Below, piece after piece: positions 1 to 60,689 of a stretch of 60,689 nt of DNA. The DNA is from Oceanibaculum indicum P24 (lineage in GTDB: Bacteria; Pseudomonadota; Alphaproteobacteria; Oceanibaculales; Oceanibaculaceae): contig NZ_AMRL01000024.1 of NCBI RefSeq assembly GCF_000299935.1, positions 1 through 60,689 of the forward strand, in the 5' to 3' direction. The position numbers and the translations under genes were made by a program. The notes under the pieces are model-generated. The model did not search any database and had not been told where the DNA came from. It was given only the letters and a program-made list of their open reading frames with translations. The first letter of the stretch is position 1; each line of letters starts with the position of its first letter.

Positions 1-56
1 ACGTAGCGCGGCAGCGGGGCGCTGATCTTACGGGGCTTCGGTCCCGAATTCGTCAT
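1..56 (-). CDS. Tyrosine-type integrase, N-terminal fragment (cut by window edge)
   Basis: An ATG at 56-54 opens a frame that stays open to the left edge and reads MTNSGPKPRKISAPLPRY. The basic 'PRKISAPLPRY' pattern followed by an arm-binding region resembles the start of some phage tyrosine recombinases. The start lies inside the end of the AlpA-like gene (29-bp overlap), a common xis-int arrangement. Position at the end of the early operon and beside the expected attL fits an integrase. Only 18 codons are visible, so the call rests mainly on context. Confidence 0.5.
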   Translation of the reverse strand, partial: MTNSGPKPRKISAPLPRY

Positions 57-315
57 CGAGGTCAACCCCCTTCGGTGGGGTGGCGCGGCCGGAGAGCTGG
101 TCTATCCGTTCCTCCAGGGCGATCCGATCCCATAGCCGGAGCCGGCCCGGCCGGTCAACCGGCTTCGGATAATGCCCTGCCCGCACCAGCCGCTCAAAGG
201 TCAATGGCGTTTCGCCGCACAGCGCCGCCGCCTGGTCGAGCCGCAGCAGGCGTGGGCGGATCGGCTGCGCGGCCGCGCGGGGGGTGGCCTGCTGGTGCGG
301 ATAGGTCAGGGACAT
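28..315 (-). CDS. AlpA-like / excisionase-type DNA-binding protein
   Basis: Small protein (95 aa from ATG 315; 102 aa from a TTG at 336 that overlaps the upstream stop). The central part 'LLRLDQAAALCGETPLTFERLVRAGHYPKPV' has the helix-turn-helix spacing of AlpA/MerR-type excisionases, ending in the typical 'PKPV' turn before a short wing ('RLRLWDRIALEERI'). Such proteins bend DNA at att sites and control integrase direction or transcription. It directly precedes and overlaps the presumed integrase start, which supports an Xis role. The start codon is uncertain. Confidence 0.62.
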   Translation of the reverse strand: MSLTYPHQQATPRAAAQPIRPRLLRLDQAAALCGETPLTFERLVRAGHYPKPVDRPGRLRLWDRIALEERIDQLSGRATPPKGVDLDDEFGTEAP

Positions 316-332
316 GGCTTCTTCATTCCCTT

Positions 333-596
333 TCAATCCAGTCCGGTTTCGGGGCGGGCCGCGCGTACCTTTGCGGCCATGTCTTCGAAAGCGCGGGCAA
401 TCTCCTCCCTGCGTTCAGGAGATTTTGGCAGCCAGAATGTGACTGCGCTTCGATCATCATCCTGCGGCGGGTGATGCAACATAGGCGACGAATGCAGCAT
501 GATTTGCACGGCGCTATAGGTGAGGCCGGTGTTGCTGACCTTCTCGACCGTGTTGATTTCACTGGTCATCTCTTGGCTATACACGTTAATCCGCAT
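333..596 (-). CDS. Hypothetical phage protein, 87 aa
   Basis: No family recognised. A good ribosome-binding sequence (AGGAAGAGGAAA) lies directly before the ATG. The stop overlaps a possible TTG start of the next gene (TTGA). The N-terminal half is polar and the C-terminal half is a likely helix ('SPERREEIARAFEDMAAKVRAA'). It is separated from the gene upstream by only about 20 bp and belongs to the leftward early operon. Confidence 0.7.
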   Translation of the reverse strand: MRINVYSQEMTSEINTVEKVSNTGLTYSAVQIMLHSSPMLHHPPQDDDRSAVTFWLPKSPERREEIARAFEDMAAKVRAARPETGLD

Positions 597-617
597 TTTC
601 CTCTTCCTATGAAGGGG

Positions 618-824
618 TTAGAAGGTTTGCGGTTGTCCGGCCGATCTGGCGAGGGCTTCCGCGAGGCGATCCGATGCCGCCGCGTCGCGGCGGCGCTGAT
701 CGATGGGCGATGCTGCCTCCGCCCGGCGGATTTCAGCGGCCTGTTCGCGTTCCATCACCTCCGCCATGGTGCGGTGATTGCGGAAAGGAAAGGGGCTGGT
801 GCAGCCGCGCGGGGTGTCGGTCAT
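618..824 (-). CDS. Hypothetical phage protein, 68 aa
   Basis: Start chosen at ATG 824 because it overlaps the stop of the Rmf-like gene as ATGA, the coupling used throughout this operon. The frame is open further upstream, but that part lies antisense-free over the preceding gene and reads like a shadow. The product is charged and probably helical ('MAEVMEREQAAEIRRAEAAS'). No family recognised. Confidence 0.6.
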   Translation of the reverse strand: MTDTPRGCTSPFPFRNHRTMAEVMEREQAAEIRRAEAASPIDQRRRDAAASDRLAEALARSAGQPQTF

Positions 825-1168
825 CGGCTGGCTTCCGCTGTGCATCTCGCGAGGTTTTCGCGGCGATCCGCGCACCACAATTCGTGGCTCCATTGATTGA
901 AACCGGCGGGGTCGCAACGGCTGCACGGTCGGGCGCTGCCCATGATGTCCCTGACCTTCCGTGTGCCTTCGCAAGCATCGCATCGGGCGGCCTTGATCCC
1001 GGTGGCCAGGCTGGCTGTAGGGATCGGCGCCGTTGCCTCGGCATCGTGCCAGCCCTGCATCCAGTCCACGCGGCGGGTATCGTTCTCCCCATAAGGGCAG
1101 CGGTGCAGCGGCAGGCCGCTGCGGCAGGCGGCTGCGCCTTCGTGGTAGCTGTCGGGATGATCTGTCAT
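821..1168 (-). CDS. Rmf/CrpP-like small protein with Cys pairs
   Basis: Residues 10-43 contain 'EGAAACRSGLPLHRCPYGE' followed by 'RRVDWMQGWHDA', matching the pattern of ribosome modulation factor and the related CrpP fold (G-x-A-x(n)-CPY-x(n)-R-x2-W-x2-GW). A second part has two CxxC pairs (63-66 and 82-85), suggesting a small zinc-binding knuckle. RMF dimerises ribosomes in stationary phase; phage versions are usually uncharacterised. It is coupled by ATGA to genes on both sides. At 115 aa it is about twice the size of RMF. Domain call is by eye; function is inference. Confidence 0.66.
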   Translation of the reverse strand: MTDHPDSYHEGAAACRSGLPLHRCPYGENDTRRVDWMQGWHDAEATAPIPTASLATGIKAARCDACEGTRKVRDIMGSARPCSRCDPAGFNQWSHELWCADRRENLARCTAEASR

Positions 1169-1254
1169 GGCGTCGGTACCTCCTGTGTCAGCAGCAGCAG
1201 GGATAGAAGGATGGCAACCAGTGCCAGCTTGAAGCTGGTGGCGGGGTCAGGCAT
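1165..1254 (-). CDS. 29-aa single-pass membrane peptide
   Basis: ATG 1254 begins a 29-codon frame with a hydrophobic core 'FKLALVAILLSLLLL' after a short polar N-terminus, so a single membrane helix. It overlaps the end of the DUF5131 gene by 8 bp and its stop overlaps the next start as ATGA, so it is translationally coupled on both sides, which supports a real gene despite its size. A longer in-frame extension upstream is inside the DUF5131 gene and looks like a shadow. Function unknown. Confidence 0.58.
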   Translation of the reverse strand: MPDPATSFKLALVAILLSLLLLTQEVPTP

Positions 1255-2149
1255 GGGCGGCCTCCCGTTCCGGCTGGAATTGCGGCAGTCCATTCCATTC
1301 GCGGCCGTCCAGCAGGCGGCCGGCGCGCTTCTTGCCGACACGGCCGGAATATGCCCCGGCGCCCCATGCGTACAGGTCGCGGAAGCCGCCCCATTCAATA
1401 CGTCCCGGCCCGCCGCCTATCCATTCCCCCCACTGTTTGAAGAAAAACGGCACGCCAGCGGCGGCGCACTGGTCGCGCAGGCTGCGTAGCCAATCCGGGT
1501 GCATGGGGCGAGCCTCGGTGCCGCTCTCGCCACCGGCGATGACCCATGCTCGCTTACCGAGGGCAAGGAATTCCGGCGGCAGGGTGATGGGGCCAAGCAG
1601 CGGTTCGGCGGATATGCCGATCCAGGGGATGTTGTGCCGCTCCAAGAGATGCAGCAGGCGCGGAATATCCCGGTCGGCTTCGGCCTGCGAGGTGATGCTG
1701 ACGATCAGCCCGGCATGGGCGGGCCATCCGCGCCCGACTTCGGCAAGCCGCTTTTCGATGGCGGCCAGCCGCTTGGGGACGCTCCGGATGTAAATCCGGT
1801 CGCAGGCATGGATGGTGCGCCACGCTTCTTCAAACCATGGCAGGGGCGCTTCCAGATCGAACAGATCGGACATGGATTGTACGAACACGCGGCGGCTGTG
1901 GGTGGCGTGATGGCCGGCGATCTGGTGATCTGCAGCCCACCATGAGTAATTATTGTCGAGCCGGTGCATGAGCGCGACGGCGCTTTTGATCTTGCGGCGC
2001 GGCTTGCCGGTGCCCCAAAGAGGGCCGCCAAACCGCTCTGCGACCTTCTCCGCATAGCAGATATCGCATCCCGGACCGACCTTCGTGCAGCCCCACCAGA
2101 AATTGACGGTGGCGTCCGTCCATTCGATACCCGTGTTCGCGCCCATCAC
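1247..2149 (-). CDS. DUF5131 family protein (phage Gp37/Gp68-like)
   Basis: 300 aa with the family signature near the start: 'IEWTDATVNFWWGCTKVGPG' and then 'CDICYAE', giving three cysteines at 21, 28 and 31 (C-x6-C-x2-C), plus 'FVQSMSDLFD', 'ISAEPLLGPI', 'GGESG' and the C-terminal 'FFKQWGEW'. The family is frequent in phages and integrative elements and has a radical-SAM-like layout with a three-Cys cluster, but its reaction is not established. It sits between small unknown genes and two methyltransferase genes in the early operon. Confidence 0.9.
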   Translation of the reverse strand: MMGANTGIEWTDATVNFWWGCTKVGPGCDICYAEKVAERFGGPLWGTGKPRRKIKSAVALMHRLDNNYSWWAADHQIAGHHATHSRRVFVQSMSDLFDLEAPLPWFEEAWRTIHACDRIYIRSVPKRLAAIEKRLAEVGRGWPAHAGLIVSITSQAEADRDIPRLLHLLERHNIPWIGISAEPLLGPITLPPEFLALGKRAWVIAGGESGTEARPMHPDWLRSLRDQCAAAGVPFFFKQWGEWIGGGPGRIEWGGFRDLYAWGAGAYSGRVGKKRAGRLLDGREWNGLPQFQPEREAAHA

Positions 2150-2394
2150 AGGCCCGCCCGCGCCGCCGCGCGGCGCATGTCCAGATGGATGGCGGTCAGG
2201 GCGCTGGATGCGGCGCTGGCGAGGTCGGCGGCTTCCTCATGCCCTGCGGATTGGGCGGTGCGCATGACGCCCTTTGCCATGATGCCTACGCCGAATTCGA
2301 CAAGCTGATCGCCCGTCATAGTTGCGATCAGGGGTGCCAGGGCGGCATCGGCCGCCTTGATGGCGGGGTCGGTGTCGCTGTCTCGGTCGCTCAT
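2146..2394 (-). CDS. Hypothetical phage protein, 82 aa
   Basis: Start at ATG 2394, overlapping the stop of the adenine methyltransferase gene (ATGA), and its own stop overlaps the DUF5131 start. The product is alanine-rich, probably all-helical and acidic at the N-terminus ('MSDRDSDTDPAIKAADAALA'). No family recognised. Confidence 0.65.
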   Translation of the reverse strand: MSDRDSDTDPAIKAADAALAPLIATMTGDQLVEFGVGIMAKGVMRTAQSAGHEEAADLASAASSALTAIHLDMRRAAARAGL

Positions 2395-3134
2395 AGGGTT
2401 AACTCCAGTTGCCAGATGCCAGGTGCGGCGCGGCGGCCGGCGCCCCGCTGGAGCGTCTGCCGCACCTTCGCCCGCCAATTGCGGTTGCGTTCGGTCAGGG
2501 GGTGGCCGGAAATCAGCCTGTACAGCTCTGCCAGCGGGATCGGTTTCCCCTCGCTGGCGAGGATCGCGCGCACAAGCTGCCGCCAAGTCGCGGCGCCTGG
2601 TGCGGCGTCTCCGGCGGGCCGGGGGATGAGGAGGGATGTGGGGATCAGCAGCGGGACGAATTGCCCTGCAAGGCCGCTGTCGGCCAGCCGGTCGGCATCC
2701 TTCCGGCCATAGGCGCAAAGGACCGAGGGCGCGCCCCCGTTTGGCTTGGCGCGGGTGCCGTCCGGATAGTGGAAGTGCAGCCGCCCTTCCAGGAACAGCA
2801 GGGCGGTGCAGGCTTCCCATACATAGCGGAAAAAGGGCTGCGTCTCGGTGCGCGCGAAGATCAGCGCCGTGCCGTGATTGTGTGCGGCCATCCTCGCCAG
2901 CCAGCGGCCGATGACACTGGCACTGTAAGGCGGGTTGAGCCATACCCGGCCGGTCCAGAGTTGCGCCAAGCCGTTATCGATGATGGTGAAGTGCCGGGCG
3001 GCCATCGGCCATGGGCGGTTAACGGGCGCGCAGGGGTCGAGGTCGAACGGGCCAAGGGCGGCGATGATGGCCGGCGGGGTCAGCCATTCCTCGGTCGCGG
3101 CGCGCGCGGAGTGATGAGATCCTATTGACGGCAT
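2391..3134 (-). CDS. Phage DNA N6-adenine methyltransferase (Dam family)
   Basis: 247 aa from ATG 3134. The N-terminal two thirds match the phage Dam family: 'EEWLTPPAIIAALGPFDLDP', then 'GLAQLWTGRVWLNPPYS', with the catalytic NPPY motif at 67-70, and a later 'ALIFARTET' strand. The last ~75 residues ('WRQLVRAILASEGKPIPLAE' ... 'NRNWRAKVRQTLQRG') look like a winged-helix DNA-binding tail seen on other phage proteins. No partner nuclease is nearby, so it is a solitary methylase, probably protecting phage DNA from host restriction or affecting regulation (inference). It starts on the stop of the upstream gene (TGATG). Confidence 0.88.
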   Translation of the reverse strand: MPSIGSHHSARAATEEWLTPPAIIAALGPFDLDPCAPVNRPWPMAARHFTIIDNGLAQLWTGRVWLNPPYSASVIGRWLARMAAHNHGTALIFARTETQPFFRYVWEACTALLFLEGRLHFHYPDGTRAKPNGGAPSVLCAYGRKDADRLADSGLAGQFVPLLIPTSLLIPRPAGDAAPGAATWRQLVRAILASEGKPIPLAELYRLISGHPLTERNRNWRAKVRQTLQRGAGRRAAPGIWQLELTL

Positions 3135-3856
3135 CACGCGCGTTCCAGTTCCGGTTGCGGATCGGCCGGCGCGGCGATGGCCTGCAGCGCGAAGCTTCCC
3201 CACTGATCGGCGGCAGCTGCCGCCATGCCGGGAAAGAACCGGCTGCGGTGTTGCCCGCGATCCGCGCCGGGCGGCATGCGCCAAACGCGGTTCCATTGCC
3301 TCCATGCTTCGGAGCCTTTGGGCGGTTCCGGCAGGCGTTCGGTCGGCTCCAGCGGCGGCAGGCCGCGCAGATACCAGCCTGTCGCCTTGTATTCCGGGTG
3401 GCCAAACCAATGCGGCTGCACCATCTGCGGCCGGGGGAGGTCCGCCGGCATACGGGCGCGGGCGATGTCGTGCATTTCCGGATTTTCAATCGCCACGCGG
3501 TCAATCGGGGCACGCCAGAAAGCGGTAAACAGGTCAACGCCCGCTTCAAATTCCGCCTTCATGCTCTCCCATGTCCGGCCCCTGGGAAGCTGCTTCGGCG
3601 GGGTCATGTTGCCCGGCCCGGACAGCCAGCGCCGGCCGGAGCGGCAAAGCCGCGTGCAGGGCGGATGTGCGACCATGAGTAAATCCCATCCGTCGCGCAG
3701 CAGCGGGCGGGCGTCCCCGACGATATGCCGGTTGCTGCCATCCTCCGCCGGGCGGAGGTCGCAGCTCCAGGCATCATGCCCGCGTCGCAGGAAGGCGTTG
3801 CGCACGATGCCGGAGCATTCGCAGGCGATCAGCACGCGGAGCGCACGGGCGATCAT
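3134..3856 (-). CDS. C5-cytosine-methyltransferase-like protein
   Basis: 240 aa from ATG 3856 (ATGA overlap with upstream gene). The start 'RVLIACECSGIVRNAFLRRG' is a SAM-binding strand-loop; 'VAHPPCTRLC' contains the PPC motif (65-67) typical of C5 methyltransferases, and 'VAIENPEMHD' resembles the ENV motif (ENP at 124-126). The C-terminal target-recognition region is short compared with true Dcm-type enzymes (usually above 320 aa). Related phage proteins are usually left as 'DNA methylase-like'. Activity is not certain. Confidence 0.7.
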   Translation of the reverse strand: MIARALRVLIACECSGIVRNAFLRRGHDAWSCDLRPAEDGSNRHIVGDARPLLRDGWDLLMVAHPPCTRLCRSGRRWLSGPGNMTPPKQLPRGRTWESMKAEFEAGVDLFTAFWRAPIDRVAIENPEMHDIARARMPADLPRPQMVQPHWFGHPEYKATGWYLRGLPPLEPTERLPEPPKGSEAWRQWNRVWRMPPGADRGQHRSRFFPGMAAAAADQWGSFALQAIAAPADPQPELERA

Positions 3857-4260
3857 TCCCCGCACTCCCGCTTCGGCCGGTTGCTGCCGGTGAAAAGAAA
3901 CTGGCTTCGCAGGGCCATCTGTTTGGCCTGCAGGCGGGGGTTTCCATCGATCATCGCGCGCACCATGTCGCCCGGCTTCGGCGGCGTCGTGAAGGCCACC
4001 GGCTGCAACTCCGGCAGGGCGCGGGCGGCGGCGGTTGCGGATGCCAGTTGCCGGCGGGCATCCCTGATATCCGCCTCGGCATCGCGCATCGCGGTATGGT
4101 CCACCAGTTCCATCGCCTGATCCTGGGCTTCCTCCGCGTCGTGCAGCTGGCACGCGGCCTCGATCAGGTCGAGGAGGGCAGCGGCGGCGGGCGCAGGGAG
4201 CAACAACCCGCCGCCGCTCTGCGCGCGGTCGCGGAGGAGGAGGAGAGTATCCGCGCGCAT
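3853..4260 (-). CDS. Hypothetical phage protein, 135 aa
   Basis: Overlaps its neighbours at both ends. The N-terminal half is helical with heptad-like acidic/basic spacing ('AMRDAEADIRDARRQLASAT'), suggesting a short coiled coil; the C-terminus is basic. No family recognised. Confidence 0.68.
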   Translation of the reverse strand: MRADTLLLLRDRAQSGGGLLLPAPAAAALLDLIEAACQLHDAEEAQDQAMELVDHTAMRDAEADIRDARRQLASATAAARALPELQPVAFTTPPKPGDMVRAMIDGNPRLQAKQMALRSQFLFTGSNRPKRECGE

Positions 4261-4739
4261 TAGGATTGCCTCGCATAGGCTTGTGTGAGCTGAGTGCGGA
4301 AGGCGTCGGCAATCTCATAGAGCCGTGCTTCTCCCGCGTCGGTTTCCTCGCTGCCGGGCATGCGCCACTTTCCCGCATCGGCGTCATAGGTGGCGATCTT
4401 CGCCACGGCGCGGATCAGCCTGTCCGCCCGGCGGGGCCGGTCGATCAGGCGGCATAGGGGAAACTTGCAGTCCTTCGCATCCGGGCTGAAATGGATGAAG
4501 CCTTGCCAGTCATGCCAGCAGTGCAGGCGCATCGCCCGGCGCTTCCGCCGCGTGGCGCGGTTCGGGCCTTCATTCGGGACGGGCATTAGCTGGAGCTGCG
4601 CCTCAACCTGTTCGGCCTCCTGCCTGACCATGTTGATGACGTGGGGCATGCTGGCGAGGGTGCCGGCAACCGCCGCTCTTTTCAGGCGCGCGATGTCGCG
4701 CTCGAAGTTTTCTCCGATGATCTTGAGATCGCCGCTCAT
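4260..4739 (-). CDS. Hypothetical phage protein, 159 aa
   Basis: ATG 4739 overlaps the stop of the upstream gene (ATGA), so this start was preferred over longer frames. Contains a basic stretch ('NRATRRKRRAMRLHCWHDW') and a cysteine-bearing 'DCKFPLCRLIDRP'. The end is helical. Nothing identifies a function. Confidence 0.68.
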   Translation of the reverse strand: MSGDLKIIGENFERDIARLKRAAVAGTLASMPHVINMVRQEAEQVEAQLQLMPVPNEGPNRATRRKRRAMRLHCWHDWQGFIHFSPDAKDCKFPLCRLIDRPRRADRLIRAVAKIATYDADAGKWRMPGSEETDAGEARLYEIADAFRTQLTQAYARQS

Positions 4740-5110
4740 GAGGTCAGCCCTCCCGTCAGGATGGGAAAGTGGTCGAGAACCGGAATTTCGGTGCAAAGCA
4801 TGCTGTCGGGGGCCGGCCGGTCGGCAAGCCATCGCTGTACCTGGCCCGGTGCCAGCATCATCGCGATCTGCGACGGCAGGCAGCGCTTGCCAGTGTCGAT
4901 CTGGTCATAGCGCGGATCGTGCAGGTCGAGGATGAAACTGAAATCGCAATTCTTGATATCCGGCTCGCTGTCATCGCTGACCATGGCGTCAACGGTGGCG
5001 ATCCGCGCGCGGGCCTCGGCTTCGGAAAGCCCTGTCCATCTGGCGAGGGCAACAAAGCCGTTCTGGCGATGATCGGCGGCGGTGAGGGTGAGGGAGTATT
5101 TGCCGGGCAT
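4736..5110 (-). CDS. Hypothetical phage protein, 124 aa
   Basis: Well-formed soluble protein with alternating strand and helix patterns ('YSLTLTAADHRQNGFVALAR', 'LSEAEARARIATVDAM'). No family recognised. Start ATG 5110 shares its base with the stop of the next upstream gene, in keeping with the operon. Confidence 0.68.
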   Translation of the reverse strand: MPGKYSLTLTAADHRQNGFVALARWTGLSEAEARARIATVDAMVSDDSEPDIKNCDFSFILDLHDPRYDQIDTGKRCLPSQIAMMLAPGQVQRWLADRPAPDSMLCTEIPVLDHFPILTGGLTS

Positions 5111-5553
5111 CAGGATTGCCCCTTCTTGTAAGCCTGCAGGGCATCGCTGTAGTTGGCGAAGCCGGCATCACGGGCGATCTCTTCCAGTGCCGCGCTGTGG
5201 CTGATGCCTTCGGCGCGCTTCAGCTTCACCGCTGCGCGCTTTAAGCCTTCAAGCGTCGCGAATTGCTTGTTGGCAAACATTTCCTCCGCCTGCTGGCGGC
5301 CGATGACGCGCGACAGCAGGTAAGCGCCGCTGATGCCCTCCAGCCAGATGACGGCGGTGTGCCCGCCCATCACTTCGGCGGCGGAGCGGGTGACCGTCTC
5401 GACCTTTTCCCCCTTATCCTTCGTCGCCGTTACGGGGGTGCCGACCGGGTAATGACGGTTCCAGATGTCGCAAGCTGTCTGCGGGCCGGTGGCCAACAGA
5501 TGGATAGGCGTGCGGATTTTGACCGTGATAGTTTCCGGCTTGTTCGCGTCCAT
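5110..5553 (-). CDS. Hypothetical phage protein, 147 aa
   Basis: Start at ATG 5553; upstream open frame lies over the P-loop gene and is a shadow. The first part 'ETITVKIRTPIHLLATG' is a beta-strand-rich region; the C-terminus ('GISHSAALEEIARDAGFANY') resembles a short HTH-like or glyoxalase-like helical tail that is common at the ends of phage and plasmid proteins. Function unknown. Confidence 0.68.
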   Translation of the reverse strand: MDANKPETITVKIRTPIHLLATGPQTACDIWNRHYPVGTPVTATKDKGEKVETVTRSAAEVMGGHTAVIWLEGISGAYLLSRVIGRQQAEEMFANKQFATLEGLKRAAVKLKRAEGISHSAALEEIARDAGFANYSDALQAYKKGQS

Positions 5554-5557
5554 CGGA

Positions 5558-6352
5558 TCAGCCCTCCGCCTGCTGGCGGGTGGCGCTGGCGGCTTCCGCT
5601 TCCTTCGCGGCCTCCTCCCGGTCGCGGCGCATGAGGGCGGCGCCCAACAGCGCGGCGGCGCGCACGGCGTCCCGTTCCGGTGTCTTGGGTTTCCACCATT
5701 CAACGGGCCAAGGCCAGTTGCCAATCGGCTCGGAGAGTACGATTTTGCGCACTTCCGGGTGTTCACATTGTGCGGTAAGGGCATAGCTGGATGCCGCATG
5801 CTCCAGTTCGCCATTCCGGTACTGGTCGTCATGCGCCGGCCCGAAGCCCTCGATCACGATCTGCCGGACCATTTCGCGGCCGATTTTCGCCAGCGTCGCG
5901 GCGATATGTTCGGCCAGCAGCGGATGGTGCGCGTGCAGGGTTTTTTGCAGCGCCGGGGCCATATCGACCAGTTCGACGTAAAAGCGGTCGATATCGGCTT
6001 GCGGCGCGATCTGTTCCGGCTGCTTCGGCCGGCGGGTATCGATGATTTCTCTGACAATCGGCTCGATGATTTCGCGGATGATATCCGCTTCGCGCATGCC
6101 GGTCATTTCAACCCGCATGACTTCTTCATGCGGCATTTCCGAAACCAGCCGGGCGGGCTTTTGCCTGGCGGAAAGTTCGGCCTCAACGCGGCGGCGCCAC
6201 CATGTCTTGCCGCTGCCCTGATCGCCCGCGAAGCCGATCAGCAGCACCTCAAGGCGCGGCTCATTCTTCGCTGGTCCGGTCCATATCGTGATGCTGCGGC
6301 CGGGTGCGGCGGGAACGGTCATCGCAATCGGGTGTAAAGTCGTATGTGCCAT
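5558..6352 (-). CDS. P-loop NTPase-like phage protein
   Basis: 264 aa from ATG 6352, which has a strong ribosome-binding site (AGGAGGGGGAGA). Residues 37-50 read 'LLIGFAGDQGSGKT', a Walker A motif (GDQGSGKT, 43-50) as in small-molecule kinases. The C-terminal part with 'ELEHAASSYALTAQCEHPEV' and 'NWPWPVEWWKPKTPERDAVR' is a domain often seen alone in phage early proteins. The order suggests a kinase-like N-terminus fused to that module. The central acidic-helical region may hold the second half of the NTPase, but no Walker B is obvious. Confidence 0.66.
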   Translation of the reverse strand: MAHTTLHPIAMTVPAAPGRSITIWTGPAKNEPRLEVLLIGFAGDQGSGKTWWRRRVEAELSARQKPARLVSEMPHEEVMRVEMTGMREADIIREIIEPIVREIIDTRRPKQPEQIAPQADIDRFYVELVDMAPALQKTLHAHHPLLAEHIAATLAKIGREMVRQIVIEGFGPAHDDQYRNGELEHAASSYALTAQCEHPEVRKIVLSEPIGNWPWPVEWWKPKTPERDAVRAAALLGAALMRRDREEAAKEAEAASATRQQAEG

Positions 6353-6428
6353 GTTCTCCCCCTCCTGTCGGGCTGGTCGGAAAGCTGGTGCGGTGCTGGC
6401 GGTGTTGGCTGGCGGTTGCCCGGCCGTG

Positions 6429-6539
6429 TCAGGCGCCGGGCAGGCCGGGCCATCGGATGTTGCCGATGGTGGCGGCGGGGCGGCGGACATGCCGCCGGCA
6501 GCCGATCAGGCGCTTGAACGCGCGATAGAGGCCGCTCAT
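6429..6539 (-). CDS. Possible 36-aa basic peptide
   Basis: ATG 6539 overlaps the stop of the 160-aa gene (ATGA) and opens 36 codons rich in Arg ('YRAFKRLIGCRRHVRR'). It fills an otherwise empty 180-bp gap in a tightly packed operon. The only support is coupling and gap position; no family. Confidence 0.35.
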   Translation of the reverse strand: MSGLYRAFKRLIGCRRHVRRPAATIGNIRWPGLPGA

Positions 6540-7018
6540 GCCGTGTCCCCTTTGGGCTCCGGCCTCCCATCCTCCGCTGTCGCGCTGTCCTGCGTGCCCG
6601 CATCTTGCAGGATCGCCCCCTGCGTGATTGTCCTGGCCAGCTCCGCGTCCGCATCCTGCAGGGCAAGCGCCATCGTCTCGCCAAGCAAGGCCATCTGTTG
6701 CAGCAGCGAGGCCGCGTGCAGCATGTCATCAACGGCGGCATCGTCGGTGGTGGCATCGGCGCGGGCGATGAGCTGCCGGACGGCGGCATCGGCCCGGCGG
6801 GTGATGTCCGCGATGCGGTGCCGGCGGTGTTCCGCCTGCACGGTCGCCAGCGCGGCGTGCAGGGCGAAGGGAACGGGCAGCGGGCGCCAGGGTTCGGGGT
6901 GTGAGGGCAGCCCGGCGTTTGACGGCTGGTGCAGCCCGTCCGAAAGTGCGCCGCCCACGATGCCGTTGCTGGTCATGGCTGCGGACAGCAGCCCGCCGGA
7001 GAGGAGGGCCGCGCTCAC
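6536..7018 (-). CDS. Hypothetical phage protein, 160 aa
   Basis: The middle is a long helical region ('ALHAALATVQAEHRRHRIAD' to 'AVRQLIARADA'), followed by a second helix and an acidic tail. The start overlaps the stop of the promoter-proximal gene. No family recognised. Confidence 0.65.
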   Translation of the reverse strand: MSAALLSGGLLSAAMTSNGIVGGALSDGLHQPSNAGLPSHPEPWRPLPVPFALHAALATVQAEHRRHRIADITRRADAAVRQLIARADATTDDAAVDDMLHAASLLQQMALLGETMALALQDADAELARTITQGAILQDAGTQDSATAEDGRPEPKGDTA

Positions 7019-7278
7019 AGCACGGCCTCCAGCGCTTCATCCATCGCGGCATCGGAACAGCCGATCCGCACATGCCGGCGCGACAGCGTGTAGCGCACGC
7101 CTTCCGACAGCATGGTGATCGTCTCCTCGCGTATTTCGATGGCGAAGCCGTCGCGCCCGCCGGTGGAATGCACGCGGTCACCGGGGCGGATGCGGCCCGG
7201 ATCGCCGTGCTGCTGGTCCTGCCGGGCGCGGCGAAGCCGTGCCAGCGCGCATGGGAAGGGAATGAGATTGTCGGGCAT
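7015..7278 (-). CDS. First gene of the leftward early operon, hypothetical, 87 aa
   Basis: The frame could open at 7,329, but a strong ribosome-binding site (AAGGAGG) lies at the right distance from ATG 7278, and the likely promoter -10 region (7,310-7,315) would exclude the longer form from the transcript. The product is basic at the N-terminus ('CALARLRRARQDQQ') and has a small beta-rich part ('GFAIEIREETITMLSEGVRY'). Function unknown; as the first gene it may be an early regulator like lambda N, but nothing in the sequence proves that. Confidence 0.7.
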   Translation of the reverse strand: MPDNLIPFPCALARLRRARQDQQHGDPGRIRPGDRVHSTGGRDGFAIEIREETITMLSEGVRYTLSRRHVRIGCSDAAMDEALEAVL

Positions 7279-7309
7279 CGGGGGTGCCTCCTTGGGTGGT
7301 GGTACCCCT

Positions 7310-7362
7310 AAAATATCGGAAAGCGACAAAAATTAGCAAGAGGAATTGTCCAAAAACGACAA
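7310..7362 (-). promoter_or_regulatory. Leftward early promoter with two 17-bp operators
   Basis: On the minus strand TTGCTA (7339-7334) and TATTTT (7315-7310) are 18 bp apart, a plausible -35/-10 pair for the early operon. Two copies of a 17-bp partly palindromic site lie here: 7,313-7,329 (ATATC-N7-GACAA, covering the -10 and spacer) and 7,346-7,362 (TTGTC-N7-GACAA). The same site occurs at 9,132-9,172. This is the expected design for repressor control of the early operon. Confidence 0.66.
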
Positions 7363-7463
7363 AGCAGGAAATTCCATATCGGATAAACAGTTGTTAAAAT
7401 TGCAGCTAATCAACTTTTCCTAGTGCCTGAATGCTGTTCGAGGCCGCGTGCCGGGAGGTGATT

Positions 7464-7832
7464 TTGCTAAAAAAGCTGATGTGGGGTCTGGCGGGGCTTG
7501 TCGCTGTTGCCGTCCTGGCGGTCATCCTGTCGCCTTATGACGGGCGCGGCAGCCGGCGGGATTTCTGCGAAATGGCGGTGTACCTGATCGCAAAGCGGGC
7601 TGGTGCCGATCCGGTGAAATTCCGCCTGGTGGGGGAGTGCGAGGAAATCAGCCGGGGCCGCTATTCGATGGAAGTCAGGGGACGCTACAGCACGCCCATA
7701 ACCCGCGATCCGCACCTCGCCTTTCATGCGCTGGTGGCGCAGCATGCGGGAAAGGATCGTTATGAATTGTGCTGGTATGAGGCGGCCGGCGGAGTGCGGC
7801 AGCGTATCGCGCGGGCGGAGTTCTGCTTTTGA
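7464..7832 (+). CDS. Small membrane-anchored protein of the immunity region
   Basis: 122 aa from TTG 7464, preceded by GGGAGGTG; a longer ATG form from 7431 lacks a good site. Residues 1-25 ('LKKLMWGLAGLVAVAVLAVI') form one membrane helix with a positively charged start, placing the remaining ~95 residues in the periplasm. That part has three cysteines (in 'DFCEMAV', 'VGECEEIS' and 'YELCWYE', with a fourth near the end). Its position between the repressor block and early promoter fits superinfection exclusion or lysogenic conversion genes. It overlaps the next gene (TTGA). Family unknown. Confidence 0.66.
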   Translation: MLKKLMWGLAGLVAVAVLAVILSPYDGRGSRRDFCEMAVYLIAKRAGADPVKFRLVGECEEISRGRYSMEVRGRYSTPITRDPHLAFHALVAQHAGKDRYELCWYEAAGGVRQRIARAEFCF

Positions 7833-8068
7833 GCGCTGGCGCTGAAGGGCGGCCATCTGTTCAGGCTGTCATCCGCCATATCCTGAAGGGGCTGGGGAAA
7901 AATCAGTCCTGGCTGGCGTCGGAAATGGGCATCCCGGAAGGCTCGCTTTCAAGGAAGCTGCGCGGGGTGTCTCCGCTGACAGCGGCGGAAATGGCCGGTC
8001 TTGCCAATGCGCTGGATATGGATGTGCGGATGGTGATGGCGCTGTTCGGCATTCGCCTGAAGCGCTGA
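7829..8068 (+). CDS. XRE-type HTH regulator, 79 aa
   Basis: TTG start at 7829 overlaps the preceding stop as TTGA; no internal ATG would leave the HTH complete. 'GKNQSWLASEMGIPEGSLSR' is a helix-turn-helix, followed by 'KLRGVSPLTAAEMAGLANAL' and 'DMDVRMVMALFGI'. The same layout occurs in the HTH of the repressor at 8,343-9,044 and in the protein at 8,082-8,333. Likely an accessory repressor or the antitoxin-like partner of the membrane protein it is coupled to (inference). Confidence 0.8.
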   Translation: MSAGAEGRPSVQAVIRHILKGLGKNQSWLASEMGIPEGSLSRKLRGVSPLTAAEMAGLANALDMDVRMVMALFGIRLKR

Positions 8069-8081
8069 TGCGATTGTGTGT

Positions 8082-8333
8082 TTATTCCTTTACCGGCGGC
8101 GGCACTTTTCGCGGGCCGGTGTCAGGGTCATAGCCAAAGGCTCGGATCGCGTCACGAACGTCGAGTTGAAGCATTCTGGCTATGATGAGAAATTCCGGAA
8201 GGCTGATGGTCAGCTGACCGGACAGCTTGCGGGATACTGACGATTTCGTGACGCCAAGCACTGCCGCGATCTGCTTTTGGCGGATCTTCAATTCCTTCAT
8301 CCGCTGGCTGATAAGTCCATGATCTATCGCCAT
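8082..8333 (-). CDS. XRE-type HTH regulator, 83 aa
   Basis: 'KIRQKQIAAVLGVTKSSVSR' is a clear helix-turn-helix with recognition helix 'KSSVSRKL', followed by 'LPEFLIIARMLQLDVRDAI'. It lies 9 bp downstream of the repressor gene on the same strand and converges with the 79-aa HTH gene. It could be co-transcribed with the repressor and act as a second regulator of immunity. Paralogous in pattern to its neighbours. Confidence 0.8.
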   Translation of the reverse strand: MAIDHGLISQRMKELKIRQKQIAAVLGVTKSSVSRKLSGQLTISLPEFLIIARMLQLDVRDAIRAFGYDPDTGPRKVPPPVKE

Positions 8334-8342
8334 GGATCGGCC

Positions 8343-9044
8343 TCAACTGACCGGGCGGGGCCAATGCCAATAGATCGGCGCGGCCTCGACAATCTCCGCG
8401 TCCAGTTCGACCTTGCCGGACCATAGCGACACAAGCGCATAGCGCCCCTTGGTCACGCTGGGCTGTATGGTGCGCAGCAGCCGGCGGCCATCCTTGCGGG
8501 TCACGATGCATTCCCCGGTGATCTGGTCTATCGGGGTGTCGCGCTCAATCGCTGCAAAAATCAGTTCTCCGCGCATGTAGCGCGGTGCCAGGGCGTCGGT
8601 ATCCACGATGGCGGCATAGCCTTCTTCCAGGCCGGCGGGGCGGCGCGCCCATATCTGCCCCATCACCGTTTCGTCAATATCCTGGGCTTCGCCATCGTCG
8701 GTAATGCGATAGCCGATCCGGATGCGCGGGGTTTCCGCTGCCGTCGATATGCCCCATGCGCGCATGATTTCGCGCGGGTCCACCTGCAGTGCCTCGGCAA
8801 GCCTGGCGATGGTCGGTCCCTTGATCTGGCTGTCATCCTTCAGCAGCTTGGTGATGGTGCTGGGGGTAACGCCTAGCTGCCCGGCAAGCCAGGTGCGGTT
8901 CTTGTTCAACGCCTTCAGCCGGCCGTCAACAAGGTCTTTCTTCAAAATCATCAGCAGCAGCTTTCGCTTCCGGCCCGCGTCATTCGCGGGGATCGGCGGT
9001 TCCTGCGCGCGCTGCGGGGCCTGCATTGCCGTCGCTGCCATCAT
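8343..9044 (-). CDS. CI-like phage repressor (HTH + S24-like domain)
   Basis: 233 aa. Residues 42-98 are an XRE helix-turn-helix ('NKNRTWLAGQLGVTPSTITK'). Residues 125-225 have the LexA/CI S24 fold pattern: 'YAAIVDTDALAPRYMRGELI' and 'GECIVTRKDGRRLLRTI'. In cleavable repressors the first segment carries DSM-x-PRY and the second V-K-R; here the Ser position is Ala151 and the Lys position Leu190, so self-cleavage looks unlikely. It is transcribed leftward from the operator-rich gap at 9,045-9,214. The start may be ATG 9044 or the adjacent ATG, both behind GGAG. Confidence 0.88.
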   Translation of the reverse strand: MMAATAMQAPQRAQEPPIPANDAGRKRKLLLMILKKDLVDGRLKALNKNRTWLAGQLGVTPSTITKLLKDDSQIKGPTIARLAEALQVDPREIMRAWGISTAAETPRIRIGYRITDDGEAQDIDETVMGQIWARRPAGLEEGYAAIVDTDALAPRYMRGELIFAAIERDTPIDQITGECIVTRKDGRRLLRTIQPSVTKGRYALVSLWSGKVELDAEIVEAAPIYWHWPRPVS

Positions 9045-9131
9045 CCGGGTGTCTCCGTCAGGGGTGGCCCGGCCTTCGCGCTGTCCGGTTTGGATAATCC
9101 GGTTTCAGTGCGGGCCGGTCAAACTCTCATA

Positions 9132-9172
9132 TTGTCGTTTTCGGCTAAATATAGTATGTCGAAAAACGACAA
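9132..9172. promoter_or_regulatory. Repressor operators between divergent repressor and Cro-like genes
   Basis: Two copies of the 17-bp site flank an AT-rich core: 9,132-9,148 (reverse orientation; TTGTC at 9,132-9,136) and 9,156-9,172 (ATGTC-N7-GACAA). The core between them (TAAATATAGTAT) is suitable for promoter -10 elements in either direction. The layout parallels a lambda oR with divergent promoters for repressor and cro. Exact promoters cannot be assigned by eye. Confidence 0.62.
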
Positions 9173-9214
9173 ACACCTCTCTCTGTGGTTTTTCAGCCGA
9201 TAGGAGGCTGCCTC

Positions 9215-9517
9215 GTGGCCGAAACCATCGCCAAGGTCATCGTCAGAAAAGTAGGGGGCGCTGCGGTTGTCAGCCGCATCGTCAAGCGCTCCCTGTCCTG
9301 CGTTTACAAGCATACATGGTGCCCGTCCAAGCCGGGTGCAATCGGCGGCGGGCTGGTGCCGGCATCCTGGCAAGCGCCGCTGCTGGCCTATGCGGAGGCG
9401 GAGGGCATCGATCTGCGGCCGGAGGATTTCGTCAGGCTGCGCCCGGAGCCGGACTCTGCCGCGCCCGATGGCGATGATGCCGGCGATCCCCAATCCGACC
9501 GAGAGGAGGCCGCGTGA
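9215..9517 (+). CDS. Cro-like HTH protein (carph-isopro type)
   Basis: GTG 9215 follows AGGAGG at ideal distance; an upstream ATG frame lacks a site. The N-terminus 'AKVIVRKVGGAAVVSRIVKR' and 'SLSCVYKHTWCPSKPGAIGG' followed by 'VPASWQAPLLAYAEAEGIDL' matches small phage helix-turn-helix proteins that start the rightward operon. It is the first gene transcribed away from the repressor, so a Cro function is the natural expectation. The C-terminal third is acidic and disordered. Confidence 0.75.
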   Translation: MAETIAKVIVRKVGGAAVVSRIVKRSLSCVYKHTWCPSKPGAIGGGLVPASWQAPLLAYAEAEGIDLRPEDFVRLRPEPDSAAPDGDDAGDPQSDREEAA

Positions 9518-9789
9518 TGGTGTCGCGTGATGCCCGTGCGGAAGCGTTCTATTCCGATCTTACGGAAATGGTGCTTCGCAACCTGACGGCAGGCATGGAT
9601 TTGCGGGATGTGCTGGCGGGTCTCTGTTCCGTCACCGGCTATGTCGTTGCGCAGGTTCCCGATCCTGACGGCTCCAAACTGGAAGCTTCCTGTTGCACCA
9701 CCATTGTAGCGGCGGTGGCGTTCAACCGGCGGCGGCAACAAAGCGAAGCCGGATCGCCCGCGCCGCTCTCTCCCGCGAACGGGAATTAG
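9517..9789 (+). CDS. Hypothetical phage protein, 90 aa
   Basis: ATG 9517 sits on the stop of the Cro-like gene (TGATG) behind GAGAGGAGG; a GTG three bases earlier is possible. The product has a helical N-terminus ('FYSDLTEMVLRNLTAGMDLR') and a short Cys-Cys pair. Similar small proteins often precede phage primases, but no function is known to me. Confidence 0.62.
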   Translation: MVSRDARAEAFYSDLTEMVLRNLTAGMDLRDVLAGLCSVTGYVVAQVPDPDGSKLEASCCTTIVAAVAFNRRRQQSEAGSPAPLSPANGN

Positions 9790-9795
9790 GGCGCG

Positions 9796-10851
9796 ATGCC
9801 TGCCGACAGCGCATATGGGCCGGATAGGCTTACCGTTCGCGATATCGCGGGCCTGCTGGCGGATCGGGCGGAGGAGGTGGCGCGGGCGCTGCTGCCGCTG
9901 GGGTCGAGGCGCGGCGCGGAATGGGTTGAGCTGGAGCGGGCGCGCGGCGGGCTGGGGGACAGTCTCTCGGTCTGCATTTCCGGCCCGAAACGCGGGCGCT
10001 GGTGGCACCATGCCGCCGGGCAACATGGCGACCTGATCGACCTTTACGCCTATCTGCATTCCGCCGATCCGGGGCAGGCGGTGACATGGGCCAAGGGCTT
10101 CCTTGGCCTGACGGATGACCGGGTGGCGCTGCCGCCCCCGCGCCGATCCGCCTATGCCGATGACATGGCGCTTATCGAACGCGAAAAGCGCAACAGCGAT
10201 TGGGCGCGGCGCATCTGGCGGGGCGGGACCATTCCCGCCGATGGCACGCGGACGGAAGCCTATCTGCGCGAACGGGGCTTCCCTGGCGATATCCCGAAAA
10301 GCCTGCGCCACGCGCCGGCGCTGACGCATCCGGATGGCGGCGAATTTCCCGCCATGGTGGCGGCAATCCAGCGCGCCGATGGCGAGATTGTCGCCATACA
10401 CCGCACCTTCCTGTCGCGCACCGGCGGCAAGGCGGATGTCGGTACGGCCAAGATGATCCTCGGTCCCGCGCGGGGTGCTGCGGTGCGGCTTTCCCCGCGC
10501 AAGCCGCGCCTGGTGCTGGCAGAAGGGATAGAAACCGCGCTGTCGCTGCTGACGCTGTGGCCCGGCGCCTGCGTCTGGGCCTGCCTGTCCACCAGCGGCC
10601 TGCGCGGGATCGTGCTGCCCGATTGGGTCGAGGAAGTCGTGATCTGCCCGGACTATGACCGGCCGTGCGAGACGCCCGGCCCGATGTTCGGCAAGCGGCC
10701 GGGGATGATCGCGGTGGCGGCGCTGCAGGAAAGCCTTGCAAACCGGGCCCGCCCGGTACCGTCCAGCATCGTTCTGCCGCACACCGAGGGGCTGGATTTC
10801 AACGATGTGATCCGGGCGCCGGATGGGCCGGCCAATGGGGGCGGACGGTGA
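9796..10851 (+). CDS. Toprim-domain primase
   Basis: 351 aa. The N-terminal half has 'PKRGRWWHHAAGQHGDLIDL', typical of primase-helicase N-termini with a degenerate zinc-finger region. The Toprim domain lies around 238-300: 'RLVLAEGIETALSLL' supplies the catalytic Glu (E243), and 'VVICPDYDRP' the DxD pair (286-288). It makes RNA primers or acts with the SF3 helicase encoded two genes downstream. The stop overlaps the GTG of the next gene (GTGA), indicating coupling. Confidence 0.87.
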   Translation: MPADSAYGPDRLTVRDIAGLLADRAEEVARALLPLGSRRGAEWVELERARGGLGDSLSVCISGPKRGRWWHHAAGQHGDLIDLYAYLHSADPGQAVTWAKGFLGLTDDRVALPPPRRSAYADDMALIEREKRNSDWARRIWRGGTIPADGTRTEAYLRERGFPGDIPKSLRHAPALTHPDGGEFPAMVAAIQRADGEIVAIHRTFLSRTGGKADVGTAKMILGPARGAAVRLSPRKPRLVLAEGIETALSLLTLWPGACVWACLSTSGLRGIVLPDWVEEVVICPDYDRPCETPGPMFGKRPGMIAVAALQESLANRARPVPSSIVLPHTEGLDFNDVIRAPDGPANGGGR

Positions 10852-11768
10852 AGCGCTACATCGAAATGTGGTCCAGTGGCGTCGGTTCTTGGGCCGCTGC
10901 AAAACGCCGGGTTGCGGCCGTAGGTGTCGAGCCAATCACGCTGCTTTTCACCGATACGCTTATCGAGGATGAGGATAATTATCGCTTCCTGATAGAGGGC
11001 GCGGCCAACATCCTCGGCGCTTCGTTGCCACGACAATTCGTCCCCCCTATCGACAGTTTTCCGCCTATCTGGGAGCCGGAGGCGCGGGCGCTGTTCTTGC
11101 GCGGCCTGGCGGCGGAGACCATGGAATTGCTGCCTGGTTTCGTCTGGCTGATCGAAGGTCGCAACCCATGGCAGGTGTTTTTTGATGAGCGCTTCCTGGG
11201 TAATAGCCGCGTCGATCCCTGTTCGAGAATTCTAAAGCGGCAGCTCGCGGATCGCTGGCTGGCTGAAAACTGCGATCCCGCTGCCACTGTCGTTGATGTC
11301 GGGATCGACTGGAGCGAGGCGCACCGCTTCGATGATGGTGCAGGGGGTGGGGTTCGCCCGCGTCGGGGCGCGGATGGCTGGGTCTATGAAGCGCCGTTGA
11401 CGGAGGCACCGTTCCTGACAAAGCGGGATGTCTTTCGGCTTGTAGCGGCGGCGGGGCTGCGCCGCCCGCGCCTTTATGATGAGGGGCATTCGCACGCCAA
11501 TTGCGGCGGATGGTGCATCAAGGCCGGCCATGCGCAGGCTGCCAATCTGCTGCGGAACCGCCCTGAAATCTATCGGTATCACGAGGGCCAGGAGCTGGCG
11601 ATCCGCGCTCATCTTGAGGCGGATGTTTCGATGATGACGGATCGTCGCGGCGGCGGTGGAAAAAGGCCGCTGACCATGCGGGCCTTGCGAGAGCGCATAG
11701 AGGCCGGCGGTCAGATCGATATGTTCGATTGGGGTGGGTGCGGGTGTTTCTCCGGGGTGCCCGAATGA
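10848..11768 (+). CDS. PP-loop ATP pyrophosphatase / PAPS-reductase-like protein
   Basis: 306 aa from GTG 10848, coupled to the primase gene. 'SSGVGSWAAAKR' at residues 9-20 is a PP-loop (SGGxDS-like), followed by 'LLFTDTLIEDEDNYRFL', the acidic substrate strand of PAPS-reductase and DndC-like proteins. Cysteines at 124, 218, 222, 298 and 300 ('NCGGWCIKAGHAQA', 'GGCGCF') could bind a metal or Fe-S cluster. Such proteins recur in phage replication modules; whether they modify nucleic acid is unproven. Sulfate assimilation is unlikely in this context. Confidence 0.78.
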   Translation: MKRYIEMWSSGVGSWAAAKRRVAAVGVEPITLLFTDTLIEDEDNYRFLIEGAANILGASLPRQFVPPIDSFPPIWEPEARALFLRGLAAETMELLPGFVWLIEGRNPWQVFFDERFLGNSRVDPCSRILKRQLADRWLAENCDPAATVVDVGIDWSEAHRFDDGAGGGVRPRRGADGWVYEAPLTEAPFLTKRDVFRLVAAAGLRRPRLYDEGHSHANCGGWCIKAGHAQAANLLRNRPEIYRYHEGQELAIRAHLEADVSMMTDRRGGGGKRPLTMRALRERIEAGGQIDMFDWGGCGCFSGVPE

Positions 11769-11974
11769 CCGCGCGGCGATCTGCCCCGCCATCCCCTGCC
11801 GTTAGGCGCTGCTGCCGCTGCCCCGCCGTCGCGAGCTGGGGCTATGGCGTCTTCCTGCGGCAGGGCAAGCCGGGCCGCTGGTACTGCACGAAACACAAGC
11901 CCGCCGGCGGAGAGGGGGGCGCGCGGCCGAAACCGTCGCGCCGCGCCCTGAACCGGCAGGGCGAATTGATCTGA
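11765..11974 (+). CDS. Small zinc-ribbon-like protein, 69 aa
   Basis: ATG 11765 overlaps the preceding stop (ATGA). Two metal-ligand pairs are visible, 'CCRCP' and 'WYCTKH', separated by about 25 residues with a glycine/aromatic middle ('SWGYGVFLRQGKPG'). The C-terminus is basic. A single-strand or RNA-binding accessory of the replication module is plausible but unproven. Confidence 0.65.
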   Translation: MTARRSAPPSPAVRRCCRCPAVASWGYGVFLRQGKPGRWYCTKHKPAGGEGGARPKPSRRALNRQGELI

Positions 11975-12008
11975 ACCGCCCCGGTATGTGGAGGAGGATA
12001 ACCCGGTA

Positions 12009-13415
12009 ATGGCAGCCAAGAGCGAACCGCCGAACAAGCTGGCGGAAGAGATCATGGAGGAGCGGCGACTGATCGCGGATGATGGCGGGCGGCTGTACGA
12101 ATATGATGCCGGCTTCTGGCGGCAGCTTTCCGATGCGGAGCTGCATGCCTGGGCGCTGGCTGTCGATGGTCCGCGCTCCACTTCCGCCCGCCGGCGCGGC
12201 GAAATTGTCAGCTTCCTGCGCGCGGCCTGCCACCAGCCGGTGACCTGGGGGCGCGTCGCGGATTACGAAATCGCCTGCCGCAATGGCGTGGTGGATTGCC
12301 GGAGCGGCGAAATCCGCCCGCACCGGCCGGAAGATTATCTGGAGCGGGTCATGGCCTGGGACTATTCGCCCCGCGCGCAATGCCCGCGCTGGCTGGCCTG
12401 CCTGGAAGACTGGTTCGGAGATCCTGACGCGCCGCCGCCGGAGGATCGCGGCGAAGGCCAGCAGCCGCCGGAAATCGAGGCGCTGCAGGAATTCTTCGGC
12501 TACATCGTCCTTGGCCATGCGCGCTACAAGAAAGCCCTCGTTCTGTTCGGTGAGAGCAACAGCGGCAAGACGGTGCCGCTGCATGTCGCCAAGCATATGG
12601 TCGGGCAGGATGCGTGCTGCACGCTGGCGGTCGAGCATATGGACAACCCGGTGTTGCGCTGGGTCATCAAGGGGAAGCTCCTCAATGTCGTGACGGAGCT
12701 GTCCGTCGATGCGGTCGTGGCCGATGGCGGCTTCAAGACGCTGATATCGACCGAGGAACCGGTGCTGCTGAACGGCAAGAATGAAAAGCCGGAGCTGTAC
12801 ACGCCGCGCGCGAAACACGTCTTCGCAACCAACAGCCTGCCGCGCCTGAATGACCGGACGGAAGGCGTGCTGAACCGTCTGCTGATTGTGCCCTTCACGC
12901 GGGTCATCCCGCCCGACCGGCAGGATGACGGGCTGGAAGCGGCGCTGCTGGAGGAAATGCAGGGCATCCTTTGCTGGGCTATCGAGGGGGCCAAGCGCCT
13001 GGTCGAGCGGCGGGGCCGCTTTACCGAGGTGCCAAAGGCGCGCGAAGTCCTGTCGGAAATGCGGATCGATGCCAACCCGGTTCGGCAGTTCCTCCGCGAA
13101 CGGCTCATGCCCGACAATAAGAGCGCGATCCCGCTGGCCACGCTGGTTGACGTGTACAACCGATGGAACAAGGGGTCGCGGAAGATATCGACGCGCTTCC
13201 TGGGCAAGCTGCTGCGCGAATGCGGGCAGGTCGTGAAAAATGTGCGCTACAGCGACGATGGGGTGATGTCCTCCCTGATCGGCTTCCGGGTCAACCCGTA
13301 CCGCCCGCCATCCTCGTTCCAGGTGCGGCCGGAGGCGATCATGGCGGTGGGGCCGGAGGTGACCGGGGCCGCCGATGCGGAAGCCCCGCCGGAGGTGGAT
13401 GAGGGTGAGGTTTGA
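12009..13415 (+). CDS. SF3 helicase, P4-type primase/helicase family
   Basis: 468 aa from ATG 12009, preceded by GGAGGAGG (a GTG at 11,988 is possible). The N-terminal 160 residues resemble the D5/DUF5906 N region ('DYEIACRNGVVDCRSGEIRP'). Walker A is 'GESNSGKT' (181-188); further motifs are 'GKLLNVVTELS' and 'ISTEEPVLLNGKNEKPELYT', then the sensor-like 'KHVFATNSLPRLND'. The family forms hexameric 3'-5' helicases that open phage and plasmid origins. It borders the repeat cluster at 13,487-13,634, its likely target (inference). Confidence 0.9.
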   Translation: MAAKSEPPNKLAEEIMEERRLIADDGGRLYEYDAGFWRQLSDAELHAWALAVDGPRSTSARRRGEIVSFLRAACHQPVTWGRVADYEIACRNGVVDCRSGEIRPHRPEDYLERVMAWDYSPRAQCPRWLACLEDWFGDPDAPPPEDRGEGQQPPEIEALQEFFGYIVLGHARYKKALVLFGESNSGKTVPLHVAKHMVGQDACCTLAVEHMDNPVLRWVIKGKLLNVVTELSVDAVVADGGFKTLISTEEPVLLNGKNEKPELYTPRAKHVFATNSLPRLNDRTEGVLNRLLIVPFTRVIPPDRQDDGLEAALLEEMQGILCWAIEGAKRLVERRGRFTEVPKAREVLSEMRIDANPVRQFLRERLMPDNKSAIPLATLVDVYNRWNKGSRKISTRFLGKLLRECGQVVKNVRYSDDGVMSSLIGFRVNPYRPPSSFQVRPEAIMAVGPEVTGAADAEAPPEVDEGEV

Positions 13416-13486
13416 GGGGGTGGGGCGAGAAATCCGGGGATAAGTAAGTGTGGTGGTGTTCCCCGAATGTTCCATGCGCTGTAGTC

Positions 13487-13634
13487 TGTTATCGAAGCGT
13501 TATTAAGGCGCGATCTGTTATTAACAGCCATGCGGTTTGTTATCGTCTGTTATTAACAGCGCCGCCTTTCGATAACACCACAACCCATTGTAAATAAACG
13601 GGAAAACCCCGTTTGTTATCGAGTTATCGAAGCG
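13487..13634. repeat. AT-rich repeat cluster, candidate replication origin or control site
   Basis: TGTTATCG occurs at 13,487-13,494, 13,538-13,545 and 13,614-13,621 and inverted at 13,570-13,577; a fifth near-copy is at 13,623-13,630. GTTATCGAAGCG occurs twice (13,489 and 13,624). The 13-bp palindrome CTGTTATTAACAG occurs at 13,515-13,527 and 13,547-13,559. The region has no gene, is far more AT-rich than its surroundings, and follows the replicative helicase gene. Confidence 0.72.
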
Positions 13635-13690
13635 CCCTCCTTTAATATAAAAGTCAGCTTAAAGGGGGCGGTTTTGAGGGGGGTACGTAT

Positions 13691-14425
13691 ATGAATTCTC
13701 GATTACAGATAACAGCCGGGCGGAAGCTGGCCCCGCTGGGTGCGAAGGATGCGGCTTCTTCCTCGATCCGTTCGGCGGAGGCGGCGGGTTCGCCATCGGG
13801 TGCGACCGGGCCGGCCCGGAAGCTTCGCCAGATCACGGCGCGCGCCCTGCTGGAATGGACCTATCGCGATCAGTGCGCGGATCGGCTTGCCGATGCCGGG
13901 CTGATCGGGCCGGAGCGCGATGCCGCCGGGCTGGAGCCGCGCGGCAGCTCCGCCGATGGCGTCGCGGCCCTCATGCGGCGCGATGTGCTGGGGGTGCGGA
14001 TCGATGGCGGGCCGGTCGGTGTATCGCCCAGGCTGCATCCCGATGCCGAGGCGGTGCATGATTTCGTGATCGCGGCGCTGCCCGGCCTGTCGCCCTGGAT
14101 GATCCGCCATGCCCGCGCCGGCAGCTGCCCGGATTGGGGGCAGGCCATGCGGCCGCGCATGGAACCGGACTGGAAGGGCGAGCCGCGCCATGATGGCTTC
14201 GGCCGCCCGGTGCGCGGCAGCTATCGCATGATCTATGACGCGAACCGCAATCCAATCGCCTGCGCGGTGCAGCCCGCCGATCATGTGATCTATCGCGATG
14301 CGCTGCGGCAGGATTACCGCCGCTGGTATGATGGCGTTGCTGCTGTCTTCGCTGCCTTCCGGCATGGCGGGCTGGAGGCGCACCGGCTTTCCGGCATCGG
14401 TGCCGATCCCATGCCGTGGGAATGA
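13691..14425 (+). CDS. Unknown phage protein in the position of a late regulator
   Basis: 244 aa, preceded by GAGGGGGG at good distance. The C-terminal half is well ordered ('GRPVRGSYRMIYDANRNPIA', 'ADHVIYRDALRQDYRRWYDG'), the N-terminus is low-complexity. I recognise no family. It lies between the replication genes and, downstream, a palindromic site plus terminator and then the terminase; in lambda that position belongs to the antiterminator Q. The regulatory role is inferred from layout only. Confidence 0.68.
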   Translation: MNSRLQITAGRKLAPLGAKDAASSSIRSAEAAGSPSGATGPARKLRQITARALLEWTYRDQCADRLADAGLIGPERDAAGLEPRGSSADGVAALMRRDVLGVRIDGGPVGVSPRLHPDAEAVHDFVIAALPGLSPWMIRHARAGSCPDWGQAMRPRMEPDWKGEPRHDGFGRPVRGSYRMIYDANRNPIACAVQPADHVIYRDALRQDYRRWYDGVAAVFAAFRHGGLEAHRLSGIGADPMPWE

Positions 14426-14469
14426 CCCTGCATCTGGTGTGCGGAAGGGTTACATCGGCTAAGTGTTGA

Positions 14470-14500
14470 TTGTCGTTGACAATACGAAAATTCGTTGACA
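14470..14500. promoter_or_regulatory. Palindromic repeat upstream of the late genes
   Basis: TTGTC-GTT-GACAA at 14,470-14,482 is a perfect 13-bp palindrome, and TCGTTGACA is repeated at 14,473-14,481 and 14,492-14,500 (19-bp register). The half-site TTGTC/GACAA equals that of the immunity operators but with a 3-bp instead of 7-bp spacer. TTGACA occurs twice as a potential -35. It may contain the late promoter, but no clear -10 partner was found. Confidence 0.4.
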
Positions 14501-14522
14501 GAGTGAGTGCAGCCTAAAAAAG

Positions 14523-14560
14523 AACGCCCCTGGGGAAGCCCGGCGGGCGTTTTCTTTTTG
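14523..14560 (+). terminator. Rho-independent terminator before the late genes
   Basis: AACGCCC (14,523-14,529) pairs with GGGCGTT (14,545-14,551) and is followed by TTCTTTTT. The A-run before it makes it potentially bidirectional. Standing between a putative late regulator and the terminase, it may be the site that antitermination overcomes. Beyond it, 14,561-14,828 has no credible gene. Confidence 0.75.
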
Positions 14561-14617
14561 GCCTGGTGTGCGGTGCACATCGCTACGCTTACGGGCGTTT
14601 CCTCCCATTCCAGACTT

Positions 14618-14717
14618 GACCCGCGCCGGCGATGGGCGGCGTGGCCGTGGCCGGCTCCAATCGGGGTGGTCGGGCTGGCCGCTTAGGCGGTCGCGCCGTC
14701 CTTCCCCGGCGCGGGTC
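14618..14717. repeat. 12-bp perfect inverted repeat, candidate cos/packaging region
   Basis: GACCCGCGCCGG (14,618-14,629) is the exact reverse complement of CCGGCGCGGGTC (14,706-14,717), with 76 bases between that themselves contain GGCC-rich complementary blocks. No gene covers 14,426-14,828. GpA-type terminases cut at cos, normally just upstream of the small subunit gene, as here. It could alternatively encode a folded RNA. Confidence 0.42.
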
Positions 14718-14828
14718 CTTCTGGAAGCCCCCGAAGCGATGCGGTGCCGCAGCGCATTTCGTGAATGTGTTTCAAAAAAATCAAAGGGTTAGCTTCTTCT
14801 TCCGGTTCTTTTCTGCGGGGCGATGGTG

Positions 14829-15431
14829 ATGAGCGAGAACGATATCCAGCCGGATGACGTGCGCTCCCTTCGCGAGGCGGCGCTGTTCTTCGGCGTGACG
14901 GCGAAGACGATGAGCGACTGGATCAGGCTTCAGGGCTGCCCGGTCGTGAAGGGCGGACAGCCCGGCGTGGCGTATGAAGTCAGTCTGCGGCAGGTTGCCG
15001 CCTGGCGCGACGGGCTGGAGGCGGAAGCCAAGGCGAAAGAGGAAGCCAAGGCGGAAGCCGACGCGCAACTCAAAATGGAGCTGCTGGGTACCGGCGCGCT
15101 GATCGATGGCGACGCCAGCGGCCGCCCGGTTTCCGCCCGTGACAAGAAAGCGTGGGTTGAGGCGGAAATCGCCCGCGCCCGCCTGGCGGAAATGCGCCGG
15201 GAGCTGGTGCCTGTGGAGGAAATCCGCGCGGCGCTGGTCGAGGCTATGGGCCAACTGCGCAACGGGTTGCTGGCCCTGCCGGATCGCATTGGCGAAAAGC
15301 TTGGGCTGGAGGAGGCCGATATCGCGCTGATCGCGGAGGAAATCCGCGCGTCGCTGTCCGATCTGGCCGATCAGGTCGAAGCCATGGAAGGCGATCTGTC
15401 GCCTGCCGAGGTGGCGCATGCTGCGGAGTGA
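14829..15431 (+). CDS. Terminase small subunit (Nu1-like)
   Basis: 200 aa; ATG 14829 is preferred over ATG 14823 because the GGGG ribosome-binding bases are then 8 nt away. Residues 9-55 are a winged HTH as in Nu1 ('SLREAALFFGVTAKTMSDWI'), which binds cos DNA. A lysine/glutamate-rich helix ('GLEAEAKAKEEAKAEADAQL') and a C-terminal helical region for the large subunit follow. Its end overlaps the large subunit gene by 14 bp. Confidence 0.87.
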   Translation: MSENDIQPDDVRSLREAALFFGVTAKTMSDWIRLQGCPVVKGGQPGVAYEVSLRQVAAWRDGLEAEAKAKEEAKAEADAQLKMELLGTGALIDGDASGRPVSARDKKAWVEAEIARARLAEMRRELVPVEEIRAALVEAMGQLRNGLLALPDRIGEKLGLEEADIALIAEEIRASLSDLADQVEAMEGDLSPAEVAHAAE

Positions 15432-17520
15432 TCCGCTTCCCGACTGGCGTTCCGGCCGGTCGCTGGTGTCGCGGGCGATATCGGCGGCGATCCGCCCGCC
15501 GGTCGCGGTCACCGTGGCGGAGGCGGCGGAGCGTCACCGCTGGCTGGCGAAGCCGGGCAGCAAGACGCGCTGGCGGAATGCCACGACGCCTTACCTGGTC
15601 GAGCCGATGGAAGATGTTCTGTCGCGCTCGGTCGGCATGTCGGTGCTTATGGGACCGTCGCAGTTCGGCAAGACCGAGGTGCTGCTTAACGTCATCGGCC
15701 ATGCGGTGAAATACCGCCCGTCCGATATCCTGCTGTTGCAGCCGGATAAGCAGCTCGCCATCGATTTTGGCGAACGGCGGCTGGAGCGCGAAATGATCGA
15801 GCCGTCGCCAGATTACCGGGCGGAGCTTGGCCCGTCGCGCAGCGATGACAAGCAGCTCGAAAAGACGTTCCGGTCAGGGATGAAAGTCACCCTGATCTGG
15901 CCGGTAAAGGGGCAGCTCGCCAGCCGCTCGGTCAAGATCGTGATCGTGGATGAGCGCGACCGGATCGATGACGATATCGGCGGCGAAGGCGATCCGGTCG
16001 AATTGCTGGGCCGCCGCACAACCTATTTCGGCAAGGACGGCAAGGTGCTGGTCGCCTCCAGTCCGGGCCGGGCCGATGGCAGCGGCATCCTGGCGTTGTG
16101 GCGTCGCGGCGATCAGCGATTGCTGGCGGTGCCGTGCCGCGAATGTGGCGAGTATTGGACGCCCGGTTTCGGGGAGGATCGCAAGCCTACCTTGTCGCAC
16201 CTCTACCGGCCTGAAGGCTGCGATGAGGAAACGGCGCGGCGCGAAGCGCGCCTGGTGTGCCCGAATTGCGGTGGGCTGCATGGGGATCGCGACAAGCCGG
16301 CGCTGTTGGCGCGGGGTGTGTGGTGTCCGGTTGGCATGAATGTCGCGGCGGATGGCACGCTGTCCGGGCCGCGTCCGGAGGGGCGGGTGCGGAGCCGCTG
16401 GTTTCACGGCTTCCTTAATCCCTTCAAGCCGCTTGGCGATCTGGCTGCCGATCTGACGGCGGCGGAGGAGCTGTTCGCGCGGTCGGGTGACGAAACCGCC
16501 CTGCAGACGGTTCACAATACCGTCCTGGGTATCCCGTACCGCGCCGCCGCCGATGGGGCGGAGCCGCTGGTTGCAGATGATTTCGATGACCGGCGCGACG
16601 CCTATGCGTTGCGCACCGTGCCGGCCGGGGTCGCGTACCTGGTCGCGACGGTGGACGTGCAGGGCAACCGCTTCGCGGTGCTGGTGCGCGGCTTCGCGGC
16701 GGATGGCGAAAGCTGGGCTATCGACCGTTTCGACATTACCGCGCCGGCGCGCGGTGAGGGCGATATCCGCCCGGCGGAGCGGAGCGAGGATTGGCAAGAG
16801 CTGCTGCCGCGCGTGGTGCGCCGCGTCTATCCGCTGGCGGATCGGCCGGGCTGGGGAATGCCCGTCGCGGTGACCGTCATCGATACAGGCGGCATGGATG
16901 GCGTCAGCGACAAGGCGCGCGAATTCTGGATGTTCGCCCGGCGGAAGCGCGTGCCGGCCTTCCAGTTGATGATGATAAAGGGCGCGACGCTGACAACCGC
17001 GCCGATGGTCGGGCGCCCGACCTATGCCACGGTGGACGGCAAGCCGAACAAGCGGGCTTACCACTGGTGGATGCTCGGAACGCATGAGCTGAAGAATACG
17101 CTGTTCAACCGCCTGCACCGGCTGGAGCCGGGGCCGGGCGCGCTGCACTTCCCGGCCGCCTGGGAAAAAAGGTGGTTTGAGGAGCTGACGGCGGAGGAGA
17201 AGCGGAAGGGGCGCTGGGAGCGCATCCGCCGCGCCAATGAAAGCTGGGATTTGGAGGTTTACGCGCTTGCCGCCTCGCTGCGGCTGGCGCCGGAACGTAT
17301 CGACTGGAGCAACCCGCCCGCATGGGCGCGGCCGGTCGAGATCGATACCGCGCGGGCGAAGAGCGGGGAGGGGGCCGGGACCGTCCCGGCGGCGGATGGT
17401 GCTTCGGCACCGTCCGCCCCTCCGGCGGTCGGCGCGGAGGGTGAAACGGTGGTGCGTGCCATGCCGGTACCGGCGGGGCGTGTGCGGCGGAAACGTGGTG
17501 TCAGAGGGCGGGTGCAATGA
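15418..17520 (+). CDS. terL: Terminase large subunit, GpA family
   Basis: 700 aa, matching lambda GpA (about 640) in size and order. Walker A-like 'LMGPSQFGKTEVLL' at 77-90, Walker B 'IVIVDERD' at 174-181, a zinc-ribbon pair ('CRECGEYW' and 'VCPNCGG') in the middle, and a nuclease domain with 'VATVDVQGNRFAVLVRG' and 'VTVIDTGGMDG'. It translocates DNA into the prohead and cuts at cos. The C-terminal tail is proline/alanine-rich and basic, as is common. It overlaps TerS upstream and the gpW-like gene downstream. Confidence 0.96.
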   Translation: MLRSDPLPDWRSGRSLVSRAISAAIRPPVAVTVAEAAERHRWLAKPGSKTRWRNATTPYLVEPMEDVLSRSVGMSVLMGPSQFGKTEVLLNVIGHAVKYRPSDILLLQPDKQLAIDFGERRLEREMIEPSPDYRAELGPSRSDDKQLEKTFRSGMKVTLIWPVKGQLASRSVKIVIVDERDRIDDDIGGEGDPVELLGRRTTYFGKDGKVLVASSPGRADGSGILALWRRGDQRLLAVPCRECGEYWTPGFGEDRKPTLSHLYRPEGCDEETARREARLVCPNCGGLHGDRDKPALLARGVWCPVGMNVAADGTLSGPRPEGRVRSRWFHGFLNPFKPLGDLAADLTAAEELFARSGDETALQTVHNTVLGIPYRAAADGAEPLVADDFDDRRDAYALRTVPAGVAYLVATVDVQGNRFAVLVRGFAADGESWAIDRFDITAPARGEGDIRPAERSEDWQELLPRVVRRVYPLADRPGWGMPVAVTVIDTGGMDGVSDKAREFWMFARRKRVPAFQLMMIKGATLTTAPMVGRPTYATVDGKPNKRAYHWWMLGTHELKNTLFNRLHRLEPGPGALHFPAAWEKRWFEELTAEEKRKGRWERIRRANESWDLEVYALAASLRLAPERIDWSNPPAWARPVEIDTARAKSGEGAGTVPAADGASAPSAPPAVGAEGETVVRAMPVPAGRVRRKRGVRGRVQ

Positions 17521-17732
17521 GCGCTGAATTGACGGAAGCCAAAGAGCAGCTTGCCGAATGGAAAAAGGCATCGCGCGCGCTGGCCAAAAACCAGTCTTAC
17601 AGCATTGCCGGCCGCACCTATGTCCGGTCTGACGCCAGCCATGTGCTGCGGATGCTTGAATACTGGAAGCGGGAGGTTGAACAGCTTTCCCGCCGCCGCC
17701 GTGGCATCGGCTTCCGGAAGGCGGCCGTCTGA
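17517..17732 (+). CDS. gpW-like head-tail joining protein
   Basis: 71 aa, coupled on both sides (ATGA, TGATG). Helix-hairpin-helix arrangement: a first helix 'ELTEAKEQLAEWKKASRALA', a short beta hairpin 'SYSIAGRTYVRSDASHV', a second helix 'LRMLEYWKREVEQLSRRRRG'. Size, fold pattern and location between terL and portal match lambda gpW, which plugs the portal before tail attachment. Confidence 0.82.
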   Translation: MSAELTEAKEQLAEWKKASRALAKNQSYSIAGRTYVRSDASHVLRMLEYWKREVEQLSRRRRGIGFRKAAV

Positions 17733-19396
17733 TGCCGCGCTTTCGCCCTGCCGGCGGTCAGCCGGCCAAGCCCGCCATTCGCCGCACCCTGCTTGACCGC
17801 GCGGTTGGCATCGTGTCTCCGGCGGCGGAGCTGAACCGCATCCGCGCGCGCGCCGCTGTCGATATGGCGGCCTATTGGGGCGGCGGCGGGATGGGCGGCT
17901 ATGAGGGGGCGTCGCGCACAAAGCGCAGCCTGGCAAGCTGGTTTACCCGCGCCCTGTCTGCGGATCAGGCGCTTTTGCCGTCGCTGCCGGAGCTGCGCAA
18001 CCGCTCCCGCGATCTGGAGCGCAATTCGCCCATCGCGGGCGGCGCGATCAGCACGGTGGTTGACAATGTGGTGGGGGCCGGCCTTGTGCCCCTCCCGACC
18101 GTCGATGCCGCCTTTCTGAAAGGCGCGGTCGGCATGACCGAAACAGAGGCGGAGCAATGGGAGGCCGATGCCGCCCGGCTGTGGCGCCATGTCAGCGAAA
18201 GCGAGGATGTGGACGTTGAGCGTTCCGCCAATCACCTGCAGCAGCAAGAGCTGGTGTTGCGGGAGGTGCTGACGGCGGGCGATGTATTCCCGATCCGGCG
18301 CTATATCGAGCGCCCGTCGCGGCTGCTGGGCTTCACCGTGCAGCTTGTCGAAGGGGAGCGCTGTTGCAATCCGAATGGCGAGCCGGCGACGCATCGGCTG
18401 GCGGCGGGTGTGGAGTATGACGCGGACAGCGCGGCAATCGCCTATCACTTCCGCACCGGCACAATCGGAGATCCTGCCGCGCCGCAACGCTGGGTCCGGG
18501 TTCCGGCCCGCGACGATGCCACTGGCCTGTGGACGTGCCGGCGGCTGTTCGCGCCGAAACGGCCGGGGCAGCGCCGGGGCGTGCCGTACCTGGCGCCGGT
18601 AATCGAGACGATCAAGCAGCTTGATCGCTACAGCGAGGCGGAAATCATGGCGGCGGTCATGAACAGTTGCTTCGCCATCGTGATGAAGTCTCCCACCGGG
18701 GAGGGGTCCGCCGGCCTCGATCCGCTGTCCGGCGGTGAGGATGCGTCGGTTACCGACCGGGGGGAGATCGTACTTACCGAGGCCGGCACCATCGTTGACC
18801 TTGGCGAGAATGAGGAAATCCAGGGCTTCAATGCGGCCCGGCCGAACAGCAACTTCGATCCGTTCTATTCGGCCATGGTCAAGCAGATTGGCGTTGGCCT
18901 GGGTATCCCGTTCGAAGTTCTGATGAAAAGCTTCAACTCCTCCTACACCGCGTCGAAAGGCGCGCTGGAGGTGGCATGGCAGATGTTCCGGAGCCGTCGC
19001 GCCTGGCTGGTGCGGGGCTTCTGCCATCCCTGCTATGAGGCGGCGATTACCGAGGCGGTTGCCTCCGGCCTGCTGATCGCGCCCGGTTATTTCGATCATC
19101 CGCTGATCCGCGCGGCCTATCTGGGGGCGCAGTGGATTGGCCCGTCGCAGCCGATCCTTGATGAGGTCAAGGCGGCAACGGCGGCCGAAAAGCGCATCAA
19201 CATCGAAATCTCGACGCGCTCCAGCGAGGCGGCGGCACGCGGCGGGGATTATCGACAGATACACCAGCAGCGCGCGCGGGAGGAGAAGGCGCGCCGCGAA
19301 GCCGGGCTGGCGATGGCGGATGCGTCCGCACCGGCGGCGGCGGCACTGCCGGCCGTGCCGGATGATGAGGATGAGGAAGGGAGGGGCAATCAATGA
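17732..19396 (+). CDS. Portal protein, lambda family
   Basis: 554 aa. Conserved portal signals include 'ELRNRSRDLERNSPIAGGAI' near residue 85, 'VVDNVVGAGLVP', 'GDVFPIRRYI', 'AEIMAAVMNSCFAIVMKSPT' and 'GIPFEVLMKSFNSSYTASKG' close to the C-terminus, followed by a helical tail and acidic end. It forms the dodecameric DNA entry ring. The last 4 bp overlap the protease gene. Confidence 0.95.
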   Translation: MPRFRPAGGQPAKPAIRRTLLDRAVGIVSPAAELNRIRARAAVDMAAYWGGGGMGGYEGASRTKRSLASWFTRALSADQALLPSLPELRNRSRDLERNSPIAGGAISTVVDNVVGAGLVPLPTVDAAFLKGAVGMTETEAEQWEADAARLWRHVSESEDVDVERSANHLQQQELVLREVLTAGDVFPIRRYIERPSRLLGFTVQLVEGERCCNPNGEPATHRLAAGVEYDADSAAIAYHFRTGTIGDPAAPQRWVRVPARDDATGLWTCRRLFAPKRPGQRRGVPYLAPVIETIKQLDRYSEAEIMAAVMNSCFAIVMKSPTGEGSAGLDPLSGGEDASVTDRGEIVLTEAGTIVDLGENEEIQGFNAARPNSNFDPFYSAMVKQIGVGLGIPFEVLMKSFNSSYTASKGALEVAWQMFRSRRAWLVRGFCHPCYEAAITEAVASGLLIAPGYFDHPLIRAAYLGAQWIGPSQPILDEVKAATAAEKRINIEISTRSSEAAARGGDYRQIHQQRAREEKARREAGLAMADASAPAAAALPAVPDDEDEEGRGNQ

Positions 19397-20838
19397 ATGC
19401 CTTGGATTTTGTACTCGCGGAACCTTGGGCGATTACCGAGGATTACTTGCGGGCCATCCTCGCAATCGCCAGCCGGGACATGAATGCGGAGCTGGAAGCC
19501 CTGCAGGCCAAGGCCGGCAAGCCCCTGATGAATACCCGCGCCGTCACGGTGCGGGATGGCGTTGCCGTCATCCCCGTTGTGGGGCCGATGTTCCCGCGCG
19601 CCAATCTGTTTACCGAGGTATCGGGCGCCACCTCCTATGAGGTGCTGGCGACAGATTTCAATCGGGCGCTGGAGGATGGCAGCGTGCGCGCCATCGTCAC
19701 CACCTGGTCAACGCCCGGCGGTGCGGCGGAGGCGGTTAACGAGCTGGCGGGCATGATCCATGGCGCGCGAGGCCGGAAGCCGATTGCCGCCTATGTCGGC
19801 GGCAGCGCCGCATCGGCGGGCTATTGGCTGGCGTCTGCGGTCGAACCGGGCTTGCTGGTCATGGATGCTACCGCGACGGTCGGCTCTATCGGTGTGATGG
19901 GAACCTACATCGATACCCGCGAGCGCGATGCGCGCGCCGGGGTGAAGGAAGTGCGCTTCATTTCATCGAATGCGCCGGACAAGAACCGCGATCCGATCAG
20001 CGATCCGGAAGGCGCTGCCCTGGTACAGCGCCGCGTTGATGCGCTGGAGGCGGTCTTTATCGAGACGGTCGCCCGCAACCGGGGTGTCACGGTGGAAAAG
20101 GTGAAGGCTGATTTCGGTCGCGGCGATGTGATCGTCGGTCGCGCCGCTGTCGATGCGGGCATGGCGGATAGCCTTGGCTCGCTGGAAGGGCTGATCGCCA
20201 GCCTGAAGGATGGGGGGCGGTCGTTCCCCGGATACCGGCCGTCCGGGTCTGCCCCGGCGGCGGGCGCCACTCAAGAGGAGAAGAACATGCCAAACGAGAA
20301 CACGATTACCACGGAAGCGGCCCTGCGCGCCGCCTATCCGGACATGGTGTCCGGCATCGAAAAGGCGGCGGGTGCTTCCGCTCTGGCCTCGGTGTCCACC
20401 GTCGATCAGTTGAAGGCGGGTTTCCCGTCGCTGGTCGCCTCGGTCGAGAAGGATGCGAAGGATGCGGCGGTGAAGGATGAGCGCGCCCGCCTGATCGCTA
20501 TCGATGATGCGACGCTGCCGGGGTGTGAGGCGCTGGCCAAGGAAGCCAAGGAAACCGGCCTTTCCGCCGCTGATTTCAGCCTCAAGCAGACTTCTGCCAT
20601 CAAGGCCAAGGGCGCGGATGCGCTGAAGTCCATTCAGGCTTCGGCAGCGCCGGCGGTTGATACCGGCAAGCCGGGTACGGGCGATGCGCCCGGCACTGCT
20701 TCCCCGGCGAATGCCAGGCAGATTTCTGACCGCATCGCGGCCATCGTCGCCAGCGAAAAGCAGGCCGGCCGCACGATCAGCTATGCCGATGCGGCTGGCC
20801 GGGCGGCGGATGAGTTCAAGGCGGCCGCTGCCGGCTGA
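19393..20838 (+). CDS. S49 family capsid maturation protease, scaffold fusion (gpC-like)
   Basis: 481 aa. Residues 50-250 are a ClpP/SppA-like domain with 'TTWSTPGGAAEAVNEL' and 'AYVGGSAASAGYWLAS'; by comparison with SppA the nucleophile is Ser141. The rest ('MPNENTITTEAALRAAYPDM' onward) is helical and charged like a scaffold. As in lambda gpC, this protease would cleave the portal and scaffold, and the tail may be also made separately from an internal start at 20,287. Location between portal and decoration genes fits exactly. Confidence 0.92.
   Translation: MNALDFVLAEPWAITEDYLRAILAIASRDMNAELEALQAKAGKPLMNTRAVTVRDGVAVIPVVGPMFPRANLFTEVSGATSYEVLATDFNRALEDGSVRAIVTTWSTPGGAAEAVNELAGMIHGARGRKPIAAYVGGSAASAGYWLASAVEPGLLVMDATATVGSIGVMGTYIDTRERDARAGVKEVRFISSNAPDKNRDPISDPEGAALVQRRVDALEAVFIETVARNRGVTVEKVKADFGRGDVIVGRAAVDAGMADSLGSLEGLIASLKDGGRSFPGYRPSGSAPAAGATQEEKNMPNENTITTEAALRAAYPDMVSGIEKAAGASALASVSTVDQLKAGFPSLVASVEKDAKDAAVKDERARLIAIDDATLPGCEALAKEAKETGLSAADFSLKQTSAIKAKGADALKSIQASAAPAVDTGKPGTGDAPGTASPANARQISDRIAAIVASEKQAGRTISYADAAGRAADEFKAAAAG
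20287..20838 (+). CDS. Nested in-frame scaffold protein (Nu3-like) from internal start
   Basis: ATG 20287 is codon 299 of the protease gene and is preceded by AAGAGGAGAAG, one of the better ribosome-binding sites of the head operon. The 183-residue product would be entirely helical and charged ('LAKEAKETGLSAADFSLKQT'), as scaffolds are. Lambda makes Nu3 in the same way from inside gene C. Separate expression is inferred from the site and the parallel. Confidence 0.62.
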   Translation: MPNENTITTEAALRAAYPDMVSGIEKAAGASALASVSTVDQLKAGFPSLVASVEKDAKDAAVKDERARLIAIDDATLPGCEALAKEAKETGLSAADFSLKQTSAIKAKGADALKSIQASAAPAVDTGKPGTGDAPGTASPANARQISDRIAAIVASEKQAGRTISYADAAGRAADEFKAAAAG

Positions 20839-20923
20839 TCGGGCCGGCTGCTGTCGTCGGGGTTAGCCCCTGCCGCATGGTGCGGCCGGGGTGGCGTGTG
20901 ATGAAAAGAGGAGGGGCCGGGTC

Positions 20924-21313
20924 ATGAACCAGGGCTTGATTAAGACCTACAATGCGGGCGGCGCCATCGCCGCCAACACCATTCTCGCTGTCAGCGATGC
21001 CGACTATGAGGTGGTGCAGGCGTCTGCCGCTACGGACGATATGGTCGGGGTGTGTATCTCCCCGAAGGGCGCTGCCTCCGGCGGCCGTGTCGATGTGCAG
21101 ATCGACGGGATCGCCCTGGTGAAGTTCGGGGATACCGTCGCGCGCGGCAAGCCGGTGACGGCCGATGCCAATGGCAAGGCGGTCTTGGCGGAGCCGGCGG
21201 CGGCGGTCAATGTGCGGATCATCGGCTATGCCGAGATCAGCGCCGTTGATGGCGATATCGCGCCGGTGCGCCTGGCGCCGGGCTATCTGCAGGGCGAGGG
21301 CAACGCCGCCTGA
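20924..21313 (+). CDS. Head decoration protein (DUF2190-like / gpD position)
   Basis: 129 aa from ATG 20924 behind GAGGAGGGG. Beta-rich with repeated 'VTADANGKAVLAEPAAAVNV' style turns and 'DDMVGVCISPKGAASGGRVD', typical of DUF2190 capsid stabilising proteins. It lies between the protease/scaffold and the major capsid gene, like lambda gpD. Expected on the outside of the capsid at three-fold positions. Confidence 0.8.
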   Translation: MNQGLIKTYNAGGAIAANTILAVSDADYEVVQASAATDDMVGVCISPKGAASGGRVDVQIDGIALVKFGDTVARGKPVTADANGKAVLAEPAAAVNVRIIGYAEISAVDGDIAPVRLAPGYLQGEGNAA

Positions 21314-21328
21314 TCCTGACTGACTGCC

Positions 21329-21400
21329 GCCGCCTGTCTGGCGGTGGATTTTCTGGCCGCCCCCCTTGAACGGGAATGGGCGGTTTTTTCGTTCAAGGGG
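21329..21400 (+). promoter_or_regulatory. Interleaved terminator and SD-sequestering hairpin before the major capsid gene
   Basis: Hairpin A: CCGCCC (21,357-21,362) with GGGCGG (21,378-21,383) followed by six T (21,384-21,389), a standard terminator. Hairpin B: CCCCTTGAACG (21,362-21,372) is the exact complement of CGTTCAAGGGG (21,390-21,400), which includes the AGGGG ribosome-binding site of the capsid gene. The arms alternate A-B-A-B, so the two hairpins compete or form a pseudoknot. A GC-rich hairpin (around 21,327-21,347) precedes them. Confidence 0.68.
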
Positions 21401-21408
21401 TGTCGATC

Positions 21409-22347
21409 ATGAATGATGCAGCTTTTCCCATCGATCCGGTGTTGACCGGTATCGTCATCGCGTACCGCAACCAGCGCTATATTGCCGATATGGTGCTGCC
21501 GCGCCTCGATCCTCCTTTGGCCAAGAAGGAATTCAAGTGGGGCAAGTGGGACCTGTCGCAGGGTTACACCATCCCCAACACGCTGGTCGGCCGGAAGGGT
21601 GTGCCGACCGAGGTGGAATTCACCGGCACCGAGGAAAGCGCGATGTGCCTGGATTATGGCCTGGATGATCTGGTGCCGTATGACGACGAAAAGCAGGCCG
21701 CCGGGTCCGGCTTCGCCCCGGTGCGCAAGGCGGCGGAAAGCCTCTATGACCTGGTGCTTCTCGACCGGGAGAAGCGCGTCGCGGATGCGGTGTTCAATGC
21801 CGCGACCTATCCGACCGGCAACAAGGCGACGCTCTCCGGCTCGACGCAGTGGAGCCATGCCGACAGCGATCCGATTACCGCCGTTCTGACGGCGATGGAT
21901 GCCATGCTGATCCGGCCGAACAAGATGGTTCTGGGCCGGCAGGTCTATACCAAGTTCCGCACGCATCCGAAGGTGGTTGCCGCCGTCAACCCGTCCGGCG
22001 CCGCTTCCGGTGTCGCCAGCAAAGAAGCCATCGCCGATCTGCTGGAGCTGGAGGATATCATCGTCGGTGAAGCCTTCTTCAATGCCGCCAAGCCGGGGCA
22101 GGCGATGAGCCGTACCCGCACCTGGGGTAAGCATGCCGCGCTGATCTACAGCGACGGTCTGGCGGATAACGAGAATGGCCGCGTTACCTTCGGCTTCACC
22201 GCGCAGTATGACACGCCCGTCTCCGGTTCCATCCCGGAGCCGAAACGCGGCCTTCGCGGGTCGGAGCGGGTGCGCTCCGGGGAAAGCGTGAAGGAAGTGA
22301 TCTGCGCGCCGGACGTGGGGTACTTCTTCGAAAACGCCATCGCCTAA
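21409..22347 (+). CDS. Major capsid protein
   Basis: 312 aa from ATG 21409, 8 nt after AGGGG. The start 'FPIDPVLTGIVIAYRNQRYI' and 'LVGRKGVPTEVEFTGTEESA' plus 'LDYGLDDLVPYDDEKQA' are typical of a family of HK97-fold capsid proteins of alphaproteobacterial phages; a later 'AVLTAMDAMLIRPNKMVLGR' is also conserved. No long N-terminal scaffold is present, in line with a separate scaffold. It has its own strong downstream terminator. Confidence 0.9.
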   Translation: MNDAAFPIDPVLTGIVIAYRNQRYIADMVLPRLDPPLAKKEFKWGKWDLSQGYTIPNTLVGRKGVPTEVEFTGTEESAMCLDYGLDDLVPYDDEKQAAGSGFAPVRKAAESLYDLVLLDREKRVADAVFNAATYPTGNKATLSGSTQWSHADSDPITAVLTAMDAMLIRPNKMVLGRQVYTKFRTHPKVVAAVNPSGAASGVASKEAIADLLELEDIIVGEAFFNAAKPGQAMSRTRTWGKHAALIYSDGLADNENGRVTFGFTAQYDTPVSGSIPEPKRGLRGSERVRSGESVKEVICAPDVGYFFENAIA

Positions 22348-22372
22348 GCGCGCTGGCATCGGCAATCGACGG

Positions 22373-22411
22373 GCCGGCCATCCCTGACGGGGTGGCCGGC
22401 TTTCTGTTTTT
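22373..22411 (+). terminator. Strong terminator after the major capsid gene
   Basis: GCCGGCCATCCC (22,373-22,384) pairs with GGGGTGGCCGGC (22,389-22,400), one G-T pair included, around a four-base loop, then TTTCTGTTTTT. It would set the 3' end of capsid mRNA and lower expression of the tail genes. Confidence 0.85.
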
Positions 22412-22435
22412 CAGTCTCGGAAAGAGGGCAAGATC

Positions 22436-22777
22436 ATGAGCGATCCGAACACCACGCAGCCGGCACCGGATGCCGGCGCTACGCAGGCCGTGCAGGATGC
22501 CGCTGCCGCGCAGCCCAAGGAAAAGAAGGGCGGCAAGTCCGCCATCGCCAAGGCCGAGGGTCCGCGCGACTACATCACCACGCGCCTGGTGCAGCATGAT
22601 GATGAGGATTATCCGGAGGGCGATACCATCCGCCTGACGGAAAAGCAGGCCGGGCCGCTGCTGGCCTGCGGTGCCATCCTCGACGCTGCCGAGGTCGAGG
22701 CGGCGGAAAAAGCCGCTGCCGATGCCAAGGCGGAGAAGCTGGCGGAGTCCGCCGCGCGCCGCAAGGGCGGCAAGTAA
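22436..22777 (+). CDS. Hypothetical head-tail region protein, 113 aa
   Basis: Preceded by AAAGAGGGCA. N-terminal 35 residues are low complexity (Ala/Pro/Gln) and the C-terminus is a charged helix ('AEVEAAEKAAADAKAEKLAE'); the middle 'YITTRLVQHDDEDYPEGDTI' is a short beta region. Sits where lambda has FI. No certain family. Confidence 0.68.
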   Translation: MSDPNTTQPAPDAGATQAVQDAAAAQPKEKKGGKSAIAKAEGPRDYITTRLVQHDDEDYPEGDTIRLTEKQAGPLLACGAILDAAEVEAAEKAAADAKAEKLAESAARRKGGK

Positions 22778-22781
22778 TCCC

Positions 22782-23096
22782 ATGCCTATCGACTTCGCGG
22801 CCGATCTGGAAGCGATGTTCGACCTGGAAGCCTTCGGCGTGCCGGCCTCCTACCAGCCGGCAGCCGGGGGCGATCCGGTGTCCATCGTCATCCTGCTGGA
22901 TACTCCGGACATGGATACCCATGCGGCCGGGATGCGAGTGCTGGCGGAGGGCCGCCTTGCGCATATCCAGCAAGCCGAGATCGCGCTGCCGGTGCGGGGC
23001 GATCAGCTTACCGCGCTGGGAAATGTCTATGACGTGCGGGAGCGGCGCCTGTCGGATGACGGGCTGCTGTGGACCGTCGAGCTGGTCGAGGTCTGA
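22782..23096 (+). CDS. Head-tail joining protein (gpFII-like position)
   Basis: 104 aa from ATG 22782, 4 bp after the previous stop. Pattern of 'MPIDFAADLEAMFDLEAFGV' then beta strands ('VSIVILLDTPDMDTHAAGMR', 'VYDVRERRLSDDGLLWTVEL') is usual for the small head completion proteins of lambda-like phages (gpFII, ATP-binding-sugar-transporter-like fold). Assigned by size, order and pattern. Confidence 0.68.
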   Translation: MPIDFAADLEAMFDLEAFGVPASYQPAAGGDPVSIVILLDTPDMDTHAAGMRVLAEGRLAHIQQAEIALPVRGDQLTALGNVYDVRERRLSDDGLLWTVELVEV

Positions 23097-23099
23097 CGG

Positions 23100-23714
23100 A
23101 TGAGCGGCATGCGCATCACCGCTGCCCTGTCCGGCCGGCTGGCGCAGGAAATGCGCGCGGAGGCCGCCCATGTTGCGGAGGCTGTGCATAGCAGCGTGAC
23201 GGGCGAAACGACTGCCGTGCAGCTCCGCGCGCGCGGGCTGGTGGATGCCGCCCTGCCGCCGCGTGCCGGCAGCCGGCGCAAGCCGTCCAATGCCATCCGG
23301 CAGAAAATCTATAATGACGGGCCGGGCCGGGTGCGCGGCATCGTCTATTCGAAATTCGGGCGCCGCGAAGGCGGGCGCTTTGTCGATTACCTGAAGCCGC
23401 ATGTCGATGGCGCGGATATCCGCCCCCGCGCCGGCAGCTTCATGGTGCTGCCGGTCAAGGGGCAGTCGCGCCGCATGGACCGCATCCGCCGCGATCTTGG
23501 CCGGCTGGGGGAAGACCCGAAGCTGGCGTTGATCCCGGTGTCCGGCGGCCGCTTCGTCTTCGTCCGGCGTGCCAGCCGCAACCGCACCGTCCTGCTGGCC
23601 TGGCTGGTGCGCGGCGTCCGCATCGATCCGAAGCTGAATTTCAGGCCGCTGGAGCAATCCGCTGCTTCCGGCCTTGCGCGCCGCCTCTCCGCCGATCTGG
23701 CGAAGCCGGCATAG
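23100..23714 (+). CDS. Minor tail / tail completion protein, DUF6441 (gpZ-like)
   Basis: 204 aa. 'EAVHSSVTGETTAVQLRARG' and a basic 'AGSRRKPSNAIRQKIYND' region, then 'PRAGSFMVLPVKGQ', are typical of DUF6441, which replaces gpZ in many alphaproteobacterial siphophages. Likely at the head-proximal end of the tail, between the joining protein and the gpU-like gene. Confidence 0.75.
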   Translation: MSGMRITAALSGRLAQEMRAEAAHVAEAVHSSVTGETTAVQLRARGLVDAALPPRAGSRRKPSNAIRQKIYNDGPGRVRGIVYSKFGRREGGRFVDYLKPHVDGADIRPRAGSFMVLPVKGQSRRMDRIRRDLGRLGEDPKLALIPVSGGRFVFVRRASRNRTVLLAWLVRGVRIDPKLNFRPLEQSAASGLARRLSADLAKPA

Positions 23715-23723
23715 GAGAAGCCC

Positions 23724-24179
23724 ATGCCCGATCCTGTCAGCATCCGCGAACGCTGCCTTGCCGCCGTCGCCACGATCCTTGCCGGTGTGGCGGAGGATGA
23801 GGGCGCGAAGTTTCTGCGCAATCCGGATTTCCAGCTATCGCGGGCCGATGCGCCGGTCATCGTGATGATGGATGGGGATGAGCGCGCGGAGGATGACGAA
23901 ACCGGGCTGTTGAGCGTGGTGATCGATGTTGCCGTTGGGCTGCTGATCGCCTTCCGGAGCCATGCGGAGGTTGGGCCGGGCCTGTCTGAATGGCGCGCGA
24001 AAGTGCGCCTGGCGATGGCGGCCGATCCCTCGCTTGGCGGCATTGCCCGCCATGTCCGCTATGTCGAGGCGTCCGGGGTGGATGTCCCCGATCAGCCGGG
24101 CGGCAAGCCGCTGGCGGGGCTGGTGCTGGGTTTCGAAATCGAGACGCAGGAAGCCGAACACGATCCTTACGCGCAATAG
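23724..24179 (+). CDS. Tail terminator-like protein (gpU position)
   Basis: 151 aa with a strong ribosome-binding site (AGGAGAAG). Long N-terminal helix 'IRERCLAAVATILAGVAEDE' followed by 'VIVMMDGDERAEDDETGLLS' and amphipathic strands resembles the gpU fold, which caps the tail tube. Order (before the tube protein) supports it. Confidence 0.68.
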   Translation: MPDPVSIRERCLAAVATILAGVAEDEGAKFLRNPDFQLSRADAPVIVMMDGDERAEDDETGLLSVVIDVAVGLLIAFRSHAEVGPGLSEWRAKVRLAMAADPSLGGIARHVRYVEASGVDVPDQPGGKPLAGLVLGFEIETQEAEHDPYAQ

Positions 24180-24189
24180 GAGGCGTGCC

Positions 24190-24366
24190 ATGCAAAGGAA
24201 AGCCCCGCGTGTGCGGGAAGCATCGCCGCGTGTCGCGGCGGTGGCACCGCATCGCCTGCCCGATGGGGCGGCGGCGCGGCCGGGACCGGCGGCCCTGTCG
24301 GCCGTAGGGGAGAAGGTGAAACAGCGCCGGCGCGGCCGTCGCAAGGTTGAGGAGAAAAAGGGATGA
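24190..24366 (+). CDS. Small basic protein, 58 aa
   Basis: ATG 24190 follows AGGAGG, and its stop overlaps the tail tube start as ATGA, so it is a real translated unit. The product is rich in Arg, Lys, Ala and Pro and likely disordered ('KVKQRRRGRRKVEEKKG'). No family. Confidence 0.6.
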   Translation: MQRKAPRVREASPRVAAVAPHRLPDGAAARPGPAALSAVGEKVKQRRRGRRKVEEKKG

Positions 24367-25529
24367 GCAGTTTCCGGACCAAGAATGTCATCACGGCCGC
24401 CAAGGTGCAGGCGGAGGTCGGCACCGATGCCGCCCCCACCGTGGGGGATGACGCCTTCCTGTGCGAGGCGGTGTCCGCCAATCCGAGTTTCGAAAACGAG
24501 GATACCGACGAAAGCACCGGCGTCCTGGATGACCGGCCGTCCATTGCCGGCGGCGGCTTCCGCCCCTTCGATACCACCGTGCATCTGAAGGGCAGCGGCA
24601 GCGCCGGCACCGCGCCGGAATTCGCCGCGCTGCTGATCGGCTGCGCCATGGCGGAATATCTGCTGGCGGCCGATCTGGTCGGCACCGCGACGGCGGGCAC
24701 CTCCTCGACGGTCAGCGTGCCGGACATTACCGGCGTGCGCGCCGGCATGGTGCTGGAAATCACGGACGGCACCGGCGAAGGCCAGCGCCGCGTGATTACC
24801 GGCGTGACGGCGGGTGTCAATCCGGCGGGCGTGCTGGCGGTCTATCCGGATTTCGAAACCGATCCGGACGAAACCAGTGAGATCACGGTGCGCGCCTGCG
24901 CACTCTATGTCCCGGCGTCCACCAGCCTGAAGAACATCACGCTGCGCCGGTGGCAGAAAGACAGCGCCGGCGGCAATTCGAAGCTGACCAGCATTGTCGA
25001 TGCGGCGGGTACGGCGAATTTCACCTTCGCGCCGCGCGTCACCGGCAAGTGCCAGTTCCAGATGCGCGGCCGCCTGTCGGCGCCGACCGATGTTGCCGAT
25101 CCCGGCGCGCCGTCGCTGACTTCCGTTCGGCCGGTGGCTCTGGTGGGCGCGGAAATCTTCCTGGGGGGCGTCGCCACGCGCTTCAACCAGCTGACCTTCA
25201 ACCTGGGCGCGACGGTCGATCAGCAGGACGATCCCTCGGATGCCTATGGCTATGGCGAGGCCGGGGTGACGCGGCGCCGCATGGAAGGCCGCATCAACCC
25301 GCCGATGGCCCTGCAATCGGTGCGCAACGCCTTCGCGTCCTGGCTGAACGGCACGACGCAGGCTTTCTGGCTGAATTACGGGCCGGCCGCCGGCAACCGG
25401 ATCAGCCTCTACGCGCCGGAGCTGGTCTATACCGGAGACGAAGACGAGGACGTGCGCGGCTTCGCGCATTCCGGCCTGCCCTTCCGCGCCGGCGGGCAGG
25501 ATAGCGGCGTCCATATCTGCTTCTGGTAA
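24363..25529 (+). CDS. Major tail tube protein (gpV-like)
   Basis: 388 aa. N-terminus 'FRTKNVITAAKVQAEVGTDA', 'FENEDTDESTGVLDDRPSIA' and 'VHLKGSGSAGTAPEFAALLI' are characteristic of a long form of tail tube protein in alphaproteobacterial siphophages. It stacks as hexamers on the tape measure. A middle segment 'TVSVPDITGVRAGMVLEITD' may be an inserted Ig-like surface domain. Its stop overlaps three tandem repeats, followed by a terminator. Confidence 0.82.
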   Translation: MSSFRTKNVITAAKVQAEVGTDAAPTVGDDAFLCEAVSANPSFENEDTDESTGVLDDRPSIAGGGFRPFDTTVHLKGSGSAGTAPEFAALLIGCAMAEYLLAADLVGTATAGTSSTVSVPDITGVRAGMVLEITDGTGEGQRRVITGVTAGVNPAGVLAVYPDFETDPDETSEITVRACALYVPASTSLKNITLRRWQKDSAGGNSKLTSIVDAAGTANFTFAPRVTGKCQFQMRGRLSAPTDVADPGAPSLTSVRPVALVGAEIFLGGVATRFNQLTFNLGATVDQQDDPSDAYGYGEAGVTRRRMEGRINPPMALQSVRNAFASWLNGTTQAFWLNYGPAAGNRISLYAPELVYTGDEDEDVRGFAHSGLPFRAGGQDSGVHICFW

Positions 25530-25565
25530 GCGCCTCTCTTAAGCGCTTCTCCTAAGCGCCTCACT
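25527..25565 (+). repeat. Three tandem 13-bp repeats at the end of the tail tube gene
   Basis: TAAGCGCCTCTCT, TAAGCGCTTCTCC and TAAGCGCCTCACT follow each other without gap; the first TAA is the stop codon of the tail tube gene, and the second and third are out of frame or redundant stops. AAGCGCTT is palindromic. No protein is encoded here. Confidence 0.75.
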
Positions 25566-25585
25566 GGGGCGCATCAACCGCGAAA

Positions 25586-25616
25586 GGGCGGGGGCTTCGG
25601 CTCCCGCCCTTTTTTC
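25586..25616 (+). terminator. Terminator after the tail tube gene
   Basis: GGGCGGG at 25,586-25,592 pairs with CCCGCCC at 25,603-25,609 around a loop with a stable CTTCGG; six T follow. It separates highly expressed tail tube mRNA from the chaperone/tape measure genes. Confidence 0.88.
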
Positions 25617-25651
25617 TGTTCCGGCCTCCCCGAACATCAAGGAAATCCCCG

Positions 25652-26452
25652 ATGTCCACTTCTCCCGCTTCCATCCTCTCCGATCCGGCAAAGCCGGTCC
25701 CGATGATCCCGTCCGATCAGGTGCGATTGCCTGTCAGGGATCGCATCACCTACTGGCTGCGCCTGCCGACCGTGACGGATCGTGTCGCCTTCCCGCGCGA
25801 GGTCGCGGAGGCCGGCGGGATCAACCACAGCAATGATGTGATGCTGGCGGCGCTGGTTGATGGCGTGAAACAGATCATGCCAAACCATGCGGCGGAGCAA
25901 GCCCGGCTGCTGGAGATCATCGCGGAACAGCGTGCGAAGGCGGATGAGTTCGGGCGGCGCATCCTGTCGCGGGAGCTGGATTTTGAGGCTGATCCCGCCG
26001 GCTTCATGGCGGCGATGGCGGCTACCGGCCCATCCTCCGCGATAAAGGAAATCGAAGCCGTTGTTCAACGGCATTGGGCGCATTATCGCGGCCTGATAGC
26101 GGATCGCGAAACCTACCCGCTGGTGCGCGGCCTGGTCGCGGCGCGTCTGTTCCTGACCGGCTGGGACAATATGCCCGGCCGTGACGGAAAGCCCGTCGCC
26201 TTCCCCGATCCGGTGCCGCCCGGCGGCGTGCCGGATGATCTGCTATCCCTGCTGCCCTCCGCCCATCTGGTCGAGATCGGGCAGGAAATCCAGCGGCTCC
26301 TGGAGCCTTCGGGGCACCTCCTAAAAAACTTGCAATCGCCGTCTGGTGGGGGCTTCGGCCGGCGGACTTCGAAGGCGGCGAAGCCGCGACAGCGGAAAGC
26401 CCCCTTGAAGGCGACTGGTGGGAAGAGCCGGAAATCGGCGTCTCCCGCCTGA
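25652..26452 (+). CDS. Tail assembly chaperone, short form (gpG-like)
   Basis: 266 aa, preceded by AAGGA. Alpha-helical, with 'HSNDVMLAALVDGVKQIMPN' and 'ARLLEIIAEQRAKADEFGRR'. The gene lies between tail tube and tape measure, the G/T position. At codon 224-226 the zero frame reads CTA AAA AAC, a perfect -1 slippery site. The zero-frame tail after it is basic and low complexity ('KPRQRKAPLKATGGKSRK'). The ratio of short and frameshifted forms controls tail assembly in lambda; here inferred. Confidence 0.83.
   Translation: MSTSPASILSDPAKPVPMIPSDQVRLPVRDRITYWLRLPTVTDRVAFPREVAEAGGINHSNDVMLAALVDGVKQIMPNHAAEQARLLEIIAEQRAKADEFGRRILSRELDFEADPAGFMAAMAATGPSSAIKEIEAVVQRHWAHYRGLIADRETYPLVRGLVAARLFLTGWDNMPGRDGKPVAFPDPVPPGGVPDDLLSLLPSAHLVEIGQEIQRLLEPSGHLLKNLQSPSGGGFGRRTSKAAKPRQRKAPLKATGGKSRKSASPA
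26323..26329 (+). promoter_or_regulatory. A AAA AAC slippery heptamer for -1 frameshift
   Basis: The heptamer is correctly phased (A, AAA, AAC in the zero frame of the chaperone gene). A slip gives a continuous -1 frame to 26,667. A GC-rich region capable of hairpins ('CTTCGAAGGCGGCGAAG' type, near 26,365-26,385) follows. It is the only such heptamer noticed in the tail genes. Confidence 0.82.
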
Positions 26453-26667
26453 CCATCCATCCGAAACACCTCCTGTCCCCGGAGGAGGTGGAAATCCAGC
26501 GGCTTTATTTCGCCACGCGCGGCGGCCTTGCCGGCCCCGGCCCGCTGCCCTTCCGGGGCGGCTGGGCCGATCAGCCGGCGGCGCTGATGCGCTGTCTCGA
26601 TCACATGCGCGGCGTCGAAGCACGGCTTCGCCCGCCCGATAAATCCGGGAAATCAGATGAGCGCTGA
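26329..26667 (+). CDS. -1 frame extension of the tail chaperone (gpT-like part)
   Basis: The -1 frame has 112 codons from the slippery site to TGA 26,665-26,667 with no start of its own. It reads like real protein: 'LAIAVWWGLRPADFEG', 'RLTIHPKHLLSPEEVEIQRL', 'YFATRGGLAGPGPLPFRGGW', ending 'ADQPAALMRCLDHMRG' and 'EARLRPPDKSGKSDER'. Joined to the first 226 residues it makes a 338-aa fusion like lambda gpGT. It overlaps the tape measure start at 26,657. Confidence 0.8.
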   Translation, partial: LAIAVWWGLRPADFEGGEAATAESPLEGDWWEEPEIGVSRLTIHPKHLLSPEEVEIQRLYFATRGGLAGPGPLPFRGGWADQPAALMRCLDHMRGVEARLRPPDKSGKSDER

Positions 26668-29600
26668 CAGGGCCATTTACATCCGGCTTGGGGTGCAGGA
26701 TGCCGACAAGGCCATGTCTGCGCTCAACCGCGTCGGGCTGACCGGCGAAGCCTCGCTGCAGCGCGTGGCGAAGGCTTCCGCCCCGGCCTCCGCCGCGCTG
26801 CGCGGCGTCGATCAGGCGTCGCAGGCGGTGCAGGGCAGCCTTGCCGGCATGGCCGGCCGTCTGGGGGCTGTCGGCACCGGCCTTGCTGCCATTCATCCGG
26901 CGGCGATGCTGGCGGCGGCGGGTGTCGCGGCTGTCAGCCTGTCCCTGTCCAAGGGCGTCAAGGATGCGGCGGAGGCGGAAAAGCAGCTCCTCCGCGTCGA
27001 AGGCGTGCTGCGCGCCACCGGCAATGCCAGCGGTCAGACGGTCGCGGGTATCGAAAGCATGGCGCAGCAGATGCAGCGCACGCGGCTGGTGACGGCGGGG
27101 GAGGTGCGGGAGGCATCGGCCGCGCTGGCCACCTTCAAGTCTGTGACCGGGGATACGTTCGGCACCGCGATCCGCCTGGCGCAGGATATGGGTGCCGTGA
27201 TGGGCGGCAACCTGACCAGCAATATCGCGCAGCTTGGCCGGGCGCTGGAAGATCCTATCCAGGGTGTCAGTGCCCTGCGGGAACGCGGCATATCCCTGAA
27301 TGTCGTGCAGATGGAAATGATCCGCGGCTTCGTCGAGAGCGGGGAGAAGGCGAAGGCGCAGGCGGTCATTCTGGATGAGATCGCCAAGCAGGTTGGCGGC
27401 GCTGGTGAGCGTGAGGCGAGCGGTTCTCTTGTCGGTGCCTATAAGGCGGCGGCGGTCGCTGTTGGCGAGTTCCTGGAGACGGCCGCTTCGCAAACCGGCG
27501 CGCTGGAGGGGTTGAAATCTCTTTATCGCGGCGTCGCGGATGAGGTCGATGGGCTGACCCTGCGCATTGGCGGCGGCAGTCAGGATGCGCGTGAGGGCTT
27601 CCTTGCCCGCAATCTGGAGGAGGGTGAGAAGCGCCTCGCTTCCCTGTCCGCTGAATTGCAGCGGCTCCAGGATGATGGCGCCTTCGCGGCACAAATCCGC
27701 AACCAGCAACAGCGTGTCGAGGCGGAGCGTCAGGCTGTCGCGGAGCTGCGCAAGGAATATGAGGATTTTCTGGCTGTTAAGGGCGGCGATGAGAGCAAGG
27801 CCGCCGCTGAAGCCGCCGCCGCTGCCGCTGCCCGCGATGCCGCCGCGCAGGAAGCCCGCGCCGCCGCCCTGGCGAAGTTCGCGGAGGTGCAGCAGCGCAG
27901 CATCGAGCTTGCCGGTATCGAGACGCGGGAGCGGGAGAAGCTTGCCGCTGCCGACAAGGCGGAAGCCGATCTGAAAAAAGAGCTTGCCAAGGTGCAGGCG
28001 GCTGCCAGTGCGGAGGAGATTGCCGCCGCCCGCGCCCGCGCCGTCGCGGAGGTCGAGGCGAAACAGGCTTTGGAAGATGCCGGCAAGGCGGAGGATGAGC
28101 GCCGCCGGCGGGCGGAGAAGGCGCAACAGGAAGCCGCCAAGGAAGCCGAGAAGCGGCGCGATGCGGTCGCGGCCATTGAAGGGCAGATTGCCGGGCTGGC
28201 GGATGAGCGCGCGCAGCTCGAAATGACGGATCGCGAGCGGGCAATCCATGTCGAGCTTCTCCGCGCGGAGGAGATCGCGCGCAAGGCCAACATCGCCCTG
28301 ACGGCCGAACAGGAAAAGCGCATCCGGGAGGAAACCGGCGCGCTCTATGACCGGAACGCCGCGAAGGAAAAGCAGGCGGAGCTTGACCGGGATGTGAAGC
28401 GCAAGGCCGATGAGGCCGCCCGGCAGGTTGAGCGCGCGGTTGAACATTCCACCGGCCGCATTGTCGATTTCACGGCCGATGCCTTTGACCGGCTGCTGTC
28501 CGGCACCAGCGGCAGCGTGCGGGAGATCGCGAACGATCTGCTGGCCGTCATGCGCCGAACCTTCGCGCAGATTGCGGCGGAGGCTGTCATCCGCCCGTCT
28601 GTCGAAGGGGTCATCACCTCCGCCCTGTCCGGCGGCATGCCGCGTGTCGGGGCGGGTGGTGGCGCGTCCGGCGGCGCCGGTGTCGGGATCAGCGATCTTT
28701 TCAGCATCGGCAATCTGTTGTCCGGCGGCGGCATTCTTGGCGCCGGCGGACAGGCCATGGTGGGTAATGCCGCCCTGTCGCTGGGCTTCGGGCCGGGCAT
28801 GGCGAATGCTGCGATTGACGCGGTGAATTTCAGCCCGTGGGGCGTTGTCGGTTCCCTGGGGGCGCGTCTGCTGGGGCTGGGCGGCGGCATCGGCGGCACC
28901 ATCGGGGGCATCGGCGGCAGCCTTGCCGGTGGTGCGGCGGGCGCGGCCTGGCTTGGCCCGATGCTGGGGGCGGCCGGCGGGCCGGTGGGGGCGGTTATCG
29001 GCGCCTTCCTGGGGACGGCGCTGGGCGGGCTGTTCGGCAGTCAGCCATCCGATTACACGGCCTCTTTCCAGGGCATGCTTAATGGCCGGGTCCGTCCTAC
29101 CGAGGATGGCGCGAACGAGGAGACACGCGCCGCCCGCGACGAATTGCAGGGCATCGTGATGTCCGCCATCGGTCAGTTGACGCAGATGACCGGCGGCCGG
29201 CTGTCGGATAATCTGTACATTGACAGCGCCATCGGCTCCCGCGACGGCTCCCGCTTCTGGCTCTATCGCACGATGGAAGACCTTTTCGGGCAGCCCGCAA
29301 GCGCCCGGCCGGAGGCCATCGCCAGCGGCACCTATGGCAGCCCGGAGGAAATGGTTGCGGGCCTGCTGGAGGCCATCGTCGGCACGCTGGAGGATGTGCC
29401 GGACGATCTGCGCGAAAAGCTTGCCCGCGTCTCCTTCGATGATCTGGAGCAAGGCTTTGGCGATGTCGATCTGATTACCCGCTTCGATAAAATCTTCCAG
29501 GCGGCGGAGCCGGTCGGGCAGATGGAAACGGGTATCCGCTCGCTCTATGCCGCCTTTGAGGATGCCAGCGAGCGGGCGGAGCGGCTGGAGCTGGATGTCG

Positions 29601-31159
29601 CCAGCGTTGGCGATCAGTTCCAGGATGCGCTGTCCCGGCTGTTCACCGGGGAGGCTTCGCCCGGCGTCTATGCCACGGCCTGGCGGCAGCTCAATGAGGC
29701 TATCGAGGCGACAAACGAGGAGGCCGAACGGCTTGGCCTGACCCTGGATAGCAGCATCGTGCAGGCGATGCAGGAAACGCGCGGGCGGCTGCGCGCGGAG
29801 CTGTCCGGCAATCTGGATGCCGCGATCAATGACGCGCGGGGCAATGGCTTCCTCAATCAGGCGGCGGGCTTCGTCGCGCAGTTCTCCGCCAATGTCGCGG
29901 AGCTGGAGGCGGTAGGGCTGCCGGCGGCCAAGGCGACGGAGCTGCTGTCCCTGCAGCTTGCCGGGCTGTTTGCCGGCCTGTCACCGGATCAGGCCGCCGC
30001 CCTGCGCGCGGAGCTTGACCGGCTGGGGGTCAGCCTCGACGCCACCACGGCCAAGGCGGCATCCGATGCGGCCATGCTGGCGGGGCTGGAGGGGGAGGTT
30101 ACGCGCACGCGCAATGCCTATCTGGCGGCCCTGCAGCAGGAAGCGGTGGAGCTGGAGGATCAGGAACGCGCCTGGCGTGGGCTGGCTGTCAGCATGCGCA
30201 ATGCGCGGCTGTCGCTGCTGACCGATCCGCAACTCTCCCCGCTTGGCCCGGCGGCGCAGTATGCCGAGGCGCGGGCGCAGTTCATCGCCACGCGCGATGC
30301 CGCCCTTGGCGGGGATGAGGAGGCGGCCGGCCGGCTGGAGGATGTCAGCCGGCGCTTTCTGGAGATCAGCCAGTCCTACCATGCCGATCAGGCCGCCTTC
30401 CGGGCGGATTTCGACCTGGTGCAGGCGGCGATGCGGGATACCGAGGATGCGGCGCGCCGCATTGCGGATCGGGCGCTGGAGCTGCTGGCGGTGCAGCGCG
30501 ATCAGCTTGCCAGCATGGGCGTGCTGATCGATGAGACGCGGAGCATTGCCGAGGCGCTGGCGGAATATCAGGCGGCCGTGCTGGCGCTGGCGGCCGGGAA
30601 GTCGGGGGCTGGTGTTGGCGGCGGAGCCGGGAGCATCACCTATGCCGATACCGGCTATCAGCGATCCGCCGATGATCTTATCCATGGTGTGGACCGTGCC
30701 ACGCGCGATGCCATCCTGCTGTCGCTTGGCCAGACAACCGCCGGCGGTGGGGCGGTGCAGGCGCGCATCGCCAGCGATCCCGCCTTCGCGGCCGATTACC
30801 GGCAAGCGCTGATCGATGCCGGCGGCCTGCCGGGCTTCGCCTATGGCGGGATCAGCCGGGGGCCGCAAATCGCCATGGTGTCGGAAGGGCCATACAGCGC
30901 GGAGGCGCATGTGCCGCTGCCAGACGGGCGCAGCATCCCGGTGACGGTCAGCAATGGCGGTGTCGGTGGTGACGCTGTAGCGCGCGAGGTGGCGCGCAGC
31001 GGTGCCGACACGGTCGCGGCCGTGGGGGAGGTCGCGGACGCGGTTGCGGCGCTGGCCGGCATCGTCGGGCGGCTGGTGGCGGAGAACAGCAATCTGGCGA
31101 AAGAGGTGCAGCGTCTTGCCCTGCGGCCGCTGCCGGCGCCTGCAACCGGGAAGCTGTAA
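26657..31159 (+). CDS. Tape measure protein
   Basis: 1,500 aa, the longest gene of the prophage, directly after the chaperone pair. The N-terminus 'GEASLQRVAKASAPASAALR' leads into a hydrophobic segment (about 75-100). Residues around 290-570 form a long Ala/Glu/Lys/Arg-rich coiled coil. A Gly-rich hydrophobic region (about 700-790: 'GLGGGIGGTIGGIGGSLAGG') could insert in the membrane during DNA entry. 'GLPGFAYGGISRGPQIAMVS' near the C-terminus is typical of tape measures. At about 0.15 nm per residue the tail would be near 220 nm (inference). Confidence 0.94.
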   Translation: MSADRAIYIRLGVQDADKAMSALNRVGLTGEASLQRVAKASAPASAALRGVDQASQAVQGSLAGMAGRLGAVGTGLAAIHPAAMLAAAGVAAVSLSLSKGVKDAAEAEKQLLRVEGVLRATGNASGQTVAGIESMAQQMQRTRLVTAGEVREASAALATFKSVTGDTFGTAIRLAQDMGAVMGGNLTSNIAQLGRALEDPIQGVSALRERGISLNVVQMEMIRGFVESGEKAKAQAVILDEIAKQVGGAGEREASGSLVGAYKAAAVAVGEFLETAASQTGALEGLKSLYRGVADEVDGLTLRIGGGSQDAREGFLARNLEEGEKRLASLSAELQRLQDDGAFAAQIRNQQQRVEAERQAVAELRKEYEDFLAVKGGDESKAAAEAAAAAAARDAAAQEARAAALAKFAEVQQRSIELAGIETREREKLAAADKAEADLKKELAKVQAAASAEEIAAARARAVAEVEAKQALEDAGKAEDERRRRAEKAQQEAAKEAEKRRDAVAAIEGQIAGLADERAQLEMTDRERAIHVELLRAEEIARKANIALTAEQEKRIREETGALYDRNAAKEKQAELDRDVKRKADEAARQVERAVEHSTGRIVDFTADAFDRLLSGTSGSVREIANDLLAVMRRTFAQIAAEAVIRPSVEGVITSALSGGMPRVGAGGGASGGAGVGISDLFSIGNLLSGGGILGAGGQAMVGNAALSLGFGPGMANAAIDAVNFSPWGVVGSLGARLLGLGGGIGGTIGGIGGSLAGGAAGAAWLGPMLGAAGGPVGAVIGAFLGTALGGLFGSQPSDYTASFQGMLNGRVRPTEDGANEETRAARDELQGIVMSAIGQLTQMTGGRLSDNLYIDSAIGSRDGSRFWLYRTMEDLFGQPASARPEAIASGTYGSPEEMVAGLLEAIVGTLEDVPDDLREKLARVSFDDLEQGFGDVDLITRFDKIFQAAEPVGQMETGIRSLYAAFEDASERAERLELDVASVGDQFQDALSRLFTGEASPGVYATAWRQLNEAIEATNEEAERLGLTLDSSIVQAMQETRGRLRAELSGNLDAAINDARGNGFLNQAAGFVAQFSANVAELEAVGLPAAKATELLSLQLAGLFAGLSPDQAAALRAELDRLGVSLDATTAKAASDAAMLAGLEGEVTRTRNAYLAALQQEAVELEDQERAWRGLAVSMRNARLSLLTDPQLSPLGPAAQYAEARAQFIATRDAALGGDEEAAGRLEDVSRRFLEISQSYHADQAAFRADFDLVQAAMRDTEDAARRIADRALELLAVQRDQLASMGVLIDETRSIAEALAEYQAAVLALAAGKSGAGVGGGAGSITYADTGYQRSADDLIHGVDRATRDAILLSLGQTTAGGGAVQARIASDPAFAADYRQALIDAGGLPGFAYGGISRGPQIAMVSEGPYSAEAHVPLPDGRSIPVTVSNGGVGGDAVAREVARSGADTVAAVGEVADAVAALAGIVGRLVAENSNLAKEVQRLALRPLPAPATGKL

Positions 31160-31161
31160 CC

Positions 31162-32778
31162 ATGGCGATCTGGCTTGTGGAAATCGATCTGGTGAAGCCG
31201 GACGGGAGCGAGGAAACGGTGCGCTTCTCCTGCCCGGAGATCGTGCCCTTCGCGCCGGACGATCCCGACCGGCCGAACATCGCTTACGATCCCGACCTTA
31301 TCGAGCCGGCCAATCTGGATATCAGCCTGCCGCGCGATCCTGACCGGGGCATTGGGGAGATCGGCGGCGGCGCCGTGGTGATATCCAACGCGGGCGGGCG
31401 CTATGGCTGGATGCTGGGGTGCGGCGCAAAGGCGGTGCGCAGCCTGGTCGGGCCGGACGATGCGGCGGCCTATTCCGACTTTACCAAGATCCTCGACGGG
31501 CAGGGCGGCGCTATCGAGGTGGACAGCACCACGGCGCGGCCGGGCCGGATCATCGTGCCGGTCGCGGATGCCCGCCTGCTGCTGGATGCCTATGCGCAGG
31601 ATGTGCGCTACAGCGGCGATCCGCTGGAGGATTATGAGGGCACGGCGGATGACCTGGCGGAGGCGCCCAAGCCGCTCGGTCTTGGCGATCTGTCAGCCGG
31701 CAACGTGCCGGGGCCGGTGGTGGCGACGGCGCCGCATATCGTCTATCAGCTGTCGGAGGATGGCTTCTCCTCGCTTGACGGGATCAGCGCCGCCGGCGGC
31801 GATGCGGCGCTTGTGGATGGCGGCGATCTGTCCGGATCGGCTTTCGATGCCGCCGTGCCGGACAGCGGCGAATATGTGACCGATGCGGCGCGCGGGCTGG
31901 TGAAGCTGGCGGATACGCCTTCGGCGGAATTGACCTTCGATTTCACCGGCCCGGCCGGGTCCGGCCTGACTGCGCTGTATGGTGCTGCGTTGGATACGCC
32001 GCCGGCGCTGCTGGAATGGCTGCTGCGGAAATGGGGCGTGCCGGGGTCGAAAATCGGCAGCAGCTTTGCCGGTATCGACGTGCCTGTGAAGGTCGGTATC
32101 TGGTTGGGGACGCAGGATGTCCGCCGGCGGGAGCTGGTTGAGCTGCTGTGCCGGTCCTTCCTGGGCTGGTGCCTGCCCGATGGCAATGACGTATGGCAGG
32201 TGGGGCGCATCGCCCTGCCGGCCGGATCGCCCGATGCAATCTTGCGCGATGCCGATGTCTTCGGGCTGGAACCGGACGGGTGGGGTTATCCCATCCCGAT
32301 ATCCGGCGCCACCGTGCTGTGGGGGCGCAACTACCGGGAAATGAGGGGGAATGAGGTCGCGGGAGCGGTGCGCGAAAGCGATCCCGCGCGGGCTGCCTGG
32401 CTGGCGGAGCGCTACCGCCGCGTGCATCGCGACAGTCCGGCCGGGGTGCTGGCGGCCTTTCCGTCCGCGCAGCCGGTCACGCTGGAAACCGTGCTGACAG
32501 ATGGCGATGACGCGGCGGCGCTGGCGGAGGCGGCAATTACCGCCTTCGGCGGGCCGCGCCGGCCGATCCGCATTTCAACCCCGCTGACCGATGCCACTCG
32601 GGCGCTGCGGCCGGGCGGGCTGGTGCAGCTTGATACCGGGCTTGACGGCAGCCCGGAAGCCGGTGCGGGGGAGCTGGCACCATGGGCCGGCCTGTACCGG
32701 GTGACCGGCATCCTGCCGACGCAACCGGGGCTGGGGATGGTGACGCTGCGCCTGTGGGGCGCGGTGCCGACAGAGTAG
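31162..32778 (+). CDS. Tail tip / baseplate hub protein
   Basis: 538 aa, directly following the tape measure. Start 'WLVEIDLVKPDGSEETVRFS' and 'YDPDLIEPANLDISLPRDPD' are beta-rich; later 'WLLRKWGVPGSKIGSSFAGI' and 'LVELLCRSFLGWCLPDGNDV' resemble hub proteins of siphophage tails. The exact lambda counterpart (gpL/gpJ) cannot be given. It likely forms the tip plate onto which fibres attach. Confidence 0.72.
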   Translation: MAIWLVEIDLVKPDGSEETVRFSCPEIVPFAPDDPDRPNIAYDPDLIEPANLDISLPRDPDRGIGEIGGGAVVISNAGGRYGWMLGCGAKAVRSLVGPDDAAAYSDFTKILDGQGGAIEVDSTTARPGRIIVPVADARLLLDAYAQDVRYSGDPLEDYEGTADDLAEAPKPLGLGDLSAGNVPGPVVATAPHIVYQLSEDGFSSLDGISAAGGDAALVDGGDLSGSAFDAAVPDSGEYVTDAARGLVKLADTPSAELTFDFTGPAGSGLTALYGAALDTPPALLEWLLRKWGVPGSKIGSSFAGIDVPVKVGIWLGTQDVRRRELVELLCRSFLGWCLPDGNDVWQVGRIALPAGSPDAILRDADVFGLEPDGWGYPIPISGATVLWGRNYREMRGNEVAGAVRESDPARAAWLAERYRRVHRDSPAGVLAAFPSAQPVTLETVLTDGDDAAALAEAAITAFGGPRRPIRISTPLTDATRALRPGGLVQLDTGLDGSPEAGAGELAPWAGLYRVTGILPTQPGLGMVTLRLWGAVPTE

Positions 32779-32794
32779 CAGCGAGGGGGAAAAG

Positions 32795-33691
32795 GTGAGC
32801 GATACAGCGCAATATGCCAATGCCTGGGGGCGGCTGGCCGGTTTCAACCTGGCGGCGGAGGCGCAGGCCACGCTATCGGGCGGCGACTGGACGCTGCCGC
32901 TGTCGAACCTGCTGGATGACCGGCTGCGCAGCTATCCGGCGCGGGTGCTGCAAACCGGCGATCCCGAAACCGATCTGCCGAAAGCGGTTATCCAGGTGGA
33001 TTTCGGGGTGCGCCGGGTGTGGGATTTCTGCGGCCTGTTCTGGTCGAGCATGCACCGGGGCGGGCGCTGGCGGATCGAAAGCGGCATTGCCGCCCATGCA
33101 GATCAGTCGGATACCGGCTGGATGGATGCGATCCCGCGCATTCACTCGACGGCCGATCTGCCCTTTGAGGCGGAAAACTGGTTTGACGGCCGGCCCACCG
33201 AACGGGAATTGGAATGGTATGGCCGGCATCTGCTGCATATGCGGGCCTCGACGCTTTCCAGCCGCTATCTGCGGATCAGCCTGGATAACAGCGGCGCGCC
33301 CTCTGCGACGCATCTGGATATCGGCTTCCTCTATATCGCGGGGCTGTGGTCGCCAAGCTTCAATCACAGCTTCGGGCTGCGGCAGGGCTTGCGCTTCCGC
33401 GACCTGGCGGAGGAAGCCCCTTCCGGTCACAAGGCGTTCGCCCGGCGGCGGTCCCCGCGCACCCTGTCCGTACCCTACAAGGCGCTGTGGAAAGACACGG
33501 CCATGACGCTGCTGGATGTGCAGCGGCAGGTAGGGCCGGCCGGGCTGGTGCTGTACGCGCCGGCGGCAGTCGAGCCGAAACATCTGTTCCGCGAAGTCTT
33601 CCTGGCGCGCTTCACCGCGCCGGCGGAGCTGGAATTCTATGCGCCGCGCGGGCGGCGCCGCACGCAACTGGAGCTGGAGGAGGCGCTTTAA
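32795..33691 (+). CDS. Tail tip-associated structural protein, 298 aa
   Basis: GTG 32795 behind GAGGGGGAAAAG. Contains 'RRVWDFCGLFWSSMHRGGRW' and 'HLDIGFLYIAGLWSPSFNHS', a jelly-roll-like galactose-binding pattern seen in tail tip proteins, then a region that superficially resembles a distal tail domain. One bp before the next gene. Family not certain. Confidence 0.68.
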   Translation: MSDTAQYANAWGRLAGFNLAAEAQATLSGGDWTLPLSNLLDDRLRSYPARVLQTGDPETDLPKAVIQVDFGVRRVWDFCGLFWSSMHRGGRWRIESGIAAHADQSDTGWMDAIPRIHSTADLPFEAENWFDGRPTERELEWYGRHLLHMRASTLSSRYLRISLDNSGAPSATHLDIGFLYIAGLWSPSFNHSFGLRQGLRFRDLAEEAPSGHKAFARRRSPRTLSVPYKALWKDTAMTLLDVQRQVGPAGLVLYAPAAVEPKHLFREVFLARFTAPAELEFYAPRGRRRTQLELEEAL

Positions 33692-34711
33692 ATGGCGGTT
33701 ACACCGGAGGAAGAGGCGGCCGTCGCCAAGCTGAAGGACGGCTATTATACCGCGACCGATTACGATGCCGGGACCAATCCGGGCGGCCTGTATAATGACG
33801 GGCATTCGGTGAACATGCCGCCGCTGCTGAAGGAAGCCGGCCTTGCCGCCTCCTATGCCGGCAAGATGGCGGTGGCGACGGCATCGGCGGCGTCGGAGGT
33901 TGCCACCATCGCCCCGGCGATCAGCACGGTGGCCGGGATTTCGGGGGCGGTCGAGACGGTCGCGGACAATGAGGCGGCGGTGCAGGCTGTTGCCGACAAT
34001 ATGGCGGCCGTGCTGGCGGCGCCGGGGGCTGCCGTCACGGCCTCGATCAAGGCGGATGAGGCTGCCGCTTCCGCCGGTGCCATCGCCAGGCGGTACCTTA
34101 CCGTCGCGGGCACCGACACGCTTACCGCGACGGCCGCGCCGGTGCTTACCAGCTATGACACGGGGCTGGTAGTGCGCTTCGTGCCGGTCAATAGCTGCAC
34201 CGGCCCGGTGACGCTGAATATCGATGGGCTTGGAGCACAGGCGGTTACCGATCTGGAGGCGGGTGCCCTGGGGGCGGGCGCGCTGGTTGCGGGCCGCGCG
34301 GTCGAGGCGACCTATGACGGCACGCGCTTCCGGGCGCGGATCATCGAAAGTCAGGCGGTGACGGTGACCGGCGCGCAGAGTATCGCAGGCGCGAAGCGGG
34401 GGCAGCCGGTGCCGCTTGATGATGGCGCGACGATCACGCCTGATTTTGACCTGGGCAACAATTTCAGCGTCACGCTTGCGGGCAACCGCACGCTGGCAAA
34501 TCCGACCAATATCGTCGCTGGCCAGGCCGGCATTATCCGGATCGTGCAGGATGGCACCGGCAGCCGGACGCTGGCTTTCGGGTCTTACTGGAAATTCGCT
34601 GGTGGTGCCGCGCCGGACCTGACGGCCGCGCCTGCGGCGGTCGATGCGCTGGCCTATTATGTCGATGCGGCCGATCACATCACGGCAAGCCTGTTGGCGA
34701 ATGTGTCATGA
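33692..34711 (+). CDS. Tail fibre protein
   Basis: 339 aa. N-terminal attachment part ('EEEAAVAKLKDGYYTATDYD'), a helical Ala-rich stalk (about 45-130), then beta repeats of the kind 'VNSCTGPVTLNIDGLGAQAV' and a last domain 'FSVTLAGNRTLANPTNIVAG' found in several phage fibres. The stop overlaps the next gene (ATGA). Receptor specificity unknown. Confidence 0.8.
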   Translation: MAVTPEEEAAVAKLKDGYYTATDYDAGTNPGGLYNDGHSVNMPPLLKEAGLAASYAGKMAVATASAASEVATIAPAISTVAGISGAVETVADNEAAVQAVADNMAAVLAAPGAAVTASIKADEAAASAGAIARRYLTVAGTDTLTATAAPVLTSYDTGLVVRFVPVNSCTGPVTLNIDGLGAQAVTDLEAGALGAGALVAGRAVEATYDGTRFRARIIESQAVTVTGAQSIAGAKRGQPVPLDDGATITPDFDLGNNFSVTLAGNRTLANPTNIVAGQAGIIRIVQDGTGSRTLAFGSYWKFAGGAAPDLTAAPAAVDALAYYVDAADHITASLLANVS

Positions 34712-35502
34712 GCGTGCTTCTCGGAAATCCGCTGTTGCTGGCGTCCCGGCGGGAGCTGTGGACGCCAGCCGAGATCAATCCCTATCTGTGGTATGACGCG
34801 GCGGATACCGCGACGATCACACTTTCCACCGGCGTTAGCCAATGGACGGACAAGGGTAGCCGGGGGCTTGATGCGGCGCAGGCCACGGCGGCGGCGCAGC
34901 CCGCCTATGTGACCGGCGCGCTGAACGGGCTGCCGGTACTGCGCTTCGATGGCGGCGATGATTGGCTCTTCACCGGAATTAACAGTGATTTCGGGATGGC
35001 CAACAGCCATACATGGCTGTCAGTGGCGGAGCTGTCCAGCGCGACGCCGGCCTATCCGATGATCGCGACCATCAACGTGCTGGAACACCGAACGGTAAAC
35101 CAGACGGGCCGCCCCTCCTTCGTCACCGGCAATAGCGGCGCCGGTGAAATCGCGGCGGCTCCGAACGGTACGACGCGAAGCCTACTGAACGATCCCGGCG
35201 TTACCGTGATGAGCCATGACGCTCTTGCGACCGGCGCCTGGTCCATCTGGCAGGATGGGAGCCTGCGCGACAGCGGCACGCCAGGCGCCCCGACCTTCAG
35301 CGGATCGCCCCCCTTCAATATTGGTGCGCGCGCCGGCGGCAGCTTTTTCTGGCCTGGGGATATCGCGGAAATCGTCGTGGTGCTGGATTTGCTGTCCACC
35401 GATGACCGGCAAAAGCTTGAGGGCTATGCGGCCTGGAAATGGGGCCTGCAGGCGCTGCTGCCGGGCGGCCACCCCTATGAAAATTCCCCGCCCTATCTGT
35501 GA
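34708..35502 (+). CDS. LamG/ConA-like lectin domain protein of the tail
   Basis: 264 aa. 'PYLWYDAADTATITLSTGVS', 'QWTDKGSRGLDAAQATAAAQ', 'LNGLPVLRFDGGDDWLF' and 'WSIWQDGSLRDSG' with 'FNIGARAGGSFFWPGDIAEI' follow the pattern of LamG/ConA-like jelly rolls, ending in 'ERQKLEGYAAWKWGL'-type sequence common in secreted bacterial proteins. It probably binds surface carbohydrate next to the fibre. Confidence 0.8.
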   Translation: MSVLLGNPLLLASRRELWTPAEINPYLWYDAADTATITLSTGVSQWTDKGSRGLDAAQATAAAQPAYVTGALNGLPVLRFDGGDDWLFTGINSDFGMANSHTWLSVAELSSATPAYPMIATINVLEHRTVNQTGRPSFVTGNSGAGEIAAAPNGTTRSLLNDPGVTVMSHDALATGAWSIWQDGSLRDSGTPGAPTFSGSPPFNIGARAGGSFFWPGDIAEIVVVLDLLSTDDRQKLEGYAAWKWGLQALLPGGHPYENSPPYL

Positions 35503-35513
35503 GTGAGGATGCC

Positions 35514-36209
35514 ATGACCGAATATTATATCCCCGGCGCGGTGCCGGAATTCGTCCGTACCGGGCAGGCTTTCACGTTGGCCGGTGTGCAGTACCCGCGC
35601 AAATGGCTGGCGCTCGCTGGTGCTGGCGATCTGGCGAGTGTCGGCGCCGTGGCGAAGCCTTCGCCGGGTCCGGATGAGACTGTTGAACAAGGCGAAAGCG
35701 GCTGGGTGGTGCGCGCCATGACCGCGCCGGAGCTGGATGCGCGGGACGATGCCGAGGCGGCGGACTTCGCGGCGGCGGTGGTTGCCGCTCATGCGGCTAT
35801 TGATGCAGGCGCGGGAGCCGCGCGGGCGTCCCTGCTGACAATGGTTGCCGGGCAGGAAATGACCTATCTGCGGAAAGAGGATCAGGCAAAAGCCTATCTG
35901 GCTGACGGCGATCCGGACGATGCGGATTATCCCCTGCTGCAGGCCAGCATCGGCGCGGATGCCTTTCCCGCCGGTCATCCCAATGCCGGGCAACTGGTCG
36001 AAACGGTAGCGGATGCTGCTGCCGTGGTGATGCTGGTTTCCGCCGCCTGGCTCGATCTGGGGTCGAAGATCGAGAAAATCCGGCTGCGCGGCAAGCGGCT
36101 GGTGACGGTGGCGCCCGACGCCTCCGGGGTCGCGGCTGCCGTTGCCTGGTCGCAGGCGGCCTATGCTGCCGCGCTGGCGGGCGATCCGCTTCCGGCGGAG
36201 CCGGAATAG
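35514..36209 (+). CDS. Fibre-associated / tail fibre assembly-like protein
   Basis: 231 aa from ATG 35514 (a GTG at 35,499 overlapping the preceding stop is possible). N-terminal small beta domain ('FVRTGQAFTLAGVQYPRKWL') and helical C-terminal part with 'EMTYLRKEDQAKAYLADGDP' and 'DYPLLQASIGADAFP', a conserved pattern in phage fibre-associated proteins. Last gene before a strong terminator. Confidence 0.68.
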   Translation: MTEYYIPGAVPEFVRTGQAFTLAGVQYPRKWLALAGAGDLASVGAVAKPSPGPDETVEQGESGWVVRAMTAPELDARDDAEAADFAAAVVAAHAAIDAGAGAARASLLTMVAGQEMTYLRKEDQAKAYLADGDPDDADYPLLQASIGADAFPAGHPNAGQLVETVADAAAVVMLVSAAWLDLGSKIEKIRLRGKRLVTVAPDASGVAAAVAWSQAAYAAALAGDPLPAEPE

Positions 36210-36236
36210 CGGCTTTCCGCCATATCCTGTTTGCAA

Positions 36237-36266
36237 CCCCGCCGGCGCGATCCGGCGGGGTTTTTT
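36237..36266 (+). terminator. Terminator at the end of the tail genes
   Basis: CCCCGCCGG (36,237-36,245) and CCGGCGGGG (36,252-36,260) form a perfect 9-bp stem with a six-base loop followed by six T. It separates tail and lysis genes. Confidence 0.92.
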
Positions 36267-36292
36267 GTTTCTGACCGAGGGGGAGAGGGTCA

Positions 36293-36664
36293 TTGAGCGG
36301 AGAAGTGATCTTGGCGTTGCTGGGGGTGTCAGCAACCTGGCTGGCGATCCTCCTGGGCGCGTTCTATCGCGTCGGGGCGCGGATGGATAAGGAACGCGAT
36401 CAGCAATCCGAGGCGCGCCGGAAGCTGTATGAGGCGGTTGATCGCTGCCGGAGCGAGCATCGGGCGGAAATCGCGGATGTGCGCGCAGCGGCGGCGGCCT
36501 TCAAGCTGGAGGTGGCGAGCGGCTATGTGACGGCTGCCACGGTTGCAACCGGCTTCAACAAGATCGATGAGCGGCTGTCCGCCCTGACCGATCAGGTGCA
36601 GGCGCTTCGCGAAGCCCTGCCGGCGGAGGTCCGCCCGCCCCGGCGGCGCGGCGGCGCGGACTGA
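36293..36664 (+). CDS. Membrane-anchored coiled-coil protein of the lysis block (i-spanin or holin candidate)
   Basis: 123 aa from TTG 36293 behind GAGGGGGAGAGGG. One N-terminal membrane helix ('VILALLGVSATWLAILLGAF'), then a charged helical region ('EARRKLYEAVDRCRSEHRAE') long enough for a periplasmic coiled coil, and a basic proline-rich end. This resembles an inner-membrane spanin. One cysteine in the coil. Alternatively a class III-type holin. Confidence 0.66.
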   Translation: MSGEVILALLGVSATWLAILLGAFYRVGARMDKERDQQSEARRKLYEAVDRCRSEHRAEIADVRAAAAAFKLEVASGYVTAATVATGFNKIDERLSALTDQVQALREALPAEVRPPRRRGGAD

Positions 36665-36687
36665 AACCCGAAACGGAGATCCTGAAA

Positions 36688-37131
36688 ATGCCGAATTACA
36701 TCGTTCCGGTCTTCATTGACTGGAGCCTCTATCCCTCCTTCACACCGGCGGAGCTGGCGTGCCGTGACAGCGGGTTGTTGCAGTTTCATCCGGGCTTCCT
36801 GGCGTCGCTTCAAAGCCTGCGCGACGCCTTCGGCCGGCCGATGGTCCCCACAAGCGGGTGCCGGAGCCGCGCCTATAACGACAGGCCGCGCGCGCAAGGC
36901 GGTGTTGGCGGCCATCCGCGCAGCCTGCACGTCGCGGATGATCCGGTGCATGCGGATAAGGGGCAGCTCGGATGCCTGGCGGTCGATATCCGCACGCCCG
37001 ATGCCGCCTGGCGCGGCGATCTGTTCGCCTGCGCCTGGCGGATGGGCTGGTCGGTCGGCTGGGGGCGGGGCTTCCTGCACCTCGACCGGCGCGACTTCAT
37101 CGGCCTGGCCAAAACCAGCTTCGATTACTGA
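36688..37131 (+). CDS. Endolysin, M15-type D-Ala-D-Ala/L-Ala-D-Glu peptidase
   Basis: 147 aa, preceded by GGAGAT. Zinc ligands of the peptidase M15_3 type are visible: 'PRSLHVADD' (His81), 'GCLAVDI' (Asp100) and 'GFLHLDRR' (His131). 'FTPAELACRDSG' and 'PTSGCRSRAYND' are also typical. It cuts peptide cross-links of the cell wall at the end of the lytic cycle. No signal peptide, so it needs the holin. Confidence 0.9.
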   Translation: MPNYIVPVFIDWSLYPSFTPAELACRDSGLLQFHPGFLASLQSLRDAFGRPMVPTSGCRSRAYNDRPRAQGGVGGHPRSLHVADDPVHADKGQLGCLAVDIRTPDAAWRGDLFACAWRMGWSVGWGRGFLHLDRRDFIGLAKTSFDY

Positions 37132-37143
37132 CGGGTGGGGATC

Positions 37144-37335
37144 ATGCAAAACGCGCGTGCCGCCGGGCTGGGGTCCGGCGTTGTTGCAACCTGGCTGTGG
37201 GGCGTGATCGCCCCGGAACAGCCGATGCCGCCGGAAGTGGGGGCGGCTCTTGCCGCCCTGCTTATGGGGGCGGCCGATGCCATCGGCGGCTGGATGTCCC
37301 GCCGCCTTGACCGAGGGGACCATGACCATGACTGA
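37144..37335 (+). CDS. Small holin-like membrane protein
   Basis: 63 aa from ATG 37144. Two hydrophobic segments are possible ('LGSGVVATWLWGVIA' and 'GAALAALLMGAADAIGGWMS') with a charged His/Asp C-terminus, compatible with a two-helix holin. It lies directly after the endolysin gene and overlaps the lipoprotein gene. Confidence 0.68.
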   Translation: MQNARAAGLGSGVVATWLWGVIAPEQPMPPEVGAALAALLMGAADAIGGWMSRRLDRGDHDHD

Positions 37336-37615
37336 CCGGCATATCCGGCCGCGCCTGCCGCGCGGCCTTACCCGCACCATCCTCCGGCCCGCCCTTGTGG
37401 CGGGCTTTCTTTTTGCCCTGGCCCTGCCGCTGGGGGGTTGTCCGCTCGCCACGCTGCCCGGCCTGGCGACGGTCGCGGCAAGCGGCTATTGCGCCGGCGT
37501 CTCTGCCGAGGGCAAGGCGGCGATCCGGGGCGCGCTTGGCCTGCCGGTGCCGCTGCTGTCCTGCCATGATCTGCTGCGCAGCCATGACGGCCCGGCCGGG
37601 GCGGCGGGACGATGA
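37328..37615 (+). CDS. Lipoprotein of the lysis block (o-spanin candidate)
   Basis: 95 aa from ATG 37328 (ATG 37322 also possible; the GAGGGG site is 9 nt from the former). Basic start, hydrophobic signal 'ALVAGFLFALALPL' and lipobox 'LGGC', so lipid-modified and exported. The mature part is short, with 'GYCAGVS' and 'LSCHDLL'. Start lies inside the holin-like gene, as o-spanin genes often do. Confidence 0.7.
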   Translation: MTDRHIRPRLPRGLTRTILRPALVAGFLFALALPLGGCPLATLPGLATVAASGYCAGVSAEGKAAIRGALGLPVPLLSCHDLLRSHDGPAGAAGR

Positions 37616-38424
37616 GCGCCGGCGCTCTCCCCCTTGCTCCCCTGATCGGCGTTCATGGCTTCATGTACGATCCGGAGGATGGCGGGCACAACAACCCGTC
37701 ACAGCAGCTCTATCCGCAATGGGCGGAAATGACCGGCCGGCCGGTGCAGGGCTTCGCCTATTACTCCATCCCGTTCGGCTGGCGCGCCTTCCGGCCGGTA
37801 ACCTCGATCCTCAACACCATCGGCGCTTTCGTCGGGAGCTGGGGGCGCGGGTACCTGCATCCCTACCGCCGCGCCTGGGCTTTGGCGGAGGAGGCGGGGG
37901 AGCGGCTGGCGCGGATGATCGTGTCGGGAGAGTTCGGCCCGGCGCCGGTGGATATCATCTGCCATAGCCTGGGGTCGCGCGTGGCGTTGACCGCGATTGC
38001 CGATCTGAACAATCACGGGCTGTCCGCCCTGGTGCGGCGGGTCATCCTGCTGAACGCGGCGGAAATCGAGGATGCGGCAATCTTCGTGGCGTCGCGCACG
38101 CCCGATATCCGCTACCTCAATCTCTCGGTCGAGGGTGACCGGGTGTTGCGCTACCTCGGATCATGGATGGGGCCGGTGGACGGGCGGTGTGCTGGCCGTC
38201 GCGGGCTGCTGTCCCGGCCGCTGGCGCCGGCCAACTGGCTGGATATCCCGCTGGATGATGCGTCGGCGCAGCGTACCGCCGCCTTGCGCGGCTGGAGCAT
38301 CGCAGGCGATGAGCCGGGGTGCCTTGGCGATCACTGGTACAGCTACCGGCACAAGGGCAACTGGCCACTGGTGCGGGCTTTCCTCGGTGGCGACAGGCTG
38401 ACCGGCTTCCGGATGGTGGGCTGA
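37612..38424 (+). CDS. Alpha/beta-hydrolase lipase/esterase in the lysis block (LysB-like candidate)
   Basis: 270 aa, coupled to the lipoprotein gene (ATGA). 'LIGVHGFMYDP' gives the HG oxyanion motif, 'VDIICHSLGSRVALT' the nucleophile elbow with Ser119, and an Asp/His pair can be proposed in the last third ('GDHWYSYRHKGNW'). No signal peptide. Mycobacteriophage LysB enzymes are lipolytic hydrolases in lysis cassettes; a Gram-negative counterpart would act on outer-membrane lipid or prevent resealing. Role is inference; hydrolase fold is clear. Confidence 0.78.
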   Translation: MSAGALPLAPLIGVHGFMYDPEDGGHNNPSQQLYPQWAEMTGRPVQGFAYYSIPFGWRAFRPVTSILNTIGAFVGSWGRGYLHPYRRAWALAEEAGERLARMIVSGEFGPAPVDIICHSLGSRVALTAIADLNNHGLSALVRRVILLNAAEIEDAAIFVASRTPDIRYLNLSVEGDRVLRYLGSWMGPVDGRCAGRRGLLSRPLAPANWLDIPLDDASAQRTAALRGWSIAGDEPGCLGDHWYSYRHKGNWPLVRAFLGGDRLTGFRMVG

Positions 38425-38528
38425 TCGGCCCGCTGCCACGTTCACGCATCTATTCCCCGGCGGATGGGCGGCCGGGGCTTCTCTCTGCCGGCCGTGCCCT
38501 GCCGGCGAAACCCCGAAAGGATGAGATC

Positions 38529-39155
38529 ATGGCGCGGAAAAAGAAGGGTGCGGGCGGGTACCGCATCCCCATGAAGGGCGATGACGCGGCGGCGCGGCTG
38601 TCGCTGGTGACGGATACCATCCGGCGCGCGATCCGCCGGAAAGCCGAGGCGGACAAGATGCTTCGCGAGGCCAAGGAAAGTGCCCGGAAAGAGGGTTACA
38701 GCCTGCCGGCGATCCTGCGCGCCCTGTCCTATGAAAAGATGACGGCCGGGCAGGTTGCGGAGCGGCTGGAGAAGGAAGTCCAGGATCGCGAGCTGGCGGA
38801 GCGCTATCGCGAGATCATCGCGGACACACCGATCGAGGAGGCGATCAAGGTTGCGGATGCTGCCGATCGGCAGAATGCCGGCGAGGGTGATGCCGGTGGG
38901 GCCGGCGGCGGCGCGGCGCTGTTCGACGCCGACGATCCGTCCGCGAAGGTCGAGAGTGCCGCCGGTGATCCCGCTCCCGCTTCGGCTGGCGGGGATGCTG
39001 TGCCCTACGGTGCCGATCCGGCGGCGGTGAAACGGGCTGTCCGTCGCGATGCGGCGAAGGCGAAGGCCGGCGGCAATGCGGCTGCGCGCCCTGCCGGTCG
39101 GTCGCGGTTGTCGGTGGTCGGTAATCCGGCCTCCGGTGAAGCGGTGGTTTATTGA
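38529..39155 (+). CDS. Unknown protein with helical N-terminus, 208 aa
   Basis: ATG 38529 behind AAGGA. First 20 residues basic ('MARKKKGAGGYRIPMKG'), then a helical part 'LVTDTIRRAIRRKAEADKML' with 'EAKESARKEGYSLPAILRAL', which recalls the helical part of GapR/DUF2312 DNA-binding proteins. The remainder is Ala/Gly-rich and disordered, with a basic end. Similarity is weak; function unknown. Confidence 0.66.
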   Translation: MARKKKGAGGYRIPMKGDDAAARLSLVTDTIRRAIRRKAEADKMLREAKESARKEGYSLPAILRALSYEKMTAGQVAERLEKEVQDRELAERYREIIADTPIEEAIKVADAADRQNAGEGDAGGAGGGAALFDADDPSAKVESAAGDPAPASAGGDAVPYGADPAAVKRAVRRDAAKAKAGGNAAARPAGRSRLSVVGNPASGEAVVY

Positions 39156-39502
39156 TGGATGATATCCAGCAAATCCAGGCGGCGGCGCGCGACATGCGCG
39201 CCGCTGATCCCGCCGGCCGTTATGCCCCGCTGCTGGCCGTGCTGATGGAAGCCTATGAGGATGCCGCGACGGGCAAGGGGCTGGCCCGGCATGATGACGG
39301 CAAGCCCTTCCTCGATCAGCCGATGATGGCGATCAGCCGCCGGCATGGGCTGGGGCATCCGCTGGGGCAGGCGGAGAAGAAAATCGCGGAAGCGCATCGC
39401 CTGGCGCGATCCGGGGAGGCCGCCCTTGCCCGGCGTGAGCTGGTGCAGGCCATGACCTACATTGCCGGCGCTGTGCTGCTTATCGATGGGGAGGGCGGTT
39501 AA
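39155..39502 (+). CDS. Hypothetical phage protein, 115 aa
   Basis: ATG 39155 sits on the preceding stop (TGATG). All-helical with repeated Ala/Arg ('HRLARSGEAALARRELVQAM'). Last rightward gene; its end overlaps the convergent gene by 4 bp. No family recognised. Confidence 0.66.
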   Translation: MDDIQQIQAAARDMRAADPAGRYAPLLAVLMEAYEDAATGKGLARHDDGKPFLDQPMMAISRRHGLGHPLGQAEKKIAEAHRLARSGEAALARRELVQAMTYIAGAVLLIDGEGG

Positions 39503-39699
39503 TCCGCCTTCCTTTCATCGATCACTTCAATAGGGCCAAAGTCCTTTTCCAGCCGGGCGATTGTGGCCTTGAAAGTGGCCAGGGTCATTTCTTCATTGGC
39601 GATAATTGTTTGCGCTTCTTCGGGCTGCTGAATTTTCCACTCGACGCGGATCGTGCCTGGCTGCGTGCCGTGCTTGATCTTTGCTTCTCTTTTGCTCAT
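39499..39699 (-). CDS. Hypothetical protein, 66 aa (right-end leftward module)
   Basis: Charged small protein with 'IRVEWKIQQPEEAQTI' and 'ATFKATIARLEKDFGPIEVI', probably beta strand plus helix. First of four minus-strand genes at the right end of the prophage. No family. Confidence 0.6.
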   Translation of the reverse strand: MSKREAKIKHGTQPGTIRVEWKIQQPEEAQTIIANEEMTLATFKATIARLEKDFGPIEVIDERKAD

Positions 39700-39715
39700 G
39701 GCCGTCTCCGCCGTT

Positions 39716-39991
39716 CTACAGGTTTTTCAGTCGCTCGCATTCGGGGCAATGGCCATCCGCCGCCCTGTCGAGGGCTTCCTGTATAGCGGCCATGATATCC
39801 TCCCGCATGAATTCCTTCCCGGCCGACTTTGCGATTACAGTTGCCTTGGCGTAGGCATGGCGTTCGGCGGCCTGGTCGCCATGACGGATGGGCACGTCCT
39901 TGTGGTGTGGGCAGACTGTTAGTGCGCCTGTCGCCAGTAACGCCTGTGCGGCGGCGTCCTCGGCTTCCATCATCAAAGCATCTATGGACAT
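39716..39991 (-). CDS. Hypothetical protein with CxxC, 91 aa
   Basis: Helical, with 'GALTVCPHHKDVPIRHGDQA' and a C-terminal 'DGHCPECERLKNL', giving Cys/His pairs that could bind one zinc. No family recognised. Same operon as neighbours (12-17 bp gaps). Confidence 0.62.
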   Translation of the reverse strand: MSIDALMMEAEDAAAQALLATGALTVCPHHKDVPIRHGDQAAERHAYAKATVIAKSAGKEFMREDIMAAIQEALDRAADGHCPECERLKNL

Positions 39992-40003
39992 TCCCGCCTC
40001 CCT

Positions 40004-40321
40004 TTATGCCAGCTTCGGCAGCTTGCCTTCGCCGTCGATCTTGTCGGCAAGATCGCGCAGCTTGCCGGCGCGCTCTCCCGGTGCGCAGTGATAAAGGGCG
40101 ATTGCAACGGCAGCGGCGAAGCCCATAGGGCCACTGTTCTTAACCGTGTCCGCCATCTGCATGGCGAGCTTGTGTCCTTCTTCGCTGGAGGCGAAATAGC
40201 CCTGGATGGGCTTGAGGGCATTCAGGGCTGCGATGGCGGCGTCGAATTGTTCTGTGGCATGGATGTGCTCCTTGGTTTCGCGGAGCTTCTTTTCGGTCTG
40301 GTCCGGGATGGCGATTGGCAT
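40004..40321 (-). CDS. Hypothetical protein, 105 aa
   Basis: Helical with a hydrophobic segment near the centre ('SGPMGFAAAVAIALYHCAPG') that is too polar at its ends for a confident membrane helix. No family recognised. Part of the right-end leftward module. Confidence 0.62.
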   Translation of the reverse strand: MPIAIPDQTEKKLRETKEHIHATEQFDAAIAALNALKPIQGYFASSEEGHKLAMQMADTVKNSGPMGFAAAVAIALYHCAPGERAGKLRDLADKIDGEGKLPKLA

Positions 40322-40416
40322 CGGGCTTTCCTCGTTGGCTGGGGTGAAGTGCTATCCAAGGTGGTAATCCGGCTTTCCTAATGCAATACCGCGCCGGCCG
40401 TTTGATGGCGGCGGCA

Positions 40417-40674
40417 TTATCCCATGTCGTTATAGCCGGTGGCGTAGGTCCGCCGGCTGCCGCCCGGCATCACAAGTTCGATGCGGGGATAGCGCCCGCC
40501 GCACCGGCTGCAGCGCGCCCATCGGCCGATCTGACGGATGCGGCTGGTGCCGGCGCGGAGGATGGCGCGGTCAAGATCGATGGCGCCGGATCGGCCGCAA
40601 CTGCAATGCGCGATCAGCGTGGCGTCATAGCGCCTGGCTTCTTCCAGCAGCTCGATAATTTGTATGTCCGCCAT
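40417..40674 (-). CDS. Zinc-ribbon protein, 85 aa
   Basis: Two Cys pairs, 'HCSCGRSG' and 'RCSRCGGRYP', about 32 residues apart form a zinc ribbon between an N-terminal helix and a basic C-terminus. Small zinc-ribbon proteins of this type are common in prophages and may bind nucleic acid. First gene of the leftward module; 95 bp separate it from the next gene. Confidence 0.68.
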   Translation of the reverse strand: MADIQIIELLEEARRYDATLIAHCSCGRSGAIDLDRAILRAGTSRIRQIGRWARCSRCGGRYPRIELVMPGGSRRTYATGYNDMG

Positions 40675-40691
40675 GGTGGCGCGCGTCCGTC

Positions 40692-40821
40692 ATGTTCGCA
40701 TAATGTTCCCATCATGCGCGCGCCGGGCCGTTCGGACAAGGGGTGCTAAGTCGTTGATATATTATGACGTGAACAAATCAAGTATCTGTCCGAATAGTGG
40801 CGGAAAACCTAGACTTCCGCC
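40692..40821. promoter_or_regulatory. Repeats next to attR: candidate integrase arm / control sites
   Basis: ATGTTC is repeated at 40,692 and 40,703 (11-bp spacing). TTCGGACA (40,731-40,738) and TGTCCGAA (40,787-40,794) form an inverted pair. GGCGGAA (40,799-40,805) pairs with TTCCGCC (40,815-40,821) and is followed by CTTCTTTT, a terminator-like hairpin touching the tRNA fragment. The AT-rich part between could hold the promoter of the leftward module. Confidence 0.45.
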
Positions 40822-40824
40822 CTT

Positions 40825-40869
40825 CTTTTAATCAGTAGGTCGTGGGTTCGAGTCCCACAGGACTCACCA
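40825..40869 (+). other. attR: 3' half of tRNA-Lys(UUU)
   Basis: From 40,825 the sequence is anticodon loop CTTTTAA, stem TCAGT, AGGTC, T-arm GTGGG-TTCGAGT-CCCAC, acceptor strand AGGACTC and ACCA. The 5' half is missing: the bases before it do not pair with TCAGT. This is what remains at the distal end after integration in a tRNA-Lys gene, the phage copy having restored the gene at attL. Core could start in the anticodon loop. Confidence 0.86.
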
Positions 40870-40914
40870 TTTCTTTTTCGATAGCCTGACGGTCGTACCA
40901 CATCCGGTCCGACC

Positions 40915-41556
40915 ATGCTTTTGCGTCTCGTATCGATCCTGATGTTGCTTGCCGGCTGTGCCGCTGACGACAGGGCGCCGGCCGATATCGCCGTGGGCGA
41001 TGAGCCGCCGGCCAGGACCATCTATGCCATCAGCAATGGCTGGCATGCCGGTATCCTCCTGGCACGGTCGGACCTGCCGACGGGGCTGCTGCCGGAGGCG
41101 GCGGATTTTCCCACGGCCAACTGGCTGGAATTTGGCTGGGGTGACCGCGAATACTATCCCAATCCCCGCCCCACGATGGGCATGGCGCTGGCCGCCGGGC
41201 TGACGCCGACGCCGGCGGTGCTGCATATCGCCGGCCGCACGACTCTACCGGAGGCGGCCGGCAAACTGGAGATTCTACCCTTGCGGATCAGCGAGGCGGG
41301 ACTGCGCCGCATGGTGGAGCGCATTGATGCCGCCGTAGAGCGCCCCGCCGGTCAGGAGCGCGCGGACAGCATCGCCCCTGGCCTGTACGAGACCAGCCTG
41401 TTCTATCCGGCGCATGGGGAGTTCCACCTGTTCAATACCTGCAACAGCTGGGTCGCCCGCAAGCTGTCCTGGGCCGGTCTGCCAGTCACCGACACCGGCG
41501 TGACGATGGCCGAGGATCTGATGGTTCAGTTGCGGTCGCTGGCAGTGCCTGAATAG
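40915..41556 (+). CDS. DUF2459 family lipoprotein
   Basis: 213 aa. Lipoprotein signal 'LLRLVSILMLLAGC' with a lipobox Cys at 15. Family marks: 'TIYAISNGWHAGILL', 'LEFGWGDREYYPNP' and 'FHLFNTCNSWVARKLSWAGL'. The family occurs widely in proteobacteria; function is unknown, and the conserved His/Cys suggest an NlpC-like fold. First host gene right of attR. Ends 31 bp inside the convergent next gene. Confidence 0.86.
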   Translation: MLLRLVSILMLLAGCAADDRAPADIAVGDEPPARTIYAISNGWHAGILLARSDLPTGLLPEAADFPTANWLEFGWGDREYYPNPRPTMGMALAAGLTPTPAVLHIAGRTTLPEAAGKLEILPLRISEAGLRRMVERIDAAVERPAGQERADSIAPGLYETSLFYPAHGEFHLFNTCNSWVARKLSWAGLPVTDTGVTMAEDLMVQLRSLAVPE

Positions 41557-42695
41557 GCAAGCACGGCATTCCGCAGAACCTCATACTCTTGTATGTGGTT
41601 GTAGGGCGCTGCCGAGATCCTGACCCAGGGATCGCCGCCGAAATGGTGCACCGGCACCTCGATCCGGTGCCGCTCCCACAATTCGTCCAGGATCGTCTGC
41701 GCCGGTATATCGCGGAAACGCTCAGGCAGGCGGATCGTCGCCATGTTGCCGCGCAGGGAGGCCGGCGTGCCGATCCGCGTTCCCCAGGCGCTCGACAGCA
41801 TCTCCGCCGCCTCGGTCGCCAGCCCCTGGCAGTAGGCGCGGACAGCCGGCAGGCCGCCGATGGTGTCGAAGAAGCCGATGGTTGCACCGACCGACAGCCA
41901 GGCGCTGGCGTCGCGCGTGCCGGTCCAGCTGAATTCCTCGGCAAAACCCGTCCGGAAAGGGTGCGAGATGGTGGTGGGGTGGATGCTCGCCTGTCGGTCC
42001 GGGGCCACCCACAGGAAGGCGCAGCCCTTGGGCGCGCAGAGCCATTTGTGACAGTTGCCGGTATAGAAATCGGCGCCGATGGCCGGCACATCGAGGTCCA
42101 GCATGCCGGGCGCATGCGCGCCATCCACCAGCACCAGTCTTTTTTCGCTCTTGCAGACGGCGATCAGCTCCTTCAGTGGTTGGATCGTGGCGGTGGGGGA
42201 GGTGATATGGTCCAGGATCACCAGCCGGGTACGGTCGGAGAGGTTGGAGGTCACCGCAGCGGTGATGGCGCCCGGCCCGTCCAGCGGAAAGGGAACCTCG
42301 GCGATCCGGATCACCGCACCGCTCTTTTCCTCAATGAAATGAACGGTCTGCTTGACGGCGTTATAGCCGTGGCTGGTCACCAGGATTTCGTCGCCCTGCG
42401 CGAAACCCAGGCTTCGCAGCACCGCGTTCACACCACCGGTCGCGTTCTCGACAAAGCCGAGATCGCCGGGATCGGCGCGCAGGAAACGCGCCAGATCGGC
42501 CCGCGCCTGCGCCAGCGCCGGCGGCAGCACCCGGCGCATGAAGTTGACCGGGTTTTCCTCCATTAGCGCCTGCCAGCGCCGCTGTTCGGCCAGCACGGCT
42601 TTCGGCGTGGCACCGTAGGAGCCATGGTTCAGGAACAGGATATCGTCGCGCAGACCCCAGTGGTGCCGCACCGCTTGGCCAAGGCTTGCCACCAT
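41526..42695 (-). CDS. Class V aminotransferase-fold enzyme (isopenicillin N epimerase-like)
   Basis: 389 aa. 'FLNHGSYGATPKAVLAEQRR' at the N-terminus, 'LVLVDGAHAPGMLDLDV' and the PLP-binding 'YTGNCHKWLCAPKGCAFLW' with the active Lys after His are typical of the IPNE-like branch of class V PLP enzymes. Substrate cannot be told. Divergent from the following hydrolase gene, 87 bp apart. Confidence 0.88.
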   Translation of the reverse strand: MVASLGQAVRHHWGLRDDILFLNHGSYGATPKAVLAEQRRWQALMEENPVNFMRRVLPPALAQARADLARFLRADPGDLGFVENATGGVNAVLRSLGFAQGDEILVTSHGYNAVKQTVHFIEEKSGAVIRIAEVPFPLDGPGAITAAVTSNLSDRTRLVILDHITSPTATIQPLKELIAVCKSEKRLVLVDGAHAPGMLDLDVPAIGADFYTGNCHKWLCAPKGCAFLWVAPDRQASIHPTTISHPFRTGFAEEFSWTGTRDASAWLSVGATIGFFDTIGGLPAVRAYCQGLATEAAEMLSSAWGTRIGTPASLRGNMATIRLPERFRDIPAQTILDELWERHRIEVPVHHFGGDPWVRISAAPYNHIQEYEVLRNAVLAYSGTASDRN

Positions 42696-42782
42696 CTCTC
42701 ATCCCCTCTGCAGACCGGTTCAGGCTCGTGTATGCTGCCGGACCGGGATGGCGCGACGCCAGCGATATATTGTGGGGGTGAC

Positions 42783-43661
42783 ATGTTCGACGGGTTCACG
42801 CAGCAGCGGATCAGGACTAGCGGTGCGGAGATCAATCTGCGCACAGGCGGGAAAGGGCCGGCGCTGTTGCTGCTGCACGGTTATCCGCAGACCCATGCGA
42901 TGTGGCACAAGATCGCCCCGGCGCTGGCGGAGCGCTTCACGGTGGTTGCCGCCGATTTGCGCGGCTATGGCGATTCCTCCAAGCCGCAGACCGACGAGCG
43001 CCATGCCCCCTATGCCAAGCGCGCCATGGCGCTGGACATGGCCGAGGTGATGACCGAACTGGGGTTCGAGGAATTCATGGTTGCCGGCCATGATCGCGGC
43101 GGTCGGGTGGCGCACCGGCTGGCCATCGACCATGCCGACCGGGTCACCAAACTGGCAGTGCTGGATATCGCCCCCACGCACGAGATGTATGTGACGACCG
43201 ATATGGAGTTCGCCACCGCCTATTATCACTGGTTCTTCCTGATCCAGCCTTTTGACCTGCCGGAACGCATGATCGGCGCCGATCCCGGCCTGTTCCTGGA
43301 GCGCAAGATGGGCCATTGGGGGCGCGACGGCACGGCCTTCACGCCGGAGGCGATGGCGGAATACCGGCGCTGCTTCTCCGACCCGGCGACGATCCATGCC
43401 AGCTGCGAGGATTACCGCGCGGCAGCGACCATTGACCTGGAACATGACGAAGCCGATATGCACCGGAAGCTTGGCTGCCGGGTGCTGGCGCTGTGGGGCG
43501 AGAAGGGCTTTGTCGGCCGCAAGTATGATGTGCTGGAAAGCTGGCGGAAACGGGCGCTGCATGTCGAGGGGCACGGCGTTCCCAGCGGCCATTTCCTGGC
43601 CGAGGAGGCACCGCGCGAAACCCTGGATGCCCTGATGACGTTCTTTTCCCGTCCCGACTGA
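42783..43661 (+). CDS. Alpha/beta hydrolase, haloacetate dehalogenase-like
   Basis: 292 aa from ATG 42783 behind GGGGGTGA. 'LLLLHGYPQTHAMWHKIAPA' oxyanion region, nucleophile elbow 'VAGHDRGGRVAHRLA' with Asp nucleophile, 'YYHWFFLIQP' which in fluoroacetate dehalogenases supplies halide-binding His-Trp, and final 'GHFLAEEAP' with the catalytic His. An epoxide hydrolase of the same superfamily is the alternative. Confidence 0.85.
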   Translation: MFDGFTQQRIRTSGAEINLRTGGKGPALLLLHGYPQTHAMWHKIAPALAERFTVVAADLRGYGDSSKPQTDERHAPYAKRAMALDMAEVMTELGFEEFMVAGHDRGGRVAHRLAIDHADRVTKLAVLDIAPTHEMYVTTDMEFATAYYHWFFLIQPFDLPERMIGADPGLFLERKMGHWGRDGTAFTPEAMAEYRRCFSDPATIHASCEDYRAAATIDLEHDEADMHRKLGCRVLALWGEKGFVGRKYDVLESWRKRALHVEGHGVPSGHFLAEEAPRETLDALMTFFSRPD

Positions 43662-43683
43662 GCCTGTTATCGAGCGAGCCCCA

Positions 43684-44478
43684 ATGAGCATAGAGCCGAA
43701 CGGCACTTCCGACCCCAAGCCAGAAAACGTGCAGGAGCAGACACCGCTGCGTCCAAAGCGCAGCCTGCGCCTGACGCTGACCAGCCGGCTGCGCGCCTAT
43801 TTCTTCGCCGGCGTGCTGATCACTGCGCCTATCAGCCTGACGATCTACCTCGCCTGGCTGCTGATCGATTTCATCGACAAGCAGGTCATGCCGTTGATTC
43901 CGGTGCACTACAATCCGGAGACCTACCTGCCATTCTCCGTTCCGGGGATTGGCCTCGTCCTGTTGCTGACGGTGATCACCCTGATCGGCGCGCTGACCGC
44001 CGGTTTCCTGGGAAGGCTGCTTGTCCGCGCCGGCGAGGCCGTGGTGAACCGGCTTCCGGTGGTGCGCAGCGTCTATGGCGCGGTGAAGCAGATCATGGAA
44101 GCGGTGCTGGCGCAGCAGTCCAACGCCTTCCGCCAGGTTGTACTGGTGGAATATCCGCGCAAGGATTGCTGGGTCATCGGCTTCGTCAGCGGCGCCACCA
44201 CCGGCGAGGTGCAGGCCCGCACCGAGGCGGAGGTCATTAACGTCTTCATTCCGACCACGCCTAATCCGACCTCCGGCTTCCTGCTGTTCGTGCCGCGCGA
44301 GGACATGGTCTATCTCGACATGAGCATCGAGCAGGGGATCAAGATGGTGGTGTCCGGCGGCATCGTGGCGCCGCCCTGGCCCATGGGGCAGCAGACCGAG
44401 GTGAAATCCCGCAAGCGCAAGGAGCTGCCGCAGCCGGTCAGCGACGAAGCCGCCGCCGCTCAGCCGGAGCGCAGGTAG
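43684..44478 (+). CDS. DUF502 family membrane protein
   Basis: 264 aa. Two membrane helices ('FFAGVLITAPISLTIYLAWL' and 'GIGLVLLLTVITLIGALTAG'), then 'RLLVRAGEAVVNRLPVVRSV' and 'VVLVEYPRKDCWVIGFVSGA' with 'PTTPNPTSGFLLFVPRED', all hallmarks of DUF502. Function unknown. Its end overlaps recG by 19 bp on the opposite strand. Confidence 0.9.
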   Translation: MSIEPNGTSDPKPENVQEQTPLRPKRSLRLTLTSRLRAYFFAGVLITAPISLTIYLAWLLIDFIDKQVMPLIPVHYNPETYLPFSVPGIGLVLLLTVITLIGALTAGFLGRLLVRAGEAVVNRLPVVRSVYGAVKQIMEAVLAQQSNAFRQVVLVEYPRKDCWVIGFVSGATTGEVQARTEAEVINVFIPTTPNPTSGFLLFVPREDMVYLDMSIEQGIKMVVSGGIVAPPWPMGQQTEVKSRKRKELPQPVSDEAAAAQPERR

Positions 44479-46574
44479 CGCACCGCCGCGTCGCGCTCGA
44501 ACAGATAGAGCAGCACGCGCAGCCGCTGGCCGCGCTCGCCCTGCAGCTCCGGGTCGCGGTCCAGCACCAGCCTGGCATCGTCGCGGGCGGCCTGCAGCAG
44601 CTCGCCATGGACGGAGAGGTCGGCCAGGCGGAAGGTCGGCATGCCGCTCTGCTTGGTGCCCAGCAGGTCACCGGCGCCGCGCAGCTTCAGATCCTCCTCG
44701 GCGATGACGAAGCCATCCTCAGTCTCGCGCAGGATTTTCAGCCGCGCCGTCGCGGTTTCACTAAGCGGCTTCTGGTACAGAAGAATGCAGGTGGAGGGCT
44801 TGTCGCCGCGCCCGATACGGCCGCGGAGCTGATGCAGCTGGGCGAGGCCAAAGCGCTCGGCATGCTCGATCACCATGATTGTGGCTGCCGGCACGTCCAC
44901 CCCGACCTCGATGACCGTGGTGGAGACCAGCAGATCGACCGCACCGCGCGAGAATTCCTCCATCACGCGGTCCTTGTCGGCACCCTTCATGCGGCCATGC
45001 ACCAGCCCGGCGTGCGGGCCGAAACGCTGGGCGAGGGCGGCATGGCGTTCCTCGGCGGCGGCGACGTCCAGCGCCTCCGATTCGGCCACCAGCGGGCAGA
45101 CCCAATAGACCTTGTTGCCGGCGTTAAGGGCACGCTCGACCGCGGCCACCACCTCCTCCAGCGATTCGGTCGGCTTGGCGATGGTGACGATGGGTTTGCG
45201 GCCGGCAGGCTTCTCGGTCAGCCGCGAAACGTCGAGATCGCCATAGGCGGTCAGCGTCAGGGTGCGCGGGATCGGCGTTGCCGTCATCACCAGCACATCG
45301 ACGCCGCGCCCCTTGCCGGAGAGCGCGATGCGCTGATGCACGCCGAACCGGTGCTGCTCGTCGATCACCGCCAGCATCAGGTCCCGGAAGACCACATCTT
45401 CCTGGATCAGCGCATGGGTGCCAACGACAATCCCGGTCTCGCCAGAGGCCAGCCCGGCCAGGATCGCCTCGCGGTTCTTGCCTTTCTCCCGGCCGGTCAG
45501 CAGGGCGACTTTCACCCCAGCGGGGGCGGCCAGCCGCTCGATGGTCGCCAGATGCTGGCGCGCCAGGATTTCCGTTGGCGCCAGCAGGGCCGCCTGGCCG
45601 CCGGCCTCGATGGCGGTCAGCATCGCCATCAGCGCCACCACTGTCTTGCCGCTGCCGACATCGCCCTGCAGCAGCCGCAGCATGCGCTTCTCGCTGTCCA
45701 TGTCGGCGGATATCTCTGCCATGGCCATCCGCTGGGCGCCCGTCAGGGTAAAGGGCAGGGCGGCCTCAGCCAGTGCGCGCAGCCGTCCGTCGCCAAGGAT
45801 GACCCGGCCCGACTGGCGCTTCTGATGGGCGCGGATCAGCGCCAGCGCCAGCTGGTTGGCCAGTAGCTCATCGAAGGCGAGGCGTTGACGTGCTGGGGTC
45901 AGCGACAGCAGGTCCGCTTCGGATTGCGGCGCGTGCACAGTCTCCAGCGCATCACGGAAGGCCGGCCAGCGCTGCCGGGCGAGCCAGGCGGCATCCTGCC
46001 ATTCCGGCAGGTCCGGCAGCCGATCCAGCGCGCCCCGTACCGCCTTGCGCAGGGTCTTCAGCGTCAGACCGGCGGTCAGCGGATAGACCGCCTCCACCCC
46101 GGCGATCTCAGCGGCTTCCTCAGGCTTTGCGATATAATCCGGATGCGCCATCTGGGCGCGGTCCTGGAAGAATTCGACGCGGCCGCTGACCACTCGGGTC
46201 TCGCCGACCGGCAGCTGCTTCACCAGGAAATCGCCCCTTGCGTGGAAGAACACCAGATCGATGTCGCCGCTGGCATCGCGGCAGATCACGCGGTAGGGCC
46301 GGCGCGGCGCGGGCGAGGGGATGTGCCCCTCGATCCGCACGGTCAGGGTGGCGATGCGGCCCGGCTCCGCCTCGGCGATGCGCGGCGTGTAGGACCGGTC
46401 CACGATGCCGCTGGGCAGATGCCACAGCATATCCACTACATGCGGGCCGATGGCGCCCTCCACCAGCTTGCCCAGGCGCGGACCAAGGCCGGGCAGGGTG
46501 GTGACATCGGCAAACAGCGGGAACAGGATCTGGGGACGCACGCAACCGGCCTGGCTGTTGGTGGGAAATGCCAT
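44460..46574 (-). CDS. recG: ATP-dependent DNA helicase RecG
   Basis: 704 aa from ATG 46574 (a TTG at 46,601 is possible). N-terminal wedge domain with OB fold, then helicase motifs 'LLQGDVGSGKTVVALMAM' (Walker A), 'DEQHRFGVHQR' (Walker B), 'MTATPIPRTLTLTAYGDLDV', and a RecA2 domain ending 'HQLRGRIGRGDKPSTCILLY'. It reverses stalled forks and processes branched DNA. Divergent from sdhE-mfd, another repair gene. Confidence 0.97.
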   Translation of the reverse strand: MAFPTNSQAGCVRPQILFPLFADVTTLPGLGPRLGKLVEGAIGPHVVDMLWHLPSGIVDRSYTPRIAEAEPGRIATLTVRIEGHIPSPAPRRPYRVICRDASGDIDLVFFHARGDFLVKQLPVGETRVVSGRVEFFQDRAQMAHPDYIAKPEEAAEIAGVEAVYPLTAGLTLKTLRKAVRGALDRLPDLPEWQDAAWLARQRWPAFRDALETVHAPQSEADLLSLTPARQRLAFDELLANQLALALIRAHQKRQSGRVILGDGRLRALAEAALPFTLTGAQRMAMAEISADMDSEKRMLRLLQGDVGSGKTVVALMAMLTAIEAGGQAALLAPTEILARQHLATIERLAAPAGVKVALLTGREKGKNREAILAGLASGETGIVVGTHALIQEDVVFRDLMLAVIDEQHRFGVHQRIALSGKGRGVDVLVMTATPIPRTLTLTAYGDLDVSRLTEKPAGRKPIVTIAKPTESLEEVVAAVERALNAGNKVYWVCPLVAESEALDVAAAEERHAALAQRFGPHAGLVHGRMKGADKDRVMEEFSRGAVDLLVSTTVIEVGVDVPAATIMVIEHAERFGLAQLHQLRGRIGRGDKPSTCILLYQKPLSETATARLKILRETEDGFVIAEEDLKLRGAGDLLGTKQSGMPTFRLADLSVHGELLQAARDDARLVLDRDPELQGERGQRLRVLLYLFERDAAVRYLRSG

Positions 46575-46635
46575 TGAACGGCTGACAGGGCCGCTCCTCA
46601 AGTCTATATCCTAGGCGGCAAGAAGGAGGACACCA

Positions 46636-46944
46636 ATGTCGGATCGCCCCTCATCCGCGAACGAGACGAACCCGGAGTCGCTGGAAACCCGCCGCCGGCG
46701 CCTGCTGTACCGCAGCTGGTATTGCGGCATCAAGGAAATGGACCTGTTGCTGGGCAGTTTCGCCAAACAGCATCTGGAGAGCATGACCGAAGCGCAGCTC
46801 GACAGCTACGAAGCGCTGCTGGGCATGAACAACGACCCGGCGCTGTATGACTGGATCATGGGCCGGTCGGAACCACCGCCGGGCATGAACTCCGACGTCC
46901 TGGACATGTTACGTAACTTTAAATTCATCGACGCACGATCTTGA
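46636..46944 (+). CDS. sdhE: FAD assembly factor SdhE
   Basis: 102 aa after AAGAAGGAGGA. 'RRRRLLYRSWYCGIKEMDLL' corresponds to the conserved RG-x-x-E region of SdhE, although the RG is CG here with Glu kept; 'LDSYEALLGMNNDPALYDWI' is also typical. It aids covalent flavination of succinate dehydrogenase. The stop overlaps the mfd TTG start (TTGA). SdhE next to mfd/recG is frequent in alphaproteobacteria. Confidence 0.88.
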   Translation: MSDRPSSANETNPESLETRRRRLLYRSWYCGIKEMDLLLGSFAKQHLESMTEAQLDSYEALLGMNNDPALYDWIMGRSEPPPGMNSDVLDMLRNFKFIDARS

Positions 46945-49900
46945 AATCGCTTAAACAAATTCTGAACGCCCCCGGCCGTACCGCGCTGTTCGGGGCGCCT
47001 GCCGGCTATGATGCGCTGATCCTGTCCCGCCTGGCGCGGGAGGCGGGCAGCGGCGGCATCCTGCATGTCGCCGTCGATGATGCGCGCATGGCGGCGCTGG
47101 CCGAGGCGCTGGCCTTCTTTGCGCCCGATTGCGAGGTACTGCACCTGCCGGCCTGGGACTGCCTGCCCTATGACCGCGCCTCGCCGAATGGCGAGATACT
47201 GAGCCGCCGCGTGGACAGCCTGACGCGGCTGCTGCTGCCGGTGGAGAGCAAGGGTGGGCGCATCCTGCTGACCACGGTCAGCTCGGTCCTGCAGAAAGTC
47301 CCGGCGCGCGCCGGTTTTCAGGATGCGGTGCTGTCGGTCGAGGTCGGCCAGCGCGTGCAGCTGGACGATCTGGTCGGCTTCTTCCAGCGCAATGGCTATA
47401 TCCGTGCCGATACGGTACGCGAACCGGGCGAATATGCGGTGCGCGGCGGTATTCTGGACGTCTATCCGTCCGGCGCGCCGGAGCCGCTGCGCATCGACCT
47501 GTTCGGCGATGAGGTGGACGGCATCCGCAGCTTCGATGCGGTCAGCCAGCGCACCATCGGCAAGGAAAAGCGTATCCTGTTCAAGCCGGTCGGGGAAATC
47601 TTCCTCGACGAGGCCTCGATCCAGCGGTTCCGCCATGGCTACCGCCTGGCGTTCGGGGCGGAGACCGGCGGCGATCCGCTCTATGAGGCGATCAGCGCCG
47701 GTCGCCGCCATGTCGGCATGGAGCACTGGCTGCCGCTGTTCCACGACCGTCTGGAGACGCTGTTCGACTATATGCCGGGGGCTGCGGTCAGTTTCGACCA
47801 TCAGGCGCAGGAGGCACTGGATGCCCGGCTGGGACTGATCAACGAATATTACGAGGCGCGGCGCGGCATGCTGCGCGCCGGTGCCGAGGACGGGCAGGTC
47901 TATAAGCCGCTGCCCCCGGGCCACCTGTACCTGATGGGTGAGGCGCTGCCGAAGCTGCTGGCGGTGCGGGCCTCGATCCAGCTGTCGCCCTTCACTGCGC
48001 CGGAGGCGGAGCGGGACGAAACGGGCCGCGCCATCCTGGATGCCGGCGGGCGGCTCGGGCCGGATTTCGCGGAGGCGCGCGCCCGGCCTGACCTGAACCT
48101 CTATGATTCCGTGCGCGACAGCATCAAGGCGGAGCAGGGCAGCGGGCGGCGGGTCGCTATCGCCGCCGTGAGCGCCGGCTCGCGCGACCGCCTGTCGGCG
48201 CTGCTGCGCGAGCATGGCATTGACGGGCTGCATCCGGTCGAAGGCTGGCGCGAACTGGAGAAGCTGGACCGCAGCGCGGTTGCACTGGCCATCATCGGGC
48301 TGGAGCGGGGCTTCGCCGCCGAGGGCGTCACCCTGATCGCCGAGCAGGACATCTTGGGCGAGCGCCTGTCGCGCCCGGCCAAGCGCAAGCGCAAGGCGGA
48401 TGCCTTCATCGCCGAGGCCTCGGCGCTGACCGAGGGCGATCTGGTCGTGCATATGGAGCACGGCATCGGCCGCTATGACGGTCTGGTGACGCTGGAGGTC
48501 GGCGGCGCGCCGCATGATTGCCTGCGGCTGATCTATGCCGGCGGCGACAAGCTGTTTGTGCCGGTGGAGAATATCGACACGCTGTCGCGTTATGGCTCGG
48601 AGGATGCGGCGGCCCAGCTCGACAAGCTGGGTGGCGTCGGCTGGCAGGCGCGCAAGGCGCGGGTGAAGCAGCGTATCCGCGAGATTGCCGAGAAGCTGAT
48701 CCGTGTCGCCGCCGAACGCGAGCTGCGCAAAGGTGAGCCGGCGCGCCCGGCGGAAGGGCTGTTCGACGAATTCTGCGCGCGCTTTCCCTATTCGGAGACC
48801 GATGACCAGCTGCGCGCCATCGAGGAGGTGCTGGGCGACATGGCGTCGGGCCGGCCGATGGACCGGCTGGTCTGCGGCGATGTCGGCTTCGGCAAGACCG
48901 AGGTGGCACTGCGCGCCGCCTTCGTCGCCGTGATGGCCGGCATGCAGGTCGCTGTGGCGGTGCCGACCACGCTGCTGGCGCGCCAGCATTTCAAGACCTT
49001 CAAGGAGCGTTTCCAGGGGCTGCCGGTGCGCGTCGAGCAGCTGTCACGCATGGTCACGGCCAAGGACGCGAAGGACGCCAAGGCGGGCCTTGCCGACGGG
49101 TCGGTCGATATCGTCGTCGGCACCCACGCCCTGCTGGCAAAAAGCGTGTCCTTCAAGCGGCTTGGCCTGCTGATCGTCGATGAGGAACAGCATTTCGGCG
49201 TGGCGCAGAAGGAGCGGATGAAGGAAATCCGCGCCAATATCCATGTGCTGACGCTGACCGCGACGCCGATCCCGCGCACCCTGCAGATGGCGCTGGCCGG
49301 CGTGCGCGAGATGAGCATCATCGCCACCCCGCCGGTGGACCGTCTGGCGGTGCGCACCTTCGTTATGCCCTATGACAGCGTGATCATCCGCGAGGCGATC
49401 ATGCGCGAGCATTATCGCGGCGGCAAAAGCTTCTATGTCTGCCCGCGGCTGGAGGATCTGGCGAAGGTGTCGGAGCGGCTGCGCGACCTGGTGCCGGAAT
49501 GCAAGGTTGCCGTCGCCCATGGCCAGATGCCGGCCAGCGAGCTGGAAGAGGTGATGACGCGCTTCACCGATGGCGCCTTCGACATCCTGCTGTCGACCAA
49601 CATCGTCGAATCCGGCCTCGATATCCCCTCGGCCAACACGCTGATCATCCACCGGGCCGACATGTTCGGGCTGGCGCAGCTCTATCAGCTGCGTGGCCGG
49701 GTCGGGCGCTCCAAGACCCGCGCCTATGCCTATCTGACCCTGCACCCGCACATGAAGCTGACGCCGAACGCCGTGAAGCGACTAGAGGTGATGCAGACGC
49801 TGGATACGTTGGGGGCGGGGTTCTCGCTGGCCTCCTACGACCTCGATATCCGCGGGGCGGGCAACATGCTGGGCGAGGAACAGTCCGGCCATATCAAGGA

Positions 49901-50435
49901 GGTCGGCGTCGAGCTGTACCAGCACCTGCTGGAGGAGGCGATTGCCGAGCTGCGCAGCGGGGCGGACATGGCGGCCGCCGAGGAGGAATGGACGCCGCAG
50001 ATTGCCATTGGCATGCCGGTGCTGATCCCGGAGGCCTATGTCGCGGACCTGTCGGTCAGGCTTGGCCTCTACCGCCGCATCGCCACGCTGATGGACCGGC
50101 AGGAGATCGACGGCTTCGCTGCCGAGATGATCGACCGGTTCGGCCCGTTGCCGGAGGAGGTGGAGAACCTGCTGCAGATCGTCGCCATCAAGCGGCTGTG
50201 CCGGCAGGCGGGCATTGACAAGGTGGATGCCGGGCCGAAGGGGGCGGTGCTGTCCTTCCGTAACAACAGCTTCGCCAATCCGGGCGGCCTCGTGCAGTTC
50301 ATCGGCAGGCAGGCGGGCAGCGTGCAGCTGCGCCCCGACCACAAGCTGGTCTGCAAGCGGCCCTGGGGCCAGCCCGACAAGCGCGTCGCCGGGCTGAACC
50401 ATCTGCTGGGCGAGCTGGCGAAAATCGCCGCATAA
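46941..50435 (+). CDS. mfd: Transcription-repair coupling factor Mfd
   Basis: 1,164 aa, usual length. TTG start coupled to sdhE. UvrB-like N-terminus ('LHLPAWDCLPYDRASPNGEI'), RNAP-interacting domain ('GDLVVHMEHGIGRYDGLVTL'), helicase motifs 'VCGDVGFGKTEVALRAAF', 'VDEEQHFGVAQKERMK', 'LTATPIPRTLQMAL' and the RG(V)GR motif 'YQLRGRVGRSKTRAYAYL', then the C-terminal D7 domain. It removes stalled RNA polymerase and recruits UvrA. Confidence 0.98.
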   Translation: MKSLKQILNAPGRTALFGAPAGYDALILSRLAREAGSGGILHVAVDDARMAALAEALAFFAPDCEVLHLPAWDCLPYDRASPNGEILSRRVDSLTRLLLPVESKGGRILLTTVSSVLQKVPARAGFQDAVLSVEVGQRVQLDDLVGFFQRNGYIRADTVREPGEYAVRGGILDVYPSGAPEPLRIDLFGDEVDGIRSFDAVSQRTIGKEKRILFKPVGEIFLDEASIQRFRHGYRLAFGAETGGDPLYEAISAGRRHVGMEHWLPLFHDRLETLFDYMPGAAVSFDHQAQEALDARLGLINEYYEARRGMLRAGAEDGQVYKPLPPGHLYLMGEALPKLLAVRASIQLSPFTAPEAERDETGRAILDAGGRLGPDFAEARARPDLNLYDSVRDSIKAEQGSGRRVAIAAVSAGSRDRLSALLREHGIDGLHPVEGWRELEKLDRSAVALAIIGLERGFAAEGVTLIAEQDILGERLSRPAKRKRKADAFIAEASALTEGDLVVHMEHGIGRYDGLVTLEVGGAPHDCLRLIYAGGDKLFVPVENIDTLSRYGSEDAAAQLDKLGGVGWQARKARVKQRIREIAEKLIRVAAERELRKGEPARPAEGLFDEFCARFPYSETDDQLRAIEEVLGDMASGRPMDRLVCGDVGFGKTEVALRAAFVAVMAGMQVAVAVPTTLLARQHFKTFKERFQGLPVRVEQLSRMVTAKDAKDAKAGLADGSVDIVVGTHALLAKSVSFKRLGLLIVDEEQHFGVAQKERMKEIRANIHVLTLTATPIPRTLQMALAGVREMSIIATPPVDRLAVRTFVMPYDSVIIREAIMREHYRGGKSFYVCPRLEDLAKVSERLRDLVPECKVAVAHGQMPASELEEVMTRFTDGAFDILLSTNIVESGLDIPSANTLIIHRADMFGLAQLYQLRGRVGRSKTRAYAYLTLHPHMKLTPNAVKRLEVMQTLDTLGAGFSLASYDLDIRGAGNMLGEEQSGHIKEVGVELYQHLLEEAIAELRSGADMAAAEEEWTPQIAIGMPVLIPEAYVADLSVRLGLYRRIATLMDRQEIDGFAAEMIDRFGPLPEEVENLLQIVAIKRLCRQAGIDKVDAGPKGAVLSFRNNSFANPGGLVQFIGRQAGSVQLRPDHKLVCKRPWGQPDKRVAGLNHLLGELAKIAA

Positions 50436-50441
50436 GAAAAC

Positions 50442-50467
50442 CCCCGCCGGTTGGCGGGGGTTTTTTC
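50442..50467. terminator. Terminator between mfd and the SDR gene
   Basis: CCCCCGCC (50,442-50,449) and GGCGGGGG (50,454-50,461) form a perfect 8-bp stem with a four-base loop. A-run on the left and T-run on the right make it usable from both strands, as needed between convergent genes. Confidence 0.92.
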
Positions 50468-50483
50468 GTTCGGTGTCAGCCGC

Positions 50484-51236
50484 TTACTTGCGGACGACGT
50501 TGAACGGGCTGAAGGCCTGACAGGCGGCCATCAGTTCGATGCGGTTGATGTTCACATTGGCCGGGAATGTGGCGGTGAAGTAGATCACCTCGGCGACATT
50601 GTCCGGGGTAATCGGATCGGTGCCCTTGTAGACGTCCTTCGCCTTGTCGGCATCACCCTTGAAGCGCACCACCGAGAACTCGCTTTCGGCCAGGCCCGGC
50701 TCTACGTCAGTGACGCGGATGTTCTGGCCGACCAGATCGGCGCGCAGATTCAGCGAGAACTGCTTCACGAAGGCCTTGGTGGCGCCATAGACATTGCCGC
50801 CCGGATAGGGGTAGCTGCCGGCGACGGAGCCCAGATTGATGACATGGCCCTTGCCGCGCTCGACCATGCCGGTCAGCAGCGCCTGGGTGCAATAGAGCAG
50901 CCCCTTGATGTTGGTGTCGATCATGGTCTCCCAGTCGCTCATGGCGACCTGATGGGCCGGCTCCAGACCCAGGGCCAGGCCGGCATTGTTCACCAGCACA
51001 TCGACATTCTTGAAATTGTCGGGCAGGGCGGCGACGGCGGCACGCACCGCCTTCTCGTCACGCACATCCAGCGGAATGATGTGGACGTCGGTGTCCAGTT
51101 CCTTCTTCAGCGCCTCCAGCCGCTCGGCGCGGCGGCCGGTCAGGATCAGCTTGTGCTTGTCCTTGGCGAAGCGGCGGGCGGTGGCGGCGCCGAACCCGGC
51201 AGTGGCGCCGGTGATGAACACGGTAAGCTGGGACAT
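50484..51236 (-). CDS. SDR family oxidoreductase (YdfG-like)
   Basis: 250 aa. Cofactor motif 'FITGATAGFGAATARRFAKD', 'VLVNNAGLALG' and the catalytic 'NLGSVAGSYPYPGGNVYGAT' with Tyr-x3-Lys. 'GRRAERLEALKKELDTDVHI' favours NADP. Nearest family: NADP-dependent 3-hydroxy acid (serine) dehydrogenase YdfG. Confidence 0.92.
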   Translation of the reverse strand: MSQLTVFITGATAGFGAATARRFAKDKHKLILTGRRAERLEALKKELDTDVHIIPLDVRDEKAVRAAVAALPDNFKNVDVLVNNAGLALGLEPAHQVAMSDWETMIDTNIKGLLYCTQALLTGMVERGKGHVINLGSVAGSYPYPGGNVYGATKAFVKQFSLNLRADLVGQNIRVTDVEPGLAESEFSVVRFKGDADKAKDVYKGTDPITPDNVAEVIYFTATFPANVNINRIELMAACQAFSPFNVVRK

Positions 51237-51272
51237 GGGTCTATCCTCTGTTTCAGTATAAAATACAGATGG

Positions 51273-52088
51273 TTAAGCGGATTTCTTGAGTTTTTCCTCG
51301 CTCTTGGCGCGCTGCCAGAGCGCTTCCATCTCTTCGAGGCTGGCCTGGTCGGGCGCACGCCCGTCGGCGGCCAGGGTCGATTCGATATAGGTGAATCGCC
51401 GCTCGAACTTGGCGTTGCAGTCGCGCAAGGCAAGCTCCGGATCGACCTTCAGATGCCGGGCGAGGTTGGCGAGGGCGAACAGCAGATCGCCCATCTCCTC
51501 ATGGATGTTCGCGGCGTTGCGGGTGCCGGCGGCAAGCTCGTGCTTCAGTTCCGCCAGTTCCTCCTCGATCTTGGCGATCACCTGGTCGGTGTCCGGCCAG
51601 TCGAAACCGACATGCGCCGCCCGCTTCTGCAGCTTTTCGGCGCGCATCAGCGCGGGCAGGGCGCGGCCGACATCATCGAGAATGCTGGCCGTCCTGCCTT
51701 TCGCCTCGGCCTTGCGGGCGCGCTCGGCGGCCTTCAGCTCTTCCCAGGTGAGCTTCACGGCCTCGGCATTCTCCGCCGTCGCATCGGTGAACACATGCGG
51801 GTGGCGTTCGACCAGCTTGTCGGAGATCGCGGTCGCCACAGCGTCGAAATCGAAATGCCCGTCTTCCTTGGCCATCTGTGCATGGAACACGACCTGGAGG
51901 AGGAGGTCGCCCAGCTCTTCGCGCAGCTGTCCCATATCGCCCTGGCGGATCGCGTCGTCAACTTCGTACGCTTCCTCGATGGTATAGGGCGCGATGCTGG
52001 CAAAATCTTGCGCACGGTCCCACGGGCAGCCGTCCGGCGCGCGCAGGCGCGCCATGATCCCGAGAAGCCTGTCGATCGGTGCGGTCAT
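51273..52088 (-). CDS. mazG: Nucleoside triphosphate pyrophosphohydrolase MazG
   Basis: 271 aa, typical two-domain form. 'LMARLRAPDGCPWDRAQDFA' start, metal-binding 'YTIEEAYEVDDAI' and 'LREELGDLLLQVVFHAQMAK' in the first repeat, 'EEELAELKHELAAG' with 'IHEEMGDLLFALANLARHLK' in the second. It hydrolyses non-canonical NTPs. Follows the SDR gene on the same strand with a 36-bp gap. Confidence 0.95.
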   Translation of the reverse strand: MTAPIDRLLGIMARLRAPDGCPWDRAQDFASIAPYTIEEAYEVDDAIRQGDMGQLREELGDLLLQVVFHAQMAKEDGHFDFDAVATAISDKLVERHPHVFTDATAENAEAVKLTWEELKAAERARKAEAKGRTASILDDVGRALPALMRAEKLQKRAAHVGFDWPDTDQVIAKIEEELAELKHELAAGTRNAANIHEEMGDLLFALANLARHLKVDPELALRDCNAKFERRFTYIESTLAADGRAPDQASLEEMEALWQRAKSEEKLKKSA

Positions 52089-52221
52089 GAGATGCGATGC
52101 GGATTTTGTGTCAACCGGTGCGGGAGAGTAACCATATCGGGGCGGGGATGAAACCCCCCGGATACGGGGTACCTGATGGCGTCACTAATTATCGCATAAT
52201 GTATATTATGGAAAATATTTT

Positions 52222-53019
52222 TCAGGGATGAACCAGCGTGACGATCAGCTCGCTGTCGATGTCATCGACAAAGCCCCTGCGGCAGTCCGTCAGCCTTAAG
52301 CCGACGGATGCTGCCAGGCTCACGATGTCCTGGCGGTCGAGGATCGCATAATGCATGGCGGCTTCTTCCTCGCGCAGCACCGCCCCGGATTCATCCAGCA
52401 GCGAGAATGCCAGCGCCGTGATATGGACGCTCCCATTCTCCACCACGCGGTTCTCCGTGGTCTGGTACGCCAGCCTGCCGCTAAATCCCGACGCCTCTTT
52501 TGTCAGCACCAGGCTGCCGCGCTGGGCGTCGATCTCGGCCTGCGGCACCGGCCGGCGCAGCAGATCGGCGTCCGGCAGATGCAGCACCGCCTGGCCGTCC
52601 GGCGTCAGATGATCGGCGATACGCTGCAGGAAGCTGCGCCGCCCGTCCGGTTCCAGCACATAGCTGAGGCCATAATAGCCGACGACAATCCGCTCGAACC
52701 GGCGGCCGAAGGCGAAATCCTCCATCCGCTGGGCGCACAGCAGCGGCCGTCCGAGGCCTGCATTGCCCTGGTAGTGCGCCTGGGCCTGCTGCAGGAGCTC
52801 CACCGAGGCATCGAAGCCGACAAGCAGGCGGCCCGGTGCTCCCAGCGCCGGAAACAGCCTGCCGCTGCCGCAGGCGGCTTCGAGAACGCTGCCAGTGCCG
52901 GCGGTGAAGTCGCGATAGAACTCCCCCTCGCCGATCAGGTTCGAGGCGCGCCCGAACAGCAGATCGTAGAACCCGACCCGCAAATTCCGGCCTCTGAAAA
53001 AGTCTGACCCGTCTGTCAT
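52222..53019 (-). CDS. Class I SAM-dependent methyltransferase
   Basis: 265 aa. Motif I 'VLEAACGSGRLFPALGAPGR' followed by 'LVGFDASVELLQQAQAHYQG' is a standard Rossmann methyltransferase, with 'FERIVVGYYGLSYVLEPDGR' further on. C-terminal part is beta-rich. Substrate unknown. Divergent from the esterase gene. Confidence 0.88.
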   Translation of the reverse strand: MTDGSDFFRGRNLRVGFYDLLFGRASNLIGEGEFYRDFTAGTGSVLEAACGSGRLFPALGAPGRLLVGFDASVELLQQAQAHYQGNAGLGRPLLCAQRMEDFAFGRRFERIVVGYYGLSYVLEPDGRRSFLQRIADHLTPDGQAVLHLPDADLLRRPVPQAEIDAQRGSLVLTKEASGFSGRLAYQTTENRVVENGSVHITALAFSLLDESGAVLREEEAAMHYAILDRQDIVSLAASVGLRLTDCRRGFVDDIDSELIVTLVHP

Positions 53020-53110
53020 GGCCGCACCATAGGCGATCAGGCCTCGACTTGCGCGGAAAACGACCGATCTGAGAGCTTCTTATACGGAGATAATCGAAAG
53101 CCTGTAGCCC

Positions 53111-53995
53111 ATGTCGGTGCTTGTTCTGGCGCGCGCGCTGAAACTCTCGGCGATCCCTGCCCTGGTCGCCTCGCTGCTGTCCGGGTGTTCCGGGCTGGCG
53201 ACGCTGAACGCGGCGCTGCTGGCGCAGGATTATCCGGTCGCAGAGGATATCGCCTATGGACCGCACAGCCGGCAGCGGCTCGATATTCACCGGCCGGAGA
53301 ACGGCACCGGGCATCCGGTGGTGGTGTTCTTCTATGGCGGTGGCTGGAAGAATGGCGACCGTGGGGATTACCGCTTCGTGGCCGAGGCGCTGGTGAAGCG
53401 CGGCTATGTCGTCGTGATCCCGGATTACCGGCTTTATCCATCGGTGAGCTTTCCGGCTTTCATCGAGGATGGCGCCCGGGCGCTGCGCTGGGTGCGGGAG
53501 AATGCCGGGCGCTATGGCGGCGACCCCGACAGGCTGTATCTGGGCGGCCACTCCGCCGGGGCGCATCTGGGCGCGATGCTGGCACTGGACCGGCGCTACC
53601 TGGAGGCCGAAGGGCTGGATACGGATATCGTGAAGGGATTCTTCGGGCTGGCCGGCCCCTACGCCTTCGACCCGATGAAGTACCGGTCGACCCGCGATAT
53701 CTTCGCCACGGCGGAGACGCAAGAAGAGGCCCAGCCGGTCAATTTTGTGACCGACAAGGCGCCGCCGATGCTGCTGCTGCACGGCACCGACGACGGCACG
53801 GTCTATCCGGTGAATTCAAGGGAACTGGCCAAGGCCCTGCGCGCGGAAAACCGCCCTGTGCGCCATGTCGAATATGCCGATACCGGCCATATCGCCATCC
53901 TGCTGGCCTTCTATCCGGAACTGGCCGGCTCGCTGCCGCTGATCGAGGATGTCAGCCGCGCCCTGCGGGAGTTCGAGGCCGGGACATTCCGCTAG
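53111..53995 (+). CDS. Lipoprotein alpha/beta hydrolase (carboxylesterase)
   Basis: 294 aa. Signal with lipobox 'LVASLLSGCSG' (Cys near 21). 'VVVFFYGGGWKNGDRGDYRF' is the GGGW oxyanion motif, 'LYLGGHSAGAHLGAMLAL' the GHSAG elbow; 'LLLHGTDDGTVYPVNS' holds the Asp and 'ADTGHIAILLAF' the His. Hormone-sensitive-lipase/BD-FAE type. Envelope-anchored. Overlaps the next gene by 4 bp at the ends. Confidence 0.9.
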   Translation: MSVLVLARALKLSAIPALVASLLSGCSGLATLNAALLAQDYPVAEDIAYGPHSRQRLDIHRPENGTGHPVVVFFYGGGWKNGDRGDYRFVAEALVKRGYVVVIPDYRLYPSVSFPAFIEDGARALRWVRENAGRYGGDPDRLYLGGHSAGAHLGAMLALDRRYLEAEGLDTDIVKGFFGLAGPYAFDPMKYRSTRDIFATAETQEEAQPVNFVTDKAPPMLLLHGTDDGTVYPVNSRELAKALRAENRPVRHVEYADTGHIAILLAFYPELAGSLPLIEDVSRALREFEAGTFR

Positions 53996-54768
53996 CCCTC
54001 GATCACCAGCCCGTCATAGCCCGGCTCCACACCGGACGGACAGGCCGCGCGCAGGGCCTCGTAATCCGCCTGATGGTTCATGTGGTGCAGGACCGCCCTG
54101 CCCGGCTTCACCCGCGCTACCCACTCCATCGTGCGCTCGAAATGCGCATGGGTCGGGTGTGGCTCGAAGCGCAGGCAATCGACGATCCAGACATCGACGC
54201 CTTCCAGCAGGCCGAGCGCCGCGTCGGACAGGAAAGCCACGTCCGTCGAGTAGGCAGCACTCATTTTATTCGGCATATCGAACCGAAAACCTGTTGAAAC
54301 AGAATAGCCATGATCCTGTTCGAACGGCGTCACACGGATGCTGCCGACCTGGAACGGTCCCTTGATGACATGCGGGGTCAGGCAGGGTTTGTAGAAGTAG
54401 TCCTTCTCGATCGGCTTGAAGACATAGCCGAAGCGCTTGCCGATGGCGTCCAGGGTGGCCGCATCGGCATGGCAGTCGATCCAGCGCCCGGTCAGCAGGT
54501 TCAACCCCCTCACCTCGTCGATGCCATGCACATGGTCGGCATGGGCATGGGTATAGAGTATGGCCGAGACATCCTGCACATTGGCATCGACCAGCTGGTC
54601 GTGCAGGTCCGGCGGAGTGTCGACCAGCAGGGTAGTCTGCTCGTGCTGGACCAGGATCGAGGCGCGCCGCCGGCGGTTTTTCGGATTGGTCGGATCGCAG
54701 TTTCCCCAGTTTCCGCCGATCATCGGCACGCCGGTGGAGGAACCGCAGCCGAGGATGGTAATGCGCAT
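53992..54768 (-). CDS. MBL-fold metal hydrolase (PhnP-like)
   Basis: 258 aa. 'ITILGCGSSTGVPMIGGNWG', the zinc motif 'LYTHAHADHVHGIDEVRGLN' (HxHxDH), and 'YSTDVAFLSDAALGLLEGVD' are typical of PhnP-like phosphodiesterases that follow tatD in alphaproteobacteria. A cysteine-containing 'WGNCDPTNPKNRRRR' loop is conserved in these. Precise substrate not known. Confidence 0.9.
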   Translation of the reverse strand: MRITILGCGSSTGVPMIGGNWGNCDPTNPKNRRRRASILVQHEQTTLLVDTPPDLHDQLVDANVQDVSAILYTHAHADHVHGIDEVRGLNLLTGRWIDCHADAATLDAIGKRFGYVFKPIEKDYFYKPCLTPHVIKGPFQVGSIRVTPFEQDHGYSVSTGFRFDMPNKMSAAYSTDVAFLSDAALGLLEGVDVWIVDCLRFEPHPTHAHFERTMEWVARVKPGRAVLHHMNHQADYEALRAACPSGVEPGYDGLVIEG

Positions 54769-54777
54769 GGTAGCGCC

Positions 54778-55572
54778 TTAACCGGAAATCTGGGCCGGCG
54801 CCGGCACCTTATTGAAAAGATGCAGGAAATTCTCGGTCGTGCGGGCCTCGATCTCGGCCATGCCGACCCCCTTCAGCTCCGCCACGACCTTCGCCGTATG
54901 GGCAACGAAGGCCGGTTCATTGCGCTTTCCGCGGTGCGGCACCGGCGCGAGATACGGCGAATCGGTCTCGACCAGAATCCGGTCCAGCGGTAGTGCCTTC
55001 ACCGTCTCGCGCAGTTCCTCCGCCTTCTTGAAGGTGACGATGCCGGACAGTGAAATATACAATCCGAGTTTCAGGCACTCCTCCGCGAGCCAGGCAGAGG
55101 AGCTGAAACAATGGATCAGGCCGGGGTAGTCCCCCTGCCCTATCTCGTCCTTCAGGATCGCCACCGTGTCCTCGTCGGCGTCACGCGTGTGGACGACCAG
55201 CGGCAGGCCGGTTTCCCGCGATGCCTGGATATGAGCGCGGAAGCTGCGCTGCTGGGCCTGACGGGCGCTGTGCTCGTAGAAATAGTCCAGGCCGGTCTCG
55301 CCGATGCCGACGACCTTCGGATGCCGCGCTGCCTCGACCAGCCGGGCGGTGTCGATCTCCGGCTGGCTGTCCGCCTCATGCGGATGGATGCCGACGGTGC
55401 AGTAGATGTCGTCATAGCGCTCGGCGATGGCACGGACGCGCTCGAACTCGGTGATCTTGGTGCAGATCGTCACCATGCGCCCGACGCCGGCGGCACGGGC
55501 ACGGGCGACAACCGCGTCCAGCTCCTCCCCGAAATCCGGAAAGTCGAGATGGCAGTGGCTGTCGACCAGCAT
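54778..55572 (-). CDS. tatD: TatD family metal-dependent DNase
   Basis: 264 aa from ATG 55572 on the metG stop (TGATG). '[20 protein letters not shown]' gives the HxH, 'CTVGIHPHEAD' and 'VVGIGETGLDYFYEHSARQA' the Glu, 'PLVVHTRDADEDT' and 'YPGLIHCFSSSAWLAEECLK' the His ligands, 'ILVETDSPYLAPVPHRGKRN' the Asp. 3'-5' exonuclease on DNA/RNA. Confidence 0.95.
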   Translation of the reverse strand: MLVDSHCHLDFPDFGEELDAVVARARAAGVGRMVTICTKITEFERVRAIAERYDDIYCTVGIHPHEADSQPEIDTARLVEAARHPKVVGIGETGLDYFYEHSARQAQQRSFRAHIQASRETGLPLVVHTRDADEDTVAILKDEIGQGDYPGLIHCFSSSAWLAEECLKLGLYISLSGIVTFKKAEELRETVKALPLDRILVETDSPYLAPVPHRGKRNEPAFVAHTAKVVAELKGVGMAEIEARTTENFLHLFNKVPAPAQISG

Positions 55573-57143
55573 CAGGCCTCCCCCTTCGGTGCTTCCTCTT
55601 CCACCCAGCGCGGGAACACCGGCGCCGGTGCCGGCAGGGCCGTGCCGGGCTTCAGCCGCCCGCTGGCACCGAGGCTGGCGAAGCTGCGGGCCTCTTCCGG
55701 CAGGTCCAGCAGGTCGAGCATCCGCGCAGCAGCGGTCGGCGTCGCCGGCTGAGCCAGAATTGCGGCCTGGCGGATCAGCTCGGCGGTGACGTAGAGCACC
55801 GTCTCCATCCGCTTCGGGTCGGTCTTCTTCAGCGCCCAGGGGGCCTCGCCGGCGAAATAGCGGTTGGCCTCGCCGATCAGCGACCAGACCTCGGCCAGCA
55901 TATTGTGGATCTCGTAGCCTTCCATCGCCGCGCGGGCCTTGGCCAGCATGCCGTCCGCCTGGGCCAGGATCGCCTGGTCGGTATCGCTGAAATCGTCCGG
56001 TTCCGGCACCACGCCACAGCAATTCTTGGCGATCATCGACAGCGAGCGCTGCGCCAGATTGCCGAAATCATTGGCGAGGTCGGCATTGATCCGGTTCACC
56101 AGCGCCTCATGGCTGTAGCTGCCATCCTGGCCGAACGGCACCTCGCGGCAGAAGAAATAGCGGATCTGATCCACGCCATAGGTATCGGCCATGGCGATCG
56201 GGTCGATGACATTGCCGACCGACTTCGACATCTTCTCGCCGCGGTTGGTCAGGAACCCATGGCCGAACACGCGCTTCGGCAGCGGCAGGTCGGCGGACAT
56301 CAGGAAGGCCGGCCAGTAGATGGCGTGGAAGCGCACGATATCCTTGCCGATCACATGCACATCGGCGGGCCAGAACTTTCGGAAAGCCTCGCCCTCGCGG
56401 TCGGGATAGCCAAGGCCAGTGATGTAGTTGGTCAGCGCATCGACCCAGACATACATGACATGCCGGGGATCGCCCGGCACCGGCACGCCCCAGTCAAAGG
56501 TGGTGCGCGAGACCGAGAGGTCCTTCAGCCCAGCCTTCACGAAGCTGACCACCTCGTTGCGCCGCCCATCGGGCTGGATGAAGCCGGGATTGGCCTCGTA
56601 ATAGGCCAGCAGCCGGTCCTGATAGGCCGACAGCTTGAAGAAATAGCTCTCCTCCTCCACCCATTCGACCGGCGATCCGGTCGGCGCCAGGCGCGTGCCG
56701 TCCGGCTGCTTGGTCAGCTCGTCCTCGCCGAAATAGGCCTCGTCGCGCACTGAGTACCAGCCACCATACTTACCGAGATAGATGTCGCCGGCCGCCTGCA
56801 TGCGACCCCACAGCTCCTGCACGGAGGCATAGTGCCGGGGCTCCGTCGTGCGGATGAAATCGTCGTTGGAGATGTTCAGATGCCGCACCATGTTCTGGAA
56901 CTTTGGCGCCATCTCGTCGGCCAGCTCGCGCGGGGTGATGCCGGCCTTGGCGGCGGTCTGCTGCATCTTCTGGCCATGCTCGTCGGTGCCGGTCAGGAAC
57001 CGCACCTCATAGCCGTCCAGCCGCTTGAAGCGCGCGATCACGTCGCTGGCAATCGCCTCATAGGCGTGGCCGATATGCGGCGCGCCATTCGGATAGGAAA
57101 TGGCCGTGGTGATATAAAAGGTCTTCGGCGCGGACCCCGACAT
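55572..57143 (-). CDS. metG: Methionyl-tRNA synthetase
   Basis: 523 aa. HIGH is at 23-26 in '[20 protein letters not shown]', KMSKS in '[19 protein letters not shown]' around residue 300. It is the short form lacking the zinc-knuckle cysteines and the C-terminal tRNA-binding domain, as in many alphaproteobacteria. Core of the holB-metG-tatD operon. Confidence 0.97.
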
Positions 57144-57167
57144 GCTCTGCTTGTCTCCAGCGAAGGT

Positions 57168-58283
57168 TCAGCCCGTTCCCTGCAGCGCAAGGAAAGCGCC
57201 GATCACCACCTGCTTGCGGTCCAGGTTGATGGCATCGGTGCGGGCCGTCAGATGCCGCACTTTCTCCCATAGCTCCAGCCAGCGATCAAGGCTGTGCAAC
57301 GAGGCGAGGCGCCGCAGCGCCGGTTCTTCCTCGGCTAGGATGGGCTGCGGCAGCTGCCCCAGCCCCTTGGCGCGGGCCAGCCGGGCAATCCAGTCGGCCA
57401 GCAGCGCCATGGCGGTCTGGAAGGCATCCTCATTGCCGGCGCGCTCGAAGCGGCCGGCGAAGGCGTGCAGCTTGCGCGCCTCCAGATCGGGCAGGCCGGC
57501 CAGCAGTCCGACCAGATCGCGGTACAGTGCCATGCCGCCTGCGGCGTGCAGCGCCAGCGCGCCGCCGATGCTGCCTTCCGACAGGCGGGTCAGCAGCAGG
57601 CGGTTCTCGCCCGTCTCCTCCGGCAGGTAGTGCGCCAGCAGCCGGTCCATATCCGCTTCGCCCAGCGGGGACAGCCGCAGCAGCCGGCAGCGCGAGCGGA
57701 TCGTTGGCAGTAGCCGGCCGGGACTGTGGCTGACCAGCAGCAGCAGGGCGTTTGCCGGCGGTTCCTCCAATATCTTCAGGATGGCATTGGCGGCATTGCG
57801 GTTCATCTCATCGACGCTGTCGATCACCACCACGCGCCAGCCGCTGCCGGAGGCCGTCTTGTGCAGGAAGCCGGCGACGCGTCTTGCATCCTCGACAACG
57901 ATTTCGCTGCGTTCCTTCTTGGTACGCTCGTTGATGCCGCGTTCGACGCTCAGCAGGTCAGGATGGCTGCCAGCCGCGACCTGCCGGAACACGATGCTGT
58001 CGGGGTCAACTGTCAGGCTGTCGCCTTCACTGGAAGGCAGGGCATCGCCGAACAGGGATGGCCCGGCATCCTGCGCGGGCCCTTCAATGCTGCCATTCAG
58101 GGCATAACGGGCGATGCGGTAGGCGAAGCTGGCCTTGCCGATGCCGGGCGGCCCGGCGATCAGCCAGGCATGCGGCAGTTTCCCGCTGCGGCAGGCGGCG
58201 AGAAAGGTAGCCTCCGCCGTTTCCTGGCCGACCAGCAGGCTGCTGGCGCGCGGCTCCGGCCAGGCCTGGTCTTCCGTGCTCAC
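57168..58283 (-). CDS. holB: DNA polymerase III delta' subunit
   Basis: 371 aa. 'LPHAWLIAGPPGIGKASFAY' is the P-loop-like segment with GKA instead of GKT, usual in delta'. 'VVVIDSVDEMNRNAANAILK' and 'ILEEPPANALLLLVSHSPGR' follow ('SRC' in 'TIRSRCRLLRLSPL'). Member of the clamp loader. Coupled to tmk (ATGA), 24 bp before metG. Confidence 0.94.
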   Translation of the reverse strand: MSTEDQAWPEPRASSLLVGQETAEATFLAACRSGKLPHAWLIAGPPGIGKASFAYRIARYALNGSIEGPAQDAGPSLFGDALPSSEGDSLTVDPDSIVFRQVAAGSHPDLLSVERGINERTKKERSEIVVEDARRVAGFLHKTASGSGWRVVVIDSVDEMNRNAANAILKILEEPPANALLLLVSHSPGRLLPTIRSRCRLLRLSPLGEADMDRLLAHYLPEETGENRLLLTRLSEGSIGGALALHAAGGMALYRDLVGLLAGLPDLEARKLHAFAGRFERAGNEDAFQTAMALLADWIARLARAKGLGQLPQPILAEEEPALRRLASLHSLDRWLELWEKVRHLTARTDAINLDRKQVVIGAFLALQGTG

Positions 58284-58951
58284 GACTTTTCCAGTTCAAA
58301 GCGGCTGGCGACCGCGTCGCGGATCGCATCGGCAACCGCGTCAATGTCCGCTGTCGCGTCGATCACCGCGCACCGTTCCGGCTCGCGGCGGGCAATGTCG
58401 AGAAAGCCGTCGCGCAGCCGCCTATGGAAGTCGTGTCCCATGCGCTCGAACCGGTCCTCGCCAGTTCCAGGCGTTTGGGTCCCTCGTGCGTGGGCACGGG
58501 CCAGACCGGCCTCGACCGGCAGGTCGAGGATAAGCGTCAGATCCGGCTTCAGACCGCCGATGGCGATGCGCTGCAGCTGATCCACAGGCTCCCGCCCCAG
58601 ACCGTGCGCATAGCCCTGATAGGCCATGGTGGAATCGGAAAACCGGTCACAGATGACCCAGCGGCCGGCTTCCAGCGCCGGGTGGATACGCTGTACGACA
58701 TGCATGCGCCGCGCCGCCGTCATCAGCAGCGCCTCGGCCATGGCGTCCCAGCGCTCAATGCTGCCCTTCACAATCAGCTCGCGGATCGCCTCGGCGCCCG
58801 GTGCGCCGCCGGGCTCCCGCGTGGTTTCCACAGCGATGCCGCGCGACGACAGCCAGTCGGCCAGCCGGCCTATCTGGGTCGATTTGCCGGCCCCCTCTCC
58901 GCCTTCCAGCGTGATGAAGCGGCCGCGCGGCGTTCCGCTGTTACCGGACAT
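58280..58951 (-). CDS. tmk: Thymidylate kinase
   Basis: 223 aa. P-loop 'FITLEGGEGAGKSTQIGRLA', 'ETTREPGGAPGAEAIRELI', 'VICDRFSDSTMAYQGYAHGL' and the LID region 'GLARAHARGTQTPGTGEDRF'. Makes dTDP. Six bp downstream of the carboxypeptidase gene. Confidence 0.97.
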   Translation of the reverse strand: MSGNSGTPRGRFITLEGGEGAGKSTQIGRLADWLSSRGIAVETTREPGGAPGAEAIRELIVKGSIERWDAMAEALLMTAARRMHVVQRIHPALEAGRWVICDRFSDSTMAYQGYAHGLGREPVDQLQRIAIGGLKPDLTLILDLPVEAGLARAHARGTQTPGTGEDRFERMGHDFHRRLRDGFLDIARREPERCAVIDATADIDAVADAIRDAVASRFELEKS

Positions 58952-58957
58952 GCGCCG

Positions 58958-60115
58958 TCAGCGCGGGCCGAACGCCAGATGCTGGGCGGCCGCCAGCATC
59001 CGGCCGAACAGGCCCAGTTCCTCCACATCGGCGCCAGCCAGCAGCGGATAATCCATGGTCTCACCCTTGGGCAGGGTGATGCGCAGCGTGGCGATCCGGT
59101 CGCCCTGCTTCACCGGCGCTGCGACCGGCCCGTCATAGACCGCGCTGACCACCATGCTGCGCCGCGCCGCCTTGGGCACGGTGATAGTGATATCAGCCGC
59201 CGTCACCAGCGGTACGGTTCGCTCGTCACCCATCCAGATTTCCGCCTGCTCCACGGTCTCGCCGGACTTGAACAGGCTCAGCGCCTCGAATTCGCGGAAC
59301 GCCCAGTCCATCAGCCGGCTGGATTCCTGCGAGCGGGCATTCATGCTGGGCAGGCCGTTCACCACCATGATGATGCGGCGCCCGTCCCGCTTGGCCGACG
59401 CAGTGAGGCCATAGCCCGATGCTTCAGTGTGGCCGGTCTTCAGCCCATCCGCCCCATTCATGGTGTAGAGCAGCGGGTTCCGGTTGCCCTGGCGGATGCC
59501 GTTATAGGTGAAGCTTGTCTCTGCATAGTAATGATAATATTCAGGAAAATCCGCGATGATGCGCTGCGCCAGGATCGCCAGTTCACGCGCCGTCATCACA
59601 TGGTCCTCGTCGGGCCAACCGGTGGCGTTGCGGAAGACGCTCTTCTCCATGCCGATCTTGCGCGCCGCCTCCGTCATCATGTCGGCGAAGGCTTCCTCCG
59701 ACCCGGCGATGCCTTCGGCGACCACGATGCAGGCGTCATTGCCCGACTGCACGATGATGCCGCGCAGCAGATCCTCGATGGAGACCCTGCTGCCCACCTC
59801 GACGAACATCTTGGAGCCGCCCTTGCGCCAGGCCTTCTCGCTGACCAGGAATTCATCCTCCAGCGACAGCCGCCCATCCTTCAGGCGCTGGAAGATCATG
59901 TAGGCGGTCATCAGCTTGCTCATGGAGGCCGGCGGCATCAGCGTGTCGGCATCCTTGTTCAGCAGCACGGTCCCGGTCTGCGCATCCAGGATGAAGGCCT
60001 GCCTGGCGCTGGTCTCGATCTCCTGCGCCGTAGTGGCCGACGGGGCCAGCAGGACAGCGCCCACAATCGCGTATCCGACGATCATGGCGGAACGGAAGGT
60101 GCTGAAACCGATCAT
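58958..60115 (-). CDS. D-alanyl-D-alanine carboxypeptidase (S11, DacA/DacC type)
   Basis: 385 aa from ATG 60115 behind AGGTGA. Signal peptide 'FRSAMIVGYAIVGAVLLAPS' cleaved near 'TTAQE'. SxxK in 'PASMSKLMTAY', SxN in 'QSGNDACIV', KTG in 'GLKTGHTEASGYGL'. A C-terminal beta domain ('AAPVKQGDRIATLRITLPKG') and amphipathic tail anchor it to the membrane. Trims peptidoglycan pentapeptides. Confidence 0.95.
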   Translation of the reverse strand: MIGFSTFRSAMIVGYAIVGAVLLAPSATTAQEIETSARQAFILDAQTGTVLLNKDADTLMPPASMSKLMTAYMIFQRLKDGRLSLEDEFLVSEKAWRKGGSKMFVEVGSRVSIEDLLRGIIVQSGNDACIVVAEGIAGSEEAFADMMTEAARKIGMEKSVFRNATGWPDEDHVMTARELAILAQRIIADFPEYYHYYAETSFTYNGIRQGNRNPLLYTMNGADGLKTGHTEASGYGLTASAKRDGRRIIMVVNGLPSMNARSQESSRLMDWAFREFEALSLFKSGETVEQAEIWMGDERTVPLVTAADITITVPKAARRSMVVSAVYDGPVAAPVKQGDRIATLRITLPKGETMDYPLLAGADVEELGLFGRMLAAAQHLAFGPR

Positions 60116-60239
60116 GAAATCACCTGACTCAACTCTTGGTTCAACGGCTGTAAATGCGTACCGCACTGTGCGGTACAAGATGGCCGAAATTTGGGCGCCC
60201 GGTCTGAATTGAAGCTAAAGGACCGGAGCTTGCCCAGGC

Positions 60240-60689
60240 TCAATCCACCACCACGCGCGCACCGGGATAGCCGGAGCCGATCACCTGCTCCAGCAGCGCA
60301 TCGGCATCCGTGACCGAGGCCACCGGCCCAAGCCGCACCCGGTAGAATGTCTGCCCATCGACCCGCGTTTCGGAAATCTGCGAAGGCGCCAGCCGGCGCA
60401 GCGTGTTGCTCAGCCGCATGGCGTTGTTCTGGTCGGAAAAGGCGCCGGCCTGGATGTAGATCCGGGTCTGCTCCACCGGCACGGTTTCTAGCTGGCCGGT
60501 ATTGCTCTGCGTGCCGCTGTTAGCCAGGATCGCGACGGCGCTGGCCGGCGGCCGGGAAACGGCGGGCGGCGGCGCGGGATTGGGCGCCCGGGCCACCTGC
60601 GTGCTGGAGGGCGGCGGCAGTGCCTCGGCCCTGACCGAGGCAACCGGCGAGGCCGCCACGGAGGGGCCCGGCTGCGGCTGCTGCGCCTC
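60240..60689 (-). CDS. rlpA: RlpA-type septal lytic transglycosylase, C-terminal SPOR part (partial)
   Basis: The frame is open to the window edge. Visible are a proline/alanine-rich linker ('RAPNPAPPPAVSRPPASAVA') and a SPOR domain: 'TRIYIQAGAFSDQNNAMRLS' to 'FYRVRLGPVASVTDADALLE'. The SPOR domain binds denuded glycan at the division site. RlpA identity follows from the rlpA-dacC-tmk-holB order known in alphaproteobacteria; the catalytic domain is outside. Confidence 0.82.
   Translation of the reverse strand, partial: EAQQPQPGPSVAASPVASVRAEALPPPSSTQVARAPNPAPPPAVSRPPASAVAILANSGTQSNTGQLETVPVEQTRIYIQAGAFSDQNNAMRLSNTLRRLAPSQISETRVDGQTFYRVRLGPVASVTDADALLEQVIGSGYPGARVVVD

Follow-up and report, generated by a model that had tools for sequence, protein, structure and literature searches.

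Do two interleaved RNA hairpins in the gap between the decoration and major capsid genes of a phage head operon act together on capsid expression and, if so, on transcription or on translation? The stretch of DNA analysed here (the window, 60,689 nucleotides) carries this operon in lambda-type order, with terminase small and large subunits, portal, S49 protease, cement-type decoration protein, capsid protein of the E family, connector and tail genes (Table 1). The decoration gene ends with the stop codon at 21311-21313 and the capsid gene begins 95 nt downstream at the ATG at 21409-21411, a start set by the N-termini of the aligned homologues; the in-frame ATG at 21376 was rejected, as it has neither a usable Shine-Dalgarno nor homologue support. 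Further downstream lie two late genes (24363-25529 and 25652-26452), probably encoding the major tail protein followed by a chaperone-like gene; the first gave no Pfam or PHROG match and the second no PHROG match, and the gene of 388 aa upstream of the hairpin at 25583-25615 is the one we take to be the putative major tail gene. A sequence-only reading of the decoration-to-capsid gap had described a terminator interleaved with an 11-bp hairpin over the capsid ribosome site and had proposed a switch coupling termination, translation or protein feedback. Read directly from the sequence, the coordinates given there for the terminator arms, the T6 tract and the 11-bp hairpin are exact to the base.

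Table 1. Positions of the hairpins, stems and genes in and around the decoration-to-capsid gap, in window coordinates.
Feature	Position	Strand	Details
Decoration/cement-type head gene	20924..21313	+	PF09956 Phage_cement_2, E 4e-5 (at cutoff); phrog_673 'head scaffolding protein', 3e-23
First hairpin past the decoration stop, then ATTTTC	21324..21347	+	9 pairs, 6 GC; core CCGCCGCC/GGCGGTGG in fold
Terminator stem A	21357..21383	+	Arms CCGCCC 21357-21362 and GGGCGG 21378-21383; direct read and fold; -18.1 kcal/mol, nascent RNA ending 21389
Stem B 5' arm (anti-Shine-Dalgarno arm), CCCCTTGAACG	21362..21372	+	Perfect complement of 21390-21400
T6 tract of terminator A	21384..21389	+	One of 7 runs of T6 or longer on the + strand of 60.7 kb
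Stem B 3' arm, CGTTCAAGGGG, with capsid Shine-Dalgarno AAGGGG 21395-21400	21390..21400	+	Direct sequence read
Major capsid gene, 312 aa	21409..22347	+	phrog_1005 major head protein, 3e-87; PF03864; alignment to homologues starts at residue 1
Terminator-like hairpin after the capsid gene	22371..22402	+	14 pairs, tail TCTGTTTTTC
Strong terminator behind the putative major tail gene (388 aa)	25583..25615	+	12 pairs and TTTTTT

Stem A has the GC-rich stem and directly following U-tract that characterize an intrinsic terminator: its 6-bp core consists entirely of GC pairs (8 bp with the GG-UU pairs that extend it outwards) and closes a 15-nt loop, unless the inner CCC (21363-21365) and GGG (21372-21374) also pair, leaving a 3-nt bulge. 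Terminator-like sites number 15 on the + strand, as opposed to 1-10 per shuffled sequence. Hairpins of this kind with T tracts lie downstream of the decoration gene (a weak one at 21324-21347 and another at 21355-21385), the capsid gene and the 388-aa putative tail gene, each of the three having a strong one immediately behind it. With hairpin-plus-T-tract sites thus placed after three structural genes, terminator A is a member of a series, and its role as an intrinsic terminator, predicted to operate in the cell, is credible. The hairpin at 21324-21347 is either weakly terminator-like or one that would protect an mRNA 3' end. In the window, 25583-25615, 36235-36266 and 50437-50466 are terminators of textbook form, each combining a GC stem of 10-12 bp with T6, and the last of them reads as a terminator on either strand.

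Two prophages of the same genus, whose head module is different and includes a fused protease-capsid, carry a T6 terminator of the sequence CCGCGC-NCC-GCGCGG-TTTTTT directly before a late-gene Shine-Dalgarno (L202 7191-7212 and L203 7696-7717, on the reverse complement of the loci). It precedes a small late gene just upstream of a putative tail gene (CCGCGCNCCGCGCGGTTTTTTCATGGAGG) and suggests that terminators placed immediately before a late ribosome site are not unusual in phages of this genus.

The two arms of stem B are exact reverse complements and form a perfect 11-bp stem, which in the fold grows to 15 continuous pairs by way of GGAA/UUUU and thereby partly consumes the U-tract. Its 3' arm contains the capsid Shine-Dalgarno UCAAGGG (-7.7 kcal/mol, calculated with an assumed standard anti-Shine-Dalgarno), so that the proposed burial of the ribosome site holds in both the sequence and the predicted fold, and stem B as a cover of that site is a credible prediction. 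Opening of the capsid start is calculated to cost 8.9 kcal/mol, the highest value among late genes with gaps longer than 40 nt (4.2-4.9 kcal/mol for the others). At the late starts of terL, 23724 and 33692, which abut or overlap the preceding gene and may be coupled to it, the cost equals or exceeds that of the capsid gene. Within the terminator series, the capsid gene is the only one whose Shine-Dalgarno is also covered by a second stem. Stem B occurs as a single copy in the host genome, on which ground we rejected a repeated or mobile element. The window contains no match to an Rfam family, and no sigma-70-like promoter was found in 19000-25000.

In prediction the two stems, which have one nucleotide in common (21362), compete as the sequence-only reading had supposed, and complete B is the stabler: the fold with B is the free optimum at -26.0 kcal/mol, compared with -18.4 kcal/mol when A is enforced. 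Terminator A is complete at 21383-21386, some 15 nt ahead of the takeover by B; it forms in RNA ending at 21383-21398 and stays the predicted best fold over that range, and B wins from 21399 onwards. Because the 3' arm of B (from 21390) lies downstream of the U-tract, it is absent when RNA polymerase decides; B is therefore not an antiterminator, forms only in readthrough RNA and is unable to affect termination in cis on the same transcript, so that a switch controlling termination is not supported. Direct refolding from A to B without a pseudoknot path meets a computed barrier of ~21 kcal/mol (an upper estimate) and A could therefore persist, while the UUGAAC loop of A could serve as a toehold that speeds the change. 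As for a pseudoknot of A and B, the geometry implies that only a shortened B could coexist with A, since at most one free nucleotide between the 5' arms is available to cross an 11-bp stem.

As the best reading of these features, and a tentative one, we propose a leaky terminator combined with a readthrough-only cover that passively sets capsid output. Terminator A would end part of the decoration-gene transcripts, and stem B would cover the capsid Shine-Dalgarno, forming only in RNA that extends past the terminator. In nascent readthrough RNA, A would hold part of the 5' arm of B and leave the Shine-Dalgarno open to the first ribosomes, and RNA free of ribosomes would then refold into B and shut the capsid site. 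The net effect would be a passive setting of capsid output relative to decoration, with no response to a signal. The analysis shows the sequence, the predicted folds with their order, the terminator series and the absence from relatives; that A terminates transcription in the cell, that readthrough is partial, that B closes the site and that capsid level is affected are steps that we infer. The predicted folding order and energies, the refolding barrier, the terminator series, the high opening cost at the capsid start, the scarcity of 11-bp stems in shuffles of the gap and the T6 terminators of the same-genus prophages speak for this reading. The absence of the pair from relatives, the chance rate of such stems, the equal or higher opening cost at several other late starts and the apparent cost of burying the ribosome site of what is expected to be the most expressed gene speak against it. 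Two other arrangements, both involving a ribosome on the decoration gene, were rejected. Translational coupling by decoration ribosomes fails on geometry, as the stop codon sits 48 nt before the 5' arm of B and the terminating ribosome falls short, and a three-hairpin attenuation pairing GGCGG (21340-21344) with CCGCC (21357-21361) fails because 21327-21334 stays uncovered when a ribosome sits on the decoration stop codon, so that the 21340 arm is not freed.

A serious rival to a gate formed by B is coincidence, and it is quite possible that only the terminator matters: B would then have arisen by chance in GC-rich sequence with C and G runs and would have no regulatory effect, ribosomes and fast co-transcriptional initiation on a strong late gene keeping it open. 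Several observations bear on this directly. When 21314-21411 (98 nt) was dinucleotide-shuffled 3,000 times, only 3 shuffles yielded a perfect 11-bp stem anywhere, and B lies exactly over the Shine-Dalgarno with its 15 continuous pairs, both of which argue against coincidence. The 94-nt local fold reaches -44.7 kcal/mol (z -3.75; equalled by 1 of 200 shuffles). In favour of coincidence, the whole window holds 5 perfect stems of at least 11 bp where ~1.9 are expected (range 0-4 in ten shuffled sequences), and two of the five (36235-36262 and 50437-50464) are plain terminators; since chance gives about 2 such stems per 60 kb and there are several dozen gaps in which one could fall, the presence of stem B is by itself no more than mildly surprising. 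The similar or higher opening costs of other late starts point the same way, as does the absence of B from the relatives described below.

The survey of capsid homologues drew on phage records, IMG/VR, GTDB genomes and a sample of 783 genomes at class and phylum level, and the set comprises 149 with at least 36% identity, window included. The decoration-to-capsid gap has a median of 27 nt among these 149 homologues, much shorter than in the window, and neither stem B nor the interleaved pair was found in any of the ~149, the next best perfect stem over a Shine-Dalgarno being 7 bp long. The set offers no homologous elements for a covariation comparison, and with both the pair and stem B absent from all capsid homologues, nothing shows selection keeping the pair; conservation in relatives, among which the sequence-only reading had suggested a covariation search, is missing from the survey set. 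The order and family, represented by 4 genomes only, held no further copy of this capsid, and scans with a terminase query and with an 18-sequence alignment returned nothing usable. The sole exact pattern match in IMG/VR, with 10-bp arms, was set aside: it is a terminator-like palindrome, the phage contig that carries it is unrelated in sequence, and such a match is expected by chance.

Among 145 scored loci, L046 is the only one besides the window in which a convincing terminator-like hairpin precedes the capsid gene. This hairpin, CGGGGGCC-TGA-CAGGCCCCCG, lies between the decoration and capsid genes, overlaps the upstream stop codon and is not accompanied by a B-like stem. A separate, mostly metagenomic group of relatives (L172, L175, L184, L187, L151, L158-L160, L162, L088 and L165) shows a different arrangement in which pairing is possible between the last part of the decoration gene and the Shine-Dalgarno or start of the capsid gene, TGGNTC.TTCCAGGG (codons Gly-Ser-x-Phe-Gln-Gly) with GGAATGAACCA, in a form that resembles a translational-coupling hairpin. 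The third base of the Gly codon changes together with its partner in some of these (T-A, A-T, G-C), and for 25 sequences none of 2,000 shuffles gave better pairing than that observed, a result that loses significance when all 34 are included or when the register is left free.

The same folds could also be read as a timed translation gate, in which the hairpin of the read-through terminator keeps the capsid site open only while the RNA is freshly made, and RNA that ages or loses its ribosomes is silenced by folding into B. Capsid synthesis would then be tied to ongoing readthrough transcription. We consider such a gate unlikely. Also unlikely is that B serves mRNA processing or stability, as a long helix cut by an RNase III-type enzyme or as a 5' stabilizer, so that the capsid gene would have its own mRNA with an accessible ribosome site. 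A 15-pair helix near the capsid 5' end agrees with this role, in which the decoration mRNA would be protected at its 3' end by terminator A and the hairpin at 21324-21347; however, B is not conserved, and its helix is short for a canonical RNase III site, which counts against processing. A sensed switch or feedback, with capsid, decoration protein or another factor binding A, B or a pseudoknot to tune termination or translation, is very improbable: two mutually exclusive folds are indeed predicted at the site, but they match no Rfam family, have no conserved or covarying relative and are not repeated in the host genome, termination in cis is beyond the reach of B, and no evidence was found for the protein feedback once suggested for this locus. 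Least probable by our estimate is timing of the T4 e/soc type, by which B would shut long transcripts and a phage promoter inside the hairpin would yield translated late transcripts without the 5' arm: the buried Shine-Dalgarno has the same geometry as in T4 e, soc, 49 and I-TevI (PMC3014915), but no sigma-70-like site occurs in 19000-25000 and the sequence between the arms is GC-rich with T6, a phage-specific promoter being possible.

These T4 genes, among them the capsid decoration gene soc, nevertheless show that the claim of no described equivalent was too strong, as their helices hide the Shine-Dalgarno and/or the AUG, and at gene e late promoters remove the 5' arm of the hairpin (PMC3014915). 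The capsid leader resembles them in placing a Shine-Dalgarno in a helix with an upstream arm, here by prediction as 11 perfect pairs over AAGGGG; it differs in that the T4 structure recurs in relatives whereas B recurs in 0 of ~149 homologues, in that no sigma-70-like promoter was found, and in the interleaved terminator. In the MS2 maturation-gene leader and other metastable leaders such as aapA3, an early structure gives way to a stabler one that hides the Shine-Dalgarno (PMC6733600). The predicted order of A and B would fit such delayed folding, in which a transient fold leaves the Shine-Dalgarno open and a stabler final fold closes it, except that the early structure is here a terminator hairpin. 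The leaky T-phi of T7 follows capsid gene 10 in the structural operon, with downstream genes expressed via readthrough (PMC5592923), and acts on the phage polymerase; terminator A precedes its capsid gene, and the positional counterpart of T-phi is the hairpin at 22371-22402. Finally, bacterial transcription and translation attenuators share the two mutually exclusive folds, one a terminator and one covering the Shine-Dalgarno, but their antiterminator is made before the terminator, while here the competing arm is made after it, past the T6. As an internal promoter was not found, recurrence is lacking and the competing arm follows the terminator, the element is not classable as T4 type or as an attenuator; it resembles, in prediction, a blend of T4, T7 and MS2-type parts and is not assignable to any of these classes as a member.

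The interleaved pair is thus a real sequence feature and, as a regulatory element, an unconserved prediction, most likely a local expression-setting element or partly a coincidence. Its component parts are already known from T4 e/soc-type hairpins, phage terminators and MS2-type delayed folding. If B works as proposed, the locus would provide a DNA-phage case of a terminator hairpin with a second job, that of holding a ribosome site open after readthrough, and would suggest how an operon whose start and stop codons are not coupled may set its decoration-to-capsid ratio.

Follow-up and report, generated by a model that had tools for sequence, protein, structure and literature searches.

A gene pair in a prophage of Oceanibaculum indicum P24, lying directly before the tape measure gene, is very probably expressed through a programmed -1 ribosomal frameshift that yields a short G-like protein and a long G-T-like protein. 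We put the probability of this reading at roughly 93%, on the strength of the sequence and phase of the slip site, a switch of the codon signature from one frame to the other at that site, its conservation in divergent relatives, and the gene order. A programmed frameshift had been proposed in an earlier note on this DNA, and the proposal agrees with where the heptamer lies, its phase, the length of the fusion, the order of the genes and the conservation seen among relatives. We regard the frameshift as real and as ordinary in kind, a new example of a known phage mechanism. The window (the whole stretch of DNA analysed, 60,689 nucleotides) is contig C24 (1-60689) of a genome of 3.95 Mb assembled in 71 contigs.

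Reading frames and gene order at the putative slip site

Read in the zero frame of ATG 25652, positions 26321-26332 are CTA AAA AAC TTG, which places the heptamer where the earlier note had put it and in the phase it had claimed (CTA AAA AAC at 26321-26329), and TGA 26450-26452 closes this frame 40 codons beyond the heptamer. The -1 frame is open from 26239, directly after a TGA at 26236-26238, to TGA 26665-26667, and counted from the heptamer it holds 114 codons (2 slipped codons and 112 more). The predicted fusion after a slip comes to 224 + 2 + 112 = 338 aa; recounting the frames from the sequence returned both the 112 open codons and the 338-aa length previously given. The -1 frame also ends in the first codons of the tape measure gene, as had been stated, the overlap with ATG 26657 being 11 bases. 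The further claim that the -1 frame has no start of its own stands for its first 55 codons (up to 26487) and fails beyond them, where GTG 26488 (directly after GGAGGAG), ATG 26587 and ATG 26605 are possible starts, all three falling within the conserved domain.

Table 1. Features at the putative frameshift site, in window coordinates
Feature	Position	Strand	Remarks
Tail-tube-like gene	24363..25529	+	relative's gene in the same place: 27% identity over about 240 aa, E 5e-16
G-like gene, zero frame, 266 aa	25652..26452	+	conserved part is 226 aa, ending at the heptamer
Slippery heptamer A_AAA_AAC	26323..26329	+	in phase with the zero frame; matching heptamer in 68/68 homologous loci
T-like -1 frame domain, 112 codons + stop	26329..26667	+	would give the 338-aa fusion
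Tail length tape measure gene	26657..31159	+	PF06791 E 3.9e-11; PHROG 973 E 9.4e-59

The site is surrounded by tailed-prophage genes (terminase gpA, lambda-family portal, S49 peptidase, cement protein and capsid protein E), and the local order is tail-tube-like gene, G-like gene, -1 frame T-like domain and tape measure gene (Table 1). Two features of the lambda-type arrangement are directly visible: the gene preceding the tape measure gene carries an in-phase heptamer close to its end, and the second frame runs open into the tape measure gene and is conserved at the protein level. The pair also lies between tail tube and tape measure genes, where the putative tube gene is recognised by homology through relatives; on its own it matched nothing in Pfam, and in PHROG nothing better than E 0.4. 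The relative compared for this gene is a contig of Oceanibaculum pacificum (L003). In another homologous locus (L026) the gene at the tube position is PF18906 Phage_tube_2, and in phage JP1 a gene upstream is annotated as a tail tube protein. The adjoining tape measure gene was checked in the window and in L026, L027 and L028, and some relatives have a DUF6441 gene directly after T instead. The window itself has a DUF6441-like gene at 23100-23711, which lies upstream of the tube gene and scores slightly below the curated cut-off (E 1e-5); the gene order differs in O. pacificum, in which a strong DUF6441 gene directly follows the -1 domain.

The prophage seems to be integrated in a tRNA-Lys(UUU) gene, because the 3' part of such a gene, ending in CCA, lies at 40825-40869 of the window, the 5' part is found where contig C4 of this genome ends, and the two share a 21-base core. 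The tRNA of this gene reads the AAA codon of the prophage's slip site. Congeners carry the same 21-base core within a tRNA-Lys pattern match.

Conservation of the heptamer and the switch of coding frame

By itself the heptamer is weak evidence, because AAAAAAC occurs 6 times on the two strands of the window against 1.14 expected; the strong evidence for the site is comparative and comes from the in-phase heptamers of homologous loci. A search of 385 genomes of the class with the zero-frame protein found, besides the window's own genome, only two congeners, both with 33-34% identity over residues 131-217. Both congeners read GCA or GTA followed by AAA AAC TGA, a zero-frame stop directly after the heptamer, and in both the domain encoded in the -1 frame is homologous to that of the window; the same gene is present on Oceanibaculum pacificum NZ_LPXN01000149.1. 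First scans with the zero-frame protein gave no relatives in genome contigs, viral contigs or phages, and neither the first scan with the -1 domain nor the O. pacificum-type proteins gave any in phages. Further relatives were reached through the congeners and then with profiles of the -1 domain and of the relatives' proteins, and they come from bacterial genomes, metagenome viral contigs and two deposited phages. The resulting sample is 68 homologous loci, which fall into 32 groups at about 80% identity; the 68 still include near-identical copies and some places under two identifiers, and the 32 groups correct for both. Seven weak profile matches (L019-L025, E 0.0016 to 0.0098) were left out, as were repeats of places already counted (L001-L003 and L009-L015, L003 being counted as L034).

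An in-phase X_XXY_YYZ heptamer stands at the start of the -1 domain in all 68 loci. Conservation of the heptamer among related phages was a check that the earlier note had proposed, and the contrary case it had named, relatives with the two frames separate and no slippery site, occurs in 0 of the 68. The heptamer is A_AAA_AAC in 59 loci (23 groups), A_AAA_AAG in 5 (5 groups), G_GGA_AAC in 2 (2 groups), and G_GGA_AAG and A_AAA_AAA in 1 each (1 group each). At the 5,385 other codon positions in the G genes of the 32 representatives, 3 in-phase X_XXY_YYZ heptamers were found, and the six shifty heptamer kinds counted were found at none. Because 3 of the 32 groups have G_GGA_AAC or G_GGA_AAG, it is the slip that is conserved and not the Lys-Lys residues. 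Sampling carries a bias in that some of the profiles start at the heptamer's Lys-Lys and so favour A-rich sites; the seed patterns (LPxxGGxxDQ) are free of it, sitting some 70-80 residues downstream of the heptamer, and in 31 of the 68 loci the detecting similarity started at query residue 38 or higher, well downstream. Across the relatives, identity to the window's proteins is 17-38% in the -1 domain and 12-29% in the zero-frame part, and the -1 domain has a motif close to LPxxGGxxDQ whose P, G, G and Q are invariant in 32/32 rows. The 32 groups are divergent examples that keep the slip site and little other sequence.

The codon signature changes frame at the same point. Before the heptamer, G+C by codon position in the window's zero frame is.72/.46/.77; after it the values are.75/.57/.72 in the -1 frame and.57/.72/.75 in the zero frame, so that the low second codon position passes from the zero frame to the -1 frame at the heptamer. 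The same holds across the sample: codon position 2 has the lowest G+C before the site in the zero frame of all 32 groups, and after the site in the -1 frame of all 32 and the zero frame of none. Substitutions between close relatives fall mainly at zero-frame third positions before the site and at -1 frame third positions after it, as in the comparison of L003 with L004 (by codon position, 6/4/30 before the site in the zero frame and 2/4/13 after it in the -1 frame).

Two features of individual T domains were seen in passing. Those of L026, L027, L028 and L077-L084 have a Cys-rich pattern (CxxCP ... C ... CP), metal-binding in look, that is absent from the window's group. In G098 (L018 1501-1953) the -1 frame has 150 codons and its end resembles, by eye, the ends of DUF6441 proteins, which would fit a deletion that joined T to the gene after it; G in this locus likewise looks truncated in its upstream part.

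Proposed mechanism and alternative readings

Both the occurrence of slippage and its rate are inferred. The majority of ribosomes would stay in the zero frame and produce the short G-like protein, while on a minority the Lys-tRNA on AAA and the Asn-tRNA on AAC would re-pair one base back on AAA_AAA, and these ribosomes would read 112 further codons to give the G-T-like fusion. Reporter frameshift values in another tail chaperone cluster are given as 6 and 7% in a passage of PMC3711429. No general downstream stimulatory RNA was found in the 32 groups, the 70 nt downstream having a mean z of -1.12 and z below -2 in 9 of them (in the window, -1.40 at 70 nt and -2.01 or -0.72 at other lengths). 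Nor was an upstream Shine-Dalgarno-like stimulator found: pairing is equally good at about 31% (median) of other in-gene sites. The position of the two products suggests their assembly roles: if they act as their lambda counterparts do, the part shared by both would coat the tape measure protein, with the T part bringing in the subunit of the tail tube.

The same fusion would be encoded if RNA polymerase slipped on the A run, leaving an extra A in some of the mRNA. The site is indeed a run of six A, and runs of 7 to 9 occur in some relatives, which would suit such slippage. However, the G_GGA_AAC and G_GGA_AAG sites of 3/32 groups have at most three consecutive A in the same place; they keep tandem tRNA slippage and not a homopolymer, and therefore argue against the polymerase. 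Efficient transcriptional slippage usually requires runs longer than six. We consider polymerase slippage improbable. Smaller still is the likelihood that the -1 frame is translated by coupling from a start of its own, with the heptamer incidental. The position of GTG 26488 after GGAGGAG speaks for such a start, as does the presence, in 15 of the 32 groups, of an ATG, GTG or TTG no later than codon +10 of the -1 frame; but no such early start exists in the other 17, the window among them, the first ATG lies deep inside the domain in most groups, and the conserved domain begins at the heptamer, itself present in every one of the 68 loci.

It is scarcely credible that a single open reading frame has been split here by a deletion or by an error in sequencing the A run. 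Errors are frequent in homopolymers and the site lies within six A, yet the two parts are in different frames at the heptamer in 68/68 loci, the zero frame stops directly after the heptamer in 7/32 groups, and the same arrangement recurs across bacterial genomes, metagenome viral contigs and deposited phages. As a general explanation a broken gene is refuted by these comparisons of sequence.

Relation to known tail chaperones

Searched against Pfam, PHROG and NCBIfam, the G-like and T-like proteins gave no match with E below 0.04 and none near a curated cut-off. AlphaFold models were predicted with a mean pLDDT of 92.8 for G-like residues 1-226 and 87.8 for the T-like 114 aa from the heptamer; Foldseek found no match to either model at E of 0.001 or less, and VIA-align returned only common helical bundles for the G-like model (Z at most 7.0) and nothing at Z of 2 or above for the T-like model. 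The earlier note had equated the pair with lambda G/GT. The equation holds for the architecture only; the searches gave neither sequence or profile similarity to the lambda proteins nor a convincing fold match to a known tail chaperone; the pair is best described as a probable functional analogue, common descent finding no support in profiles or folds.

The lambda G and GT genes are likewise placed before the tape measure gene, but the lambda heptamer is G_GGA_AAG where the window has A_AAA_AAC, and gpG, the first part, is about 140 aa long, shorter than the 226 aa of the window. PMC5009743 describes the G/GT frameshift as a conserved feature of long-tailed phages (Xu et al. 2004 is a cited reference), and in lambda as a -1 slip near the end of the first gene with the longer fusion as the minority product, gpG and gpGT acting between the tape measure protein and the tube subunit. 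By its description there, the haloarchaeal virus HCTV-2 also uses A_AAA_AAC for g-t expression (PMC5009743), although its host is archaeal and that of the window's prophage is not. Agrobacterium phage JP1 (PQ741606) and Microcystis phage Mae-JY22 (PP438414) have a T-like domain related to the window's via L026 and an in-phase A_AAA_AAC (2968 of L028 and 3001 of L027) before the annotated tape measure gene; they differ in the Cys-rich T-like domain and a shorter first gene, and their listed CDS features leave the two frames unjoined. The HK97-like tail assembly chaperone cluster described in PMC3711429 shares the phage tail chaperone frameshift, but its sequences are of HK97 type, and no Pfam match ties the window's proteins to them. 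Literature searches on tail chaperone frameshifting gave mostly reviews, a prediction tool and single-phage papers (including PMC5009743, PMC10885494 and PMC3711429); a literature search for Oceanibaculum and prophage returned only a paper on carbonic anhydrases.

The conserved tail chaperone frameshift is hereby extended to a protein family unrecognised by the profile libraries searched. A simple rule that looks for an in-phase heptamer in whichever gene precedes the tape measure gene would allow the fusion to be annotated in genomes that list just the short gene or a truncated second one, JP1 and Mae-JY22 among them. A_AAA_AAC is a weaker shift site in E. coli than A_AAA_AAG according to PMC5009743. 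The pair may represent a tail chaperone family that is widespread in proteobacterial phages and holds to this weak site. Hosts may hence have features of ribosome or tRNA (such as a modification of Asn-tRNA) by which AAC becomes slippery, or the choice of this codon may serve the phage to set the ratio of the two products; we hold this reading as a whole to be rather doubtful.

A separate idea, that tRNA-Lys(CUU) is present in hosts of A_AAA_AAC phages and missing from those of A_AAA_AAG phages, was unsupported: G518 and G548 (A_AAA_AAG) have a tRNA-Lys(CUU) match, and G445 (A_AAA_AAC) has none. The gene pattern used matched in 8 of 13 genomes and is crude, as the pattern for tRNA-Lys(UUU) also matched in only 8 of 13. 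In the window's genome ARAGORN found one tRNA-Lys(CTT), in L086, and none in L085. These two loci lie on contig C16, which has two tRNA-Lys(CUU) pattern matches about 5.8 kb apart, one of them intact by ARAGORN; perhaps a small element is integrated in the tRNA-Lys(CUU) gene of this contig.
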